From Desulfuromonadales bacterium (GTDB taxonomy: Bacteria; Desulfobacterota; Desulfuromonadia; Desulfuromonadales; Syntrophotaleaceae), in assembly GCA_013619105.1 (NCBI GenBank), contig JABXKU010000015.1, forward strand, positions 1-61,635: a DNA stretch of 61,635 nt, read 5' to 3'. The notes under the pieces were generated by a model. The model was not told the origin of the DNA. It did not search any database and was given only the letters and a program-made list of their open reading frames with translations. This document shows positions 1 through 61,635 of the stretch, piece by piece (position 1 is the stretch's first letter; every line of letters begins with the position of its first letter). The translations under genes and the position numbers were made by a program.

Positions 1-362
1 TGATACAAGTGTTTCATGCAGGATTTTTTGGATCAGAGGAGGGAACAGAAGAGAAAAAACTTGAGACTAAAAACCATACGAAATGAGTCAACTTTTGGCA
101 CTTTTGACTCTTTTGGCTGGGGTGACAGACTGTATCAATATAGTGAAGCTGAGGTTTAGGTATGTTTTTACGACAAAAATCTTATAATCTTACATCTGTT
201 AGCCGTTACATAAGTTTCAGTTTTTTAAATTACCTGAATCAAAAAACAACAATGGTCTTTCTTGCTGTCTCACTAATCCTTACCAGATTAAACATCTTTC
301 AAAACGGCGTTATAGGGAGCCTCGGCTAAAGAAAAAAGCTACCTATGGCTAGCCTTATCCCA
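1..362. other. AT-rich non-coding stretch
   Basis: No convincing gene is seen here. The stretch is clearly more AT-rich than the flanking coding DNA. A 55-codon open frame starting at 162 on the plus strand has only a poor ribosome-binding site and low-complexity, hydrophobic content, so it is not called. The right end borders the stop codon of the minus-strand radical SAM gene and may hold its terminator. Confidence 0.6.
325..357 (-). terminator. possible weak terminator after the radical SAM gene
   Basis: On the minus strand a short stem (GCTA...TAGC) is followed directly by TTTTTTC, a few bases past the stop codon at 363. The stem is only 4-5 bp, so this is a weak candidate. Confidence 0.3.
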
Positions 363-1247
363 TCAAAAGTGTTCTTCATATCCCGGCAAAGCATCGTACC
401 AGAGAGAGTTTTGACGAGCGTGGTGCAAAGCCGCCTCCGTTTGGTCAATCAATCGCTGGCGATCCTTGGGATAACTACCGGCCAACGGAAGTAAATTAGA
501 AGCATGATTAGAACGCAGAATGGTACGGTGGGGTCTCAAGTGCAGGAGCATCTCGCGAATTTCCTCTAGCGTTTCTCCCTGAGTGAGGGGAACAATACCG
601 CGAAGAAAATCGTCGTTGTGACGACTGAAGAGGGTCAGCAGGGAGAAATATTCGGGGGACAGTTCAGTCACCCAGCGGGCAGTCGCCTGAGCATGCTGAA
701 GGCTGCGTTGTCTTCCGGCCAACCCTAGAATGGCCGTCACCGACAGCTTCAGCCCGGCGTGGCGTGCCTTACGGCATTGGTCCAGCATCTCCTGCGCGGT
801 ATAGCCCTTGTGCACCGCCGCCAGGGTGGTCGGGTCGCCGCTTTCGAGGCCGAAATAGAGCAGGCGCAGTTTGTGAGCTCGCAATAGTGTAAGTTCTGCC
901 GCGCTCTTGCCGGCCAGGCTTTGCGGCGAGGCGTAACAAGATACCCTGGTCAGTCGAGGAAAAGCCTCACCCAGAGCAAGAAGAATCTCGGTGAGCCCGG
1001 CAACAGGATAGATCAGTGCATCGCCATCAGCGAGAAAGATGCGCCGAACGGTGGCTCGATGAGCGGTTGGAACAAGCTCAATCTCCCGCAGAATCTCTTC
1101 CACCGAGCGCAGTTGAAAGCGTTTGTGCTTATACATGCCGCAGAAGGTACAGCGATTATGGGAGCAGCCGATGGTCGCCTGAAAAATCAGACTATAGGCC
1201 TCGCTAGGCGGGCGGAAAAGGGGCTCATGGTAGGGGAAATAGTTCAC
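363..1247 (-). CDS. radical SAM protein with a CX4CX2C cluster motif
   Basis: A 294-residue radical SAM enzyme that should bind a [4Fe-4S] cluster and cleave S-adenosylmethionine; its substrate cannot be told from the sequence. The cluster motif, CSHNRCTFC at about residues 28-36, has four residues between the first two cysteines rather than the usual three. A SAM-binding glycine region (FLADGDAL) and a YFGLESGD strand follow, as in Elp3/HemN-like TIM barrels. There is no obvious second cluster domain. The start is GTG with a weak ribosome site. It lies 12 bp behind the rhomboid gene, so the two are probably co-transcribed. Confidence 0.8.
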   Translation of the reverse strand: MNYFPYHEPLFRPPSEAYSLIFQATIGCSHNRCTFCGMYKHKRFQLRSVEEILREIELVPTAHRATVRRIFLADGDALIYPVAGLTEILLALGEAFPRLTRVSCYASPQSLAGKSAAELTLLRAHKLRLLYFGLESGDPTTLAAVHKGYTAQEMLDQCRKARHAGLKLSVTAILGLAGRQRSLQHAQATARWVTELSPEYFSLLTLFSRHNDDFLRGIVPLTQGETLEEIREMLLHLRPHRTILRSNHASNLLPLAGSYPKDRQRLIDQTEAALHHARQNSLWYDALPGYEEHF

Positions 1248-1259
1248 AATAGAGTTCTC

Positions 1260-2456
1260 TCAGTCCGCTTCATCGGCATCAAGACGCCGCAGACATTCCC
1301 GGGCTGTTCGAGAAGTTTCTGCGCTCGTAGCGGTATCGAGGGCGGCAAGGAAATACTGGCGGGCGCTGATCTGGCCCCGGGGCTGGCGCAACATGGCCTG
1401 GCCCGCCCCCATATAAGCGTGATCGATCTGCACACTGGCCGGGCGTTCAGCAACAAAGCGACGGAAGACCTCCAGGGCCTGCGTAGTACGCTGGTGAGCC
1501 AACAGATGATCGCCGATGGCCAGAACCGCCTCCGGTGCCACGGCCAGACGCTCTGCCGGATTGTCGAGGGCCAGATAGAGCTGAGCGGCTTGATCGTTGC
1601 GGCCAGCCTGTAAGGCCCCAACAATGGTCGGCAACGGGTCCTGTTTCGTCTGCCCCCCAGCGAAGGTACCGCTATCAGACGACCCAGAATTGACATCAGC
1701 TCCCTGCCGTATCGCCTGCACTCCTTGCCAGCGGTTGAAGCCCCAGGCCATGGCCAAACCAAAAAGAAATCCACCAATATGGGCACCGTGGGCTACCCCA
1801 GAAGCGCGACCTCCATTGATCAAAAAGGGGATCAAATTGTCGAGCACCAGATAGAAGCCAAGCACCAAGCGGGCCGGCAGATAGAAGGTGTTCATCAACA
1901 GGGGAAAGAGAAAGACGAAGGTTTTGACCTGGTTACGAGGAAACCAGAGAAAATAACAGCCAAGCACACCGGAGATGGCGCCCGAGGCGCCGACCAGGGG
2001 AATCTGCGAACCGGGAACAAAGAGAGCAAAGAACAGAGTGGCGGTCGCACCGGCTGCCAGATAGCCGAGCAGGTAGCGAATCCGACCGAGGCGCTGTTCG
2101 ACGTTATCGCCAAAAATCCATAGAAACAGCATATTGCCGATCAGGTGCATCCAGCCGCCATGCAGAAACATCGAACTGAAAAGAGTCAACAGACTCGCTG
2201 AACCGGGCCGAAAGCCGTAACGGAACACCACCAGGTCGTACGCGGAAACCTGCTTCAGCACCTGTTCGGCTGAGACATAGCCCCGAGCGCCCATGGCCTG
2301 CAGATAATCGAGCAGTAACGGATCATTGAGGTCCGGACGGCTAAAGCTGAGGGGCAAGGTTAAAAAGAGAAATACGCCGATGTTGATCGCGATCAACAGA
2401 TTGTTGATATAGGGAACACCTGGGGGATTGGGAGTATCGCCGTAAGGCAAAAACAT
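1260..2456 (-). CDS. rhomboid-family intramembrane serine protease
   Basis: A 398-residue polytopic membrane protein. The family cuts transmembrane segments of other proteins inside the bilayer. The catalytic serine lies in GASG (Ser158) and the catalytic histidine in HGAHIGGFLFG (about His226). The L1-loop signature HGGWMHLIGN and six to seven hydrophobic segments fill residues 17-240. The C-terminal 150 residues are soluble, Ala/Gln-rich and TPR-like, an extension also seen in other environmental rhomboids. GAGGAG sits 6 bases before the ATG. It heads a two-gene minus-strand unit with the radical SAM gene. The substrate is unknown. Confidence 0.88.
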   Translation of the reverse strand: MFLPYGDTPNPPGVPYINNLLIAINIGVFLFLTLPLSFSRPDLNDPLLLDYLQAMGARGYVSAEQVLKQVSAYDLVVFRYGFRPGSASLLTLFSSMFLHGGWMHLIGNMLFLWIFGDNVEQRLGRIRYLLGYLAAGATATLFFALFVPGSQIPLVGASGAISGVLGCYFLWFPRNQVKTFVFLFPLLMNTFYLPARLVLGFYLVLDNLIPFLINGGRASGVAHGAHIGGFLFGLAMAWGFNRWQGVQAIRQGADVNSGSSDSGTFAGGQTKQDPLPTIVGALQAGRNDQAAQLYLALDNPAERLAVAPEAVLAIGDHLLAHQRTTQALEVFRRFVAERPASVQIDHAYMGAGQAMLRQPRGQISARQYFLAALDTATSAETSRTARECLRRLDADEAD

Positions 2457-2495
2457 GACAGCTCCTCGACGGACATGATATAAATAGCTGCGATT

Positions 2496-2512
2496 GTCAG
2501 TCGCAGACTGAC
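2496..2512. promoter_or_regulatory. 17-bp perfect inverted repeat in a divergent promoter region
   Basis: GTCAGTC-GCA-GACTGAC is a perfect 7-bp inverted repeat in the 132 bp between the divergent rhomboid (minus) and TRIC-family (plus) genes. Its size and place suit a dimeric repressor site, but no partner regulator is encoded nearby. Confidence 0.35.
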
Positions 2513-2588
2513 TTTATGGTATCACATGTCTGCCTGAAAAACAGTCCGTTCTCAGCCAGTCGCGACGGCCGCCACTACGGGAGTTTTC

Positions 2589-3194
2589 TTGAGCCTGCTT
2601 TATACACTCGATCTGATCGGCACCGCTGCCTTCGCCGCTTCCGGCGCCTGGGCCGGCGTCCGCCGCGACATGGACCTGTTTGGTGTCATGGTCCTGGGAA
2701 TGGTCACAGCCATCGGCGGCGGCACCCTGCGGGACCTGCTGCTTGGCGACACACCCCCCTTCTGCCTGCAAAATGAGACCTACCTCTACATCGCCATCGG
2801 CGTATCCCTGGCAACCTTCTTTCTCCATCGCCACATGGACCGGCTACGCCACCCGCTGCTTTATTTCGACGCCGTCGGCCTCGGCACCTTTGTCGTCATC
2901 GGTACCGAAAAGGCATTGCAGTTTGAAACCGGCGCCCTCGGCGCCGTGCTGCTGGGAGTGCTGACCGCCACCGCCGGCGGCATGATCCGCGACATGCTGG
3001 CCAACCAGGTGCCGCTGATTTTGCGTAAGGAAGTCTATGCTTCGCCTTGTTTAGCGGGAGGGCTTCTGCTGGTGGGTTTGCATCATGTTGGCGCACCACG
3101 CAGCATGGCCCTGCTGAGTGCCGCCGGGCTGGTCATTCTGGTCCGGCTACTAGCAATCCGGTTCGATTGGGCATTGCCCAAGGCTGGTAATTGA
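2589..3194 (+). CDS. TRIC/YadS-family (UPF0126) cation channel protein
   Basis: A 201-residue membrane protein with seven hydrophobic segments built from two repeats. Each repeat carries the family signature of a glycine-rich segment and RD: GGGTLRDLLLGD near residue 40 and GGMIRDMLANQVP near residue 130. Prokaryotic TRIC homologues form homotrimeric cation channels of the inner membrane; E. coli YadS belongs to this family. The start is TTG with GGGAG 6 bases upstream. The stop codon overlaps the region just before the FAH-family gene, so the two are probably co-transcribed. Confidence 0.85.
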   Translation: MSLLYTLDLIGTAAFAASGAWAGVRRDMDLFGVMVLGMVTAIGGGTLRDLLLGDTPPFCLQNETYLYIAIGVSLATFFLHRHMDRLRHPLLYFDAVGLGTFVVIGTEKALQFETGALGAVLLGVLTATAGGMIRDMLANQVPLILRKEVYASPCLAGGLLLVGLHHVGAPRSMALLSAAGLVILVRLLAIRFDWALPKAGN

Positions 3195-3220
3195 TTGAGT
3201 TTTTTTCGAAGGGGTTGGTC

Positions 3221-3877
3221 GTGCACAGAGTGCAACTGGCGGGAACAAAAAAGACCTACCGGGTGGGTAAGATCCTCTGCGTCACCCGCAACTATCGAGC
3301 CCACGCAAAGGAGCTAGGTAATGAATCCCCCGCCCAGCCGGTGTTCTTTCTCAAACCGGCCAGCAGCATTATCGGCCAGGCTGAAACGGCGGTGATTCCG
3401 CCCTTCAGTCACGATTGCCAACATGGAATAGAACTGGCCGTGCTGATCGGCAAATGGGGCAAGAATATTCCCCCGGAAACAGCCCTGAGCCACGTGGCCG
3501 GTTACGGGATCGGTATCGACCTGACCCTGCGGGACCTGCAGGGGGACCTCAAAGCCAAGGGGCTGCCCTGGAGCATGGCTAAGGGCTTCGACACCAGCTG
3601 CCCCCTTTCCGAGTTCATCCCCTCCGCCCAGATCACGAATCCGCAGGACCTGAAGCTCTCTCTTTACGTCAACGATGAACTTCGCCAGCAGGGCAACACT
3701 GCCGAAATGATCCATACCATCCCCAACCTGATCAGCGCCGCTTCAGCCATCTTCAGCCTCGAAGAAGGCGACATACTACTGACCGGCACCCCGGCCGGAG
3801 TCGCCCGGATAATCAGCGGCGATCGTCTGCGAGCAGAAATCTCCCAGCTGGGCACACTGAGCATCAACATAGGCTAG
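3221..3877 (+). CDS. fumarylacetoacetate hydrolase-family protein, altered metal site
   Basis: About 218 residues, close to single-domain FAHD1-type enzymes (acylpyruvase or oxaloacetate decarboxylase). Recognisable motifs are CVTRNYRAHAKEL, GYGIGIDLTLRDLQ (metal-binding Asp), KGFDTSCP and LTGTPAGV. The family's metal-binding Glu-X-Glu is HGIELAV here, so the first Glu is Gly (GGA; one base from GAA). This may weaken or change activity. I chose the GTG start at 3221 because GAAGGGG lies 6 bases upstream; a TTG at 3191 would add 10 residues and has no good site. The substrate is unknown. Confidence 0.85.
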   Translation: MHRVQLAGTKKTYRVGKILCVTRNYRAHAKELGNESPAQPVFFLKPASSIIGQAETAVIPPFSHDCQHGIELAVLIGKWGKNIPPETALSHVAGYGIGIDLTLRDLQGDLKAKGLPWSMAKGFDTSCPLSEFIPSAQITNPQDLKLSLYVNDELRQQGNTAEMIHTIPNLISAASAIFSLEEGDILLTGTPAGVARIISGDRLRAEISQLGTLSINIG

Positions 3878-3916
3878 CCAGCAAAGTCAGCCGTAAACGG
3901 ATTTTTTGGTGGGGCC

Positions 3917-3960
3917 GGGGGGTCGGTTCCGGCTGGCGGTAACGCCCCCCCCTTATATTT
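3917..3960 (+). terminator. G/C-run stem-loop between convergent genes
   Basis: A run of six G (3917-3922) can pair with a run of eight C (3945-3952) and is followed by TTATATTT. It lies between the convergent FAH-family and zinc-ribbon genes, and may terminate the plus-strand transcript. Confidence 0.35.
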
Positions 3961-3968
3961 CAGACCAA

Positions 3969-4409
3969 TTACAGTTTACAACGCAAAGCCTTAGTGCCGT
4001 CGGAAAACAGTATCTCGACCTTGTTTGGTTTGAAAAGTTCCTTAACCACGCCGACGCCGAATACCGGATGATCTACCAGATCGTTAAGCTTAAAGGAGCG
4101 CTCCATATTGTAGGCCACTGCTAAACCAGGATCGGCCTCACCGGCTGCGTCCTTCCACTCCTCTTGCAATGCTTCCCGCTTGCGATCTGCCGCAGTGCGT
4201 CTGGGTGCCTTTGGTGCCTTTGGGGTAGTCGTTTTAGCGGCTTTTACTTGCCTGGGCTGCCGATAGTTATGATCGCCTCCGCAGGTATTGCAGCGCACCC
4301 GAGCCGGTTTTTCTTCAACCATAGCGATAATAGTGTGATTGGTAATTTCCTTGCAACGGGTGCAACGAGCATCGACATGATCTCCGGCTTGTTTCTCTGT
4401 ATTAACCAT
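3969..4409 (-). CDS. zinc-ribbon protein with a Lys/Pro-rich linker
   Basis: A 146-residue protein in three parts. An N-terminal zinc ribbon has CTRC (near residue 17) and CNTC (near residue 41). A basic Lys/Thr/Pro linker follows. The C-terminal part (NDLVDHPVFGVGVVKELF...KVEILFSDGTKAL) resembles the small SH3/tudor-like beta barrels found at the ends of DNA- or RNA-polymerase-associated proteins. A nucleic-acid-binding role is inferred. The ATG at 4409 was chosen over an upstream start because AGAGGA precedes it and the product begins just before the ribbon. The exact function is not known to me. Confidence 0.7.
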   Translation of the reverse strand: MVNTEKQAGDHVDARCTRCKEITNHTIIAMVEEKPARVRCNTCGGDHNYRQPRQVKAAKTTTPKAPKAPRRTAADRKREALQEEWKDAAGEADPGLAVAYNMERSFKLNDLVDHPVFGVGVVKELFKPNKVEILFSDGTKALRCKL

Positions 4410-4492
4410 AGTTCCTCTTTGTGCAAATGAAAAGCCACAGGATTTTATTTCCTGCGGCAGCGAGTTATATTGCTGCGACACCCCGAATCAGC

Positions 4493-4523
4493 GATAGAAA
4501 AGCCCCCGGGTATCCCCGGGGGC
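4493..4523 (-). terminator. intrinsic terminator after ppdK
   Basis: On the minus strand the GC-rich stem GCCCCCGGGG/CCCGGGGGC, with an ATA loop, is followed by TTTTCT, 30 bp past the ppdK stop codon. Confidence 0.8.
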
Positions 4524-4552
4524 CTGGGTATCGAAAGTAGCGTTGGTTATAA

Positions 4553-7213
4553 CTATTCTTCCAGTAAAGCAGCGTGGGCTGCGGCCAACCGGGCGATGGG
4601 CACCCGGTAGGGAGAACAAGAAACGTAGTCAAGTCCGTTATTGTGACAGAAGATGACACTGTTTGGTTCACCGCCATGCTCGCCGCAGATGCCGAGCTTG
4701 ATGCCCGGACGGGCCTGACGGCCCTTTTCGCAACCGATCTTGATCAGTTGGCCCACCCCGTCCTGATCGAGGACCACAAAGGGGTCGTCCGTCAGCACTT
4801 CGCGATTGACGTAGAAGGGCAGGAACTTGCCGGCATCGTCACGGGACAGACCGAAGGTGGTCTGAGTCAGGTCGTTGGTACCAAAGGAGAAGAACTCGGC
4901 CTCACCAGCGATTTTATCGGCGGTCAAGGCAGCGCGGGGCAGTTCGATCATGGTGCCGATCAAATATTCGACCTGAATACCGTAGCGATTGATCACTTCT
5001 TCGACAACCGTCACCGCATTGGCCCGCAGTATTTTTAGCTCGTTCACATGACCCACCAGCGGAATCATGATTTCCGGTACGATCTCGAAACCCTCGTCCT
5101 TGACCAGTTCACAAGCCGCTTCCATGATGGCTTGGACCTGCATGTCGTAGATCTCGGGGAAGGTTATGCCCAGCCGACAGCCGCGATGGCCGAGCATCGG
5201 GTTGAATTCATGCAGAAATTCAGCCTTTTGCTTAAGGACCTGAGGCTGCACTTGCATCACCGCAGCCAGCTCGTCGATATCTTTGTCGGTGTGGGGCAGA
5301 AACTCATGCAGAGGCGGATCAAGCAGACGGATGGTGACCGGCAGCCCCTTCATCTCACGGAACAGACCGAGAAAGTCGCTTTTCTGCATAGGCAGAATCT
5401 TGGCCAAAGCCCGCTTACGGCCTTCAACATCTTCGGACAGAATCATTTCCCGTACGGCCATGATGCGGTCGTGTTCAAAGAACATATGCTCAGTACGGCA
5501 GAGTCCGATACCTTCAGCGCCGAATTCGCGGGCCACTGCGGCGTCCTCAGGCGTATCGGCGTTGGTACGCACTTTGAGGCGGCGGAAACCGTCGACCCAG
5601 GTCATGAGCTGACCAAAATCCCCGGTCAGTTCAGGCTGCACGGTCGCTACCGAGCCCTTCATGACTTCACCGGTGGAACCATCGAGGGTGATCACCTCGC
5701 CTTTTTTGAAAACTTCACCGCTGTTGGTAACAAATTGCTGGGCCGCATAGTCGACCTTAATACCGCCACAGCCGGCAACACAGCACTTACCCATACCGCG
5801 GGCAACAACCGCTGCATGAGACGTCATACCGCCACGAGCGGTGAGAATCCCTTCGGCAGCGTGCATGCCATGAATATCCTCGGGGCTGGTCTCAATGCGC
5901 ACCAGAATGACCTTCAGACCGAGCTTGTTGGCCTCCTCGGCATCCTCAGCGGAGAAGACAATTTCGCCTCCGGCAGCTCCGGGCGAAGCCGGCAGACCGG
6001 TAGCAACAACATTTCTGACCGCCTTGGGATCAAGGGACGGGTGCAGCAACTGATCGAGCTGCCCTGGTGCGACCCGCAGGACCGCCTCTTTTTCGTTGAT
6101 AAGACCTTCGGCAACCATGTCCACGGCAATCTTGATGGCCGCCTGGGCGGTGCGCTTGCCGCCACGGGTCTGCAACATATAGAGTTTGTTTTTTTCGATG
6201 GTGAACTCGATATCCTGCATATCCCGGTAGTGTTTTTCTAAGGACTGCTGAATATCCATCAGCTGCTGGTAGCAGTCGGGCATGACCTCTTCAAGAGAGG
6301 GCAGAGACCCGTCGCCGCCGGCCTTGTTGATGGGCTGCGGGGTACGAATCCCGGCCACTACATCTTCGCCCTGAGCGTTGAGTAGAAATTCACCGTAGAA
6401 ATGATTTTCACCGGTAGAGGGGTTACGGGTAAAGGCTACACCGGTAGCGCAAGTATTGCCCATATTGCCGAAGACCATGGCCTGAACGTTGACCGCGGTG
6501 CCCCACTCGGCAGGGATGCTGTTCAGCTTCCGGTAGGTGATGGCCCGTTGATTCATCCAAGAACCGAACACGGCATTAACAGCTCCCCACAGCTGCTCCT
6601 GAGGATTGGCGGGGAACTCGCGACCTAGGGTCTCCTTGATCTTGCCTTTAAACTGTTCAACCAGCTGTTTGAGGTCGGCGGCGGTCAGGTCGGTGTCGAG
6701 TTCGACGTCGCGATCTTCTTTCATGTCCTCAAGAAGATGCTCCAGAACCGAACCGCTCATCCCCATGACCACATTACTGTACATCTGGATGAAACGCCGG
6801 TAGGAGTCGTAAGCAAAGCGAGGGTCGCCGCTCTGCTCGATGAGGCCCTGCACCGTGTCGTCGTTGAGACCGAGATTAAGAACTGTGTCCATCATGCCAG
6901 GCATGGAGGCTCGGCCACCAGACCGAACGGACAGCAACAGCGGGTTTGCACTGTCACCGAATTTCTTATCCATGGCTTTTTCAAGCTGGCCTAGATTCGC
7001 TTCGACTTCCGCTTCCAGCCCTTCAGGGTAGCACCGATCATTTTTGTAAAATTCGGTACAAAGTTCCGTCGTCAGGGTGAACCCGGCTGGCACCGGCAAA
7101 CCGATAGCGCTCATCTCAGCCAGGTTGGCTCCCTTGCCCCCGAGCAAGTTTCTCATTTCCGCAGTGCCCTCTGTCTTACCGGCACCGAAGAAGTAAACAT
7201 ATTTGACCGCCAT
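4553..7213 (-). CDS. ppdK: pyruvate, phosphate dikinase
   Basis: An 886-residue protein, full length for bacterial PPDK. It interconverts pyruvate, ATP and phosphate with phosphoenolpyruvate, AMP and pyrophosphate, giving reversible entry to gluconeogenesis. The N-terminal ATP-grasp region runs to about residue 350. The swivelling phosphohistidine domain carries GGMTSHAAVVARG, with the catalytic His. The C-terminal TIM barrel has GLCRTEHMFF and the catalytic Cys in GICGEHGGEP. It is the last gene of a minus-strand set after glyQ and glyS, 68 bp behind glyS, and ends in a strong terminator. A regulatory kinase/phosphatase partner is not seen here. Confidence 0.97.
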   Translation of the reverse strand: MAVKYVYFFGAGKTEGTAEMRNLLGGKGANLAEMSAIGLPVPAGFTLTTELCTEFYKNDRCYPEGLEAEVEANLGQLEKAMDKKFGDSANPLLLSVRSGGRASMPGMMDTVLNLGLNDDTVQGLIEQSGDPRFAYDSYRRFIQMYSNVVMGMSGSVLEHLLEDMKEDRDVELDTDLTAADLKQLVEQFKGKIKETLGREFPANPQEQLWGAVNAVFGSWMNQRAITYRKLNSIPAEWGTAVNVQAMVFGNMGNTCATGVAFTRNPSTGENHFYGEFLLNAQGEDVVAGIRTPQPINKAGGDGSLPSLEEVMPDCYQQLMDIQQSLEKHYRDMQDIEFTIEKNKLYMLQTRGGKRTAQAAIKIAVDMVAEGLINEKEAVLRVAPGQLDQLLHPSLDPKAVRNVVATGLPASPGAAGGEIVFSAEDAEEANKLGLKVILVRIETSPEDIHGMHAAEGILTARGGMTSHAAVVARGMGKCCVAGCGGIKVDYAAQQFVTNSGEVFKKGEVITLDGSTGEVMKGSVATVQPELTGDFGQLMTWVDGFRRLKVRTNADTPEDAAVAREFGAEGIGLCRTEHMFFEHDRIMAVREMILSEDVEGRKRALAKILPMQKSDFLGLFREMKGLPVTIRLLDPPLHEFLPHTDKDIDELAAVMQVQPQVLKQKAEFLHEFNPMLGHRGCRLGITFPEIYDMQVQAIMEAACELVKDEGFEIVPEIMIPLVGHVNELKILRANAVTVVEEVINRYGIQVEYLIGTMIELPRAALTADKIAGEAEFFSFGTNDLTQTTFGLSRDDAGKFLPFYVNREVLTDDPFVVLDQDGVGQLIKIGCEKGRQARPGIKLGICGEHGGEPNSVIFCHNNGLDYVSCSPYRVPIARLAAAHAALLEE

Positions 7214-7281
7214 GAACCGTCCTCCTGAATATGGGTTAGTCGAGTCTGTTGCTCGACAAAATCTTCATCATTGTGGTGCCA

Positions 7282-9348
7282 TCAATCGGCAAGCTTACCA
7301 AAATCTGCAATTTTTTCCAGCAAGCGGGCGACTGCCGTCAGCAGTGCCAGGCGGTTGGTCTTGACTCGCACATCGTCGGCCATAACCATGACTCCTTCAA
7401 AGAAGGCATCGACCGGCACCCGTAATGCGGCAACGGTCTGCAGGGCATCACCATAATCGCCCTTGGCAATCAGCAGCCGGCACTCTTCGGCGGCCTTGTT
7501 CACGGCCTCAAAGAGCCCCGTTTCGCAACTTGCTTCGAATAGTGTGGAATCGATCGCCTCATCCACGCCGCCCTTAATGATATTGCCCACCCGCTTGAAA
7601 GCAACGACTAATTGCTGATAATCGTCACGGCTGCGGAAAGCGGCCAGTGCCTCGATCCGGGCTAGCGCATCGCCCGGCTCGTCTAGAGCGATACTAAACA
7701 CCGCGTCTACCACGTCCTGCGGCTGCCCCTGGGCCACCAACTGATGGAAGAAGCGCTGCCGGATAAAGGTTTCAACATCGGCCGCAACATCCTCTGCCGG
7801 TCGGTTCAGTTTGGCGTCCAACAAGGCGACACTTCGCTGAATCAGGGACGGCAAGGAAAGACGGTAGCCTCGCTCTAGCACAATATTCAAGATACCGATA
7901 GCGCTACGCCGTAAGGCATAGGGGTCGGCGGTACCTGTGGGAATCAGCCCAACGCCGAAACAGCCGCAGATCGTATCGATCTTGTCGGCAATGGAAACAA
8001 AGGCACCGACGCTATCCGTGGGCAGTTCACCGCCAGCCTGTATCGGTAGGTAATGTTCGTGAATGGCCACGGCCACCCGCTCATTTTCCCCTTCCAGGCG
8101 GGCGTATTCACGCCCCATAACCCCCTGCAATTCAGGGAATTCGAAAACCATACCCGTTTCCAGATCGCATTTAGCGAGCAACGCCGCCCGTTCGGTCAGC
8201 GCCACCGCAGCGGGATCGAATTGCCGAGCTAGATCGGCCGCCAGTTCTTTGAAGCGCAGAACCTTTTCATAGCTGCTACCGAGCTTGGCCTGATAAACAA
8301 CATTTTTCAAGGCATCAAGTCGACTTTCCAGGGAGACCTTGCGGTCTTCGTCCCAGAAAAACATGGCATCGGCCAGGCGAGCGCGCAGCACCCGTTCATT
8401 GCCGCGACTAACCACAGCCGGATCCTCGACCTTGGTATTGGAGACAGTAATAAAGCGCGGCAACAAGGCCCCATTGTCGTCAACCAGGGTAAAGTAACGC
8501 TGGTGCTCGCGCATGGTGGTGATCAGCAACTCACGGGGCAGAGCCAGGTAGCGCTCTTCAAAGGAACCGGTTACGGCCATGGGGTATTCGACCAGATAGG
8601 TGACTTCGTCAAGCAGCGCCGAATCGGGGTTGAGCTGACCGCCGGCCTGCTGCGCCGCCTGTCCTACACCTTCGACGATCATGGCTCGACGTTTAACGGG
8701 ATCGGCAATAACAAATTGAGCTTCCGCCGCCGCCAAATATTGTTCGACGTTCTGCACTTCGAAAGCCTCAGGAGCCATAAAGCGATGCCCCCGAGAAAAC
8801 TTTCCGCTCTCAAGGTTGCCGTAGCAAAAGGGTACCACCGCACCGTCGAACAGAGCAACGATCCAGTGCATAGGCCGGGCAAAACGGATATCAAGATCTT
8901 TCCAACGCATGGACTTACGAAAGGTCAGGCTACCGATCAGGCGCGGCAAAATTTCCGGCAGCAGTTCGGCGGTCGGCCGGCCTTCCACAATCTTGGAAAG
9001 GTGTAGATATTCGCCTTTGTCCGTCTTAACCCGGGACAGGTCCGCGACTTCGACCCCATTGCTGCGAGCGAAACCAAGAGCCGCCTTGGTCGGGTTGCCC
9101 TCACCATCGAAGGCCACCTTGACCGACGGACCGGCCACATTGAGTTCCTGGCGTTCCTGGTGCAGAGCCACACCACTGATGGAGATAGCCAACCGGCGTG
9201 GCGTGGCGAAGGTGCGAAGATCGTCACAGGCGATACGAGCTTTCTTAAATTCCTTCGTCAACAGCCGTTTAAGATCGGCCATGGCGACCGGCAAAAACCC
9301 GGCCGGAATCTCTTCAGTACCCAATTCCAGGAACAGTTCAGCAGACAT
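7282..9348 (-). CDS. glyS: glycyl-tRNA synthetase beta subunit
   Basis: A 688-residue protein, the normal length for the beta chain of the bacterial alpha2-beta2 glycyl-tRNA synthetase, which binds tRNA-Gly while the alpha chain makes glycyl-adenylate. It opens with the typical LFLELGTEEIPAGFLP and has the conserved MRWKDLDIRFARPMHWIV and ADKIDTICGCF segments, with an anticodon-binding C-terminal helical region (RVGNIIKG). It follows glyQ by 85 bp, a gap containing a stem-loop, and precedes ppdK. Confidence 0.97.
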   Translation of the reverse strand: MSAELFLELGTEEIPAGFLPVAMADLKRLLTKEFKKARIACDDLRTFATPRRLAISISGVALHQERQELNVAGPSVKVAFDGEGNPTKAALGFARSNGVEVADLSRVKTDKGEYLHLSKIVEGRPTAELLPEILPRLIGSLTFRKSMRWKDLDIRFARPMHWIVALFDGAVVPFCYGNLESGKFSRGHRFMAPEAFEVQNVEQYLAAAEAQFVIADPVKRRAMIVEGVGQAAQQAGGQLNPDSALLDEVTYLVEYPMAVTGSFEERYLALPRELLITTMREHQRYFTLVDDNGALLPRFITVSNTKVEDPAVVSRGNERVLRARLADAMFFWDEDRKVSLESRLDALKNVVYQAKLGSSYEKVLRFKELAADLARQFDPAAVALTERAALLAKCDLETGMVFEFPELQGVMGREYARLEGENERVAVAIHEHYLPIQAGGELPTDSVGAFVSIADKIDTICGCFGVGLIPTGTADPYALRRSAIGILNIVLERGYRLSLPSLIQRSVALLDAKLNRPAEDVAADVETFIRQRFFHQLVAQGQPQDVVDAVFSIALDEPGDALARIEALAAFRSRDDYQQLVVAFKRVGNIIKGGVDEAIDSTLFEASCETGLFEAVNKAAEECRLLIAKGDYGDALQTVAALRVPVDAFFEGVMVMADDVRVKTNRLALLTAVARLLEKIADFGKLAD

Positions 9349-9383
9349 AGGGGGTGCTCCGTCCTTCTTTTACTAAAAGACAA

Positions 9384-9409
9384 ACCACGGAAAGTCTTAA
9401 CTCCGTGGT
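9384..9409. other. stem-loop between glyQ and glyS
   Basis: ACCACGG and CCGTGGT form a 7-bp perfect stem with a 12-base loop in the glyQ-glyS gap. On the minus strand the following sequence is T-rich (TTTGTCTTTT), so it could act as a partial terminator or stabilise the glyQ message end. Confidence 0.45.
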
Positions 9410-9433
9410 GCAAATAACAGGAAATCCGTCCCG

Positions 9434-10303
<870 letters not shown>

Positions 10304-10381
10304 AATGCCTCCAGGCTTTTGCCGCCAGCCGGAACGTAACCGACTACTAGGGCAGCGGGGTTAGCACTTTCAGGGGGTGCA

Positions 10382-10411
10382 AAGGTAGCTTTTTTTACTA
10401 GGCCCTGTCAA
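10382..10411 (-). promoter_or_regulatory. probable sigma-70 promoter for glyQ-glyS-ppdK
   Basis: On the minus strand TTGACA (10411-10406) is followed after 18 bases by TACCTT (10387-10382), about 80 bp ahead of the glyQ start. The 11-bp palindrome CCCAAATTGGG (10412-10422) abuts the -35 box on its upstream side and could be an operator. Confidence 0.5.
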
Positions 10412-10432
10412 CCCAAATTGGGCCCTGAAAAG

Positions 10433-11209
10433 CTAGCGAATAGCCGCTACGCGGGCCTTGCCAACCAGCATCTGCTCCATGAAGGACAGAGACTTGGGAG
10501 GCCGGCTCAAATGCTGGCGCAAAGCGTCCGCCAAGACCTTGCCGCCCTCATCCAGGGTTCGCTCGCTGAAGCGGAATCCTTCAAACAGGGTTAACTGCGA
10601 TTGCAGGGAACGGCCCAGAGTGCCAAAGGTCATCACTGAAACCTTAAGAGGGACCGTTGGCGGTGCGCAATCCAGACACAAACAGCCACCGGCGCTAGCG
10701 GAAAAAGCGGCCTGTTCTCCATCAAGAGCGGAATTGCAAGCAGCGCAATGCAGAAAATGGGGCGCATAGCCGACTAAGGCCAGCAACCGCAGTTCAAACA
10801 ATAAGCGAGCCTCCAGAGACAGGCCTTTTTTATTCAGATGATCGAGAAAGGCCTGCAGCAGATGAAAAACATCCGCGTGCACCTGTTTGTCCCCCAGCAG
10901 GCCTTCCACCAACTCACAGCCGTAGGACGCCAGAGCCAAAGCGCCGACATCCTTGCGCAAACCGCTGCGCAGATCGATGAGCTCAGCCTCCTGCAACGAC
11001 ACCATCTCGCTGCTGACCTTGTCAGTCCAGTACAATCGCACTTGAGAAAATGGCTCAAGAGCTGTACCAAACCGCTTGCGACTCTTGCGGGCGTTGCGGG
11101 CAAAACCTTTAAGCAGGCCCTGCTCCAGAGAAAAACAGGTGATGATACGGTCTGCGTCTTTATAATCAAGATGGTGCAGAATAATTGCTTCGGAATTCAA
11201 CTGTTGCAT
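10433..11209 (-). CDS. recO: DNA repair protein RecO
   Basis: A 258-residue RecO, the usual length. It acts with RecR to load RecA onto SSB-coated single-stranded DNA in the RecF pathway. The N-terminal OB fold contains SEAIILHHLDYKDADRIITCFS. The central helical region is followed by a zinc site, CAAC (155-158) and a second CX2C (178-181). The gene lies between mgtE and glyQ in the order common in the Geobacter/Desulfuromonas group. GAAGG lies 8 bases before the ATG. Confidence 0.93.
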   Translation of the reverse strand: MQQLNSEAIILHHLDYKDADRIITCFSLEQGLLKGFARNARKSRKRFGTALEPFSQVRLYWTDKVSSEMVSLQEAELIDLRSGLRKDVGALALASYGCELVEGLLGDKQVHADVFHLLQAFLDHLNKKGLSLEARLLFELRLLALVGYAPHFLHCAACNSALDGEQAAFSASAGGCLCLDCAPPTVPLKVSVMTFGTLGRSLQSQLTLFEGFRFSERTLDEGGKVLADALRQHLSRPPKSLSFMEQMLVGKARVAAIR

Positions 11210-11284
11210 AAAACGACCTTCATTACTTCCTTTATTGCCAATGCCATATAGGGCGGTCAGCCACCCGATGGCAACGGACCCGAG

Positions 11285-12640
11285 CTAGTGGAGATGGGAG
11301 ATAAACAGGGTGGCGGTGCCGAAATAGATCAGAATGCCGGTGATATCGTTGGCCGTCTGCACGAAAGGACTGGAAGCGATGGCCGGATCGATTCCGACTC
11401 GCTTAAAAAAGCTCGGAGCCAAAGCCCCCATGCTGGCCGCAACGGTCATGGCCGAAACCATTGCCAGCCCAACCACCAGGCCAAGAAAAGGATTGCCGTG
11501 CCACAAAGTAGCTATCAGAGCAACCGTTAGCCCGCACACCGTGCCCATGATGATGCCGACCCGCAACTCTTTGAGAATGACTTGGCCCAGGGTAGAAAAA
11601 TCGATATGCCCGGTAGCAAAGCCGCGCACCACGATGGTCGCCGACTGGCCGCCGACGTTACCGCCCATGCCGGTAATGACAGGAATAAAGGTGATCAGGG
11701 CAATAACTTCACTGAGGGTGGATTTAAACTGCCACATCAGATAGCCGGTGATGAGGCCGCCAAACAGGTTAATGACCAGCCACGGCAGCCGCAACTGGGC
11801 GACCTTAAAGGACTTGAAGCCGTACATCAACTCTTCTTGGCTGGCGCCGGCCATCTTGTAGATATCTTCGGTGGCCTCCTCGCGCATGACGTCGATAACG
11901 TCGTCGACGGTGATCAATCCGACCAGTTTGTTCCATTCATCGACCACTGGAATAGCGAGAATATTGTATTTGGCTACTAAGTGCGCCACCTCCTCCTGGT
12001 CCTTGTCGGTGCGCACGTTGATCACATCGGTGACCATCACGTCTTTGAGCTGAGTTGCCGGCGCAACGGTCAGTAACTGGCGCAACGACATGACCCCGAC
12101 CAGATGGCCATGGGCATCAGTCACATAGACGTAGAAAACCATCTCGGCATCTTTGGCCTGCTGCAGATCCTCAATCGCCTTCTGCACGGTGGTATCCTCA
12201 CGCAGACTGAAGATCTCCGGGGACATGATCCCGCCCGCGGTATCTTCGGCATATTGCAGCAGTTGCTCGATCTCTTCCGAATGCTCATCCTGCATGGTGG
12301 TGAGGATTTCTTCGGCGATCTCCTCGGGCAGGTTACGGATGATCTCGACGGCATCGTCGTAGGGCATCTCCTGCAGCACTTCGGTGATCGTCTCACGACC
12401 AATCTGCTCCAGCAAAAACGCCCCGGTACTGTGGTCAAGTTCCGAAAGGACGCTGGCCGCCGTTTCAATATCTTCAATCAGGTTGAACAGAATCTGCTGT
12501 TCTTTGGGTATCAGGTAGGAAAAGAGGTGGGCAATGTCCGCCGGATGAGACTTGGATAGGACCTTGGCTAAGTTTGGATAGGCACCGCGTCGAACCAGCC
12601 GCCGCACGGTATCAAGGAGCATTTGCAGTTTCTGGTCCAT
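11285..12640 (-). CDS. mgtE: magnesium transporter MgtE
   Basis: A 451-residue MgtE-type Mg2+ channel, full length. The cytoplasmic N domain (about residues 1-130) is made of the family's helical repeats. Two CBS domains follow (about 135-255), including VDEWNKLVGLITVDDVIDVM, which sense Mg2+ and gate the pore. The C-terminal part has five membrane helices with the ITGMGGNVGGQSATI and PFVQTANDITG pore segments. It is first in a minus-strand unit with recO, 75 bp apart, and has its own promoter. No M-box-like leader is possible in its roughly 40-base leader. Confidence 0.95.
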   Translation of the reverse strand: MDQKLQMLLDTVRRLVRRGAYPNLAKVLSKSHPADIAHLFSYLIPKEQQILFNLIEDIETAASVLSELDHSTGAFLLEQIGRETITEVLQEMPYDDAVEIIRNLPEEIAEEILTTMQDEHSEEIEQLLQYAEDTAGGIMSPEIFSLREDTTVQKAIEDLQQAKDAEMVFYVYVTDAHGHLVGVMSLRQLLTVAPATQLKDVMVTDVINVRTDKDQEEVAHLVAKYNILAIPVVDEWNKLVGLITVDDVIDVMREEATEDIYKMAGASQEELMYGFKSFKVAQLRLPWLVINLFGGLITGYLMWQFKSTLSEVIALITFIPVITGMGGNVGGQSATIVVRGFATGHIDFSTLGQVILKELRVGIIMGTVCGLTVALIATLWHGNPFLGLVVGLAMVSAMTVAASMGALAPSFFKRVGIDPAIASSPFVQTANDITGILIYFGTATLFISHLH

Positions 12641-12682
12641 CTGTAAATCTCCTTGACAGGGGTGAGGGCCTATAAACGTGTA

Positions 12683-12712
12683 ACTCTAGCACCCACCGCA
12701 CAATTCTGTCAA
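12683..12712 (-). promoter_or_regulatory. sigma-70 promoter for mgtE
   Basis: On the minus strand TTGACA (12712-12707), 18 bases, then TAGAGT (12688-12683). The predicted transcript start lies about 35-40 bases before the mgtE ATG. Confidence 0.6.
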
Positions 12713-12737
12713 CGAGCAGATTCTCGAAGCGACCCCA

Positions 12738-12767
12738 GCAGCGGCGGTGTAAATAGCCCGCCGCTGC
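12738..12767. other. strong GC stem-loop between the DUF1318 gene and mgtE
   Basis: GCAGCGGCGG and CCGCCGCTGC form a perfect 10-bp stem with a 10-base loop. No T-run follows on either strand, so it is not a standard intrinsic terminator. It lies between the DUF1318 stop codon and the mgtE promoter and may protect the 3' end of the upstream message. Confidence 0.6.
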
Positions 12768-12821
12768 CGGTGGATTGGTGAAAAATCAGCAAGGGCAAAA
12801 CCCACTGCGAACTCCATTAGT

Positions 12822-13406
12822 TTATTTGGGCTGCCAGTCGCCGTTAGCGTCCTGCAAGTACCAACCAGACGGGGCCTGCTGCCGCCAGGAATCGGCAAAA
12901 ACAGCCTTTACCTCATCGGCCTTCTCGGGAAAATCGTTGGCCTGAGCGATCTCCTGGTAGAGCCGCAGACGATCGCTGTTTTCCTCCCCGACCAGCCGTT
13001 TGGCCTGACTGCGAGAACGCAGGTCCAAACCAGCCAGATCCCGAATGGCCAGCAGGCCATCGGCAGCGACACCGACCTGCCCGCCCTGCAGCAGAGGCTG
13101 CAGAGCGCGTGTCCGCTCTTTCATAGCCTCTTTGATCGCGCGAATTTCCGGCGTACTGACATTGATATCCTGCGCGGCATAGACGGTTGTCGGACCTAGC
13201 AATCTCTGCCAGCTACCGACATCGGGCGCGGGCTTGGTTTCGGGCTGCGGCTCGGCGGGCTGACCATTTGGTTCGCCCCAAACCTCATTGACAATGCGGT
13301 CAGCGGCATTACGCACCTCTTCAGCCGGAAAATAGATATTAATGGTAACGCAAGACAGCAGGGCACAGGCTGCCGTTACGGAAAAGATCCAGCTGAGTTT
13401 TTTCAT
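12822..13406 (-). CDS. DUF1318 (YdbL-like) lipoprotein
   Basis: A 194-residue lipoprotein. The signal peptide ends in ALLSC, a lipobox. Next comes VTINIYFPAEEV, then a Pro/Glu-rich linker and a C-terminal DUF1318 domain (about residues 90-175: INVSTPEIRAIKEAMKERTR...LAGLDLRSRSQAKRLVGEENSDRL). In E. coli the periplasmic YdbL and small lipoprotein YnbE work with YdbH. Here a single protein carries both the lipid anchor and the DUF1318 domain, just downstream of the YdbH-like gene. I chose the ATG at 13406, with GGGGAG upstream, rather than one 22 codons earlier that lies in a repeat. Confidence 0.8.
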   Translation of the reverse strand: MKKLSWIFSVTAACALLSCVTINIYFPAEEVRNAADRIVNEVWGEPNGQPAEPQPETKPAPDVGSWQRLLGPTTVYAAQDINVSTPEIRAIKEAMKERTRALQPLLQGGQVGVAADGLLAIRDLAGLDLRSRSQAKRLVGEENSDRLRLYQEIAQANDFPEKADEVKAVFADSWRQQAPSGWYLQDANGDWQPK

Positions 13407-13428
13407 TGCGTTCTCCCCTCGGTTAGCT

Positions 13429-13570
13429 GGTTTCTGCCCGGAAACGGTCCTTTTCCGTGATCTCAGCGTCAATCTGCAGCCTTGCTTGTGCGGCGTACCG
13501 ATGTACGCCTCCGCACAAGGCCTTGACTTCCTTGACCTTACGAAAAACTACTCGTTTCCAAATCAGAAAC
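13429..13570 (-). repeat. palindromic element A, copy 1
   Basis: About 142 bp with matched ends: GTTTCTGCCCGGAAACG at one side and CGTTTCCAAATCAGAAAC at the other. The centre holds the hairpin CTTGTGCGGCGTAC/GTACGCCTCCGCACAAG. Read on the minus strand it shares AAGGTCAAGGAAxTCAAG and GGAAAAGGxCCGTTTCCGG with the copies near 39.0 and 39.8 kb. It fills the gap between the YdbH-like and DUF1318 genes and ends 22 bp before the DUF1318 start codon. Confidence 0.8.
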
Positions 13571-13576
13571 TCGCCA

Positions 13577-13605
13577 GTGTTCATCCGAAATCCTCAGATG
13601 AACAC
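13577..13605. other. stem-loop next to element A copy 1
   Basis: GTGTTCATC and GATGAACAC form a perfect 9-bp stem with an 11-base loop, between the YdbH-like stop codon and element A. There is no T-run. Confidence 0.55.
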
Positions 13606-13658
13606 AAGCTGATTAATCTCAAGATCCTTTGTCACTATAAACCCGGCGTCAGGCAAAA

Positions 13659-16600
13659 TCAATCGGCCCGATCGATACGCTGCAGCCGTTTGAGCATCTC
13701 CGAAAAGGCGATGGCCGATGGCGGGGCTATAATATCTATTTTGGGCGGCAGAGCGCCACCGTAGACCAAATACCGGTCCGTATCCGGGCGAGCGATGCCT
13801 CTCAGATGAAACACATCCCGCTCTAAATCGCAGGCAATGCCGATTTTACGGTAGCGATAAAAATCGACGAAGCGATAGACACCCCGAGACAGGGCCGCCG
13901 ACAGCCCGCCCTGACTGAGAATAGCTAGATTATTCAAGGCCTTGACGCTGATATTGCGGCGCCCCTCGAGACGACTTTCAACCAAAGCGGTAAACTTGGC
14001 CGGCGTGGAACCGAACAGCCGCAGCTCGTGAATGTAACCGTCGACGATGCCGTTCATGGCACCGAAAGAGAAGGTCTGAGTCAGCTGGTAAAGGTCGATG
14101 GCCTCAAAGTCGATATCTGCGGTAAGTTGCGGATGACTGACATTCGAAAAGTCGAGGCCGATTTCACCGATTCGAATGCGACCGCCAAAGGCATCGACAC
14201 TCGCCTCTCCTTCGGAGCTGAGCAGCCCCCCCCGATAACGGATGCGGCCGAGGTTGGCATCGAGCCGGCCCGCCATGGTCGCCAAGCCAAGTTCACCGGT
14301 CAACTGTTCCAGATCGACCCCGTCGATGCTGAAATGACCCGTCACCAACAAGCCTTCCGCAACACGGCCAAGCACCAGATCCGCCACCGTAATATGCCCC
14401 CCGGCCATTTTCGACAGCAGAGGCACCTGAAAAGTAAAGCGGTTGCGCTGTGAGATAAACCGCAGTGGCGTCTCGGCCAGCTGCGCCGGTCCCAGGCGCA
14501 GCTTCTTGAACTGCAACGCCCCGGCTCTCGGCCTAGAGTTAGGCCCCGCCGAATCCGCAGCAAAAGCCAGGTCAAAGGGCACCCGACCTCGCAGACCTTC
14601 CAGCAACAAATCCGCTGCAGGCCATTTCAGGGATATCTGCTGAGGTAGAATTTCGCCCCGCAACCACCAGCCTCCGCGGTTATGCAAATCGAAATCGGCC
14701 TGCAATCCACCAGAAAGTTGTGCCCCGGCCAGGGCCGGTTGGCTTTCAGACAATAGATCACTAAGCAAATCGGCAGCGGGGCCGGCCAACTTCGGCAACA
14801 GTAGCCCCCCGGACAGATGAATTTCGCTGGGTGATATCAGACCGCTGCCTTGCAGAGTAGCGATCTGGCCCAGACTGAAGATTACTTGCTCGGCCTGCAG
14901 TCGACGCGCATCAGGATGCCAGTCCAGACGCACGTCTACACGGGACGGCAAGTGTGCCAGATCGGCATAGTATTGACCCCAAAGTGCCTCGGCAACCGCA
15001 AGGTCAGCCTGTAGCACCGCCTGTAGCGGTTGCCCAGTGCGCCCATTCAACTGACCATGGGCCGTAACCCGGCCTCCGGCAAAACCAGATAAACCATCTT
15101 CCGATAGCCACTCCAGATCCTGCAGTTCTAGAGTATCAAGCTGGACCTGCCAGCGCTTAGCCTGCCAGCCGATGGAACCGTTCAGAGCCACCCCGCCGGA
15201 TAATTCCCCAGGCCCCATCAGTTGCGCCGCAGCTTTCACTTTGCTGAGAGTCAGACGCCCTTTGTGAAAACTCAGCCGACTGCTACCGCTTAAGCCAGCC
15301 AGCTGCAGATTATCCCCGGCCAAGCGCCGGCCTTTGAGACTAAGATTGCCGGTCACTGGACCATCCGGACCACCATTAAGCTGTAATCGGCTGGACAAGC
15401 CGTCCAGTTGCAGACCAGTCAATCCCATTTGTCGGCTACCGAGACTAGCCGATAAAGCCCACCCATCGGGCATCCGACGTTTCAGTACAGCCTTTCCAGA
15501 AAACCCGTTCAAACCCTGTAACACTTGCGGGCGTAGACGCCGGCCGAGCAGCGGTCGCCAATGAGACCAATTTGCGGATAACAATTGGAAATCCAGGCGC
15601 TTCAAATCACCATTAGCAATAAGCAGTTCACGATCCTTCACCCGCAACCGGGCCTGGCCCCTAAATCCGTCAGCGGCAGAATGAAGGTCGGCGCGTAACC
15701 GAAGGGGCGCCAAATCGAGCAGATAATTTTTACCCTGGCGACCTCCGGGCAGGCCGTTCAATTCGACCTGAACCCGCACAGCCTCTTCTTGAAGGGAAAA
15801 ATCGGCCTCCATGCGCAAACCACCGACGATATCCAGAGGCGGTTCACCGAGCAATTGGCCCTTAAGTCGACCGGGTTCGGCAACCTGTAATGACAATTGG
15901 CCCTGCAGCACTCCTGCGCTCCAGTTACCGGTCAGCTTGCCGGGATTGCCACTAGCGAGCCGAAAGGTCCCCTGCCCTTGCCAACCAGCCTCTGCTGAGC
16001 TCAATGTAAAATCAAGCTCTTCTAAGGGAATAACCAGCTTGCCCTTTTGGATTTGGGCCGCGGCCAATCGCAGGGAAAACTGTGGCCCTGCCTGTTCGTT
16101 CCAATGGAAAGCAAGGTCTGCATCCTGCAGGGTAAAATCCCAGGCGTCTGGCAGGACTGAAGGCAGCTGCAAACCTGAGCGCAACTGCTCAAAAGAAAGC
16201 CGGTCGAAGCGTTCCAGATGAATACGGCCGCTGCCCCCCACAAAACCTCCAGCGGGAACCGACAGGGACAGCTCTTCGGCCAGCAGGGGACTACCGTCCC
16301 AACTAAAATCCTGCAAGATCAACTGCAGCCCCTGCTGCCAGTCGGCACGACCAGACAGTTGCAGAGGAATGCCATCGCCTTCTCCCAATGCCCCCTGCAG
16401 TCGGAAGTTGTACATACCATCCTTGCGCAGATCGATCTTCACCTGACGCAGACTCAGCAACCGCTCGGACAGACGATAATCGATACGGCCGTCACGTAAT
16501 ATAAGTCGACCAATGTGAAAAGGGGGATGGGCAGGAAACCCACCGCCAGAAGGCGGCGAGGAGGTCGGCGCTTGCAGAAATAGACTAGGGGAATCGATTT

Positions 16601-16904
16601 CGAGGGCACTGAGGCGGCCCTGAAGCAAATCTTTCAGCCCCAGTTCGAGACGCAGTTGCGGCACCTCGACTCGATAATTATCGGGACGCTGCAGATGCAG
16701 TGCATCGATTTGCAATACACCCTTTTGCCAACTTAAGCGGCCGATGGCCACCTCGGCCGATAGTCTCTCGGCAGCCAGAGTGGCTAAGCGAGGGCGCAGC
16801 CAATCATTCAGCAGGGTCTCGGAAAAGACGTAGATCCCCGTCACCAACACCACAAGCAGTAGCGCCAGCGTACCCAACAGATATCGACAGTGAATCCGTT
16901 TCAT
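13659..16904 (-). CDS. YdbH-like giant AsmA/TAM-superfamily protein
   Basis: About 1,081 residues; E. coli YdbH is about 880. One N-terminal membrane anchor (YLLGTLALLLVVLVTGIYVFS) is followed by a long periplasmic beta-rich region of repeating Leu/Gly-rich strands. The C-terminal part (ELGLATMAGRLDANLGRIRYRGGLL...GMNGIVDGYIHELRLFGS...ALSRGVYRFVDFYRYRKIGIACDL) is the dicarboxylate-transport/YdbH signature. The family, with TamB and YhdP, forms bridges that carry phospholipid to the outer membrane. The start is uncertain: ATG 16904 gives a clean anchor, while ATG 16928 or TTG 16946 would add 8 or 14 residues. It lies between polA and the DUF1318 lipoprotein. Confidence 0.8.
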   Translation of the reverse strand: MKRIHCRYLLGTLALLLVVLVTGIYVFSETLLNDWLRPRLATLAAERLSAEVAIGRLSWQKGVLQIDALHLQRPDNYRVEVPQLRLELGLKDLLQGRLSALEIDSPSLFLQAPTSSPPSGGGFPAHPPFHIGRLILRDGRIDYRLSERLLSLRQVKIDLRKDGMYNFRLQGALGEGDGIPLQLSGRADWQQGLQLILQDFSWDGSPLLAEELSLSVPAGGFVGGSGRIHLERFDRLSFEQLRSGLQLPSVLPDAWDFTLQDADLAFHWNEQAGPQFSLRLAAAQIQKGKLVIPLEELDFTLSSAEAGWQGQGTFRLASGNPGKLTGNWSAGVLQGQLSLQVAEPGRLKGQLLGEPPLDIVGGLRMEADFSLQEEAVRVQVELNGLPGGRQGKNYLLDLAPLRLRADLHSAADGFRGQARLRVKDRELLIANGDLKRLDFQLLSANWSHWRPLLGRRLRPQVLQGLNGFSGKAVLKRRMPDGWALSASLGSRQMGLTGLQLDGLSSRLQLNGGPDGPVTGNLSLKGRRLAGDNLQLAGLSGSSRLSFHKGRLTLSKVKAAAQLMGPGELSGGVALNGSIGWQAKRWQVQLDTLELQDLEWLSEDGLSGFAGGRVTAHGQLNGRTGQPLQAVLQADLAVAEALWGQYYADLAHLPSRVDVRLDWHPDARRLQAEQVIFSLGQIATLQGSGLISPSEIHLSGGLLLPKLAGPAADLLSDLLSESQPALAGAQLSGGLQADFDLHNRGGWWLRGEILPQQISLKWPAADLLLEGLRGRVPFDLAFAADSAGPNSRPRAGALQFKKLRLGPAQLAETPLRFISQRNRFTFQVPLLSKMAGGHITVADLVLGRVAEGLLVTGHFSIDGVDLEQLTGELGLATMAGRLDANLGRIRYRGGLLSSEGEASVDAFGGRIRIGEIGLDFSNVSHPQLTADIDFEAIDLYQLTQTFSFGAMNGIVDGYIHELRLFGSTPAKFTALVESRLEGRRNISVKALNNLAILSQGGLSAALSRGVYRFVDFYRYRKIGIACDLERDVFHLRGIARPDTDRYLVYGGALPPKIDIIAPPSAIAFSEMLKRLQRIDRAD

Positions 16905-17051
16905 AGGCGAACCGGACCGACGGGCCATTGCGCAACAGCCCGTCAAAGGTCCATAGAGAGGGAATCAAACCAGTCAAAGCTGGTTTAATTGTACAGGATC
17001 CGAGAACATCTTGCTTTTTGAGTTATTCGCCTTCCCTGACAAAGGAACCCT

Positions 17052-19727
17052 TTAGTGAGCTTCGCGCCAGTTGCGGCCGGAGCCTATATCCACCAGCAGC
17101 GGCACCGACAGACTGACGGCGCCCTCCATCTCTTCCCGCACCAGGGCCTGCAGGACCTCCAATTCCCCTTCGGGAACGTCAAAGACCAGTTCATCGTGCA
17201 CCTGCAGAACCATACGGGCCTGCAACTTCTCCTGCTGCAAACGGCGAGAAATAGCGACCATGGCAACCTTGATAATGTCGGCGGCGGAACCCTGAATAGG
17301 ATAGTTAATAGCGTTGCGTTCGGCGTAGCCCCGCACCGCGCCATTGCGACTGTTGATCTCCGCTACCGAGCAACGACGACCGAAAAGAGTGTTGACATAC
17401 CCCTGTTGCCGCCCTTCTTCCTTCTTCGCTTCCATAAATTCCAGCACCTTGGGATAGCGGGCAAAGTAGCTGTCGATATATTCCTGAGCCTCTTTGCGAC
17501 CGATGTTCAGAGCCTTGGCCAGACCGAAGGCGCTCATGCCGTAGAGGACTCCGAAGTTGATGGTTTTAGCACTGCGGCGCATCTCCGGCGTGACCAGTTC
17601 GAGAAAGACGCCGAAGATCTCGCTAGCGGTGCGGGTATGAATATCCTCACCTTGGGCGAAGCTCTCCTTGAGAGCCGGCTCATCGGCCATATGGGCCAGA
17701 ATGCGCAATTCAACCTGCGAATAGTCGGCGGCCAGCAACAGGTTACCCTCCGCCGGCACGAAGGCACCGCGAATCCGCCGCCCCTCTTCGCTGCGAATGG
17801 GGATATTCTGCAGGTTCGGCTCACTGGAAGAAAGCCGACCGGTAGCGGTCACCGCCTGATTGAAAGAGGTATGGATGCGCCCGGTGTCGGGATGAACCAG
17901 CTTGGGCAGGGCATCGCAGTAGGTACTCTTGAGTTTAGCCAGGGAGCGGTAGTCAAGAATGCGGGCGGCAATATCGTGCTCCTCAGCCAGTTTGGTCAAT
18001 ACCTCCACATCCGTCGACCAGCCGGTCTTAGTCTTCTTGCCCCGGGGCAGATTAAGCCGTTCGAAGAGTATCTCACCGAGCTGCTTGGGCGAAGCAACAT
18101 TGAAGGGGCCACCGGCTACGTGATAAATTTCCTCTTCCAGGGTCCGCATTTTGGTTGCCATCTCTTTGGACAAACCACCGAGGAACTCACTGTCGATACG
18201 GATACCAGCCCATTCCATATCGGCCAACACCGTAAGCAGCGGCATCTCCACCTCGTCAAAGAGCTGCTGTTGCTCGGTCTCGGCCAGCTGTGGCGCCAGT
18301 TTTTGCTGCAGGCGTAGGGTAATATCGGCGTCTTCGGTGGCGTAAGTCAGGGCTTTTTCAATCTCGACTTCCTCGAAACCGATGCGATTGCGGCCACTGC
18401 CGCAGACCTCGCTATAGCTGATTGTTCGATAGCCGAGCAGGTCGCCGGCCAGGTTATCCAGAGAATGGGATTTAGCCGCCGGATTGGCCAGATAGGAGGC
18501 CAGCATGGTGTCAAAGCTCAGCCCGGCCACTTCGAGCCCGGCCCGGCGCAGCACCAGCAGGTCGTACTTGCCATTCTGTGCCACCTTGGCCTTTTTCCCA
18601 TCGCCCAGCAAGGGCCGAAGTTTGTCTAAAACCAGCTGGCAATCGAGCTGCTCAGGCGCACCGAGGTAGCGATGGCCCACCGGAATATACCAGCCCTGTT
18701 CCGCCTCAACGGCAAAGGACAGACCGACCAGGTCGGCCCGCAACGGATCGAGAGAGGTGGTCTCCGTATCAAAAGCAACCAATTCAGCCTTCTGCAACTC
18801 CACCAGCATATCGTCCAACTCGGCTTCGCTCAGCACCAGGCGATAGCCTTCGCCACTGGCGCGCTGATCGCTGGAAAACTCCTGCAGCAGCTTATGGAAT
18901 TCCAGTTCCTTAAACAGATCGGTGAGCTTCTTTCGGTCCGGCTCGCTGAGCTTCAACTGCTCATAATCGATATCCATTTCCAGATCGTCGATCAGGGTGA
19001 CCAACTGTTTGGACAACCGGGCCTGGTCACCGAACTGACGCAGATTCTCCTTACGCTTCTTGCCCGAGACCTGATCGATATTGGCCAGCAGATTTTCTAC
19101 CGAACCGAAATCCTGAATCAACTGTTTAGCGGTCTTCTCGCCGATACCCGGCACCCCCGGCACGTTGTCGGAGCTATCCCCGGCCAGGGCCTGCACCTCG
19201 ATCACCTTGTCCGGAGTGCCGCCAAAGCGCTCGGCGACCTCCTCCAAACCGACCACTTGATCCTTCATGGTATCGAGCAGCCGAATCCGTTCGTCCACAA
19301 CCTGCATCAGATCCTTGTCGCCGGTGACGATGGTCACCTCCATACCCTCGGCGGCAAAACGCCGGGCCAGAGTGGCGATAATGTCATCGGCTTCGTAACC
19401 GGCAAGTTCCAGAGCCGGCATGTTGAAGGCCTGCACCAGTTCCTTGATCAAGGGGATCTGCGGCCGCAGATCCTCGGGCATGGCGGACCGATTAGCCTTA
19501 TATTCAGGGTAAAGTTCTTTGCGAAAGGTCGGACCCTTGGCATCAAAAATAATCGCCAGGTGATCGGGCTGGTCCTCCCGCACCACTTTAAGCAACATAT
19601 TGGTAAAGCCAAGCACGGCATTGGTCGCCAATCCCTTGGAATTGGATAACTGGCGGATAGCGTAATAGGCTCGATAGATATAAGACGAGCCGTCAATAAG
19701 ATAAAGGCGCTGAGCCTGGTCGGTCAT
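17052..19727 (-). CDS. polA: DNA polymerase I
   Basis: An 891-residue, full-length three-domain enzyme for Okazaki-fragment processing and repair. The 5'-3' exonuclease covers about residues 1-290 (YLIDGSSYIYRAYYA, GEKTAKQLI). The proofreading domain retains its acidic residues: FDTETTSLDP, NGKYDLLVL and ATEDADITLRL. The polymerase domain has DYSQVELRILAHMAD, the O-helix RRSAKTINFGVLYGM and VHDELVFDV. The ATG at 19727, with GGAGGAA 7 bases upstream, is preferred to one 21 codons earlier. The YdbH-like gene follows on the same strand after about 150 bp. Confidence 0.97.
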   Translation of the reverse strand: MTDQAQRLYLIDGSSYIYRAYYAIRQLSNSKGLATNAVLGFTNMLLKVVREDQPDHLAIIFDAKGPTFRKELYPEYKANRSAMPEDLRPQIPLIKELVQAFNMPALELAGYEADDIIATLARRFAAEGMEVTIVTGDKDLMQVVDERIRLLDTMKDQVVGLEEVAERFGGTPDKVIEVQALAGDSSDNVPGVPGIGEKTAKQLIQDFGSVENLLANIDQVSGKKRKENLRQFGDQARLSKQLVTLIDDLEMDIDYEQLKLSEPDRKKLTDLFKELEFHKLLQEFSSDQRASGEGYRLVLSEAELDDMLVELQKAELVAFDTETTSLDPLRADLVGLSFAVEAEQGWYIPVGHRYLGAPEQLDCQLVLDKLRPLLGDGKKAKVAQNGKYDLLVLRRAGLEVAGLSFDTMLASYLANPAAKSHSLDNLAGDLLGYRTISYSEVCGSGRNRIGFEEVEIEKALTYATEDADITLRLQQKLAPQLAETEQQQLFDEVEMPLLTVLADMEWAGIRIDSEFLGGLSKEMATKMRTLEEEIYHVAGGPFNVASPKQLGEILFERLNLPRGKKTKTGWSTDVEVLTKLAEEHDIAARILDYRSLAKLKSTYCDALPKLVHPDTGRIHTSFNQAVTATGRLSSSEPNLQNIPIRSEEGRRIRGAFVPAEGNLLLAADYSQVELRILAHMADEPALKESFAQGEDIHTRTASEIFGVFLELVTPEMRRSAKTINFGVLYGMSAFGLAKALNIGRKEAQEYIDSYFARYPKVLEFMEAKKEEGRQQGYVNTLFGRRCSVAEINSRNGAVRGYAERNAINYPIQGSAADIIKVAMVAISRRLQQEKLQARMVLQVHDELVFDVPEGELEVLQALVREEMEGAVSLSVPLLVDIGSGRNWREAH

Positions 19728-20288
19728 GTATTCCTCCGGCAAATAAAAAATTGTAGCGCGCATTATTCCACAGCCACAGCAAAATACCAAGCAGACACAC
19801 CGCTATCTTTTTTTTGCATATATAAAGAGAGGAAGAGACTTTTTGTTCAAACCTAACTCTTTTTCAGTCCCTTCTCGATCCGTTGGATTACTCGTAAGTT
19901 AGGGGTTTTATTTACAAGTGAGCTGGCAAAATACCAAATCTCACAGCGCGCGCCAATAAGACAATATCCATGAAATATTATTGCCTGAATCGGATCGTGC
20001 AATCGACTTTTCCTGATCGCCTGCTGAAGGTGCCGACCCGAACTGGCGCACCCATTCTGCACTGTTTAGCACTGGGCTATCAATTTTAGCTACCGCGTAT
20101 TTACTGTTTCGTAAGGGGCAAAACTCAACGGCACGTATTAAAGTTTGGTATTTTTTTTGATTTCATCCTTCAAGCGATTGAATTAGCAAGTATACTTTGA
20201 TGGAGCCAAAACCAAGCACGCTATTGACAACCTTCAAACCAAAGAGTTGCGCAGGCCAACCGACACCTGATCGTGCCTGACCTTTGCC
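19728..20288. other. intergenic region between divergent polA and gspC
   Basis: About 560 bp with no convincing gene. A 69-codon minus-strand frame at 19853-20062 lacks a ribosome site and recognisable content. For polA a TACAAT box lies about 25 bp before the start codon (minus strand) with a poor -35. For gspC a TATACT box is at 20191-20196, again without a clear -35. The inverted repeat CCTAACT...AGTTAGG spans 19853-19915. Confidence 0.5.
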
Positions 20289-21152
20289 ATGCTGGCCAAT
20301 GTACACAAATATTTCTGGGTCTGTTATCTGTTGCTACCGGTCCTGCTCGGCGCTGCCATTGGCCATTTGGCCACGGTTGGCACCGATATCTGGCTCGCTA
20401 AGCCCCTAGCCAGCGCTTGGGAAAAACACACACCGCCAGCGGCCAGGGTGACAAGCCTGCCCCTAAACGCCTATGAATTAATCCTGCAACGTAACATTTT
20501 CGACTCCCGCGGGCCGGCAACAGGGTCATTGCAGGCGGCCGCCTTGGCCGGATCGACAGAGGCCACCGCCCGTAGCGCTAACTTGGTGCTGTTAGGCACT
20601 ATGGTTGCCGGAGTTCAATCCTCAGCCTTGCTTTCTATCGAAAAAGAAACAGCGCTACTGCATCTTGACGAAGAACTACCAGGAGGTGGGCGCATCAAGC
20701 AGATCGACCGGCAGCGAGTTCTGATCAGCTGGTCCGACGGCTCCGAACAAGAATTGCTAGTCAGCGATGAGGCGCCAGCTATCGGCACCCAAACGACGCC
20801 CAATAGCACTCAAGGTATTCGTTCCGCGGGCGAAAACCGTTGGGTAATCAGTCGCAACGAAATAGAAAGGGCCCGGGCTGACCTTAATCAGCTGCTCAAA
20901 TCGGCGCGTTTGGAACCAAAAATTGTCGACGGCGTGACCCAAGGGTTTCTGGTCCGCATGGTCCGCTCCAATTCGCTTGTAGCAAAGCTCGGCATCAAGC
21001 GGGGCGATCTAATCAAAGAGGTTAACGGCGTTCCTTTGGATAGTCCGGAAAAAGCATTACAGGTGTTCCAGCAATTACGGGAAGCTAAAAAGGTCTCCGT
21101 CAATCTGCTGCGCAGAGGGAAACCTCTCTCCTACAGTTATGAAGTTGACTAA
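20289..21152 (+). CDS. gspC: type II secretion protein GspC
   Basis: A 287-residue inner-membrane GspC that links the inner-membrane platform to the GspD secretin. A single N-terminal membrane helix (YLLLPVLLGAAIGHLA) is followed by the homology region (LILQRNIFDSR, about residues 60-140), which contacts the secretin N0 domain. A C-terminal PDZ domain (about 190-285) has GFLVRMVRSNSLVAKLGIKRGDLIKEVNGVPLDSPEKALQ. It opens the gsp operon; the gap to gspD is 78 bp. The ribosome site is weak. Confidence 0.9.
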   Translation: MLANVHKYFWVCYLLLPVLLGAAIGHLATVGTDIWLAKPLASAWEKHTPPAARVTSLPLNAYELILQRNIFDSRGPATGSLQAAALAGSTEATARSANLVLLGTMVAGVQSSALLSIEKETALLHLDEELPGGGRIKQIDRQRVLISWSDGSEQELLVSDEAPAIGTQTTPNSTQGIRSAGENRWVISRNEIERARADLNQLLKSARLEPKIVDGVTQGFLVRMVRSNSLVAKLGIKRGDLIKEVNGVPLDSPEKALQVFQQLREAKKVSVNLLRRGKPLSYSYEVD

Positions 21153-21230
21153 TACAGACTATCCGACTCGGTTTTTCCGGTTACACTTTATATAAATTCC
21201 ATTTCCCACAACGGGAAGGAGCCCGATGAA

Positions 21231-23765
21231 ATGTTGTGTCCATCATTGAGCCCAAAAACTGACCGCCCCCGACTGCAACACGGGTTGTTCCCGCTACTGG
21301 CAGCAATGCTGATCTGTCTGGTGATACTGCCACCACTGACGCTCTGCGCCGAAGAGCTGCCAGCAACCGAGGGGCCGGCTGCTACCCTGGTCAAACAAGC
21401 CCAGGTTAGCCCAAATAGCGCCACCTTGACCACCGACGGTCAGATCGTCAAGTACCGTCATTTCGTCCTGCCCAGCCCACCACGGCTGGTGGTCGACATC
21501 TACGATGTCGAGCCCGCTTTTGATGAACGGGAATTCCCCATACAAAATACCTTTCACCAGATGCGGGTCGGTATTTACCCGGACAAAACCCGCTTTGTCT
21601 TCGACGCCCCCCGCACCGTGCCGGAGCATACCGTCGTTTCTACTGGCCAAAGCCTTGAAATCCTCTGGAGCACAGTTGAGCAGGCAGCAAGCGAAGCTCC
21701 ACCTATCGATAATGCAACTCAAAAAGACCCCTTTGTCCTACCCCCGGAAGCAACAACCGACCGGCGGACCGCAGCGACCCGAAATACGACAGAAACCGCC
21801 CAACCAGCAACAGACGGTGGTGTGTCTCTCGATTTCACCGATATCGAGCTGACCGACCTGATTAAAACCATCAGCGAATTGACCGGTCGCAACTTTGTCT
21901 ACGACGACACCGTCAAAGGCAAGGTCACGGTCATCACGCCGGAACGCATGTCCCGGGACGAAGCCTATCAACTCTTTTTGACGGTACTTAGCCTCAAAGG
22001 CTTCACGGTTATCCCTTCGGGCAAGGTCCATAAGATCATCCGCAACAAAGATGCCAAAGAGACGAACCTGCCGCTGCTGGCCGATGGCCGAAAGACAAGG
22101 GGCGAACAGTTCGTCACCCGCCTAGTGCGGCTGCAACATATCGACGCAGAAACCATGGCCGACCGCGTGCTGGCACCGCTGGTTCCGAAAACTGGCAACA
22201 TTGTTTCCTATTCACCGGCCAACACCCTGATCATTACCGACAGCGCCGCCAACATCGAGCGCCTGGTTATGATTATCCGGCGTCTGGATGTACCCAGCTC
22301 CGTCGATCGCCTAGAAGTCATTACGCTGGAATTCGCCAACGCCGAAGAGATCGCCGAAATCTGTTCAACGGTCCTCAGCCAAACCGGACCCAAGGCATCC
22401 AAAAGGAGCAACGGCAAGGCCGCCGAGCAGGGAGCCACCAGCCGTGTGCTGCCCTATCCGCGCACCAATTCGTTGCTGGTAATGGCCAGCGAAGAAGACC
22501 TGCAAACCGTTCGTCATTTGATCAGCCGCCTCGATCAGAAACCGATCCAAGACCGCTCGCCCATTAATGTCTACTATCTGGAGAACGCCGATGCTGAAAA
22601 ACTGGCAGAAACGCTCACCCGCATCGTTGCCGGCAAAAAAGGGGTGATTCGAAACAGTGGCAGCCGGGCAGGCTCCACCTCCTTGAGTGAAACCCTCAGC
22701 ATCACCGCCGACAAGCCGACCAATGCCCTGATCATCAACGGCAGCCCGGAGGACTACGAACAGGTGCGGGAGATCATCGCCCAACTCGACATTAAGCGTA
22801 AACAGGTCTATGTCGAGACCCTGATCCTGGAACTATCGATGGATGCCACCAAGCAACTCGGTGCCTCTTTGCAGGGTGCCTTTAAAGTGGGCGACGGGGT
22901 CGTAAACATCAGCAGCAACCAGGGCCTCGGCCCAGCGTCCTTGAGTGATTTCACCGCCACCGGTGACAGCAGCATCCCCAGCCTGCTCGGCAAAGCCATC
23001 GATGGCATCCTGCTCGGCGGCCTGTTCAACCCGATCACTGTAACAGGCGCGGATGGCGCTGACATCACCATACCGGCTTTCTCCGCCCTCATCGACGCGT
23101 CGAAGACCAACAGCGACGTCAACATCCTCTCAGCGCCGCGCCTGCTGACCTCGGACAACGAAGAAGCGGAGATCATCGTCGGCGCCAACGTGCCTATCAT
23201 CACCGAGCGGCTGACCGACACCGGCGGCAGTGATGGTCTGGCCCAGAGCGTTTCGGTGGAGCGTCAAGACGTCGCCCTGACCCTGCGGTTCACCCCGCAG
23301 ATCACCGAAGGGAACCTGGTTCGGCTCAACGTCTTTCAGGAGATCACCGGCATCGCCCAAACTCAGATCGGCGATGTCGATTCAATCGGACCAACCCTGA
23401 CCAAACGGCTGCTGCGCAACACTGTACTGGCCGAAGACGGTCAGACCGTTGTTCTCGGCGGCCTGATCCGTAGCGATGTTCAGGATATCGTGAGCAAAGT
23501 ACCATTGCTCGGCGATATCCCCGGTCTCGGCTGGCTATTCAAGCACACCAGCAAGGTCGAGAGTAAAATCAACCTGCTGATCTTTATTACTCCACGCATC
23601 ATCAAGGATAAGGACGACCTGGCCGCCGTAACCCGCCGCAGCAGCAGAGCCATGGAAGCCTTCAGACCTGAAGGGGCTCCGCCGTTGATTCCGGCCGAAC
23701 TGCTCGGCAACGACCTGCTCTATGCTCCCTTTGAGAGCAACGAGCCGTCGGCATCGAGCCTCTAG
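21231..23765 (+). CDS. gspD: type II secretion secretin GspD with an N-terminal AMIN domain
   Basis: An 844-residue outer-membrane secretin. After the signal peptide (ends near ALTLCA) comes an AMIN-like domain, about residues 50-145 (PNSATLTTDGQIVKYRHF...RLVVDIYD...VRVGIYPDKTRFVFD). This is typical of the type IV pilus secretin PilQ and binds peptidoglycan; it is unusual in GspD. N0 (VSLDFTDIELTDLIKTISELTGRNFVYD) and three N1-type domains follow. The secretin barrel covers about 520-800, with VPLLGDIPGLGWLFKH and LLIFITPRII. GGAAGGA lies 11 bases before the ATG. No pilotin gene is seen. Confidence 0.92.
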   Translation: MLCPSLSPKTDRPRLQHGLFPLLAAMLICLVILPPLTLCAEELPATEGPAATLVKQAQVSPNSATLTTDGQIVKYRHFVLPSPPRLVVDIYDVEPAFDEREFPIQNTFHQMRVGIYPDKTRFVFDAPRTVPEHTVVSTGQSLEILWSTVEQAASEAPPIDNATQKDPFVLPPEATTDRRTAATRNTTETAQPATDGGVSLDFTDIELTDLIKTISELTGRNFVYDDTVKGKVTVITPERMSRDEAYQLFLTVLSLKGFTVIPSGKVHKIIRNKDAKETNLPLLADGRKTRGEQFVTRLVRLQHIDAETMADRVLAPLVPKTGNIVSYSPANTLIITDSAANIERLVMIIRRLDVPSSVDRLEVITLEFANAEEIAEICSTVLSQTGPKASKRSNGKAAEQGATSRVLPYPRTNSLLVMASEEDLQTVRHLISRLDQKPIQDRSPINVYYLENADAEKLAETLTRIVAGKKGVIRNSGSRAGSTSLSETLSITADKPTNALIINGSPEDYEQVREIIAQLDIKRKQVYVETLILELSMDATKQLGASLQGAFKVGDGVVNISSNQGLGPASLSDFTATGDSSIPSLLGKAIDGILLGGLFNPITVTGADGADITIPAFSALIDASKTNSDVNILSAPRLLTSDNEEAEIIVGANVPIITERLTDTGGSDGLAQSVSVERQDVALTLRFTPQITEGNLVRLNVFQEITGIAQTQIGDVDSIGPTLTKRLLRNTVLAEDGQTVVLGGLIRSDVQDIVSKVPLLGDIPGLGWLFKHTSKVESKINLLIFITPRIIKDKDDLAAVTRRSSRAMEAFRPEGAPPLIPAELLGNDLLYAPFESNEPSASSL

Positions 23766-23774
23766 CAGTTATTT

Positions 23775-25472
23775 ATGAAGAATTGGAAGCCACTCGGCGA
23801 AATTCTGCAGCAACATTGCGCGGTCCCTGCCGCAGCCATTGAGCAGGCGCTGACTGCCCAGCAGCAGAGCGACTTGCGTCTTGGCGAGTTGCTAATTCGG
23901 GCTAAGGCCATCGACTCGGCCACCCTGGCCAAGGCTCTGGCCTTGCAACTCGATCTGCCTTTTTGCGAGCAGCTCACCGAGCTGGCCGAAGATGAGCTCC
24001 TCAAACTGATTCCCATCGCCTTTGCCAAAGAGCACCACATCTTTCCCATTAAACGCAGCGAAGGCCATCTCAAACTCGCGACTGCCAATCCTTTGGACGG
24101 CCGCGTCCTCAACGATCTAACCACCCTGACCCGCTGCCAGCTGGATATTGTTGTCGCTAGTGATGAAGAGATCTTGCGAGCCATCAACCGTAGTTACGAG
24201 CAGCATGCTGGCAAGGCACAAAACGTGGCAGAAGAAATCAGCGACAGCGACGATAGCGGCCTGCCCGGCAAGCTAGAACCGGCCGACCTTTTGGACGCCT
24301 CCGACGAAGGCCCGATCATCCGCTTTGTCAACAGCATGCTGACCCAGGCGTATAAGGAGCGAGCCAGCGATATCCACATCGAGCCTTTTGAAACCGAGCT
24401 GGTGGTTCGCTATCGCATCGACGGCATCCTGTATGAAGTTTTACGCCCACCAGCCAAGGCCCAGGCTAGTATCAGCAGTCGGGTCAAGATCATGTCCAAC
24501 CTGAATATTGCTGAGAAACGCCTGCCCCAGGACGGTCGCTTCGGTGTGCGCATCGCCGGCAAAGATGTGGATGTGCGCGTCTCGACCCTGCCCACCGCTT
24601 TCGGCGAACGTATCGTACTACGCCTGCTCGATAAATCGAGCAACGTGCTGACGCTGAAAGAGATCGGCATGGGCCCCGAACTTCTGCAGCAGGTTCACGG
24701 CATGATTCGCAAGAGTCACGGCATTTTCTTGGTCACCGGTCCAACCGGATCCGGTAAGACCACCACCCTCTATGCCGCACTCTCCTTGCTCAACAGCCGG
24801 GAAAAGAACATCATCACCGTCGAGGACCCCATTGAATACCAGCTCGACGGGGTGGGCCAAATCCAGGTCAATCCCAAAATCGAGCTGACCTTCGCTGCCG
24901 GGTTGCGCTCCATCCTGCGACAGGATCCCGACATCATCATGGTGGGTGAAATCCGCGACACGGAAACGGCGGAGATTGCCGTTCAGTCGGCCCTGACTGG
25001 TCACATGGTCTTTTCTACCCTGCATACCAACGACGCCGCCGGCGCCCTGACCCGACTGGTGGAAATGGGCATCGAACCGTTTCTTGCGGCCTCCTCCATC
25101 GTCGGCATCCTGGCCCAGCGGCTGGTGCGCAATCTCTGTCCCCACTGCCGCGAGGCCTACCAACCGAGTCCTGAGCTGTTACGCGAAGCCGGGCTGTCGC
25201 AGGAACTGCCCGCTGACGGCATGCTTTACCGTGCGGTCGGCTGTGATCAGTGCATGGACATCGGCTATCGGGGTCGCAGCGGCATCTATGAATTATTGAC
25301 CATTGATGAAAAGGTGCGTGATCTGTTGCTGCAGAATCAAGACGCCGGCGCTATCAAGCGGGCGAGCGTAGCAGCCGGCATGACCTCACTGCGTGAGGCC
25401 GGCATCGTCAAGGCTCTAGCCGGTGAAACGAGTATCGAGGAAATCTTGCGCGTCACTCAAGAGGAGACCTGA
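23775..25472 (+). CDS. gspE: type II secretion ATPase GspE
   Basis: A 565-residue cytoplasmic AAA-type ATPase that powers pseudopilus assembly. An N-terminal MshEN/GspE_N domain (1-150) is followed by the ATPase core: Walker A GPTGSGKTT (322-330), Asp box EDPIEYQLDGVGQIQV, Walker B IIMVGEIRD and His box TGHMVFSTLHTNDA. The zinc-binding CM domain has CPHC and CDQC near residues 457-495. MshEN domains in some homologues bind c-di-GMP. Start ATG has a weak ribosome site 10 bp after gspD. Confidence 0.96.
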   Translation: MKNWKPLGEILQQHCAVPAAAIEQALTAQQQSDLRLGELLIRAKAIDSATLAKALALQLDLPFCEQLTELAEDELLKLIPIAFAKEHHIFPIKRSEGHLKLATANPLDGRVLNDLTTLTRCQLDIVVASDEEILRAINRSYEQHAGKAQNVAEEISDSDDSGLPGKLEPADLLDASDEGPIIRFVNSMLTQAYKERASDIHIEPFETELVVRYRIDGILYEVLRPPAKAQASISSRVKIMSNLNIAEKRLPQDGRFGVRIAGKDVDVRVSTLPTAFGERIVLRLLDKSSNVLTLKEIGMGPELLQQVHGMIRKSHGIFLVTGPTGSGKTTTLYAALSLLNSREKNIITVEDPIEYQLDGVGQIQVNPKIELTFAAGLRSILRQDPDIIMVGEIRDTETAEIAVQSALTGHMVFSTLHTNDAAGALTRLVEMGIEPFLAASSIVGILAQRLVRNLCPHCREAYQPSPELLREAGLSQELPADGMLYRAVGCDQCMDIGYRGRSGIYELLTIDEKVRDLLLQNQDAGAIKRASVAAGMTSLREAGIVKALAGETSIEEILRVTQEET

Positions 25473-25474
25473 TC

Positions 25475-26686
25475 GTGCCCCGTTTCGAGTACGGTGGATT
25501 CGATGCCAGCGGTGCCAAGGTAACGGGAACTCTGGAGGCAACCGGCCGCAGGGCCGCCTTAGAAACCTTGCGAAACCAGCAGATCTTCGCCACCGAAGTG
25601 CAGGAGCTCTCCAGCAAAAGCCGCCGCGCCTCTTTCCGCTGGCAACGCCGGGGCATTCCGCTGCTGGAGTTGGCCGCCGCCACCCGTCAGTTAGCGACCC
25701 TGTTAAGCGCCGGCCTGCCCCTCGACGAGGTATTGTCCTCTGTCGCCGAGCAAATCGAGCGGCCGACCCTGTCCCGGGCCTTGAACCGCGCCCGTGAAGA
25801 GGTCGTGCAAGGCCAGTCCCTGCACCTCGCCCTGGAAGCTCAGGAGCAAATCTTCTCCCCCCTTTACGTCAACATGGTCAAGGTAGGGGAAAGCAGCGGC
25901 ACTCTTGACCAAGTGCTGACCCAACTGGCCGACCTGCAGGAAAATCAGGCCCGGACCCGCAGTCGCATTCGGGCAGCCCTGACCTACCCAGCTCTCATGG
26001 GCCTGGTCGGCAGCGCCGTATTGCTGGCACTTTTCGTCTTTGTCATACCGCAGATCACCCGCATGCTGGACAATCTGGGCATGGAGCTGCCCCTAATGAC
26101 CCGGCTATTGATTGGTACTGGCAACCTGCTCTCTAGCAGCTGGTGGATATTGCTATTACTGGCCATTCTGGCGGTTCTCTTCCTGCGGCGCTACGCACGC
26201 AGCGAAAAGGGCTCCCTGGCTCTACACCGTCGAGCCCTGCAACTGCCCCTTATCGGGCGACTCAACCTATTTACCGCTACCGCCCGGTTGAGTCGCACCA
26301 TGGCCACCCTGTTGCAAAGCGGCGTACCCCTGCTAACCGCCCTCGATATCTCTCGGGGTCTGATCAGCAACAAAATCCTGCGCCAGGCACTGGCCGATAC
26401 CGCAGTCAGCATTCGCGAAGGGGAAGGCCTGGCCGCCCCCCTGCAGCGGAGTGGAGTATTTCCCCGCCTGCTGGTACAAATGGCGGCGGCCGGTGAAAAG
26501 AGTGGTCAGCTGGAAAATATGTTATTGCGGGCGGCACAAAGTTACGAACAGCAGGTGGAGTTATCCATCGCCGCCCTGCTGCCGCTGCTTGAGCCCCTGA
26601 TGATTCTAGTCATGGGCGGCGTAGTAGGTGTCGTGGTTTTGGCCATCTTGCTACCCATCTTTCAAGCCAGTCAGGGCATGGGATAA
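25475..26686 (+). CDS. gspF: type II secretion platform protein GspF
   Basis: A 403-residue polytopic inner-membrane protein of the GspF/PilC family. Two repeated helical cytoplasmic domains (about 70-190 and 270-390) each carry the family signature (TLLSAGLPLDEVL, TLLQSGVPLLTAL), with membrane helices at about 170-190, 220-240 and 375-400. It contacts GspE and GspL. The GTG start lies 2 bp after the gspE stop codon with GAGGAGA upstream, so translation is coupled. Confidence 0.95.
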   Translation: MPRFEYGGFDASGAKVTGTLEATGRRAALETLRNQQIFATEVQELSSKSRRASFRWQRRGIPLLELAAATRQLATLLSAGLPLDEVLSSVAEQIERPTLSRALNRAREEVVQGQSLHLALEAQEQIFSPLYVNMVKVGESSGTLDQVLTQLADLQENQARTRSRIRAALTYPALMGLVGSAVLLALFVFVIPQITRMLDNLGMELPLMTRLLIGTGNLLSSSWWILLLLAILAVLFLRRYARSEKGSLALHRRALQLPLIGRLNLFTATARLSRTMATLLQSGVPLLTALDISRGLISNKILRQALADTAVSIREGEGLAAPLQRSGVFPRLLVQMAAAGEKSGQLENMLLRAAQSYEQQVELSIAALLPLLEPLMILVMGGVVGVVVLAILLPIFQASQGMG

Positions 26687-26709
26687 ACCACAGGCTCAAA
26701 ATTTCAGGG

Positions 26710-26715
26710 TATAAT
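26710..26715 (+). promoter_or_regulatory. possible internal promoter ahead of gspG
   Basis: A perfect TATAAT lies in the 53-bp gf-spacer between gspF and gspG, the widest gap inside gspE-N. No good -35 box is present 17 bases upstream. GspG is the major pseudopilin and is usually needed in excess, so extra transcription here would make sense. Confidence 0.3.
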
Positions 26716-26739
26716 TAAAATCAGGACAGGAGTTTATTC

Positions 26740-27180
26740 ATGAATAGACCTATCGACAAAAACCAACGGGGATTCACCCTCATCGAGATCCTGGTAGTGG
26801 TCACCATTCTCGGCATTCTCGCCGCGATTGTGGTCCCTCGCATCCTCGAACGTCCAGAACAAGCCCGGCGCACCAAGGCTACCGTGGACATCAAAGGCAT
26901 TGAAGAGTCCCTCGGCCTGTTTAAACTCGACAACGGCTTTTACCCCGCCACCGAGCAGGGCCTGCTGGCCCTGGTGGTCAAACCGCAGACCGGGCGCATT
27001 CCGAGCCGCTATCCGGAAAACGCCTACCTGAAGAAGACCCCCGTGGACCCCTGGGGCAGCCCCTATGTCTATCTGTTCCCCGGCGTACATGATCAATACG
27101 ATATTATCTCCTACGGCGCCGACGGCGAACCGGGTGGTGAAGGAAACGATGCCGATGTGCGCAGCTGGGAACTGGAATAA
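26740..27180 (+). CDS. gspG: major pseudopilin GspG
   Basis: A 146-residue major pseudopilin. The prepilin cleavage motif QRG/FTLIEILVV is at residues 9-19, with Glu at mature position 5, followed by the hydrophobic N-terminal helix. The C-terminal globular part has the conserved GFYPATEQGLLALV, YLKKTPVDPWGSPYVYLFPG and YGADGEPGGEGNDADV calcium loop. GGACAGGAG precedes the ATG. It needs a prepilin peptidase, which is not in this window. Confidence 0.97.
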   Translation: MNRPIDKNQRGFTLIEILVVVTILGILAAIVVPRILERPEQARRTKATVDIKGIEESLGLFKLDNGFYPATEQGLLALVVKPQTGRIPSRYPENAYLKKTPVDPWGSPYVYLFPGVHDQYDIISYGADGEPGGEGNDADVRSWELE

Positions 27181-27667
27181 TCGTTCCGGGTTCACCCTGA
27201 TCGAACTGGCGGTGGTCACCCTGCTCATCGCCCTGTTCGCCGGCCTGACCATACCCCTGCTCAGCGGCGGTGAACATAGGGCGTTGCGTTCCACCGGCCG
27301 CCGCATCAGCGGCATGACCCGCTGGTGCTACAACGAGGCCGCCCTTACCGGGCTGGAGCACCAGTTGGTGTTTGATCTACAGCGCCAGGTATTTTTCGCC
27401 CAGCGCCTGGAATCCGATGGCGAACTGATCACCCTAACTGGCCCCGGCAGGGAACGGTCACCGACCGGACAGGCCCGAATCAAGGATATTGCCATTATTG
27501 GGCGAGGAAAGTTCAGCAGTCAGACGGTCACGACGCGTATTTTACCGGCCGGTTGGTTGGAAGAAACAGTCATTCATCTTGAAGCCGGCGACGAAGCCCA
27601 GTTGACCGTACGCCTGATGCCCCTCACCGGGATCAGCGAAACCTACGATGGCTACCGGGAGTTTTGA
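27149..27667 (+). CDS. gspH: minor pseudopilin GspH
   Basis: A 172-residue minor pseudopilin of the tip or shaft complex. The leader is short and has RSG/FTLIELAVVTLLIALFAGL. The start at 27149, inside the end of gspG, is chosen because GAAGGA is 5 bases upstream; ATG 27155 is an alternative. The globular region is weakly conserved, as usual for GspH. The 32-bp overlap with gspG suggests translational coupling. Confidence 0.85.
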   Translation: MPMCAAGNWNNRSGFTLIELAVVTLLIALFAGLTIPLLSGGEHRALRSTGRRISGMTRWCYNEAALTGLEHQLVFDLQRQVFFAQRLESDGELITLTGPGRERSPTGQARIKDIAIIGRGKFSSQTVTTRILPAGWLEETVIHLEAGDEAQLTVRLMPLTGISETYDGYREF

Positions 27668-27674
27668 TAAAACC

Positions 27675-28049
27675 ATGAAACTGCCTCGACACAGCGCTGC
27701 CACAACGGGGTTTACCCTGCTTGAAGTGATGATCGCTTTGGTCATTGTGGCCACGGCGCTGATGGCGCTTCTATCTCTGGGAAACCGTTCCATCGAGGTC
27801 CATGACCGGCTACAGAAAACTACTCGCGCGACGATGCTGGCCCAATACAAAATGGCCGAGTTTGAAACCTCCGGCCTGCCCGAAGAGATTGCTAGCGAAT
27901 CCTTCGCGGCCCCCTTTGAAGAGTACCGTTGGTACTTTACCGTCGCCGAAACACCCTTGCCTTCGATTATGGAGGTAAAGGTTATTGTTGCCTGGGGCAA
28001 TGAACACAACAATGAGGCGGTCGATCTGACCTCCTTTATGCTGCGATAA
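27675..28049 (+). CDS. gspI: minor pseudopilin GspI
   Basis: About 124 residues, the normal size of GspI. The leader ends in TTG/FTLLEVMIALVIVATALMAL. GspI nucleates the GspI-J-K tip complex of the pseudopilus. The start is uncertain: ATG 27675 gives a typical short leader with GGGAG about 13 bases upstream, while ATG 27648 inside gspH would add nine residues. The C-terminal part (EYRWYFTVAETPLPSIMEVKVIVAW) fits the family's beta-sheet head. Confidence 0.82.
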   Translation: MKLPRHSAATTGFTLLEVMIALVIVATALMALLSLGNRSIEVHDRLQKTTRATMLAQYKMAEFETSGLPEEIASESFAAPFEEYRWYFTVAETPLPSIMEVKVIVAWGNEHNNEAVDLTSFMLR

Positions 28050-28058
28050 GAGAAAGCC

Positions 28059-28661
28059 ATGACCGACAAAGGCTTTACCCTCATAGAGATGCTCGTTGCG
28101 GTAACGGTCAGCGCCCTGCTGCTGACCACAACCTACGGTATCGTCACCTCGGTCAGCCGCACCCGCGACCGCCTCAGCGCCGACGGTGAAGGGTTTCACC
28201 TGGCTCGAGTGATTAACGAACGGTTGGCAAGAGAATTACGGGGCGCCTATTACAGCCCAACATCCGCGGGAAGCCTCTTTGCCGGTGGTCTGGATGAGAG
28301 CGGGGCCCCTTTTCTGCAACTAGCGACCACGGCCGCCACTCCCGCTTCCGGCGGCAGCGGCATCGTTGTGGTTCGATACCGATTAACCGACGATGGGGAA
28401 GGTGAAAAAGTCCTACTGCGGGACGAATATCCTCTTAACAGCCAGCTGCCCAGCGAAGGACCAGAACAGAGATTGGCGGCCGGCATTGAAAACCTGCAGT
28501 TTAGATTTCGTAGCGGAGGGGACTGGCAACCGGATTGGCGCAGCACTGAGCAGGGAGGCCTGCCCGATCTGGTGGAGCTGACCCTGACAGTCAAAGGGGC
28601 CGATGGGTTACTACCCTTTCTGACCGCCATTGAACTGGCGCCCCTGCAGAAAAGCCTATGA
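28059..28661 (+). CDS. gspJ: minor pseudopilin GspJ
   Basis: A 200-residue minor pseudopilin. The prepilin motif KG/FTLIEMLVAVTVSALLL sits after only five leader residues. The head contains ELRGAYYSP, VVRYRL and ELTLTVKG segments as in GspJ. It follows gspI by 9 bp, and its stop codon overlaps the gspK start in an ATGA. Confidence 0.9.
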   Translation: MTDKGFTLIEMLVAVTVSALLLTTTYGIVTSVSRTRDRLSADGEGFHLARVINERLARELRGAYYSPTSAGSLFAGGLDESGAPFLQLATTAATPASGGSGIVVVRYRLTDDGEGEKVLLRDEYPLNSQLPSEGPEQRLAAGIENLQFRFRSGGDWQPDWRSTEQGGLPDLVELTLTVKGADGLLPFLTAIELAPLQKSL

Positions 28662-29572
28662 ATCGTCTGCGGCAGGAACAGGGAACGGTTCTTTTGCTGG
28701 TACTGGTGGTGGTGACCTTGCTCACCGCCCTGCTCAGCGATTTCGCTTTCTCGACTCTGGTCGACTTGCGCCTTGCGGAAAGTTTTCGCGATCGAACCAA
28801 AGCCTACTATCTGGCTAAGGGCGGCGTTCGCTTCGGCCGCATGCTTCTGCAGGAAGACAATAACGACCACGACAGCCGGGACGAGACTTGGGCCCAAGCC
28901 ATCAGCGACTATCCGTTGGGAGATGGGGTGGTTTCCATCAGCATCGCGGACCACGACGGCCGGCTCAACCTGAACCGGCTGGTCACTAGTCAGGGCAATA
29001 CCGATGTGGTTATCAAAGAACGTCTACTGCGGCTGTTTGAGAGACTGGAGATCAACGAAGGGGCCGAGCTGACCGCTGCCCTGATCGACTGGCTCGACCC
29101 GGATGATGACCCCGAAGACTCAGGAGCCGAAAAGGACTATTACCAGGGACTCGCCAGCCCTTACCCGATCAAGAACAGTACCTTTGACGAACTGCCGGAG
29201 CTACTGCGAGTCCGAGGCTTATCTCCGGATTTGTTCAAGCAGCTCGCTCCCCATGTCACCATCTGGGGTGATCGGCTGGTCAATGTTAATACGGCTAGTC
29301 GCGAACTGCTGCTGGCTCTGGCCTACGAAATGGAGTCGGAAGCGGCGGACGCTATCATCAGCGTCCGCCAACAGACTCCGTTAACAGCTATTCGTCAACT
29401 CAAAGAACTTCCGGAACTGGAACAAAGCTACGGATTCATCTTCCGCTACATAAAGGTCAACAGTTCCAGCTATCGCGTATCGGCCCGGGCTGAAACCGGT
29501 AGCGGTAACAGCACCCTGAAGGCTGACATTAAAAAAGACGGGAACCAAATCCTCTATTTTAAGGTGGATTGA
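28658..29572 (+). CDS. gspK: pseudopilus tip protein GspK
   Basis: A 304-residue GspK, which caps the pseudopilus. It has an N-terminal leader and hydrophobic helix (QEQGTVLLLVLVVVTLLTALL) and then YYLAKGGVRFGRMLL. The large helical head is typical of GspK, with LIDWLDPDDDPEDSGAEKDYY, which contains likely calcium-binding Asp residues. NVNTASRELLLAL and the GspK helix-hairpin-helix follow. Position +5 of the mature helix is not the usual Glu, as is common for GspK. It overlaps gspJ by 4 bp. Confidence 0.92.
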   Translation: MNRLRQEQGTVLLLVLVVVTLLTALLSDFAFSTLVDLRLAESFRDRTKAYYLAKGGVRFGRMLLQEDNNDHDSRDETWAQAISDYPLGDGVVSISIADHDGRLNLNRLVTSQGNTDVVIKERLLRLFERLEINEGAELTAALIDWLDPDDDPEDSGAEKDYYQGLASPYPIKNSTFDELPELLRVRGLSPDLFKQLAPHVTIWGDRLVNVNTASRELLLALAYEMESEAADAIISVRQQTPLTAIRQLKELPELEQSYGFIFRYIKVNSSSYRVSARAETGSGNSTLKADIKKDGNQILYFKVD

Positions 29573-29578
29573 CCGCTT

Positions 29579-30970
29579 ATGGATAAACGATTTATCGGCA
29601 TCGACATCGACCGGGGTTGGGTACGGCTGGCCATTGCCGGTTACGACACGGACGGCCCGCAACTCCTCGCCACCGACAAACGCCCCTGGGCCGACCCAAC
29701 GGAGTTGCGCCAGGCTCTGCGCGAATTAACCGGGGACACCCGTATCTACGGCGACCGCCTGGCTGCGGCTCTGCCGGCCTCGGCCGGGTTTTCCCGCTGG
29801 CTGCACTATCCTTTTGCCGACCCCAAAAAAGTCGAAGAAGCCCTGCATCTTGCCCTGACCGCCCAGTTACCCGTCGCCGATCAGGGTTGCCTGATTGTCA
29901 CCCACTCCCGGATTCCGGAGGAGGAGGGCTGCCGGGTGGCGGCCAGCGCCGTGCCTAAAGAGGCGATAGAGGACTTTCTGGAACCCTTTGAAGCCGAGCA
30001 AATCCCCCTGCAGCTCCTTGATCTGGCTCCCTTCGCCATGCCACAGGCCTTAGCCGAGCGTTGCGAATCGGCCATGGTGGTCCTGCTACGCGAAGAGGAA
30101 ACCGTCATCGCCCTTTTAAAACAGGGCCACACCGCAGATTACCGGCTCTTTTTACAAGTCCCAGACGGTCCTGAGCGACCCGCCTGGCTTCTGCAGCAGA
30201 GCCGCATGTTGCAGGCCCAACACCGGCTGAGCGGACTGCCCCTGTATTTGCTTGGTCCCCAGGCAGACCAGTCCCTTTTAGAAGCCTTACGCCAGCAGGG
30301 TCAGCAAGGGGAGATCCCTGAATGGACGTTAGAAGGACAGCCGGTGGCCGCCGAATTTCTGCCAGCAGTGACTCTGGCCTGGCGCGCCCTACGTTCCGAT
30401 CGAGAAGACGGCGGCAACTTTCGCCGCGGCGTCTTTGCTCTGAAGGGTGGATGGGCGGCGTTAAAGAAAAAGCTGGTGGTGGCCGGAGCAATTCTGTCCC
30501 TGACGCTGCTCCTAGCCGGTGCTTCAGCCTGGCTCGGCTACGCCCACAAAGCTCAGCGGGCCGAAGCCTTGCAACAACAATTGAACAACCAGTTCCGCAG
30601 CACCCTACCCGAAGCCCAAACCATCGTTGACATTCCCCTGCAGATGCGCCAGGCCATCGCACAATTGCGCAGCAAGGGACGTCTGCTCGGGGTCGGTAGC
30701 AACAATGCGGCTCTGGCCGTATTACAGGAGGTTTCCGCTCGTATGCCGAAAGACATTCGTGTCGATATCGACCACTTGAATTACGGCGCGGACGGCCTGC
30801 GCCTTGAAGGCTCCACCGATTCCTACGACGACATTAACCGTATCGCCCGCAGCTTAGAACAGTCGCCCCTGTTTGGTGAAGCCCAGATCAGCGACGCCAA
30901 GACCAGCATCGACAACCAACGCATTAGTTTTCGTCTCAACCTCACCTTTAGCAGGGGGGGAAATCCATGA
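29579..30970 (+). CDS. gspL: type II secretion protein GspL
   Basis: A 463-residue protein in the PilM/GspL position and architecture. The cytoplasmic N-terminal part is actin-like (FIGIDIDRGWVRLAIAGY..., about residues 1-280). One membrane helix (LVVAGAILSLTLLLAGASAWLGYA, about 295-320) is followed by a coiled coil and a periplasmic ferredoxin-like domain. It recruits GspE to the membrane. The gene overlaps gspM by an ATGA. Confidence 0.85.
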   Translation: MDKRFIGIDIDRGWVRLAIAGYDTDGPQLLATDKRPWADPTELRQALRELTGDTRIYGDRLAAALPASAGFSRWLHYPFADPKKVEEALHLALTAQLPVADQGCLIVTHSRIPEEEGCRVAASAVPKEAIEDFLEPFEAEQIPLQLLDLAPFAMPQALAERCESAMVVLLREEETVIALLKQGHTADYRLFLQVPDGPERPAWLLQQSRMLQAQHRLSGLPLYLLGPQADQSLLEALRQQGQQGEIPEWTLEGQPVAAEFLPAVTLAWRALRSDREDGGNFRRGVFALKGGWAALKKKLVVAGAILSLTLLLAGASAWLGYAHKAQRAEALQQQLNNQFRSTLPEAQTIVDIPLQMRQAIAQLRSKGRLLGVGSNNAALAVLQEVSARMPKDIRVDIDHLNYGADGLRLEGSTDSYDDINRIARSLEQSPLFGEAQISDAKTSIDNQRISFRLNLTFSRGGNP

Positions 30971-31512
30971 ATTTGAATCTGAGCCAATTCAACCAACTCA
31001 GCCAGCGAGAACGGCTTACACTACTGGCAGGCGCTGTGATCGTCGTCGTGCTACTCTTCCTCTTTGGCATCGTCGCCCCCTATCGAGCCACCTTGAAACG
31101 TCTCGATACCAAAATCGCCTCGCGACAGCGGCAACTGACTGAAGTTCGCCAACTGGGGCAGGAATACAAGCAGTTGAAACAACAACTAGCTGCCAGCGAG
31201 CGACGCTTGGCCTCTGGCGGTGACTTTTCACTGTTGTCCTTCGTTGAAGCAACCAGCATCCGCCTGGCTGGACGCGATAACTTGACCTCCATGCGGCCCC
31301 AACCGACCGCTACCATAGAAGGCTTTCGTGAGGAAGCGGTCGAAGTCAAACTGGAAAAAATTCGACTGAACCAGTTGATCCAACTTCTGTTTGTGGCCGA
31401 TACCGCACCGGCACCGATGCTGGTCAAAACCCTGCGAATCAAGCCACGGTTTGATGACCGCAACCTGCTGGATGTAGTGGTAACCTTTGCCAGCTATCGG
31501 AGGAATCCATGA
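30967..31512 (+). CDS. gspM: type II secretion protein GspM
   Basis: A 181-residue bitopic membrane protein with one helix (LLAGAVIVVVLLFLFGIVAPY, about residues 18-38), a coiled coil (about 40-75) and a small ferredoxin-like periplasmic domain. This is the usual GspM layout, and it pairs with GspL. It overlaps both gspL and gspN by four bases. Confidence 0.85.
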   Translation: MNLNLSQFNQLSQRERLTLLAGAVIVVVLLFLFGIVAPYRATLKRLDTKIASRQRQLTEVRQLGQEYKQLKQQLAASERRLASGGDFSLLSFVEATSIRLAGRDNLTSMRPQPTATIEGFREEAVEVKLEKIRLNQLIQLLFVADTAPAPMLVKTLRIKPRFDDRNLLDVVVTFASYRRNP

Positions 31513-32378
31513 TCGGCACTGCTTCTTTGCGCCGTCTTTTCGGAGATCACCTGGCCTGGTGGCTACTTGCCCCTCTGTTGCTGCTTTTTGCCGCACTAAT
31601 CAGTTTTTACTGGGCATTCCCAAGTCGCACCTTAAAAGCCCGGTTGCAGATGGAACTTGTTCAACGCTACGGTTTACAGGCCCAGCTCTCGCCACCCAGA
31701 CTGCTCTTCCCCCCTGGGCTGGCCAGCGACCAGGTCGACTTAACCTTTCCCGAAGCTGGTGATCGCTCCCTACCTTTGCGAAGAGTGCGGGTCTCGCCAT
31801 TATGGTTCTCTCTTCTGGGCGACGCCCCTGGCCTGCGTTTTCGTGCCAGTCTGAATGGCGGCACCCTGACCGGGACCTCCCGACGCAATGGTCAGACCAC
31901 CCTTGTTGCCAACCAGGTCGCAATACATGAAACATTGCAGATCAACGGCGGACTATCCATTCAGGGGGTAGTGGAAAACAGTAACTTCAGTGGGCTGCTT
32001 CCGCTACAACGGTCCGGCGAACGAAACCTGAATCTGACTCTCAATCAAGTTCGACTCTCCGGTCTGGAAGCCTACGGCGTGCCTGGCGGTAGTCTCGATC
32101 TTGGGCAACTGGAACTACAAGCCGAAGGCCAGGGAAAGACCCTACGTCTGAAAAAACTCTCCCTGAAGGGCGGCGCTTTAGAAGGCAGCGGCCAAGGAAC
32201 AATTATGATCGGGGCATCACCCGCCGTCAGCCGGCTCAACCTGACTCTCGAACTACGTCCCGGCAACGGACTCAACCCGGCGCTGGGCGAACTTCTGTCG
32301 TTGATTGGCACTAGTGCACCCAACGGCGGTCGCCGCATACGCCTTTCAGGCAGCCTGCAACAGCCGACGCTTCGTTGA
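31509..32378 (+). CDS. gspN: type II secretion protein GspN
   Basis: A 289-residue protein with one N-terminal membrane helix (WLLAPLLLLFAALISFYWAF) and a beta-rich periplasmic region (VDLTFPEAGD..., LNGGTLTG..., LSIQGVVENSNFSGLLP). It fits the GspN family found at the end of deltaproteobacterial gsp operons, whose AsmA-like fold suggests an accessory envelope role. Its exact part in secretion is not known. The start overlaps the gspM stop. It is the last gene of the operon. Confidence 0.8.
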   Translation: MIGTASLRRLFGDHLAWWLLAPLLLLFAALISFYWAFPSRTLKARLQMELVQRYGLQAQLSPPRLLFPPGLASDQVDLTFPEAGDRSLPLRRVRVSPLWFSLLGDAPGLRFRASLNGGTLTGTSRRNGQTTLVANQVAIHETLQINGGLSIQGVVENSNFSGLLPLQRSGERNLNLTLNQVRLSGLEAYGVPGGSLDLGQLELQAEGQGKTLRLKKLSLKGGALEGSGQGTIMIGASPAVSRLNLTLELRPGNGLNPALGELLSLIGTSAPNGGRRIRLSGSLQQPTLR

Positions 32379-32420
32379 GAAACTACACTACCGGCGCCGA
32401 AGAACACCCCACCTAAGCGG

Positions 32421-32449
32421 TTGACATTCCAGGTTGCAATGATTAGTTT
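32421..32449 (+). promoter_or_regulatory. possible sigma-70 promoter for lon
   Basis: TTGACA (32421-32426), 17 bases, then TAGTTT (32444-32449), about 40 bp before the lon start. The imperfect palindrome CCGTTAT-CC-TATTACGG follows between promoter and gene. A heat-shock promoter would be expected for lon, but I see no clear RpoH consensus. Confidence 0.45.
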
Positions 32450-32491
32450 GCCGTTATCCTATTACGGTATATTTTAAGGAGAGGGAAATCC

Positions 32492-34939
32492 ATGAGCGAA
32501 GAACAGGAAAAACCTGAAAACACCCCCCCTATTCTCGATAGCGAAGATGGCCTTGTTGACTCCGATGAAGAAAACACCGGAGCAGAAAGCCAGGACGCCT
32601 TGGTATTGGCCAGTGATGCGCTGCCGCCGACTCTACCCATCATCCTGCTGCGGCCTCGGCCTGCCTTTCCCGGCACCCTGGTGCCCATGGTACTGAGCGG
32701 AAAGCCGCAATTGGCCATGGCTCAGAGAGCCTCCGAAAGCCCGACTAAAACCATCGGTTTCGTGCTGGCCAAAGACCCGGAAGAACCCGATTCTGAGGAC
32801 AACATGTATCGGATCGGTGTGGTCGGTAAGATTATGAAGGTCCTGCATACCGACGAAAACAGCATTCATCTGTTGATGAACTGCCTGGAGCGCTTCAGCG
32901 TTGATGAGGTACTCTCCTCCAAGCAAGGACTTTTTGCTCACGTCAGCTACCATTTTGCCGCTGAGATGTCGGTCAATGCCGAGATGCAGGCCTATTCCAT
33001 GGCCATCATTACCGCCCTTAAAGAGCTGGTGCAGATCAACCCCCTCTACTCGGAAGAGATCAAACTGTTTCTCAACCGCCAGAGCATGGACGATCCGGGT
33101 CGGTTGTCCGACTTCGCCGCTAATCTGACCTCTAGCGATGGACCGGAACTACAGCAAATCCTGGAGACCTTCGACGTACGTAAACGCATCGACAAGGTAT
33201 TAGTGCTACTGAAAAAAGAGTTGGAAGTCTCCCGTTTGCAGACCAAGATCTCCAAACAGATCGAAGCCAAGGTCTCCAAGCAACAGCGGGAGTTCTTCCT
33301 CCGCGAGCAGCTAAAAGAAATCAAAAAAGAACTCGGACTGGAAAAAGAGGGCAAGACCAGCGAAATCGAAAAATTCCAGAAACGCTTGCAGAAGCTGACC
33401 CTAACGGAAGAAGCCCAAAAAACCATCGACGAGGAACTGGAAAAACTTCGCCTGCTCGATCCGTCTTCACCGGAATACACGGTTTCCCGCAACTACCTCG
33501 ACTGGCTGACCATCCTGCCCTGGGGCAAGTACGGCAAGGATTCTTACGATCTGGCGCGAGCGAGAAAGATCCTCGATAGAGACCACTACGGCCTCAAGGA
33601 CGTCAAGGATCGGATTCTTGAATTTATTGCTGTCGGTAAGATGAAGGGCGATATTTCCGGCTCGATTATCTGTCTGGTCGGTCCCCCCGGTGTCGGCAAG
33701 ACCTCTGTTGGCAAGAGCATCGCCAGTGCCCTGAACCGGTCTTTTTACCGTTTTTCCCTGGGTGGCATGCGGGACGAAGCAGAGATCAAGGGCCACCGCC
33801 GGACCTATATCGGCGCCATGCCCGGCCGCTTTATCCAGGCCATGAAAAGTGCTGGCACCGCCAACCCTCTGCTGATGCTGGATGAGATCGACAAGATCGG
33901 CGCCTCCTTTCAGGGCGATCCAGCTTCTGCCCTGCTTGAAGTCCTCGACCCGGAGCAAAACTCCACCTTCCGCGACCATTACCTGGACGTTCCCTTCGAT
34001 CTGTCCAATGTCATGTTCGTAGCCACGGCCAACACCCTCGATACGATTCCGGCGCCACTTCTCGACCGGATGGAGATCATCCGTCTGGCTGGTTACATTC
34101 TCGAAGAAAAACTGGAGATCGCCCGCCGCTATCTGATTCCCAAGGCCCTGAAAAATCACGGCCTGAAAAAATCTCATATCACGATCCGTAAGGATGCGTT
34201 GAAAGTGATTATCGACGGCTATGCTCGGGAAGCGGGTGTACGCTCCCTGGAGAACCTGATCAAAAAGATTATGCGTAAAGCGACCATGGCCTATGCCGAG
34301 GGGCAAGTCGAGCGGATCACCATCGGCAAACAGAACGTAGAAGAGTATCTGGGCAAACCAATTTTCACCAAAGACGAGCTCTTTGAAGGCGTCCCAGGGG
34401 TAGTTACCGGCTTGGCCTGGACTTCCATGGGCGGAGCCACCCTGCAGATCGAAGCGACAGCCATGCCGAGCAAAAATAAAGGCTTTAAGCAAACCGGTCA
34501 GCTTGGCAGCGTTATGATCGAGAGTAGCGAAATCGCCTATTCTTACGTCATGGCCCATCTTCAGGAATACGGCATCGATCCAGAATTCTTTGATAAGCAC
34601 TTCGTCCATCTGCACGTGCCAGCCGGTGCCACACCCAAGGACGGCCCGTCTGCAGGGGTCACCATGACCACCGCCCTGCTATCGATGATCACTGGCAAAC
34701 CGGTGATAAAAAAGCTCGGCATGACCGGCGAACTGACTCTCACTGGGCGCGTGCTGCCCATCGGTGGAGTCAAAGAAAAGACCATTGCCGTGCGTCGGGC
34801 CGGTCTGACCAAGATCATCTTCCCTGAAGACAATCGCAAGAATTTCGACGAACTGCCCGATTATCTCAAAGAAGGCCTCGAAGTCCATTTCGCCCAAGAC
34901 TACCAAGACGTCTACCGAGTCGCCTTTGGCGAGGTTTGA
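32492..34939 (+). CDS. lon: ATP-dependent protease Lon
   Basis: An 815-residue LonA, slightly longer than the E. coli protein. An acidic N-terminal extension (residues 1-40) precedes the substrate-binding N domain (LPIILLRPRPAFPG...). A long coiled coil (KQQREFFLREQLKEIKKELG) leads to the AAA+ module: Walker A GPPGVGKTSVGKSIA, then Walker B LLMLDEIDKI. The protease domain has the catalytic Ser in KDGPSAGVTM and the Lys in GGVKEKTIAVRRAG. It degrades misfolded and regulatory proteins. GGAGAGG precedes the ATG. A palindromic element starts at its stop codon. Confidence 0.97.
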   Translation: MSEEQEKPENTPPILDSEDGLVDSDEENTGAESQDALVLASDALPPTLPIILLRPRPAFPGTLVPMVLSGKPQLAMAQRASESPTKTIGFVLAKDPEEPDSEDNMYRIGVVGKIMKVLHTDENSIHLLMNCLERFSVDEVLSSKQGLFAHVSYHFAAEMSVNAEMQAYSMAIITALKELVQINPLYSEEIKLFLNRQSMDDPGRLSDFAANLTSSDGPELQQILETFDVRKRIDKVLVLLKKELEVSRLQTKISKQIEAKVSKQQREFFLREQLKEIKKELGLEKEGKTSEIEKFQKRLQKLTLTEEAQKTIDEELEKLRLLDPSSPEYTVSRNYLDWLTILPWGKYGKDSYDLARARKILDRDHYGLKDVKDRILEFIAVGKMKGDISGSIICLVGPPGVGKTSVGKSIASALNRSFYRFSLGGMRDEAEIKGHRRTYIGAMPGRFIQAMKSAGTANPLLMLDEIDKIGASFQGDPASALLEVLDPEQNSTFRDHYLDVPFDLSNVMFVATANTLDTIPAPLLDRMEIIRLAGYILEEKLEIARRYLIPKALKNHGLKKSHITIRKDALKVIIDGYAREAGVRSLENLIKKIMRKATMAYAEGQVERITIGKQNVEEYLGKPIFTKDELFEGVPGVVTGLAWTSMGGATLQIEATAMPSKNKGFKQTGQLGSVMIESSEIAYSYVMAHLQEYGIDPEFFDKHFVHLHVPAGATPKDGPSAGVTMTTALLSMITGKPVIKKLGMTGELTLTGRVLPIGGVKEKTIAVRRAGLTKIIFPEDNRKNFDELPDYLKEGLEVHFAQDYQDVYRVAFGEV

Positions 34940-35053
34940 TGGCGTCGCAAAAAATCCCCCTACTGCGTTGCAAGGCTTTTTCAGGACTTCGACATACCTA
35001 TGTATGTCTTCACCCCTGAAAAAGCCCTACGCCTTGTAGGTCGAACTTTTTGC
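34938..35053 (+). repeat. palindromic element B, copy 1
   Basis: About 115 bp folding on itself. Outer arms are GCAAAAA/TTTTTGC. The inner perfect 12-bp stem is GGCTTTTTCAGG/CCTGAAAAAGCC, and the tip is GACATAC/GTATGTC. The element begins within the TGA stop codon of lon, and the same TGATGGCGTCGC begins copy 2 at the stop codon of the 58-residue zinc-ribbon gene. Confidence 0.8.
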
Positions 35054-35119
35054 TTATCCATCTCATCCAGCATTAAGTCCGAGCATATCCCAACATTAAC
35101 CAAGGAGGATTGACCCCGA

Positions 35120-35353
35120 ATGTCTCCAGAAGAACTTAAAGCGGCCGTACTGTCCCTCGATAGTGACGCTAAAAAAGCCTTTCTGCTCGACGCCTTGCCT
35201 GAATTAGCCAAGGATGCCATGCAGGACCAGATGTTTTTGATGCAGCTCTTTCCGATTCTTCTCAAGCTGCTCAAGGAAAGCGGTATCGAACTGGCGCAGC
35301 TGATACAACTGGCAAGCATGTTTGCTCCAGCAGGCGCGGCAGAACAAGACTGA
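35120..35353 (+). CDS. small helical hypothetical protein
   Basis: 77 residues. AAGGAGG lies upstream of the ATG, with spacing near 12. The sequence is acidic and helical with heptad-like Leu/Ala/Met (FLLDALPELAKDAMQ, FLMQLFPILLKLLKESG), ending in a short Ala-rich tail. There is no signal peptide, cysteine or known motif. It stands alone between element B copy 1 and trpS. I do not recognise the family. Confidence 0.6.
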   Translation: MSPEELKAAVLSLDSDAKKAFLLDALPELAKDAMQDQMFLMQLFPILLKLLKESGIELAQLIQLASMFAPAGAAEQD

Positions 35354-35516
35354 TTTGGCCGTTGACGGGCTGCGGAAGAACTGCTAACGTTGGCCACCAT
35401 GAAATCAATACATTCGATACATAGGACTTACCAGGGTTGGCGCTGAACCAAAGTTTAAACCGGTTCGCGCACCTAGAAAGATAATCTGTCACCAGCAACA
35501 ACTGGCGATGGAGAAA

Positions 35517-35556
35517 CAAAAAAGCCGCGGCCTTAACTGACCGCGGCTTTCCTTTT
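35517..35556. terminator. bidirectional-looking intrinsic terminator before trpS
   Basis: AAAGCCGCGG/CCGCGGCTTT forms a 10-bp stem (35521-35550) flanked by A-run and CCTTTT, between the 77-residue gene and trpS. Confidence 0.75.
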
Positions 35557-35613
35557 GCGAAAGCATCTTATTTTTTAGCCGACCTTATATAACCAAGCGA
35601 AGAGGTACCGACC

Positions 35614-36579
35614 ATGCGTGTTCTTTCCGGCATTCAGCCTTCCGGCTCCCTGCATCTGGGCAATTACTTCGGCATGATGAAGAAGATGATCGATTACCAG
35701 GAGCACCAGGAGCTGTACTGCTTCATCGCCAATTACCACGCCATGACCAGCCTCAGCGACGGCAAAGCTCTGGCCACCGGAACCTTGGAAGCGGCCGCTA
35801 ACTTTTTGGCCCTGGGCCTCGACCCGGAAAAGAGCGTTTTTTGGGTCCAGTCAGACGTTCCAGAGGTGCAGGAACTGGCTTGGATTCTGTCCAATTTCAC
35901 CCCCATGGGGCTGCTAGAGCGTTGCCACAGCTATAAGGACAAAATCGCCAAGGGTATCGCCGCCAACCACGGTCTGTTCGCCTATCCGGTGTTGATGTCG
36001 GCGGATATTCTGCTGTTTCAGAGTGAAACGGTGCCGGTGGGCAAGGACCAGAAACAGCACGTCGAGGTCACACGAGACATCGCCATCAAATTCAATAACC
36101 ACTACGGCGACACCTTTACCCTGCCGAATCCGGAGATCGACGACCAGGTGGCCACGGTACCGGGCCTCGATGGGCAGAAGATGAGCAAGAGCTACAAAAA
36201 CACCATCGATCTGTTCCTCGATGACAAACCCCTGCGCAAACAGATCATGCGTATCGTCACCGATCCGACTCCGGTGGAGGATCCTAAGGACCCGGACAAT
36301 TGTAACGTCTTTCAGATCTACCGGCTGTTTCTGGATAAGGAGCAGCAGGCGGCCTTACGGCAGCGGTATCAGGCGGGAGGTCTCGGTTACGGTGAGGTCA
36401 AACAGGAGTTGTTTGAGACGGTTCGCGACTTTTTCGCTCCTTACACCGAACGGCGCAAAGAACTTCTGGCAGACAAGGAATCTCTACGTAAGGTTCTGGC
36501 GGAAGGAGCGCAGAAAGCCCGCTACGCCGCATCAAAAACCCTGCGCAAGGTACGAAAAAAGACCGGCCTCAGCTACTGA
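35614..36579 (+). CDS. trpS: tryptophanyl-tRNA synthetase
   Basis: A 321-residue class I synthetase, the usual compact bacterial length. It joins tryptophan to tRNA-Trp. The HIGH-type motif is in SGSLHLGNYFG (about residues 11-21) and KMSKS is in DGQKMSKSYKN (near residue 190). Conserved QSDVPEVQELAWIL and YPVLMSADILLF segments are present. The ATG at 35614 gives the standard N terminus MRVLSGIQPSG. A terminator lies just upstream, so it has its own promoter. Confidence 0.97.
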   Translation: MRVLSGIQPSGSLHLGNYFGMMKKMIDYQEHQELYCFIANYHAMTSLSDGKALATGTLEAAANFLALGLDPEKSVFWVQSDVPEVQELAWILSNFTPMGLLERCHSYKDKIAKGIAANHGLFAYPVLMSADILLFQSETVPVGKDQKQHVEVTRDIAIKFNNHYGDTFTLPNPEIDDQVATVPGLDGQKMSKSYKNTIDLFLDDKPLRKQIMRIVTDPTPVEDPKDPDNCNVFQIYRLFLDKEQQAALRQRYQAGGLGYGEVKQELFETVRDFFAPYTERRKELLADKESLRKVLAEGAQKARYAASKTLRKVRKKTGLSY

Positions 36580-36625
36580 TCTTTTAGGCCTAGTCGAAAA
36601 CTGTAGGTGAGAATCCGGCAGCAAA

Positions 36626-36680
36626 CGGGGACCGAGTAGCTATCATTTGTTATAGTGTTACAGAGTAACATCGGCCCCCG
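36626..36680. promoter_or_regulatory. nested inverted repeats upstream of the zinc-ribbon gene
   Basis: CGGGGACCGA (36626-36635) pairs with TCGGCCCCCG (36671-36680) with one mismatch. Inside lies the perfect palindrome GTTAC-AGA-GTAAC (36657-36669), directly behind a TATAGT box (36651-36656). This could be an operator at a promoter or a leader RNA structure. Confidence 0.4.
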
Positions 36681-36730
36681 GTTGCGGCCGGCATCAGGAG
36701 CAACCCTTCGCTGAACCGATAGGAGGCCCT

Positions 36731-36907
36731 ATGAGCATCTATCGCAAATGGTATTGCACCTGCACCGGAACCCCCCTCGAGCTCGGATCTAAAGAATTAC
36801 TCGAAGATGAACCGTTGGAGCCGACCTGCGAACTCTGCGGCGCTACCCCCTCCTCTGATCCGAAAAAGACCATCATCTACCGTGAAATCGAAGACTGGGA
36901 CGACTGA
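36731..36907 (+). CDS. 58-residue zinc-ribbon protein
   Basis: A short gene with an excellent AGGAGG five bases before the ATG. The product begins MSIYRKWYCTCTGTPLEL and has two cysteine pairs, CTC (residues 9-11) and CELC (residues 33-36), followed by KKTIIYREIEDWDD. The spacing suggests a small rubredoxin- or zinc-ribbon-like fold. The acidic tail suggests a soluble protein. The stop codon is the first base triplet of element B copy 2. Function unknown. Confidence 0.7.
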   Translation: MSIYRKWYCTCTGTPLELGSKELLEDEPLEPTCELCGATPSSDPKKTIIYREIEDWDD

Positions 36908-37022
36908 TGGCGTCGCCAAAAGTACGCCCTACTGCGTTGCTGCGTTTTTTTCAGGACTTCACCATACTCCTGTATGCCTTCACCCCTGAAAAACCGCTGC
37001 GCCTTGTAAACCGAATTTTTTG
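36906..37022 (+). repeat. palindromic element B, copy 2
   Basis: About 117 bp, same orientation as copy 1. Shared blocks are GATGGCGTCGC, CCTACTGCGTTGC, TTTTTCAGGACTTC, CTTCACCCCTGAAAAA and GCGCCTTGTA/CGCCTTGTA. The central stem is TTTTTCAGG/CCTGAAAAA. It starts in the stop codon of the zinc-ribbon gene. Confidence 0.8.
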
Positions 37023-37053
37023 TTTAGCTATCCGATAAGGCCGCAAGCATGGC

Positions 37054-37227
37054 TCAGTCAGATGCTCGGGTAAAGAGCACAAAAGCCATAGCTGGACGTT
37101 TACTGGCCTCGCGCATAGCGAACTGGATGTTCTCGTAATGCCAGCCGGCCGCAGTCCATTCGTTGAGAATCCCTTCCAATGCATCATCCGTTACCAGGCT
37201 GGTTTCAACGACCTTGTATTCCAGCAT
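37054..37227 (-). CDS. DUF4177-family small protein
   Basis: 57 residues on the minus strand. It starts MLEYKVVETSLVTDDALE and contains ILNEWTAAGWHYENIQFA, the YKVV...LN..G.EGW pattern of DUF4177 proteins. AGGAG precedes the ATG with a spacer of about 12. The family has no known biochemical role. It lies downstream of asnS on the same strand, 107 bp after its stop codon, and faces element B copy 2. Confidence 0.7.
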   Translation of the reverse strand: MLEYKVVETSLVTDDALEGILNEWTAAGWHYENIQFAMREASKRPAMAFVLFTRASD

Positions 37228-37333
37228 CCCGTTTCCGCTCCTGTCTTTGGCTCTGTAGATTAATACCAGTCCCCCTCAGCTTCGGCTGCGCCGAGGGAAA
37301 CTTAAAAGTTAACTGTACGTTTTTGCGAATGTA

Positions 37334-38740
37334 TTAAAAATTGGCGTTGCCTGGCGTACGAGGAAAAGGGATCACATCGCGGATATTCTCCATGCCTGTA
37401 ACGTACATCAGCAACCGCTCAAAACCGAGACCGAAACCCGAGTGCGGACAACTTCCCCAGCGGCGGCTATCCAGATACCACCAGAGGTTTTGTGGATCGA
37501 TACCGCAAGCTCCCATCTTGCTTTCCAGCACATCGAGACGCTCTTCCCGCTGACTGCCGCCAATGATCTCGCCAACCCTCGGCACTAGCAGATCCATCGC
37601 CGCCACCGTCTTGCCGTCATCGTTCTGGCGCATGTAAAAAGCTTTAATATCAGCTGGATAGTCCGTGACAAACAGCGGCCCACCGACCACCTCCTCGGTC
37701 AGGTAGCGTTCATGTTCCGACTGCAAATCCGCTCCCCAAGCGACCGGAAATTCAAAGCTGCGGCCCGCCTGTTCAAGCCGTCGTACCGCCTCGCTGTAAC
37801 TCATGGTCTGAAACTCGGCCTTGGCCAACGTCTCAAGTTTAGCGAGCAGGCCCTTTTCGATACGCTCATCGAAAAAAGCCAGATCCTCCCCACACTCCTG
37901 CAGGGCATAGGTCACCAGGTAACGAAGAAAATCTTCGGCCAGAGCGCAGTCCTCGGCCAGGTCAGCAAAGGCCATCTCCGGTTCAATCATCCAGAATTCA
38001 GCAGCATGGCGGCTGGTATTGCTGTTTTCAGCACGGAAGGTCGGACCAAAAGTATAAATGTCGGAAAAAGCACTGGCAAATAGTTCACCCTGCAGTTGGC
38101 CACTAACGGTCAGACCGGTTCTATGGCTAAAAAAATCCTGTTGCCAATCGATGGAACCATCCAACTTCGCGGGCTCAGCCGCATCGAGGGTGGTGACCCG
38201 AAACATCTCGCCGGCTCCCTCGCAATCGTTGCCGGTAATAATTGGCGTATGGACGTAGAGAAAACCCCGCTCCCGGAAAAAACTATGAATTGCGAAAGAC
38301 AAAGCACTGCGCACCCGAAACACGGCACCAAAAGCGTTGGCTCGCGGCCGCAGATGAGCGATGGACCTAAGGTACTCGAAGGAATGGCGTTTCTTCTGCA
38401 ACGGATAGGCAGCGTCACTGGTTCCTAACAATTTTACTCGGTGGGCATGCACCTCCCAACGCTGGCCAGCAGCCGGTGAAGCGACCAAGGCACCCTCCAC
38501 CTCTAGGCAAGCCCCCGTACCACAGCGTACCGCAGCCTCATAGTGCTCCACGTCGGGGCCCAGGACTACCTGCAGAGAAGCAAAACAGGAACCGTCATTC
38601 AAGGCAATGAAAGCGACCTCTTTGCCTCGCCGTACGGTCCGGGTCCAGCCCCGCACGATGATTCGCTCCTTGGCCTCCGCGGTGGCCAATGCCTCTTTAA
38701 TACGGATACGTCCTTGCCGCCTGTCGGTAGAATTATTCAT
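37334..38740 (-). CDS. asnS: asparaginyl-tRNA synthetase
   Basis: A 468-residue class IIb synthetase. The N-terminal OB fold (RIIVRGWTRTVRRGKEVAFIALNDGS) recognises the anticodon. The catalytic core has FLYVHTPIITGNDCEGAGEMF, GQLQGELFASAFSDIYTFGPTFRAENSNTSRHAAEFWMIEPE and the C-terminal GLGFERLLMYVTGMENIRDVIPFPR of motif 3. The insert between motifs is that of AsnRS rather than AspRS. The ATG at 38740 is preferred; an earlier start 20 codons upstream would cross the likely promoter region. Confidence 0.95.
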   Translation of the reverse strand: MNNSTDRRQGRIRIKEALATAEAKERIIVRGWTRTVRRGKEVAFIALNDGSCFASLQVVLGPDVEHYEAAVRCGTGACLEVEGALVASPAAGQRWEVHAHRVKLLGTSDAAYPLQKKRHSFEYLRSIAHLRPRANAFGAVFRVRSALSFAIHSFFRERGFLYVHTPIITGNDCEGAGEMFRVTTLDAAEPAKLDGSIDWQQDFFSHRTGLTVSGQLQGELFASAFSDIYTFGPTFRAENSNTSRHAAEFWMIEPEMAFADLAEDCALAEDFLRYLVTYALQECGEDLAFFDERIEKGLLAKLETLAKAEFQTMSYSEAVRRLEQAGRSFEFPVAWGADLQSEHERYLTEEVVGGPLFVTDYPADIKAFYMRQNDDGKTVAAMDLLVPRVGEIIGGSQREERLDVLESKMGACGIDPQNLWWYLDSRRWGSCPHSGFGLGFERLLMYVTGMENIRDVIPFPRTPGNANF

Positions 38741-38799
38741 GCTATCCCATTCCTTGTTGTCCTGTTTTGGTCGGTACCCAGCCCAAGGGACGTAATTCA

Positions 38800-38824
38800 T
38801 TTACTATTGAGGCCTCAGAGTAAA
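38800..38824. promoter_or_regulatory. 25-bp near-perfect palindrome upstream of asnS
   Basis: TTTACT and AGTAAA flank the perfect palindrome TGAGGCCTCA, 60 bp upstream of the asnS start codon on the minus strand. No T-run follows on either strand, so an operator is more likely than a terminator. A second perfect palindrome, GGAGAC-AA-GTCTCC, lies at 38866-38879. Confidence 0.4.
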
Positions 38825-39021
38825 TCAAAAAAGCGTTTCAAGTCGAGCATGTTTCACTAAATCATGGAGACAAGTCTCCGTACCTTTGAGGAGAAAGACC
38901 TGTTTCATGAATAATCTATCCCACGGCACCCGGTTGCAAATGAGTTCCGCTTGGTTTAATCTGCCAGCAAAATTAATCGTTTATGTTACTAACTAGTGAC
39001 CATTCGGAAACTATGGATGGA
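38825..39021. other. non-coding stretch between asnS and element A copy 2
   Basis: No supported gene. A 29-codon plus-strand frame starting at 38907, behind GAGGAGA, is the best candidate, but it is too short to judge. The stretch holds the GGAGAC-AA-GTCTCC palindrome at 38866-38879. Confidence 0.5.
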
Positions 39022-39246
39022 CACAGTGCAGTTTTCATATGGGAAACGAGCTATTTTCTCCAAGGTCAAGGAAATCAAGCGCTTGCGCGGAGGCGTAGCT
39101 GTTTACGCCGCACCATTTTGCAGGACAGCGAAATGGGACAGCCTCTGGCTGCCCGAAGGGCAAGGGCCAGGGATGGCCCGAGTCACAAGCAAGCGCGCGG
39201 ATTGACGTCGAGATTGGGGAAAAGGGCCGTTTCCGGATGAAAACTA
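39022..39246 (+). repeat. palindromic element A, copy 2, with nested insert
   Basis: About 225 bp with end arms GTTTTCATATGGGAAACG and CGTTTCCGGATGAAAAC. It shares CACAGTGCAGTTTTCATATG and AAGGTCAAGGAAATCAAGCG with copy 3. It is longer than the others because a 73-bp block (39114-39186) interrupts it after GCCGCAC; the block is bordered by CAC on both sides. It ends 30 bp before the PadR-type gene. Confidence 0.8.
39114..39186. repeat. 73-bp insert made of small hairpins, inside element A copy 2
   Basis: The insert is absent from copies 1 and 3. It holds four short inverted repeats in a row: CATTT...AAATG (39114-39135), CAGCC-TCT-GGCTG (39139-39151), GCCC-GAA-GGGC (39151-39161) and GGGCCA-GGGA-TGGCCC (39164-39179). 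CAC occurs at both edges (39111-39113 and 39184-39186). Confidence 0.6.
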
Positions 39247-39276
39247 AATTTATTTCCTGATCCAGAAAGGAATCTC

Positions 39277-39681
39277 ATGCCCCGCGGAGCCTGTCGTCAG
39301 GGCCGGGGACGTGGCCCGCAGGGCGGCGGCTTCGGCAACATTCCTCGATTTATCGAGCCGGTGGTTCTGCTGCTGCTCAAACAGTTGGGCAGCGCTCACG
39401 GCTACCAATTAGCCAGCGAACTACCCGAACACAGCTTGACCGGTGCGACTGTCGACCGAGGCGCTCTTTACCGAACCCTGCGCCAACTTGAAATCGACGG
39501 CCACGTGACCTCCGATTGGGATGTCTCCGGTCACGGACCAGCCAAACGCCTCTACCGCCTGACCCCGGGAGGCGAAAAGTTTCTGCAACAATGGACTCTG
39601 CTCGTCGAGAAAATGGCCGGTGCCATGAGCGATTTTGTCGGCAAGGTACGGGATCTTGACCGTGAGGAAACTCAAAAATAA
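39277..39681 (+). CDS. PadR-family transcriptional regulator
   Basis: 134 residues. After an Arg/Gly-rich N terminus (PRGACRQGRGRGPQGGG) comes a PadR winged helix: FIEPVVLLLLKQLGSAHGYQLASEL, then GALYRTLRQLEIDGHVTSDWD and the wing AKRLYRLTPGGEKFL. PadR proteins are usually dimeric repressors that respond to small ligands or stress. The C-terminal helix (about 105-130) probably dimerises. AAAGGAA precedes the ATG. No target gene adjoins it: it is bracketed by two direct copies of element A and closed by a terminator, so it stands as an isolated unit. Confidence 0.88.
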   Translation: MPRGACRQGRGRGPQGGGFGNIPRFIEPVVLLLLKQLGSAHGYQLASELPEHSLTGATVDRGALYRTLRQLEIDGHVTSDWDVSGHGPAKRLYRLTPGGEKFLQQWTLLVEKMAGAMSDFVGKVRDLDREETQK

Positions 39682-39705
39682 GTACATCGACGCCAGCAGA
39701 AAAAC

Positions 39706-39738
39706 AAAAAAAGGACGGCTTATAGCCGTCCTTTTTTA
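39706..39738. terminator. intrinsic terminator after the PadR gene
   Basis: AAGGACGGC-TTATA-GCCGTCCTT with A-run before and T-run after; it can work in both directions. Confidence 0.85.
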
Positions 39739-39756
39739 TTCTGTTCTCATCATAAC

Positions 39757-39897
39757 ACAGTGCAGTTTTCATATGGGAAACGAGCAATTTTTCCCAAGGT
39801 CAAGGAAATCAAGCGCTTGCACGGAGGCGTAGCTGTTTACGCCGCACACGCAAACGCCGAAATTGGGGAAAAGAGCCGTTTCCGGATGAAAACTAGT
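39757..39897 (+). repeat. palindromic element A, copy 3
   Basis: About 141 bp with arms GTTTTCATATGGGAAACG and CGTTTCCGGATGAAAAC, same orientation as copy 2. It lacks the 73-bp insert and has a deletion in the right half (GCCGCAC is followed by ACGCAAACGCCG). Its right edge overlaps the stop codon of prfC (minus strand, 39893-39895). Confidence 0.8.
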
Positions 39898-41479
39898 TAT
39901 GCTCCCGCGTCTTGTGGAACACAATCTCAGGCCACTGTTCTATGGTGTGTCCCAGGCGCCATTCACTAGAGGCCAGGAAAGCCAACCCGCCCTCAGAATC
40001 CTTAGCCAGGTTAGCTTGGTTTTTCTTCTCGAATTCTTCCATTTTTTGGTTATCTTCGCAATCCACCCAACGGGCGGTGGCGTAGGTAATTCCCTCATAC
40101 AGCGCATCGACGCCGTACTCATTCTGCAGCCGGGACATGATCACATCAAACTGCAGCACCCCGACGGCACCAAGAATATAGTCACTATTGATCAGCGGCC
40201 GAAACAGCTGCACTGCCCCTTCCTCGGCCAATTGCTTCAAGCCCTTTTCAAGCTGCTTGGTCTTCATAGGATTCTTTAGCCGCACCCGACGAAAGTGCTC
40301 GGGAGCAAAGCTGGGAATGCCGATGAATTTCAAGGGCTCTTTGTCGCTGAAGGTGTCTCCGATTTTAATCGTGCCATGGTTATGGATACCGATGATATCA
40401 CCGGGGAAGGCTTCCTCAACATTGGCACGGTCCTGAGCCATGAAGATTGTGGCGTTGGCCAGGATCACATCTTTGCCAATGCGATGATGCTTGACCTTCA
40501 TGCCGCGCTTGAAAGTGCCAGAGCACACCCTAAAAAAGGCGATACGGTCACGATGGGCAGGGTCCATATTTGCCTGAATCTTGAAGACAAAGCCGGAGAA
40601 GGGCTCCTCGTAAGGAGAGACCTCCCGGGTCAGGGTCTGGGCAGGACGGGGAGCCGGTGCCAGCTCGACAAAAGCCTCGAGCATTTCCTCAACACCAAAG
40701 TTGTTGATGGCACTGCCGAAAAACACTGGAGTCTGGTTGCCTTTTAGGTATTGTTCAAGGTCGAAGGGATTAGCAGCCCCTTCCAGCAGTTCGATATCTT
40801 CGCGTAGTTCATCAGCCTGACTACCGAGCAGTTCGTCGAGGCGTGGGTCAGATAGATCATCGATCACCACCGCATCCTGGGTGCGAGTCTCCTGCCCCGG
40901 CATGAACAGACTCAGGCGTTTGCGGTAGAGGTTATAGGTGCCCTTAAAACGTTTACCCATGCCGATGGGCCAGGACAGAGGCGCGCATTCGACCTGCAGG
41001 GTCTCTTCGATATCGGCCAAGATATCGAGAGGCTCCAAACCTTCGCGATCGAGCTTGTTGATAAAGGTCATAATCGGCGTGTTGCGCATGCGACAGACTT
41101 CCATCAACTTACGGGTCTGGGTTTCGACCCCTTTAGCGTTATCAATAACCATCAGCGCGCTGTCGACAGCAGTCAAAACCCGGTAGGTATCTTCGGAAAA
41201 ATCCTGATGACCTGGGGTATCGAGCAGGTTGACTTCACAATCCCGGTAATTGAACTTCATCACCGACGAAGTGACCGAAATGCCACGCTCCTGCTCCATG
41301 GCCATCCAGTCACTGGTGGCATGGCGAGCCGCCTTGCGGGCCTTAACCGCCCCGGCCATTTGAATCGCCCCACCGAACAACAACAATTTTTCGGTCAGGG
41401 TGGTTTTACCGGCATCGGGATGGCTGATAATACCAAATGTGCGGCGACGGTCGACTTCCTTACGATGATTCTTGCTCAC
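39893..41479 (-). CDS. prfC: peptide chain release factor 3
   Basis: A 528-residue translational GTPase that removes RF1/RF2 from the ribosome after termination. G1 is in [15 protein letters not shown], the switch region in [13 protein letters not shown]3 is [14 protein letters not shown] and G4 is NKLDRE. The RF3-type domains follow: [17 protein letters not shown] and [17 protein letters not shown]. The start is GTG with AAAGGGT 6 bases upstream. Its stop codon falls in element A copy 3. The gene has a strong promoter with an intrinsic terminator between promoter and start codon. Confidence 0.95.
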
Positions 41480-41513
41480 TTTATTACCCTTTGTTCAGCA
41501 ATCTTCTGCAGAT

Positions 41514-41537
41514 AAAAAAACCGGGCCAAAAGGCCCG
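41514..41537 (-). terminator. intrinsic terminator in the prfC leader
   Basis: On the minus strand CGGGCC-TTTT-GGCCCG is followed by seven T. It lies between the promoter (41549-41578) and the prfC start at 41479, with no minus-strand gene upstream that it could end. It is therefore a candidate attenuator. Confidence 0.7.
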
Positions 41538-41548
41538 ATGAACAGTGG

Positions 41549-41578
41549 ATCATAGCCCAAAACAAGGCAAAAGGTCAA
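41549..41578 (-). promoter_or_regulatory. sigma-70 promoter for prfC
   Basis: On the minus strand TTGACC (41578-41573), 18 bases, then TATGAT (41554-41549). The expected transcript start, near 41542, is only a few bases before the terminator hairpin. Confidence 0.65.
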
Positions 41579-41614
41579 TGGGAAGCAACATCCCGCAACT
41601 CGAGAGTGGCCGGT

Positions 41615-41631
41615 GACCGTTTCAAATGGTC
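41615..41631. promoter_or_regulatory. 17-bp palindrome between prfC and the TonB receptor gene
   Basis: GACCGTTTCAAATGGTC is a palindrome apart from one central mismatch pair. It lies between the divergent promoters of prfC and the TonB-dependent receptor gene and could be an operator. Confidence 0.35.
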
Positions 41632-41651
41632 CCAACATGTGATAGCGCAAT

Positions 41652-41680
41652 TTGACACGACCCCATTTATCAACTAGACC
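41652..41680 (+). promoter_or_regulatory. possible promoter for the TonB receptor operon
   Basis: A perfect TTGACA (41652-41657), then 17 bases and TAGACC (41675-41680), about 70 bp before the receptor start codon. The -10 box is poor. Confidence 0.4.
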
Positions 41681-41749
41681 TTTAAAAGGCGCAAATTAAT
41701 TATTTTTCAAATACAGCACATTGTACATCACTTGATCTGGGGAAATGTC

Positions 41750-43813
41750 ATGGCCGCAAAAATCTTCCTCACCGACTCGATCCGACCACTAGCCCGGCTG
41801 CTCTTTTGCACGTTGGGGATTCTGTGTTTATTGTTATGGAGCCTACCCGCCATAGGAGCAACCTCCCCAGCCGTTAACAACGAGTCTACAGGGGCTCTGC
41901 TGAGTCTGAGTATCGAAGAACTGCTCCGACTTGAAATCACCTCAGCGGCTAAAAAACCGCAGACTATCAGTAACACGGCAGCGGCAATCTTTGTCATCAC
42001 CCAGGAAGACATCCGACGCTGTGGGGCCACCAGCATTCCTGAAGCACTGCGCCTTGCACCGGGCGTCAATGTGGCACGTCTAGACGGCAATAAATGGGCC
42101 ATCACCATCCGCGGTTTTAACGGCCGTTTCGCCAACAAGTTATTAGTGCTCATGGATGGGCGCAGCGTTTACACCCCCCTATTTTCCGGCGTCTACTGGG
42201 ACGCACAGGACACCCTGCTGGAAGATATTGAGCGCATCGAAGTGATCCGCGGTCCGGGCGCCACCCTGTGGGGCGCCAACGCGGTCAACGGCGTCATAAG
42301 TATCATTACCAAGCACAGCGCAAAGACTCACGGCCTGCTCGTAAAAGGGGGTTATGGCAGCGAGGAACAGGGCTTCGGTGGGGTCCGATACGGTAGCCCC
42401 ATCGGCAAGGATGGCAACTACCGAGCCTACGTAAAATACTTCAACCGGGACGGCTATGATGCCATCGGAGGAGGCGAAGCAGCCGACGACTGGAATGCCT
42501 TTCGCAGCGGTTTTCGCTATGACAGTCGCCTGGGCTCGCGGGACACCCTGACCGTTCAGGGCGATGCCTATAGCGGAACTGAAGGCCAAACGGACGAAAA
42601 CTTAAGCCTGCTCGCGCCAACTTTTCGCGCCATATCGGACAGCGATACTGATTTTTCTGGCGGCAATCTGTTGCTCCGCTGGCAGCGAACATTTTCCACA
42701 TCATCCAACCTGACTCTGCAGGTCTATTACGATCATACCAAGCGGGACGAAACCGCCCTGGTGAAAGAAGTCCGCGACACCCTGGACATCGACTTCCAGC
42801 ACCGTCTTCCCATTGGCCGACGGCAGGAGATTATCTGGGGCCTTGCCTATCGCGCCAGTTGGGACGACATCGACTCGCACGAGCCGGCCATCATCATTAG
42901 TGATGGCACCCAGACCGACCACATGACCAGTCTTTTCATCCAGGACGAAATTACCCTTAAAAATGATCTACTGCGGCTGGTTCTCGGTACCAAGGTCGAA
43001 CATAACGACTATACCGGTTTCGAATTCCAACCCAATGCCCGCCTCATCTGGACACCGAATGCGCACCATTCGCTATGGGCTGCCGTGTCCCGGGCTGTAC
43101 GTACCCCATCCCGGATCGAAGAAGACGCCATGATGTGGATCTATTTGATCCCGTCAACACCCCCGAACGTGATTACCGCCATTGGCAACAGCGAATACAA
43201 CAGCGAAAACCTGCTGGCCTGGGAACTTGGCTACCGAGCCATGCCGAACTCTGCCGTTTCCCTGGACCTGACCTTCTTCCTTAACAGCTACGACAATTTA
43301 CGCTCTTTTGAAAACCAGGCCCCCGACCTTACAACGCTACCGAATTACGTGAAAATTCCGGCCACTAACGATAATAAAATGAAAGCTGAAACCTGGGGTT
43401 TTGAGTTGGCTGGCGACTGGCAAGTAGCCAAATCCTGGCGACTGCAGGCCTCCTACAGTTATTTGCAAATGGATGTTCACGCGACTAAGAACAGCACGGA
43501 TGCTCTCAGTCTCAACTTAATGGATGGAACCAGCCCCGAACACCAGCTTTCTCTTCGTTCCTCTTTGGACCTGCCACACGACATCGAATTCGACCTCTGG
43601 CTGCGCTATACCGACGAACTTCCAGCTCGAAATACCGACGATTACCTGACCCTGGACCTGCGCCTCGGCTGGCAGCCTTGCCCCGACCTGGAATTGGCTC
43701 TAGTCGGTCAAAACCTGTTACAAAGCAGCCATCAAGAATACGACCCGGAATTCCAGACTCCAGGCTCGGAAGTACCTCGCGGTATCTATGGCCAGGCGGT
43801 CTGGCGCTATTGA
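41750..43813 (+). CDS. TonB-dependent outer-membrane receptor
   Basis: 687 residues with a signal peptide ending near LPAIGA. A plug domain (about residues 45-170) has TSAAKKPQTISNTAAAIFVITQEDI, RLAPGVNVARLDGNKWAITIRGFNGRFANKLLVLMDGRSVYTPL and IERIEVIRGPGATLWGANAVNGVISIIT. A 22-strand barrel region follows and ends in QAVWRY with the C-terminal aromatic residue. The plug resembles the BtuB/CirA group, but the ligand cannot be told. The ATG at 41750 has GGGGAAA 6 bases upstream; the in-frame TTG 18 bases earlier is less likely. It heads an operon with a YfiR-like gene and a GGDEF-EAL gene. Confidence 0.9.
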   Translation: MAAKIFLTDSIRPLARLLFCTLGILCLLLWSLPAIGATSPAVNNESTGALLSLSIEELLRLEITSAAKKPQTISNTAAAIFVITQEDIRRCGATSIPEALRLAPGVNVARLDGNKWAITIRGFNGRFANKLLVLMDGRSVYTPLFSGVYWDAQDTLLEDIERIEVIRGPGATLWGANAVNGVISIITKHSAKTHGLLVKGGYGSEEQGFGGVRYGSPIGKDGNYRAYVKYFNRDGYDAIGGGEAADDWNAFRSGFRYDSRLGSRDTLTVQGDAYSGTEGQTDENLSLLAPTFRAISDSDTDFSGGNLLLRWQRTFSTSSNLTLQVYYDHTKRDETALVKEVRDTLDIDFQHRLPIGRRQEIIWGLAYRASWDDIDSHEPAIIISDGTQTDHMTSLFIQDEITLKNDLLRLVLGTKVEHNDYTGFEFQPNARLIWTPNAHHSLWAAVSRAVRTPSRIEEDAMMWIYLIPSTPPNVITAIGNSEYNSENLLAWELGYRAMPNSAVSLDLTFFLNSYDNLRSFENQAPDLTTLPNYVKIPATNDNKMKAETWGFELAGDWQVAKSWRLQASYSYLQMDVHATKNSTDALSLNLMDGTSPEHQLSLRSSLDLPHDIEFDLWLRYTDELPARNTDDYLTLDLRLGWQPCPDLELALVGQNLLQSSHQEYDPEFQTPGSEVPRGIYGQAVWRY

Positions 43814-43853
43814 CTTGTGCAAATCCATCACAACAAAACATGATGCCCAATCT

Positions 43854-44435
43854 ATGAACTATTGCCTCTGGTTTAAACATATAGCGCTCTGGTCGATTAT
43901 GGGGCTGGTTTTCCTGGCCATGCCCACCACCGCCCAGGCCCATTTTGAAAAAGAGCAGGTCATGGCCGCCCTCATCTATAACTTTGCCCGTTTTGTCACC
44001 TGGCCCACAAACTCTTTTCCCGCACAGGACACTCCGCTGATCATTGCTGTCATAGGGGACGGCGCCATGCAAAAAGAGCTCTTCAACCTGAGGGGAAAGC
44101 AACTTGAAGGCCGAACCATCGTCGTACAACAGCTATCCCTTACGCAGGCATTGGAGCCGAATTCACCCTACCACATACTGTATATCCCTCCATCGCCCTC
44201 TAGACAACTTTTCAACCTTCTGGAAGCCGTGGCAAGGCGCCCGGTCCTGACCATCAGCGACATACAGGATTTTACCAGCAAAGGCGGCATGTTATACCTG
44301 CAAGACACCCAGCATACCATCAGTTTTTCCATTAACCTAGACAGCACCGAACAGGCCGACCTGGTCATTAGCTCCAAATTGTTTCGCCTAGCTAACTCGA
44401 TTATCAAAGACGGAAAAGTAAAGGAGGAGCCTTGA
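43854..44435 (+). CDS. YfiR-like periplasmic regulator (DUF4154)
   Basis: 193 residues. The signal peptide (IALWSIMGLVFLAMPTTAQA) is followed by the DUF4154 pattern: MAALIYNFARFVTWP, YHILYIPPS, PVLTISDIQDFTSKGGMLYL and ISFSINLDSTEQADLVISSKLFRLA. In Pseudomonas YfiR binds and restrains the membrane diguanylate cyclase YfiN, and its disulphides matter. The mature protein here has no cysteine at all. It lies between the TonB receptor and the GGDEF-EAL gene, overlapping the latter by 4 bp, so it probably regulates that enzyme. Confidence 0.85.
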   Translation: MNYCLWFKHIALWSIMGLVFLAMPTTAQAHFEKEQVMAALIYNFARFVTWPTNSFPAQDTPLIIAVIGDGAMQKELFNLRGKQLEGRTIVVQQLSLTQALEPNSPYHILYIPPSPSRQLFNLLEAVARRPVLTISDIQDFTSKGGMLYLQDTQHTISFSINLDSTEQADLVISSKLFRLANSIIKDGKVKEEP

Positions 44436-46516
44436 ATTTTACTGCGCCAGACATACGCAACTGGTCCATTAAAAGAAAGCTCAAGGCGGTCATCATCCTT
44501 ACCAGCCTTGCAGTACTGCTCGTGCTCTTTCTGGTCTTTGTATTGACGCAGCGGACTTTTCTGCGCACCAGACTATCGCAAGACATGAATGTCCTGGCAC
44601 TTAACCTCGCCAATAACAGCGCAGCTTCGGTAATCTTCGGCGATAAACGTACCGCCAAAGAAACTCTCGAATCCCTCAAAACCTACCCACAGGTGACCGA
44701 CTGTCTCATTTACGATACCGAGGGGCGCATCTTTTCCAGCTACCATAAACAAGAGAATCTCGATTCGGTTCTCACCTATCCGTCCCCGGCGCTGATCGAC
44801 GCCGGACACCTCTTTGCCAGGGACTATCTTGTTAGCGTCCACCCCATCGATTACGGCACGGATAAATTGGGGTTGATTTACCTGCGCGCCAATCTGGCCC
44901 TTATCGAAAGCACCTTGATTCAGTATATCGGCTACGGCTTCATGGGCCTTGGAACAGCTTTCCTTCTTGCATGGGTCTTGGCCGATCGGCTACAGCGCAT
45001 CATATCCCAACCCATCGACCAACTCGCTGCCGCCATGAAATCGGTATCGAAAGAACGCAACTACAGCCAGCGGGTGAAGATGGAGCGCCACGATGAACTC
45101 GGCAGCCTAATCGAAGACTTCAACGAAATGCTTGTGCAGATCGAGATGCGTGATCAGGAATTACACAATAAGCAGAACCGCCTCGACTACCTGGCCCACC
45201 ATGATGCTCTTACAGGCCTTCCCAACCGCTTACTGTTCCATGACCGGCTGCATCATGCCATATCAAAGGCACAGCGTATGGAACAAAGCATTGCGCTGCT
45301 ATTTCTTGACCTAGACCGTTTCAAAAACATCAACGATTCTCTAGGCCATGAGGTGGGGGATCATGTTCTGCAAGTGGTCGCTAAACGCCTAACCAACATC
45401 GTGCGGGAATCGGACACCCTGGCCCGACTCGGCGGCGATGAATTCGTCATCGCGCTAGAACAAAACACCGAATCCCGCGAACTCACCATCGTTGCCCAAA
45501 AGATCCTCGACACCCTGTCCACGGCCTTTCGAATCGACACTCACGAACTGTACATCACCGCCAGCATCGGCATCAGTCTCTATCCTGCCAATGGCCTAAC
45601 GGCTGAAACCCTGATGAAAACGGCCGATGTGGCCTTGTACCGGGCCAAAGAACAGGGTCGCAACAATTTCCAGTTTTTCACCATGGATATGAACGACCGG
45701 GCGCACCAGGCTCTGTTTCTGGAAAACAATCTGCACAAAGCCATCGACAACCGGGAACTGGCCCTCTATTACCAGCCACAGGTAGAAATCACCACCGGCA
45801 AAACAATCGGCATGGAGGCTTTGGTTCGCTGGCACCACCCGACACATGGAACAATCCCACCTGACAAGTTTATCCCCATGGCCGAAGAAACCGGCTTGAT
45901 TATTCCCCTCGGCAAATGGGTGATTAACACCGCCTGCCAACAGACTATGCAGTGGCAGCAGGCAGGCTTCCCTCCCTGTAAAGTCGCCGTGAATATATCT
46001 CCCCGGCAATTGCGTCAGAGCGATCTGGTAGAGACCGTGGAACAAGCCTTAAAAGAATCGGGCCTGGCTGCATGCTGGCTGGAACTGGAAATTACCGAAA
46101 ATGTGCTAATTGAAGAGGTCGCGCAGATCATTACGATCATGGAGGCTCTCAATGCCCTAGGGGTCAGCCTGGCTATCGACGATTTCGGCACTGGCTATTC
46201 CTCCCTGAGCTACCTTCATCGGTTCCCCCTTTCAAAACTGAAAATCGACCAGTCTTTTGTACAGAGTATCGGCGGGCCAGCAGGAAACCACGTCATCGTC
46301 GAAGCCATCATCGCCCTAGCCCGCGCCCTGGAACTGGAAGTTATCGCTGAAGGGATCGAAAATAAGGCGCAAATTGCCTTTTTGAAGGAACACGGCTGTG
46401 TTTACGGGCAAGGGTTCTATTTCAGCAAACCACTACCGGTTGATGCCTGTGAGAAGTTTCTGCTTCAGGAACAAATTCCAAAGGTCTTTGCTCCTGAACA
46501 GCAATTACTCCCCTAA
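44432..46516 (+). CDS. membrane GGDEF-EAL c-di-GMP enzyme (YfiN-like sensor half)
   Basis: 694 residues. One membrane helix (about 18-40) leads to a periplasmic CHASE8-like domain (about 45-160), as in YfiN. A second helix (about 165-185), HAMP (about 185-240) and GGDEF (334-338) follow, with an intact I-site RESD (325-328). The EAL domain has MEALVRWHHP, EITENVLIE, DDFGTGYSSLSYL and LKIDQSFV, all key residues present. Both activities look possible. YfiN itself lacks EAL. The start is TTG with AAGGAGGAG upstream, and it overlaps yfiR. Confidence 0.92.
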   Translation: MNFTAPDIRNWSIKRKLKAVIILTSLAVLLVLFLVFVLTQRTFLRTRLSQDMNVLALNLANNSAASVIFGDKRTAKETLESLKTYPQVTDCLIYDTEGRIFSSYHKQENLDSVLTYPSPALIDAGHLFARDYLVSVHPIDYGTDKLGLIYLRANLALIESTLIQYIGYGFMGLGTAFLLAWVLADRLQRIISQPIDQLAAAMKSVSKERNYSQRVKMERHDELGSLIEDFNEMLVQIEMRDQELHNKQNRLDYLAHHDALTGLPNRLLFHDRLHHAISKAQRMEQSIALLFLDLDRFKNINDSLGHEVGDHVLQVVAKRLTNIVRESDTLARLGGDEFVIALEQNTESRELTIVAQKILDTLSTAFRIDTHELYITASIGISLYPANGLTAETLMKTADVALYRAKEQGRNNFQFFTMDMNDRAHQALFLENNLHKAIDNRELALYYQPQVEITTGKTIGMEALVRWHHPTHGTIPPDKFIPMAEETGLIIPLGKWVINTACQQTMQWQQAGFPPCKVAVNISPRQLRQSDLVETVEQALKESGLAACWLELEITENVLIEEVAQIITIMEALNALGVSLAIDDFGTGYSSLSYLHRFPLSKLKIDQSFVQSIGGPAGNHVIVEAIIALARALELEVIAEGIENKAQIAFLKEHGCVYGQGFYFSKPLPVDACEKFLLQEQIPKVFAPEQQLLP

Positions 46517-46877
46517 AGGAAAGCTGCCCACCCCTCTCCAGGACCTTATACCGGAACAGAATTTTACACTCTGAACCCATTTCCATATTTCACTCTTCAT
46601 GAGCAACATCATAAGTGCAAAAAATCGCCTCCACCCAGCGTCATATCGCCATATCAAAGTTCTTGCTCTTGCCATAGCAAGCTCTACCCTTTGGCACTTT
46701 TCATCTCACCACAGACAACAATCTGAAATTACAGACATAACCAAATTCACCGCTAATAAACGAGTAATTCCAACGAAACTGGCGCAGCTATTGCTCATAC
46801 ATAGTGCACAGACATTCGCACGTATATTTTTCGACACAGTCCGTTGCCCCCTGTCAGTACAAGAAAGGAACGACCCA
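46517..46877. other. AT-rich leader region ahead of the outer-membrane protein gene
   Basis: About 360 bp. An open frame from 46599 runs into the next gene in frame, but its first 93 codons look non-coding and have no ribosome site. An inverted repeat CTTGC...GCAAG lies near 46660-46682. A promoter must lie here, but none stands out. Confidence 0.5.
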
Positions 46878-47555
46878 ATGAAGCTTCAAATCATTAAATG
46901 CCTACTCTGCTCATTACTGCTTGGTTGCCTACCCATGACCTCAGCAATAGCCGACACCGGTGACTTTGCTCTTGGAATCAAAGCCAGCACCCTGGGTGCC
47001 GGTGCCGAGGGCATCGTCGGCATACTGCCGGCGCTCAATCTGCGGGCTGGAGCCAACGTATTAAGCGTCGATTTCGATATCAATACCAGCGACATAGATT
47101 ACGATGTGGACGCTGACCTACTTTCATTTCCGATCATGTTAGACTGGTACCCCTTCAAAAAGTCCGGGTTTCGCATCAGTGCCGGGGCCTTGATCAACAA
47201 GAGTGAAGCCGACTTTGAAGCCTCTTCCCAAAGCAGCTATACCCTTGATGGCACGACCTATACGGCGGCCCAGCTGGGGACCCTAAACGGTAAGGTCGAC
47301 TTCAACGAGGTCGCGCCTTATGTGGGAATCGGCTGGGGAAATGCTCTCGGCAAAGACAAACGCTGGTCCTTCACTTGCGATTTTGGTGTAGTTTTTCAGG
47401 GTAAGGCCAATATTGATCTCTCAGCGAGCGGCCCGATTGCCTCGGACCCTACCTTCCAGACAAATTTAGCGCAGGAGAAACGGGAGTTGGAGGACGAGTT
47501 GGAGAAATACCAATACTATCCGGTCATCGCCCTGGGGGTCACTTACAAATTCTGA
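46878..47555 (+). CDS. outer-membrane beta-barrel protein
   Basis: 225 residues. The ATG at 46878 has AAAGGAA upstream and gives a clear signal peptide (LLCSLLLGCLPMTSAIA/DT). The mature part alternates hydrophobic and polar residues in a small barrel pattern: FALGIKASTLGAGAEG, LNLRAGANVLSVDFDIN, LSFPIMLDWYPFKKSGFRISAGALIN, VAPYVGIGWGNALG and a final VIALGVTYKF ending in Phe. It resembles OmpA/OmpW-like barrels from environmental bacteria. The ligand or role is not known. A strong terminator follows. Confidence 0.8.
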   Translation: MKLQIIKCLLCSLLLGCLPMTSAIADTGDFALGIKASTLGAGAEGIVGILPALNLRAGANVLSVDFDINTSDIDYDVDADLLSFPIMLDWYPFKKSGFRISAGALINKSEADFEASSQSSYTLDGTTYTAAQLGTLNGKVDFNEVAPYVGIGWGNALGKDKRWSFTCDFGVVFQGKANIDLSASGPIASDPTFQTNLAQEKRELEDELEKYQYYPVIALGVTYKF

Positions 47556-47587
47556 TATTAAACGCCTGATCGACCGCGACTATTGAC

Positions 47588-47621
47588 AAAAAAGGCCCGG
47601 GCATTTCGCCGGGCCTTTTCT
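47588..47621. terminator. bidirectional terminator between convergent genes
   Basis: GGCCCGG-GCATTTCG-CCGGGCC with A-run before and TTTT after, between the barrel gene (plus) and the diguanylate cyclase gene (minus). Confidence 0.85.
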
Positions 47622-47713
47622 ATTCTGGTGTAACCATTAAATGCTCTGACTGCCGAGAGAAAACAAATTCGGAGCAAAAAACAGTAGAGCGAAACAAGTA
47701 TTACTTAATCCTG

Positions 47714-48964
47714 TTAGCAAACCAACCGGTTGCGGCCACTGTCCTTGGCCTGGTAAAGCAAGACATCAGCACAATTGATCATCGCTTCAAGGCTGGTATC
47801 TGTCTCGGCGGTAAGACCGATACTGACGGTCAGGTGAATCGCAGAGTCACTGCCGGGGATGTCGGTAGGAGTTAACTCAAGAGTTCGCCGAAAGGCTTCG
47901 CAACACTCAACAGCCTTTTCTTTTCCTTGAGGCAATAACGCACAAAACTCCTCGCCCCCCATTCGAGCGAGGACCGCCTCGGCAGGCAAGGAGTCCTGTA
48001 ATATTCGGGCCACATGTTGAATGGCTAAATCCCCAATGTCATGACCGTATTCATCGTTAATCTGTTTGAAATGGTCGATATCGAAGATGGCACAGCACAG
48101 CTCTAAATCGGTCTCAGCGGCCTGCTGCCAAACCTGAACCCCTTCCTCAAAGAGATGGCGTCGATTAGGCAAACCGGTCAAGAAGTCGGTAACCGCCGCC
48201 TCGCGAATGGCCGCAATATTTTCCAAATTTTCAATATTCTGACTGACCCGGCAGTAGAATTCCTCGGTCAGAAAGGCCTGCTTGACCATGAAATCGTTCG
48301 CGCCGCATTTAAGAAAACGCGCCGCCATGACATTATCGCCCCGCGCAGAAATGCCAATGATCGCCATGTCGTCCTTGGACCATTGCTTGCGCAACGTCTG
48401 GGTCAGTTCAAAGCCATCCATGTTCGGCATATGAAAGTCAGTAATAACCAGCTTAATCTGCGGATGCTCGGCCATGATTTGCAGAGCCTGGCGACCGTCT
48501 GCCGCTTCAAAAACCTTATACCGGTGAACCCGCAATAAAGCCGCGATGGCTTCCCGAGGCAAGGCGGAATCATCGACCACTAATACCTCGGTCTGCGGAT
48601 TACGCTCAAGCCGCCGCAACAGAGCCACCAGGTAATCGAGGCTCTGCACCCCTTCTTTAAGGACGTAGTCAACAACCTTTTCAGCCCAGATCTGCTCACG
48701 CACCTCCTTGTTGACTACGCTGGTAAAAACGATTACCGGGATATTACATGAGACCAATTCGCTGACAATTTCACCCCGTGGAGCATCAGGCAGGTTGAAG
48801 TTAACGATGGCGGCGACATACTCACTGGCATCGTCCTGAACCAGCGTGAGCGCCTCGGTCATGGTCGTTACCCAACAAACTTTGGCGCCAGTTTCAGCGG
48901 TCAACTTGTTCTTGAGCATGCGGCCAAAAAAACTGGAATCTTCAACGACGAGAATTTTTTTCAT
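47714..48964 (-). CDS. two-receiver diguanylate cyclase (PleD-like)
   Basis: 416 residues: REC1 (1-115), REC2 (about 120-245) and GGDEF (about 265-416). REC1 has IVNFNLPDAP, so the phosphoacceptor Asp is Asn and this receiver is probably not phosphorylated. REC2 has the normal LVITDFHMPNMDG. The cyclase signature GGEEF is intact. The I-site RXXD is absent (the four residues are PAEA), so product inhibition at this site is not expected. The ATG at 48964, with GGGAG upstream, gives MKKILVVEDSSFFG. No histidine kinase adjoins it on the same strand. Confidence 0.92.
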   Translation of the reverse strand: MKKILVVEDSSFFGRMLKNKLTAETGAKVCWVTTMTEALTLVQDDASEYVAAIVNFNLPDAPRGEIVSELVSCNIPVIVFTSVVNKEVREQIWAEKVVDYVLKEGVQSLDYLVALLRRLERNPQTEVLVVDDSALPREAIAALLRVHRYKVFEAADGRQALQIMAEHPQIKLVITDFHMPNMDGFELTQTLRKQWSKDDMAIIGISARGDNVMAARFLKCGANDFMVKQAFLTEEFYCRVSQNIENLENIAAIREAAVTDFLTGLPNRRHLFEEGVQVWQQAAETDLELCCAIFDIDHFKQINDEYGHDIGDLAIQHVARILQDSLPAEAVLARMGGEEFCALLPQGKEKAVECCEAFRRTLELTPTDIPGSDSAIHLTVSIGLTAETDTSLEAMINCADVLLYQAKDSGRNRLVC

Positions 48965-49205
48965 GCGGCTCCCTTGGCTGCTATCCGATAAGGACACACC
49001 GTTTAAGTATTATTAACCAACCCCGACCGATCGATTCGGTTGGGCGCATCCGAGACACCGCTCCTGCCATCCGGCCTTGCCGGACCGGCGTGGGCCTATA
49101 TACTGAAAGAAAACCTGAGTGCCAGGAACCTATCCAACCGACACCTGTCGATATTTTGACTGGATAGACCTGCTTTAGTTTTAATGCAAAAAAGGCACCA
49201 CAATA

Positions 49206-49847
49206 ATGATGCGAGCCCAACCACCGAGCCATTCCGTAACAAAGCCAAGAATTCAGCTCTGGGCGGTAAAGCTTAGCCCACTGTCCCTGCTGTACCTAGG
49301 CTTGCTGATGCTGCCCCAGGCCAGCCACAGCGAGATTCACAGCTACGTCGATGAACAGGGCACCAGCATATTCGTTGATGACGCATACCTCGCCCCCACG
49401 GAGCGCCGGGGTCTCCAGCAGAAAGTTCTGGATTCCGAGAACGCCCAACGTAAGTCACTCTCCACCCCGGTAAAGGTATACGGCAATCAGGTTCTGGTCC
49501 CGGTGGAACTCAGCGACGGCAATCGACAGATCAATGCTCAATTACTACTCGACACCGGCGCTTCGCAAACCGTATTCCATCGCCGTACCGTGGCATCGCT
49601 GCGAATAAAATTGCTGGGCAAGGGTTGGTCCCGGCTTGCCGGGGGCCAGCTTATCGCTACCGAAAAGGTCCGCCTTGCGGCCCTTCAAGTCGGCCCCTAT
49701 ACCTGGAAAACGCCCGAAGTCTACCTGATTGACCTTAACGACTCAGACGCCCCCTTTGATGGCCTGCTCGGCATGGATTTCCTCAGGCAGCACCACTACC
49801 GCATCGATTTCCAACAACAACTCATCCATTGGCAACCCACTGACTAA
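49206..49847 (+). CDS. exported retropepsin-like aspartic protease
   Basis: 213 residues. An N-terminal signal or anchor (LSPLSLLYLGLLMLPQASHS) is followed by a DUF4124-like segment (EIHSYVDEQGTSIFVDD). The retropepsin-like domain (about 85-205) has the catalytic motif QLLLDTGASQTVFHR and a GLLGMDFL strand, giving one Asp per chain, so it should act as a dimer. The bacterial family of such proteins is little studied. It is divergent from the diguanylate cyclase. The ribosome site is weak. Confidence 0.82.
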   Translation: MMRAQPPSHSVTKPRIQLWAVKLSPLSLLYLGLLMLPQASHSEIHSYVDEQGTSIFVDDAYLAPTERRGLQQKVLDSENAQRKSLSTPVKVYGNQVLVPVELSDGNRQINAQLLLDTGASQTVFHRRTVASLRIKLLGKGWSRLAGGQLIATEKVRLAALQVGPYTWKTPEVYLIDLNDSDAPFDGLLGMDFLRQHHYRIDFQQQLIHWQPTD

Positions 49848-50015
49848 GTTCCAGACTGACTCCATCGAATACAAGCACTAGAAACTGCGCCAGCCCTTTT
49901 GTTTAAACCACCAAAATCAGACCTTCTGTTCATCTTCTACCAGTAGGCTATACTTTACAAAAGACTGCCATGATAAACTCGGCCGTTGAAGCGGCCCAAA
50001 GGGAAGGGACTTCTC

Positions 50016-51116
50016 ATGCCGGAACGGCCACCCAACATTGACGCTAAAGATCTCTATTACCGGCTGTTCAGCCATTTACCTGATTGCCTAGTGGTGGTCG
50101 ACCGGCAGCACCGCGTCATCCTATCCAACTGGCGAGGCGGCTTCGAAGATGTTCCCCTGGATAAACGGAGCGGTCAGCCCCTCTGTGCCGCCATCTTCCA
50201 TCCGGATGATGCAATCCCCTTTACCACCTGTCCGGCTACCGAGGTCTTTCGCAGTGGTCGGCCGACCACTCGTGAATTCAGCAACACCCATATCGGCACC
50301 CTGAAGTGCTGCGCTTTTCCAATTTTTAACCACACTGGCGAAGAAGTCGACTACGTTGCTCTGCATATCTGCAATATTTCCGAGCGCAAAAAATTGGAAA
50401 AAAATCTAATTCTGTGCCAGAAAATGGAGACTGTGTCCTGCATGGCGGCCGGCTTGGCTCACGACTTCAACAACCTGCTGACCGTAGTCGGCGGTTTCGG
50501 CCAGATCCTTGAAAAGGCCCTTACCGAACCCCGACTGAGGGAGGCGGCTACAGCCATCATCGACGCCGAGCAGCGAGCCCGAAAACTGGTGGACCGGTTG
50601 ATGATGATCGGCGACAAACGCCCTGAACAGAGCGAGCGATTAAACCTAAACGACCTGTTGCGCAATCTAGAAGAGTTGTTCATCCCCATGCTGGGAAGTC
50701 ACATCAAGGTCGATCTGCAACTTGATGAACACTTGGATAATATTCACGGTGAAAGTACTGAATTAGAGCAGGTGATCCTCAATTTGGCCATTAATGCTCG
50801 CGATGCCATGCCGAAAGGCGGTTACCTAACCATCGTCACCACCAACCTGCAGATTGAAGAGCACACCCCCCTGCACGATCAAGGAATAATTCCAGGCCCT
50901 TATGTGCTGATTACTGTCCACGACACGGGCCACGGCATGGACGACCTCACCCAGGAGCGTATCTTTGATCCTTTCTTCACCACCAAGAGCAGCGACAAAG
51001 GGATCGGTCTCGGCATGTCGGTGGTGTTCAGTATCGTCAAGCGTCACCACGGCCACATCGCTCTGCAAAGCAGTGCAGGTAAAGGCACTACGATCGAAAT
51101 CTTTCTGCCTCGCTAG
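50016..51116 (+). CDS. orphan PAS-domain histidine kinase
   Basis: 366 residues, soluble. An N-terminal PAS domain (about 10-125) is rich in Cys: QPLCAAIF, FTTCPATEVF, LKCCAFP and HICN, the pattern of PAS domains that may bind metal or sense redox. HisKA has AAGLAHDFNNLLTVVGG (H-box). HATPase has NLAINARDAMPKGG (N), HDTGHGMD (G1) and SDKGIGLGMSVV (G2). The ATG at 50016 follows GGAAGGG. No response regulator is encoded next to it; the nearest receiver proteins are at 47714-48964 on the other strand. Confidence 0.9.
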   Translation: MPERPPNIDAKDLYYRLFSHLPDCLVVVDRQHRVILSNWRGGFEDVPLDKRSGQPLCAAIFHPDDAIPFTTCPATEVFRSGRPTTREFSNTHIGTLKCCAFPIFNHTGEEVDYVALHICNISERKKLEKNLILCQKMETVSCMAAGLAHDFNNLLTVVGGFGQILEKALTEPRLREAATAIIDAEQRARKLVDRLMMIGDKRPEQSERLNLNDLLRNLEELFIPMLGSHIKVDLQLDEHLDNIHGESTELEQVILNLAINARDAMPKGGYLTIVTTNLQIEEHTPLHDQGIIPGPYVLITVHDTGHGMDDLTQERIFDPFFTTKSSDKGIGLGMSVVFSIVKRHHGHIALQSSAGKGTTIEIFLPR

Positions 51117-51189
51117 CCCCCCCCAGCAAACCTTTGCTCAAGAACAATATCTATTGGCGGCAGGCGCGGTTTCCTGCGCTTGGAGGCGT

Positions 51190-52122
51190 TTATTCGGCTT
51201 GTGTTTTGACGGGGGCCGCGCCAGAAACTCCGATCAGCCTACGCAACACCAGCACCTGCAGAAAAAACGGCACGCTGTAAGTGGCGGCAAAGGTCGCTTC
51301 GGCCGGGCCGAAGAATTGCCCACTGAAGGCCAATATTAGAATGTAGTTTGGAAACAGGGTACAGACCAGGGCCGTAGCACGAAATTCTGGGGTGGTACCG
51401 CGAAACAACAAGGGGCTAAGCAACATCACCAACACAACCAGCAAAGTACCGGCAGCCATGGCTTGCAGGGCCAAGACTGGATTCTGCAAAAAGTAATGGG
51501 AATAGCGGGAAAAGACCCCGAGGTTGGTCAACGCCACAGCCAGCAAAGAAAGGGGATAGCTGCGCTGTAGCAACCAGTCAGCAGGCCTCGGCAGCCAGCG
51601 TACGCAAAGGCGTCCGGCTAGAGCCGGAACAAAAATCATCAATGCCAACATCTGCGCCATGGCCGCGACGCCCACCTGCAGCTTCTCTCCAGCCAGGCCC
51701 GCCACCAGGGGCGGCAGGGTAAAGGGCAGCAACAGCGAGGAGAGGATCACGCCCGCCGCCGTCAGGCCCACATCAGCCCGAAACAAACGAGCAAAAAAGG
51801 GCGCCAGCACAGCCGTGGAAGCACCGGCGACCAGTAGGGCCGACAACTGATATTCTGGCCAGAAAGTATGATAGAGGGCAAAAGCCGCTACCGGCAGCAG
51901 CAGGCATTTAACGGCCAGCAACCGCATCGTATCAAGGGGGGCCGCCAGGGCACAACGCAGAACCTGCGCCAGATCGACGGCCAAAAAGGACAGTAATAGC
52001 AGAAACATCACGCAGCCCATGGGAACTGCCCGCAGCGGCGCGGCCAGTTCGGGCAGAAAGATGCCAAGAGCCATGGTGACATAACTGGTCAGCAACAAAA
52101 AAGCGTCTTGCTTACGAAACAT
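51190..52122 (-). CDS. bile acid:sodium symporter-family (BASS) transporter
   Basis: 310 residues, about ten hydrophobic segments. It fits the BASS/SBF fold of two inverted repeats, with MGCVMFLLLLSFLAVDLAQVL and LVAGASTAVLAPFFARLFRADVGLTA. Bacterial members move organic anions or pantothenate-like acids with Na+; the substrate here is unknown. It is divergent from the isoprenoid-synthase operon across a 267-bp region with CCAAAT boxes. Confidence 0.78.
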   Translation of the reverse strand: MFRKQDAFLLLTSYVTMALGIFLPELAAPLRAVPMGCVMFLLLLSFLAVDLAQVLRCALAAPLDTMRLLAVKCLLLPVAAFALYHTFWPEYQLSALLVAGASTAVLAPFFARLFRADVGLTAAGVILSSLLLPFTLPPLVAGLAGEKLQVGVAAMAQMLALMIFVPALAGRLCVRWLPRPADWLLQRSYPLSLLAVALTNLGVFSRYSHYFLQNPVLALQAMAAGTLLVVLVMLLSPLLFRGTTPEFRATALVCTLFPNYILILAFSGQFFGPAEATFAATYSVPFFLQVLVLRRLIGVSGAAPVKTQAE

Positions 52123-52227
52123 GGTCCCATCTCAATTTAAGCGTTCAGGATTAATTCGGAAATGCCCGACAGGGCACCACACCGTACTATGAAGATGACG
52201 AGTTATCAAGGCGAAGACAAAACATTA

Positions 52228-52306
52228 CCAAATCGGTAGCCATTGAAGCTTGCCAAATACCCGACCAATTTGGTATGTTAATCAAAAAGTTTATAGCATG
52301 CCAAAT
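52228..52306. promoter_or_regulatory. cluster of four CCAAAT boxes
   Basis: CCAAAT occurs at 52228-52233, 52253-52258 and 52301-52306, and inverted (ATTTGG) at 52268-52273, all in the gap between the divergent symporter and isoprenoid-synthase genes. TTGGTA-16 bp-TATAGC (52270-52297) is a possible plus-strand promoter inside the cluster. Confidence 0.4.
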
Positions 52307-52389
52307 CACGATCAACTGGTCTTCGAAATTCTGTACCAGCCGGTTCCTCCCGGCCACGACAGGTCGACCGACCTAAGGATGCCTTATTT

Positions 52390-53439
52390 ATGTTTAACAC
52401 CACAACGCGGCCCAAGGCTATGGCGAGTTGGCTCGACCTGTGGCGGACCGGGAAAACCCTGAAGAGTTCTTATGCGGAACAGATGGATTGTATCCGCGAG
52501 GTCTACCGCCTGCTCGACGAAACCATCCAGACCCCGAGTCACGCCCCCGCTAACTACCGCGTGTCCATGGGGATCATTCCCGACAACTTTTACACCCTGC
52601 GCAAGAATATCTTCTCGACCCTGTTTCATAGCAGCTATCATCTACTCGATCTGTCTCACAAGCGCCGCATGCTGTACGGCAAGCTTAACCACCTGTTTCG
52701 CATCTGGGTGACCAGCGCCGACAACCTGCTCGACGACGAGGACAAAGAGGTCGTGCCTCTGATCATGCCGGGGCAGTCGCCGATTATGCGCCAAGTAGTG
52801 GCCATCATGGCCGCCGATCGGGTATTGAAAAAACTGCTCGATGAGGCGGTAGTCGATGGGGTCATCAACGCCGACCAGGCCCGCCAACTGGCCGACAGCT
52901 CGCTGCAGGTGCTGTTGCCAAGCGCCGCCCTTGAGGCCAGCGAAGAAGGGGGGATCAGCAAACGTCCCGCTCCTGCCTATGTACTATCGACCATCCATGT
53001 GCTCAAAACCGGCATCCTGTTCCACGTTCCATTTCTCGGCCCCGAGCTTATTGAACCGCAAATCGATCAGCGGCGTCTGACCGAGCTGAAAGAGGCTCTG
53101 CTCAAGTTCGGCCTCGGTTGCCAACTTCTAGACGATTTACGGGACTTGGCCAGGGATTTTATCGAAGGACGCCACAACTACGTGCTGTCGATTCTGGAAC
53201 AGGAACAACACCCTATATTACAGACCTGGCAGCAACGCCCGCCGTCCGCCGAAGCACGCCTCTATCAGGAGGTGCCTCAAGCCAGCCTGCCAACGGTGCG
53301 CCTGGCAATGCAATACCTTAAAGAAAGCCTGACCGCCCTCAAACAGCTCGGCCTCGGTATTCCGCTGTTGTCCACCGACCGAATGGCTTGTTCGATGCTC
53401 ACCATCCTCGACCTGGAAGATTTGCGCTATGCCTGTTGA
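52390..53439 (+). CDS. isoprenoid synthase, class I (polyprenyl synthetase-like)
   Basis: 349 residues, helical. Two Asp-rich motifs face the expected active site: DNLLDDEDKE (111-120) and QLLDDLRDLARD (245-256), the second preceded by KTGILFHVPFLGP (206-218) and GLGC. This matches trans-prenyltransferases, which condense isoprenyl diphosphates with Mg2+. The usual N-terminal GGKRxRP and C-terminal KxxG are not seen, so the product may differ from a normal polyprenyl diphosphate. It overlaps a methyltransferase gene by 11 bp. AAGGA lies 12 bases before the ATG. Confidence 0.78.
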   Translation: MFNTTTRPKAMASWLDLWRTGKTLKSSYAEQMDCIREVYRLLDETIQTPSHAPANYRVSMGIIPDNFYTLRKNIFSTLFHSSYHLLDLSHKRRMLYGKLNHLFRIWVTSADNLLDDEDKEVVPLIMPGQSPIMRQVVAIMAADRVLKKLLDEAVVDGVINADQARQLADSSLQVLLPSAALEASEEGGISKRPAPAYVLSTIHVLKTGILFHVPFLGPELIEPQIDQRRLTELKEALLKFGLGCQLLDDLRDLARDFIEGRHNYVLSILEQEQHPILQTWQQRPPSAEARLYQEVPQASLPTVRLAMQYLKESLTALKQLGLGIPLLSTDRMACSMLTILDLEDLRYAC

Positions 53440-54103
53440 ATCACAAGAACAAAGCTCCAATCCGGCCAACCAGACCAGCGGCCGCACCCTCGATCACGCA
53501 GCGCCGGTTTATGATCTGCTGGCGCCGCTGATGACCTTCGGTCTCGAGCGGGGGTACCGGCGCAGGGCTCGGGCTCTGTTAAAGCTACAGGGCAGCGAGC
53601 AAGTACTGGACGTCGGCTGCGGCACCGGAACCCTGAGCCGGGAGATCGCTCGGGACCTCGACCCCCAGCGATCCAAGGTGGTGGGGGTCGACGCCGCCGC
53701 CGCCATGATCGACGTGGCCCGGCGCAAGGGCTCCGCCCTGGCCAACCTGCAATTCGATGCCGCCCTGGCCGAACAGCTGCCCTACGCCGAGAGCAGCTTC
53801 GATTGCGCCGTATCGACCTTCTTCTTTCATCACATCGAGTTTGCCCTCAAGCAGCGTGCTTTGGCTGAACTGCGCCGCACGGTCAAACCGGGAGGCCGCA
53901 TCGTCATTGTCGATGTCGATACGCCAAGCAATCCCTTCGGCGCCCTCTGCGCCTGGTCGGGTTACCTGCTGTTTCGCCAAGAAGAGATTCGCGAAAACAT
54001 CCGCGGCCGCTTGCGTGAAGCCATCGACGACGCCGGCTTCGCTTCAGTGGAACTGGCCTCGCGCCATAGCGGCTATATATCTATCTTTCTGCTACACAAC
54101 TAG
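53429..54103 (+). CDS. class I SAM-dependent methyltransferase (UbiE-like)
   Basis: 224 residues. Motif I is VLDVGCGTGTLSREIA (about residues 59-74), followed by GVDAAAAMIDVARRKG, DCAVSTFFFHHIEF and VKPGGRIVIVDVDTP, as in UbiE/COQ5-type C- or O-methyltransferases. The start lies inside the end of the isoprenoid synthase gene, which implies translational coupling. A methylated isoprenoid or quinone-like product is an inference from this pairing. Confidence 0.87.
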   Translation: MPVESQEQSSNPANQTSGRTLDHAAPVYDLLAPLMTFGLERGYRRRARALLKLQGSEQVLDVGCGTGTLSREIARDLDPQRSKVVGVDAAAAMIDVARRKGSALANLQFDAALAEQLPYAESSFDCAVSTFFFHHIEFALKQRALAELRRTVKPGGRIVIVDVDTPSNPFGALCAWSGYLLFRQEEIRENIRGRLREAIDDAGFASVELASRHSGYISIFLLHN

Positions 54104-54124
54104 AGGTAACCAGGAGACTTGCCG

Positions 54125-54754
54125 ATGAAAAAATTTGCTTTGTTTATGATGTTATTGCTTGGCGCCGGCCTGTTCAACCACAGCTCCGCACTGGCCGCAC
54201 CGACTGAAGCGGAGTTGAGCCAAAGTGTCCAAAACTATTTCGGCCCTCTTTTTGCCGGATTGGAATCGGCCGCCGAGCAGAAACCGACAGGCGACAATTT
54301 TCGCAAGATAATGAAACCCTTCCTCTCTGACATCGACGGTTTTTTCGGCAGCACCCTCCTCGACAGCGATTTTGTCATCCGCAAAGTCTATCGCCGCCGC
54401 AATTTTCTTGCCGTTGGTTACGACTTGAAAAAGGTCAAGGAGCTCGACTATTTCTGGGATTTGATGCGTAATTCTCCAGGCCCTCAGTTAAGCGAACCGG
54501 GACACGGAAGCCTAATACAACCTCGGCTGATCGCCATGCGTTATCCCATCATTAAAGACGGACAACTGACGGGCGTGGTTTCGCTGATGATTCGCACCAC
54601 AGCCTTTCTAAAAGCTACCGGTCTCGATCAGGTCGCCGCCTACCGCATCGTCTGTCGCGGCCAGGAGGCTGAGGCTGAGGGAGAGCTCGGCAGCGATTAC
54701 CACCAGATCACCCTGAAGCTGCCCGCCAACGAATGGCTGATCCAATATCGTTGA
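54125..54754 (+). CDS. exported protein, possible Cache-like sensor domain
   Basis: 209 residues with a signal peptide ending in SSALA/AP. The mature part has a Tyr/Asp-rich beta-alpha pattern: FFGSTLLDSDFVIRKVYRRRNFLAVGYDLKKV, IAMRYPIIKDGQLTGVVSLMIRT. The last segment resembles the strand-turn of PAS/Cache folds found in receptor ectodomains. No membrane helix follows, so it is periplasmic or secreted. GGAG lies 8 bases before the ATG. It is the third gene of the isoprenoid-synthase operon, 21 bp behind the methyltransferase. Function unknown. Confidence 0.65.
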   Translation: MKKFALFMMLLLGAGLFNHSSALAAPTEAELSQSVQNYFGPLFAGLESAAEQKPTGDNFRKIMKPFLSDIDGFFGSTLLDSDFVIRKVYRRRNFLAVGYDLKKVKELDYFWDLMRNSPGPQLSEPGHGSLIQPRLIAMRYPIIKDGQLTGVVSLMIRTTAFLKATGLDQVAAYRIVCRGQEAEAEGELGSDYHQITLKLPANEWLIQYR

Positions 54755-54928
54755 GAGCGATTGCGCCCTCCCTGAACTAACCCGGAAATCCAGCGGTCCT
54801 ATGAGGTCCTAAACACCTCCTGTCTCAACACGCCTCCTTGACATTTATCACAGGAATGACCAAGCTGCGGACTGCTAAAGATCACGATCAATTGTATTGC
54901 AACCACAACTTGCTCAGTCGAGGGACAT

Positions 54929-55426
54929 GTGAACCACAGCGCTCTAGCCACAACCGACCGTAAAGTAACAGAAGAGGATTGCCTGGCCCTGTACGATGAA
55001 CAGGACCGGCAGCTGATGAAACTGGCTTCGGCCGCCAAGGCCCGGGGTATTGACCGGGTTGAAGAGATTTTGCGTTTTGCCGAAGCAGCGGGTTGGAAGA
55101 GAATCGGCATAGCCCATTGCGTTGCCGTGGCACAAGAAGCGGCCTGCTTGGAACAACGCCTGGGACAGACCTTTGAAGTCACACGGGTCGACTGCAAAAT
55201 CTGCCGCATCCCGGCGGAGGCTTTAGTACCAGGTGATCGCGGCACCTCCTGCAATCCAGTCGGGCAGGCCACCCTGCTTGCCGAAAGGGACACCGAGCTC
55301 AACATTGGCATGGGCCTGTGCCTTGGACATGACCTGCTGTTTTCCAAACACTCAAAGGCGCCGGTGACTACCCTAGTGGTCAAAGACCGAGTTAATGGAC
55401 ACAATCCCATTGCGGCGCTAAAGTAA
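54929..55426 (+). CDS. Cys-rich protein resembling DUF1847
   Basis: 165 residues, soluble. Cysteines at 64 (IAHCVAVAQE), 89 and 92 (DCKIC), 108 (TSCNPVGQA) and 131 with His134 (LCLGHDLLF) could bind a metal or cluster. The order and spacing fit DUF1847 proteins, but the usual Cys-rich N-terminal part is missing. Start GTG with GAGGG 5 bases upstream. Neighbours are exported proteins of unknown role. Function unknown. Confidence 0.65.
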   Translation: MNHSALATTDRKVTEEDCLALYDEQDRQLMKLASAAKARGIDRVEEILRFAEAAGWKRIGIAHCVAVAQEAACLEQRLGQTFEVTRVDCKICRIPAEALVPGDRGTSCNPVGQATLLAERDTELNIGMGLCLGHDLLFSKHSKAPVTTLVVKDRVNGHNPIAALK

Positions 55427-55471
55427 GGAACGACTGTTCAAATTTATGTGTATTTCTATTCAGGAGGAGAA

Positions 55472-55858
55472 ATGAAAGGCTGGCAAATCTTTGCCGTTGT
55501 TTTGCTATTAGCGACCCTGTCTGCAGGCAGTGTTCAGGCCGAGACTCGCGGCGTTAAGCGTTTCGCTTGTATCGAAATGCGCTGGCTGGTACCCGAGGGT
55601 AGCGAGACCGTCAGCATAGAATTCGTGAAGGGCGAAGAACCCTTTGCCCGGCTGACCCTGAGCCCCCAAGAACGCTTTCGGCAGTTTAATTTTTCAACGG
55701 ACGCTATTCTCGCTGAAGGACGCATGCGCTTACACATAGACAAGCAACACAACAAAGGGATTCTCAAACTCGACAGTCTCAGCTACCGTTGCTACGGTCC
55801 CGTGGAACAGGGATTTTCCGGCCCTCTGATGGAATTCGACCTGCCGGTAGAACCCTAA
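55472..55858 (+). CDS. small exported hypothetical protein
   Basis: 128 residues. AGGAGGAG precedes the ATG. The signal peptide is ILFAVVLLLATLSAGSVQA-like and ends before ETRGVKRF. The mature part has two Cys (FACIEMRW and YRCYGP) that could form a disulphide across a beta-sandwich of alternating strands. No family is recognised. A strong terminator shared with the convergent AsmA-like gene follows. Confidence 0.6.
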   Translation: MKGWQIFAVVLLLATLSAGSVQAETRGVKRFACIEMRWLVPEGSETVSIEFVKGEEPFARLTLSPQERFRQFNFSTDAILAEGRMRLHIDKQHNKGILKLDSLSYRCYGPVEQGFSGPLMEFDLPVEP

Positions 55859-55882
55859 TCCATTATGCTCCGTCCCCTACAT

Positions 55883-55925
55883 AAAAAAGGCCGGTCCCAC
55901 CAAGTGGTGGGGCCGGCCTTTTTCT
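55883..55925. terminator. long bidirectional terminator
   Basis: GGCCGGTCCCACCA-AG-TGGTGGGGCCGGCC with A-run before and TTTTTC after, between the convergent 128-residue gene and the AsmA-like gene. Confidence 0.85.
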
Positions 55926-55939
55926 TATGGCAGCCTACC

Positions 55940-56740
55940 CTATTTATCAAATAGCCCCTTGAGTTTTCCCCTAGCCGCTTCAACCTCACCAGCAGCTTGT
56001 TCTGCAGCTTGGTCTGCAGCTTGGTCCACGGCCTGCTGGCCCGCCTGCTCTACACCGCCCTGCAGATCCTGCAATCCCTTGCTGAGCACTCCGCTCACAT
56101 CGGGCGAGGAAATCGAGCCGTATAGAGCGGCAAAGATTTCTTGAGCCGCCTCGGCCGGCGAAACACCGCTCTGCCTCTGACCGATATTTTTCAGCTGAAT
56201 ATCGGGCAACACGGCGCTGATATCCTGCCCGGCGAGCCCCTTCACAGCCAGATGCACCATGCCGCCACGAATCACCAGTTCGCGAATCAGCAATTTCTTG
56301 CTGCTTTCGCCACTGTCTGCGGGCGCCGTAGAGCTGCCACCACCCGCACTCTGGCTAATATTACGTTGCAAAGCCTTGAAATTATCGCTACCGGCGCCCT
56401 TTTCATAATAAATATCCGGGCCGACCACTTCGATGCGCTCGATGATGATCGTCTCGCCGGTCAGGGACTTTTCATCGACATCGACATAGATCGATTTAAC
56501 GGCCACAGCATGAGGTGAATTAAATCCCAGAGGGTTGCCGAGCAGAAACTTCTGCAATGTGACCTGCCCGGACAGCAGGGAAACGTCGACGTCCCCTAGA
56601 CTCAGTTCGGCTCCAGTAATCCTTGGCCCTTGGGTGTTAACGGCCTTTTTGATCAGCGGCCCAAGATTGGACAGACCGAAAATCACCACCACTGCGGCCA
56701 AAACAACTACCGTAACAATAAACACCCATAGCTTTTTCAT
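55940..56740 (-). CDS. short AsmA-like periplasmic protein
   Basis: 266 residues. An N-terminal membrane anchor (VFIVTVVVLAAVVVIFGL) is followed by an AsmA-N-like beta region: GAELSLGDVDVSLLSGQVTLQKFLLGNP, VKSIYVDVDEKSLTGETIIIERIEVVGPDIYYE, IRELVIRGGMVHLAV. A C-terminal amphipathic helix has a repeating AADQ/AAEQ pattern (about residues 228-250). AsmA family members act in lipid or envelope homeostasis. AAGGAG lies about 11 bases before the ATG. It stands alone between two terminators or gaps. Confidence 0.75.
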   Translation of the reverse strand: MKKLWVFIVTVVVLAAVVVIFGLSNLGPLIKKAVNTQGPRITGAELSLGDVDVSLLSGQVTLQKFLLGNPLGFNSPHAVAVKSIYVDVDEKSLTGETIIIERIEVVGPDIYYEKGAGSDNFKALQRNISQSAGGGSSTAPADSGESSKKLLIRELVIRGGMVHLAVKGLAGQDISAVLPDIQLKNIGQRQSGVSPAEAAQEIFAALYGSISSPDVSGVLSKGLQDLQGGVEQAGQQAVDQAADQAAEQAAGEVEAARGKLKGLFDK

Positions 56741-57137
56741 AATTACGAATCTCCTTATTAATACCGATGGCGGGCCTCTGTTAAGCCGGCCCGCAGATGA
56801 TTATTTCCATCCTGCTGCCGTGGCGATGCCATCGGCCCTAGTGAAAAAAACTCCAAACTAAAGAGGATAATGTCCGAGAGAACCAAGCCTATTCAGTTCT
56901 TTGATCAGATGACAAACCACTGCTTCCACCTTATCCTCTTTGGGAACGTAAATCAATTGGCGAACCATAATGTCTTCCGTGGCCCTAGTAATACTCATCG
57001 GCATTCAAGAACAAGGTTTCCTCAAGAAATCATTAACATATCAGGGTCAAATGACGATAAGGCAAGGACTATTATCCCCCATCCGTTCATGCCATAATGC
57101 AGAACTATTTATCAACCATTCATTGCGGGGTAATGTC
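56741..57137. other. intergenic region with one possible small gene
   Basis: About 400 bp between the divergent AsmA-like and HAD genes. It contains one coherent small minus-strand frame (56858-57004). The rest shows no other gene. An 11-bp inverted repeat, AAAGAGGATAA (56860-56870) and TTATCCTCTTT (56931-56941), lies in this frame. Confidence 0.5.
56858..57004 (-). CDS. possible 48-residue small protein
   Basis: A short minus-strand frame starting MPMSITRATEDIMVRQLIYV and continuing in a protein-like way (PKEDKVEAVVCHLIKELNRL), then a C-terminal GSLGHYPL. It has no signal or known motif. GAGGAA lies about 15 bases upstream of the ATG, so the start is uncertain; ATG 56974 would leave 38 residues. 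Codon use looks like that of neighbouring genes. The call rests on composition only. Confidence 0.4.
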   Translation of the reverse strand: MPMSITRATEDIMVRQLIYVPKEDKVEAVVCHLIKELNRLGSLGHYPL

Positions 57138-57812
57138 ATGATCAAAGCGATTTTCTGGGATAACGACGGCGTGTTGGTTGACACCGAACACCTCTATTTT
57201 GAAGCCAACCGCGATGCCTTGCGCCAAGTCGGCATCGAACTGACCCTGGCACAATTTGCCCATATAAGTTTGGGCTTGGGCAAAAGTTCCCTCTGCCTCG
57301 CCACTGAGCAAGGTATCAGCGACGACACCATCGCTACGCTGCGACAGTATATAAACCAACGCTACGCTGAACTGCTGCAAAACGGTGCAAACCCCATGGA
57401 TGGCGCTGCAGAGACACTGGCCGCCTTGCATGGCAAGGTCACCATGGCCATTGTAACGAGCTCCCGACGGGATCATTTTGATCTAATTCATCGAGAAAAT
57501 GACCTATTGGGATTCTTCGATTTTATTTTGACCCGCGAAGACTACCAATATAGCAAACCCAACCCAGAGGCCTATCTTAAAGCGCTAAAAATCAGCGGGC
57601 TACAAGCCGGGGAATGTCTGGTGATTGAAGATACCCGCCGTGGCTTTGAAGCTGCCCGGCAAGCCGGTCTACGTTGTGTGGTCATGCCCAACCGACTGGC
57701 CCCTAACAACACATTTGGCGATGCTTTTGGAGTGATTTCCCAGCTACAGGAAATCACCCAAATGGTGCTGACAGAAGCCGGCCCAGCACCAACTGCACCA
57801 CCCTCTTGCTAA
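57138..57812 (+). CDS. HAD-superfamily hydrolase (phosphoglucomutase/phosphatase-like)
   Basis: 224 residues. Motif I is FWDNDGVLVDTEH (nucleophile Asp, then acid/base Asp), motif II VTSSRRDHF, motif III KPNPEAYLKAL and motif IV VIEDTRRGFEAARQAG. The helical cap (about 15-85) is of the type found in beta-phosphoglucomutases and phosphoglycolate phosphatases. The substrate cannot be told. The ATG at 57138 with GGGG six bases upstream is preferred to a start 56 codons earlier. An AT-rich terminator follows. Confidence 0.88.
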   Translation: MIKAIFWDNDGVLVDTEHLYFEANRDALRQVGIELTLAQFAHISLGLGKSSLCLATEQGISDDTIATLRQYINQRYAELLQNGANPMDGAAETLAALHGKVTMAIVTSSRRDHFDLIHRENDLLGFFDFILTREDYQYSKPNPEAYLKALKISGLQAGECLVIEDTRRGFEAARQAGLRCVVMPNRLAPNNTFGDAFGVISQLQEITQMVLTEAGPAPTAPPSC

Positions 57813-57834
57813 TCCTCTAATGGCCGCAAATCGT

Positions 57835-57857
57835 AGCAAAATAGTTTGCTTTTTTTA
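57835..57857 (+). terminator. terminator after the HAD gene
   Basis: AGCAAA-ATAG-TTTGCT followed by TTTTTT; a short, AT-rich but well-formed signal. Confidence 0.5.
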
Positions 57858-57932
57858 TGAAAGCTCTAATATTATCATTTATTCGACACCTTAAGTTATC
57901 AAGCTCCTCCTCAGCAACAGGCGATTATAACC

Positions 57933-59888
57933 GTGGACAACACCACTGAAAAAAAACTCGCGCTGGTTCCTTTCCATACACAGCACAGCCTGCGGATGTT
58001 GGCTTTATTGTTCACCATCTTTCTGGCCTTTTGCTTTCTGTTGGTGCTGAACTACCGCTTGCACAACAACACAGAACAACAAATCTTGCAGAACCATTTT
58101 CGTGAACGGGTCAAAACCATCGACGGTTTGCTTGGCAATATCCGCAGCCAGGTACGCACTCTGCAACTCAGCGCCGAATCCGACCTGACCGATCGGGCCC
58201 TGAACCCTATCCCGATAATCCCGCTGGCCTTTGACGCACTGCGCGACAACGCCGACGGCGACTTTTTTCACCTGAATGACTACCAACCGCCACTCACCGA
58301 GGAGATGGTAGGCAACCTAACGGGCAATGGCAGTATTCAGCGGCGCAGTCCTGAGTTCTACCGGGAGCTGTATATGGCTCTCAATCTCAATCACCGATTT
58401 CGCGCCATTGCAGAAAACTTATCCGATCTATCGTGGGTTTATTACCTCTCAAAAAACGATTTCATCAATATTTATCCTTGGGCACCTGCTTCGGAGTTTC
58501 GCTACAGCCCACAACTGAAAGAACATGAGTTTTTCCGCCGCAGCCTGCCATCGCCCAATCCTGAGCGGCAAACCTTCTGGACCCGAGCCTATCTCGATGT
58601 GTACGGTAAAGGCCTGATGACCACCTGTTCGGCTCCCGTCTACGAAGGCCAACACTTTATGGGCACTGTGGCCATCGACCTGACTATAGAGTTCTTAAGC
58701 TCATTGATGCGGGACTTCCCCACGACAAATGGCTCTCTGCTGTTGATCAACAGCGACCGCCAACTACTGGCCCATCCGACCCTCATCAGTACCGATAACT
58801 TAACAATCCCCACCCTGCAAGATGCCTTACCGGGTGACTTGCAAGAGGCAGCGGCCAATTTGGAATCACTACCGGCCTGGCAGTTGACTCAACTCGGTTC
58901 CTGGTCGGTATTGCATGCCCCTTTGCAAAACGCTCCCTGGCAGGTGCTCTTTTTTCAGCAAAGGCCTTCCCAGGCTAAAGCCTTTGTAGCCCAACTCGGC
59001 GGCGGCCCGTTGACCGCCCTGCTGGTACTGCTTGGCATGATCTGCACCATGGCCTTTCTCAATCACCAACACATCGTCTGGCCTTCGGAACAGATGCTTC
59101 ATTTTATCAACGCCCTCAACCGGCGAAAAACCCCGTTCATCGACGCCCGTATCCCCTCCATGTGGCGGCCCTGGTTCGAAAATATCGAAAAAATATTTCG
59201 CGACAATCAAGTTCTGGCCGAAGAAAACCGTCAGGATATAGTGATACTGGATCAACGGCTAAAGGAGCGTACCATTGAACTGGAGCGTCTCAATCAGGCC
59301 TTTTGTGAAGAAATTGAAGAACGGTCCAAAGCTGAAGGAGCATTACGCGTGGTCAACCAAAAGTTGCAGGAGCTTTCTCTGGTCGATGGCTTAACCGGCA
59401 TTCCCAATTACCGCAAGTTCAATGAGTATCTTAATTTTTGCTGGAAACAGATGTTACGGGAACAATCTCCGATTTCGATCATCATGTGCGATGTCGATCA
59501 CTTCAAACAGTTCAACGCCACCTACGGCCATCAAGCCGGCGACCACTGTCTGCAGGAAATAGCCCACGCCCTTCAGGCCTCGCTACAGCGCACTACCGAC
59601 TTGGTGGCCCGCTACGGCGGCGAGGAATTCATCATCCTGCTGCCCGGCACAGATCACACCGGGGCCAAACGGGTGGCGACCAGCATTCAGCAAGCCATCG
59701 ATGCCCTGGAGATCCCCCCTTCCGGCTCTTTGGCCGATTCCTGCGTGCGCTTCACTATCGGCATAGCCACTGCGGTACCGGCCCATGGAGGATCTCCCGA
59801 ATCATTGATGGAAGCCGCCGATCAATCACTCTACCGGGCCAAGGAAACCGGTCGCAACCGAGTTATCCCTCTGCCGGTCAAGCGCTAA
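57933..59888 (+). CDS. Cache-domain membrane diguanylate cyclase
   Basis: 651 residues. First helix (about 18-42), periplasmic dCache sensor (about 45-345: DLSWVYYLSKNDFINIYPW, FWTRAYLDVYGKGLMTTCSAPVYEGQHFMGTVAIDLTIEFL) and second helix (about 352-378). A coiled coil leads to the C-terminal GGDEF domain with YGGEEFIILL and intact I-site RTTD. DLTG/VDGLTGIPNYRKF and ICDVDHFKQFNATYGHQAGD are typical cyclase segments. The start is GTG. Sensor-controlled c-di-GMP synthesis is expected; the ligand is unknown. It ends 26 bp before nnr. Confidence 0.93.
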   Translation: MDNTTEKKLALVPFHTQHSLRMLALLFTIFLAFCFLLVLNYRLHNNTEQQILQNHFRERVKTIDGLLGNIRSQVRTLQLSAESDLTDRALNPIPIIPLAFDALRDNADGDFFHLNDYQPPLTEEMVGNLTGNGSIQRRSPEFYRELYMALNLNHRFRAIAENLSDLSWVYYLSKNDFINIYPWAPASEFRYSPQLKEHEFFRRSLPSPNPERQTFWTRAYLDVYGKGLMTTCSAPVYEGQHFMGTVAIDLTIEFLSSLMRDFPTTNGSLLLINSDRQLLAHPTLISTDNLTIPTLQDALPGDLQEAAANLESLPAWQLTQLGSWSVLHAPLQNAPWQVLFFQQRPSQAKAFVAQLGGGPLTALLVLLGMICTMAFLNHQHIVWPSEQMLHFINALNRRKTPFIDARIPSMWRPWFENIEKIFRDNQVLAEENRQDIVILDQRLKERTIELERLNQAFCEEIEERSKAEGALRVVNQKLQELSLVDGLTGIPNYRKFNEYLNFCWKQMLREQSPISIIMCDVDHFKQFNATYGHQAGDHCLQEIAHALQASLQRTTDLVARYGGEEFIILLPGTDHTGAKRVATSIQQAIDALEIPPSGSLADSCVRFTIGIATAVPAHGGSPESLMEAADQSLYRAKETGRNRVIPLPVKR

Positions 59889-59914
59889 GCCCCGTTCCTT
59901 TTGGAGGACTACCG

Positions 59915-61489
59915 ATGAACGTCAGCACCGTCAGCCAGATGCGCGCCATGGACTGTGCCGCGATAGAGCAATATGGTATTGCTGAAGAACTGTTGATGGA
60001 AAACGCCGGCCAAGCAGCCTGTACTGTTCTTCAGAGCATGGCACCCATTGCCGGACGGCGGGTGCTGATTTTTTGCGGTCTTGGCAACAACGGTGGCGAT
60101 GGGCTGGTACTGGCCCGCAAGCTTCACTCTCTAGCTGCTGAGGTCAGAATCTATCTGCTGGGCGATCCGAACCGATTCAGCGGCGCGGCGAAGCTTAATC
60201 TTGACATCGTTCGCCGCCTGCCCCTGAACATGGAGCAACTCGTCGACAGCAATACTCTGGCGGATGAATTGACCCGCTACGATACGGTGATTGATGCCAT
60301 TTTCGGCACCGGACTGTGCCGCGAAATCAGTGGCTTGCAGGGTCAGGTTATTGAGTTGATCAACAACAGCGGAAAGCCTGTTTTGAGTCTCGACATCCCC
60401 TCTGGTGTGGCGGGAGACACCGGCCAGGCACTAGGGATAGCGGTTCAGGCCACAGCCACAGTAACTTTCGGCCTGCCTAAAATCGGCAACCTGCTCTACC
60501 CGGGCTTTGCCCTGGGCGGCACCCTGCATGTCAGCCATATTTCCCTTCCTCTAGCCTTGACCATGGACGAACAACTGCAGCTGGCGATCAACAGCCCCCC
60601 GCCACTGCCAACCCGAGAGGTTACCGGTCACAAGGGAAGCTTTGGCCAGGCGCTGTTTATCGCCGGTGCCGCCAGCTACTTAGGCGCTCCGCGCTTTGCC
60701 GCCCTGTCCTTTCTCAAGGCCGGCGGTGGCTACAGCCGACTCGCGGCACCGGAAACCATCGCACCCTTTTTGTCGATGCAGGCAGGCGAGGTTGTCTTTG
60801 TTCCCCAACAGACGACCCCTTCCGGCAGCATCGCCTTGAAAAACCGGGATGCCCTGCTGGAACTTGCCGCCAGCCAGGATTTCGTGGTTATCGGCCCCGG
60901 CCTGTCCCTCGATTCTGAGAGTCAACAACTAGTACGGGAATTGACAAAGAGCTTGGATCAGCCACTGTTACTCGATGGTGATGGCTTAACGGCCCTGTGC
61001 TCTGAACCACAGATTCTAGAGCAGAGGTCGGCGCCAACAGTGCTCACTCCCCATCTCGGTGAAATGGCCCGTCTGACCGGTTACAGCATTGCCGAGATCG
61101 AACAGGACAAAATTGGCGTGTTGCGACAGACGGCAACCAAACTTCAAGCGGTTATCGTCCTTAAAGGCCCCCATACCCTTATCGGAACCCCTGAGGGCCA
61201 GGTCTTCATTAACCTTTCCGGCAATAGCGGCATGGGTTCGGCCGGCACCGGCGATGCCTTAACCGGCACCATCGCCGCCGCTTTCTGCCTCGGCCTGCCC
61301 TTTGTCGATGCCATCTGCAAAGGGGTACTGCTACACGGCCTGGCTGGCGACCTGGCCGCAGCGGATATCGGCGAAGATGGCATGACTGCCGGGGATATCC
61401 TCGACTATCTTCCCCAGGCCTTGCAGGCGGAACGCAACGGCCTTCCCGCGACCTTAGCCCGTCGCTATAGCGGCCCTCTTTCCGTCTGA
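59915..61489 (+). CDS. nnr: bifunctional NAD(P)HX epimerase/dehydratase
   Basis: 524 residues, the normal size for the fused enzyme. The N-terminal epimerase (1-210: MRAMDCAAIEQYGIAEELLMENAG, FCGLGNNGGDGLVLARKL, DAIFGTGL) and C-terminal dehydratase (about 225-520: GHKGSFGQALFIAGA, VLTPHLGEMARLTG, GNSGMGSAGTGDALTGTIAA) repair hydrated nicotinamide cofactors. GGAGG lies 6 bases before the ATG. It follows the Cache-GGDEF gene by 26 bp and is probably co-transcribed. Confidence 0.95.
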   Translation: MNVSTVSQMRAMDCAAIEQYGIAEELLMENAGQAACTVLQSMAPIAGRRVLIFCGLGNNGGDGLVLARKLHSLAAEVRIYLLGDPNRFSGAAKLNLDIVRRLPLNMEQLVDSNTLADELTRYDTVIDAIFGTGLCREISGLQGQVIELINNSGKPVLSLDIPSGVAGDTGQALGIAVQATATVTFGLPKIGNLLYPGFALGGTLHVSHISLPLALTMDEQLQLAINSPPPLPTREVTGHKGSFGQALFIAGAASYLGAPRFAALSFLKAGGGYSRLAAPETIAPFLSMQAGEVVFVPQQTTPSGSIALKNRDALLELAASQDFVVIGPGLSLDSESQQLVRELTKSLDQPLLLDGDGLTALCSEPQILEQRSAPTVLTPHLGEMARLTGYSIAEIEQDKIGVLRQTATKLQAVIVLKGPHTLIGTPEGQVFINLSGNSGMGSAGTGDALTGTIAAAFCLGLPFVDAICKGVLLHGLAGDLAAADIGEDGMTAGDILDYLPQALQAERNGLPATLARRYSGPLSV

Positions 61490-61496
61490 GCCCAGC

Positions 61497-61635
61497 GAGT
61501 TTTTGCCCGCCCGCAAAACGTCTGCGCAGCGCAGGGTACCCGCAGGGCAAGGAGTTGGGGCGCCTTTTTCTGCCTACTCTTTTTTGGCGTGTAAAAAGAG
61601 TCGGGCGTCGGGCGGGGGCGCAACCCCGCGGTCTT
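61497..61635. repeat. structured non-coding repeat-like sequence, cut by the window edge
   Basis: GC-rich, with the stem ACTCTTTTT...AAAAAGAGT (about 61576-61602) and shorter repeats CTGCGCAGCGCAG and GGGTACCCGCAGGG. It resembles the widespread type of intergenic repeat with a CTTTTTTGGCG...AAAAAG core; no copy elsewhere in this window. It may also terminate nnr. Confidence 0.45.

Follow-up and report, generated by a model that had tools for sequence, protein, structure and literature searches.

Element A, a family of short non-coding mobile DNA with a conserved folded core and ISNCY-type ends, found across a bacterial class

The window analysed here, a stretch of 61,635 nucleotides from a Desulfuromonadales bacterium (contig JABXKU010000015.1), contains three copies of a palindromic repeat that we refer to as Element A. 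An earlier note on this DNA had recognised all three and read their arms correctly, as GTTTCTG/CAGAAAC in copy 1 and GTTTTCAT/ATGAAAAC in copies 2 and 3. The three locations it gave were also right but its boundaries were too short, as the unit is larger and extends over 13430-13605 in copy 1 and 38996-39244 in copy 2. Beyond what was noted then, our analysis revealed a 5' hairpin, target duplications, a conserved core and an orientation bias of core-only copies. The features of the three copies, and the gene whose end carries copy 3, are as follows.

13424-13429, no strand: target duplication of copy 1 on the element's 3' side, TAGCTG on the plus strand (5/6 the same as the other side)
13430-13605, minus strand: copy 1, full-length 176-bp element with arms GTTTCTG/CAGAAAC (nhmmer match; ends and flanks)
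13441-13558, minus strand: conserved folded core of copy 1, model positions 48-165, approximate (alignment and fold)
13577-13605, minus strand: 29-nt 5' terminal hairpin of copy 1, the outer end repeat (end pattern with 2 mismatches at 13577-13592; helix 1 of the fold)
13606-13611, no strand: target duplication of copy 1 on the element's 5' side, AAGCTG on the plus strand
38990-38995, no strand: left flank of copy 2, TAACTA
38996-39244, plus strand: copy 2, 249-bp form (end pattern and nhmmer; empty orthologous site in genome G004)
38996-39024, plus strand: 5' terminal hairpin of copy 2 (end pattern with 2 mismatches at 38996-39011)
39113-39185, plus strand: 73-nt extra module of copy 2, apical part (three copies aligned)
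39245-39250, no strand: right flank of copy 2, TAAATT (4/6 the same as the left)
~39755-39893, plus strand: copy 3, without the 5' hairpin and with a shortened core (BLAST and nhmmer)
39894-39899, no strand: right flank of copy 3, TAGTTA, of the TARYTA type
39893-39895, minus strand: prfC stop codon TAG, formed by the target TA and the first base, G, of copy 3 (C-terminus HKTREHN)
39893-41479, minus strand: prfC (peptide chain release factor 3), with copy 3 at its end (NCBIfam NF001964, E 1.5e-264)

Comparison of 30 copies from the same genome, together with their flanks, defined a common unit that opens with a small hairpin, GTGTCCATCCGGAAAC...GGATGGACAC, followed by a spacer of ~6 bases and then by the long hairpin with the arms, which finishes at the terminus GTTTCCGGATGAAAAC. 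The typical unit is 176 bp in length, its 5' end forming a second, small hairpin, while copy 2 is 249 bp. The 73-nt module of copy 2 (39113-39185) is GC-rich and was found again in other 249-bp copies (loci L059 and L030), and records titled Latescibacterota and Zixiibacteriota contain another, dissimilar extra stretch at roughly this position (L124 and L152). Inspection by eye also showed a terminator-like hairpin with a T run at 39706-39740, after a padR-like gene and just before copy 3.

The outer ends at both sides of Element A match GTNTYCATCCGGAAAC and are imperfect inverted repeats of each other, and the target is TARYTA, duplicated over 6 bp. We examined this duplication in a deduplicated set of 111 full-length copies, leaving out those without both ends, those near contig ends and those with N. 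Identical 6-bp flanks were present in 42 of the 111, where 2000 shuffles gave 2.2 on average and never more than 8, and the flanks agreed on average at 4.31 of the six positions (0.72) versus 3.03 in the shuffles, with each of the four sampling groups exceeding all of its own shuffles in flank identity. When duplication lengths of 1-12 were tested, only 6 and 2 gave a mean identity near 0.7, and the value at 2 reflects TARYTA itself. The flanks were imperfect in the other 69 copies, which we read as decay or as 7-bp duplications. Across all fetched loci, 74 of the 128 end pairs with at least 5/6 matching flank positions were exactly 176 bp in length.

Sites without the element were also identified in relatives, as the earlier note had advised. 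In G004 the site of copy 2 is uninterrupted and has the length expected for one copy of the target, with no element detected in the stretch, although three of the six bases differ from the restored target and it is not TARYTA. The same site in G003 is likewise uninterrupted and more diverged, again with no element detected in the stretch. At the site of copy 3, G002 contains a 38-bp hairpin that lacks the core, and since its junction, GGGAAA, flanks the core on either side, deletion can remove the core. A 73-bp element in the genome of the window and the 38-bp hairpin of G002 (L041 and L342) have this GGGAAA junction in common, which suggests that either the core has been lost repeatedly or the deleted form itself moves.

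Using BLAST with copy 3 (E up to 10), we found ~40 places in the genome of the window from 58 matched pieces; here the best 40 of 81 candidates were scored, and copy 1 was not among the matches. Allowing up to 2 mismatches, we counted 63+63 matches to the end pattern in this genome compared with 4+3 for a reversed-pattern control, and the spacings between outer ends include 73, 113, 176 and 249 bp. We also searched relatives, as the earlier note had called for. The 176-nt consensus gave matches in 36 of 58 genomes, while a covariance model (R1) matched 130 of the 195 genomes of the class at E 1e-3, or 56 of 72 when counted by genus. As only the best 14 candidates per genome were scored, the per-genome counts from R1 are floors, and six genomes from other families of the class that were scored more deeply gave 71, 69, 16, 16, 63 and 45 matches. 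Element A is a large family of short non-coding mobile DNA that is found across a bacterial class.

A scan with the centre of the core detected at least 117 stretches, and among the 80 listed most are titled Desulfobacterales, Geobacter(aceae) or Deltaproteobacteria, with some titled as other phyla. R1 gave 101 matches on those 80 loci, some of which are a second, opposite-strand match to the same element. All ten records searched that are titled as other phyla or groups gave matches, but the titles belong to binned genomes, and one of them is probably mistaken: a hit in the Chloroflexi-titled G203 (L170) shares its contig number, coordinates and score with the Desulfuromonadales genome G131. 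The best hits in the Gemmatimonadetes-titled record, the Bdellovibrionales-titled record and both Omnitrophota-titled records reached 30-48 bits. Stronger hits, with best scores of 94-177 bits, came from binned genomes titled Thermoanaerobaculales (9 hits), Latescibacterota (11), Zixiibacteriota (11), Acidobacteriota (33) and Nitrospirae (7). We regard the case for a multi-phylum spread of the family as weakened. Searches of Rfam 15 with the window gave no match at the gathering score and four weak matches, none over the family score and overlapping copy 3 only partially, and a search with the copy at L061 gave three matches at E 1.5-6 that all fell well short of the family score. The one copy tried against plasmid and phage collections (L172, from a Deltaproteobacteria bin) gave no match.

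The earlier note had suggested that the ends might be recognised by a mobilising enzyme, and had remarked that no such enzyme lies in the window. The latter holds, and a likely mobiliser was found elsewhere. By fetching 40 loci around unpaired ends and then scanning all fetched loci for paired ends with duplications, we identified an autonomous element in G010 (L396, 2523-4205) of 1683 bp, with TAGCTA on both sides, that encodes a 454-aa protein. This protein matches NCBIfam NF033593, transpos_ISNCY_1, at E 6.6e-145 (483 bits versus a cut-off of 325), with a weaker match to Pfam DDE_Tnp_1. Four of the 128 pairs in the scan were more than 300 bp apart and one of these, L396, was convincing; no long element was recognised by eye among the end-pattern matches listed for G003, G006, G010, G142, G143, G149 and G161. 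Within L396, a 261-bp fragment of a second ISNCY copy (4212-4472) adjoins the complete element, the same TAGCTA being common to both, and a third, inverted ISNCY piece lies at 1-770.

ISNCY_1 was detected at E 1e-20 in 20 of the 195 genomes, and above the family cut-off in eight. In the genome of the window, a 205-contig assembly, there was no ISNCY_1 match at E 1e-20 and no DDE_Tnp_1 (PF01609). We examined 18 ISNCY_1 loci and in all 13 that are full length the end pattern is present at both ends with up to 2 mismatches; identical 6-bp flanks are found in ten of the 13, and of the remainder L410 has 5/6, L407 has 4/6 and L425 fits an offset or a 7-bp duplication. A search for ends made without the pattern likewise put these ends in first place for 11 of the 13. 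The remaining five loci represent either fragments or another element; two of these have one such end, and three have none at fewer than 4 mismatches. Element A is present in 17 of the 20 genomes with ISNCY_1 at E 1e-20 versus 113 of the 175 others, and in all eight above the cut-off, although four of these eight (G005, G025, G079 and G160) contain one Element A hit each, two of them weak. Comparing Element A with L396 by eye, only the ends are common to both, over ~16-21 bp, with no common subterminal sequence. These shared ends, the target duplications and the empty site all bear out the notion of ends recognised by a mobilising enzyme.

The earlier note had also inferred selection for pairing because the arms appeared to have changed together, and we assessed this in 110 of the 111 full-length copies, those in which the inner arm could be recognised. 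Their 8-base arms form on average 7.13 Watson-Crick pairs, compared with 6.03 when the right arms were redealt (maximum 6.30 of 2000), a comparison which is not to be read as a probability since the copies are related and not independent. Three arm positions switch together with few broken cells. Position 5 is T-A in 57 copies and C-G in 48, with 2 wobble pairs and 3 that are neither Watson-Crick nor wobble; position 6 is C-G in 92 and T-A in 14, with 2 wobble and 2 neither; and position 7 is A-T in 66 and G-C in 34, with 6 wobble and 4 neither. Position 8 shows no reliable pairing (Watson-Crick in 40 of 110). Independent changes in the two arms do occur but they are few, and over positions 1-7 the covariation does not have the look of chance.

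Likewise, most helices of Element A covary. RNAalifold proposed 40 pairs, 29 of which have changed on both sides, in an alignment of 34 copies from 29 genomes (A1) that leaves out the partial hit L084. With the two outer helices added to the fold, 91.3% of cells pair. Changes on both sides were seen at 38 of the 55 pairs, in 189 cells; shuffles gave 22.6 pairs and 52 cells, and sliding the partners gave no more than 22 and 43. As this alignment also served to derive the structure, the comparison leans in favour of the structure. The folded core of ~118 nt is unusually conserved and is the best-conserved part of the element.

Folding energies showed the forward strand to be the more stable in 106 of the 111 full copies, and in 183 of 192 cores with the 5' part and 77 of 78 without it (260 of 270 in total). 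G-U versus A-C cells numbered 83 to 22 in the forward structure, 31 to 63 in the structure of the other strand and 29 to 20 in the pairs common to both; as these counts depend on the strand from which the structure was taken, the strand claim rests on the folding energies.

We then placed the copies relative to genes using a home-made gene caller, which gave called neighbours within 400 bp on both sides for 208 of 297 distinct copies. The p-values of this placement are indications only, since the choice of loci followed the core pattern or the best score, and copies that are related do not count as independent. In gaps between tandem genes, Element A is antisense in 110 cases and sense in 45 under the stricter gene calls (92 versus 36 in a first, looser count). 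Full-length copies in such gaps divide 51 antisense to 30 sense and copies without the 5' end 46 to 9, where the bias lies wholly in strict core-only copies, as those without the 5' end that keep the 3' end divide 9 to 8 and show no orientation bias. There are 53 strict core-only copies, 42 of them with both neighbours within 400 bp, and these are antisense in 37 tandem gaps versus sense in 1, with 4 in convergent and 0 in divergent gaps; in 27 of 41, a stop codon lies -5 to 15 bases from the 3' end of the core. No orientation bias was found in the genome of the window (9 versus 10) or in G010 (3 versus 6), where the copies are mainly end-bearing. No ends are visible on the core-only copies, and decay of the ends or some other way of spreading is possible for them. 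At L209, three cores lie head to tail with a repeated linker. In G161 (16 R1 matches), none of 10 neighbouring proteins checked at 14 loci was of the Pst/PhoU kind of phosphate uptake.

In 44 of 112 cases a stop codon facing the 3' end of the element lies between -3 and +2 bases, versus 9 of 57 at the 5' end. In 37 of those 44 the stop lies at the junction itself, where the target TA and the G of the element form TAG. The base after the second copy of the target is A or G in 23 of the 29 junction cases with both ends, and most junction sites were therefore probably TAA or TAG stops before insertion. At prfC the product ends in HKTREHN in the genome of the window, in G002 and in G003, with the stop codons TAG, TAG and TGA, respectively, and in G003 no element was detected.

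Comparison of the neighbours of all copies gave nine pairs with homologous genes on both sides, two of them within a single locus. Six of the seven other pairs were projected onto the model, one being below the search cut-off, together with one further pair that has just the 3' gene in common. Two orthologous-site pairs have a core identity of 0.89 and 0.83, at which they may represent the same insertion, and show 3 and 5 double compensatory changes with 2 and 1 breaks, respectively. The other five pairs, with identities of 0.59-0.73, show 9, 7, 9, 10 and 17 double compensatory changes with 7, 3, 5, 3 and 2 breaks, and may be independent insertions.

Several other explanations of these data can be weighed. 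Pairing of the arms could be a by-product of the inverted ends that a transposase requires, with no selection on the folded strand, as transposon ends are inverted by nature and the right end of Element A doubles as one arm. This we consider unlikely: the right end not only pairs with the inner arm but changes with it, the internal helices covary too, and one strand folds better in almost all cores (260/270), an asymmetry which is not expected from inverted ends alone. Movement of the hairpin as single-stranded DNA by a RAYT/Y1 transposase, in the manner of REP units, would also fit the strand asymmetry, and RAYT-like Y1 transposase (Y1_Tnp) genes are present in 53 of the 58 genomes searched, with seven in the genome of the window. 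Many of these genes have open frames of 220-340 codons. The end-bearing copies, though, carry clear 6-bp duplications and Y1 enzymes are not known to leave a target duplication, the lack of one being a mark of REP/RAYT units; we judge this route very unlikely. Finally, open frames cross some copies and 29 of 241 elements lie inside a called frame, but loop lengths differ by one or two bases between copies and the helices change in compensating pairs, which makes it extremely improbable that Element A encodes a small protein.

A weightier alternative is that hosts have retained the core as an RNA or transcript-end element, REP/BIME-like at gene ends, that is older than or independent of the ends, with ISNCY mobility a secondary development in one branch. 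Several of the placement results point this way, namely the strong antisense bias of strict core-only copies (37 versus 1), the stop codon near the 3' end of their cores (27/41), the lack of bias in copies that keep the 3' end without the 5' end (9 versus 8), and the excess of double compensatory changes over breaks in the two orthologous-site pairs. Against it, the mRNA of an operon would carry the reverse strand, yet it is the forward strand that folds better (77/78 cores without the 5' part), and orientation is unbiased in the genome of the window and in G010, albeit among mainly end-bearing copies; the gene calls also come from a home-made caller, and core pattern or best score decided which loci were sampled. 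We see this as a substantial possibility, somewhat short of probable.

Our favoured explanation is that end-bearing Element A is very probably, judging from its sequence, a non-autonomous transposon (MITE) family with ISNCY ends that is moved in trans by ISNCY transposases. Terminal inverted repeats, a target duplication, short length without a transposase gene, many copies and an autonomous partner in relatives are all found. The shared ends and target suggest that an ISNCY enzyme moves the short element: an ISNCY transposase would recognise the outer ends GTNTYCATCCGGAAAC, insert Element A at TARYTA and leave a 6-bp duplication. With ISNCY_1 in 20 of 195 genomes but not in that of the window, and Element A in 130 of 195, the mobiliser would have to be lost often. 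The interior between the ends would be a hairpin of ~118 nt with conserved internal loops rather than a remnant of a transposase gene, and compensatory changes would keep its fold. As it folds better than its complement, the strand beginning GTGTCC is presumably the one shaped by selection, and it would act most simply as RNA. Gene ends may be harmless landing places, because the G of the end and the target TA regenerate TAG at a TAA or TAG stop, and copies there may be kept for an effect on transcripts.

As for what the core does, we prefer to read it as an RNA-level element that would be carried by the transposon and kept at gene ends in bare form. In its fullest version, this reading has a structured RNA element, class-wide and probably beyond, in two forms: one packed between ISNCY ends and spread by them, and a bare core that lies right behind stop codons, almost always in one orientation, and evolves by compensatory change. 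We advance this version tentatively, as not far short of probable.

Among known systems, Element A has the same ends, GTNTYCATCCGGAAAC, and the same 6-bp TARYTA duplications as insertion sequences of the ISNCY family (NF033593, transpos_ISNCY_1), which we take to belong here perhaps to the ISDol1 subgroup. In contrast to these, it has no transposase gene and contains a conserved hairpin core instead, the subterminal sequences having been compared by eye with L396. REP/BIME palindromes resemble Element A in their gene-end placement, fold and high copy number, whereas the target duplications, the greater length and the ISNCY-type ends are on the side of Element A. The bcr1 element of Bacillus cereus, a mobile repeat of ~150 bp said to have a conserved fold, is alike by description alone and has other hosts.

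Closer to the present hosts, 24 'predicted short RNA elements' with the central palindrome GRCGTAGCGCTGCTACGCC were described as intergenic in Geobacter metallireducens in 2009, and in two species a copy sits between dapAB and dapL (PMC2700814). The reverse complement of GRCGTAGCGCTGCTACGCC is exact in 20 of 296 Element A copies, or in 24 with one more ambiguous base, and the likeness rests on this palindrome; the accessible text describing that family has nothing on ends, duplications, a transposase, covariation or strand bias (PMC2700814). The Chunjie MITE of Geobacter uraniireducens (2008) is 178-235 bp in length with inverted ends and direct repeats, in 38 copies and 57 partial ones (2024 review, PMC10969869), and by its accessible description may be the same family as Element A. 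Multicopy sequences of Pelobacter carbinolicus and Geobacter bemidjiensis, which belong to the same class, are likewise intergenic and some are palindromic, as far as their descriptions go (PMC3543383, PMC2996986). Matching the end and core sequences against the accessible literature returned one paper, by the palindrome only (PMC2700814), and no account of the ends, duplications or mobiliser of Element A was found among the results listed, from a literature of which subscription papers were only partly covered.

The interiors of MITEs are usually thought to drift freely. Unlike these, the interior of Element A is its best-conserved part, with a fold kept over large distances and one strand favoured. 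If the two-form reading is true, Element A would be a family of regulatory RNAs or transcript-end elements dispersed by a transposon and able to insert while preserving the stop codon of the host gene. Many bacteria of a class that reduces iron and sulfur are its hosts, and the 'predicted short RNA' of Geobacter from 2009 gains a class-wide family and, for the end-bearing members, a likely mobiliser. Should the core indeed act as RNA, a single family would link an ISNCY mobiliser with dozens of copies in each genome and with an effect, open to testing, on the 3' ends of many genes.
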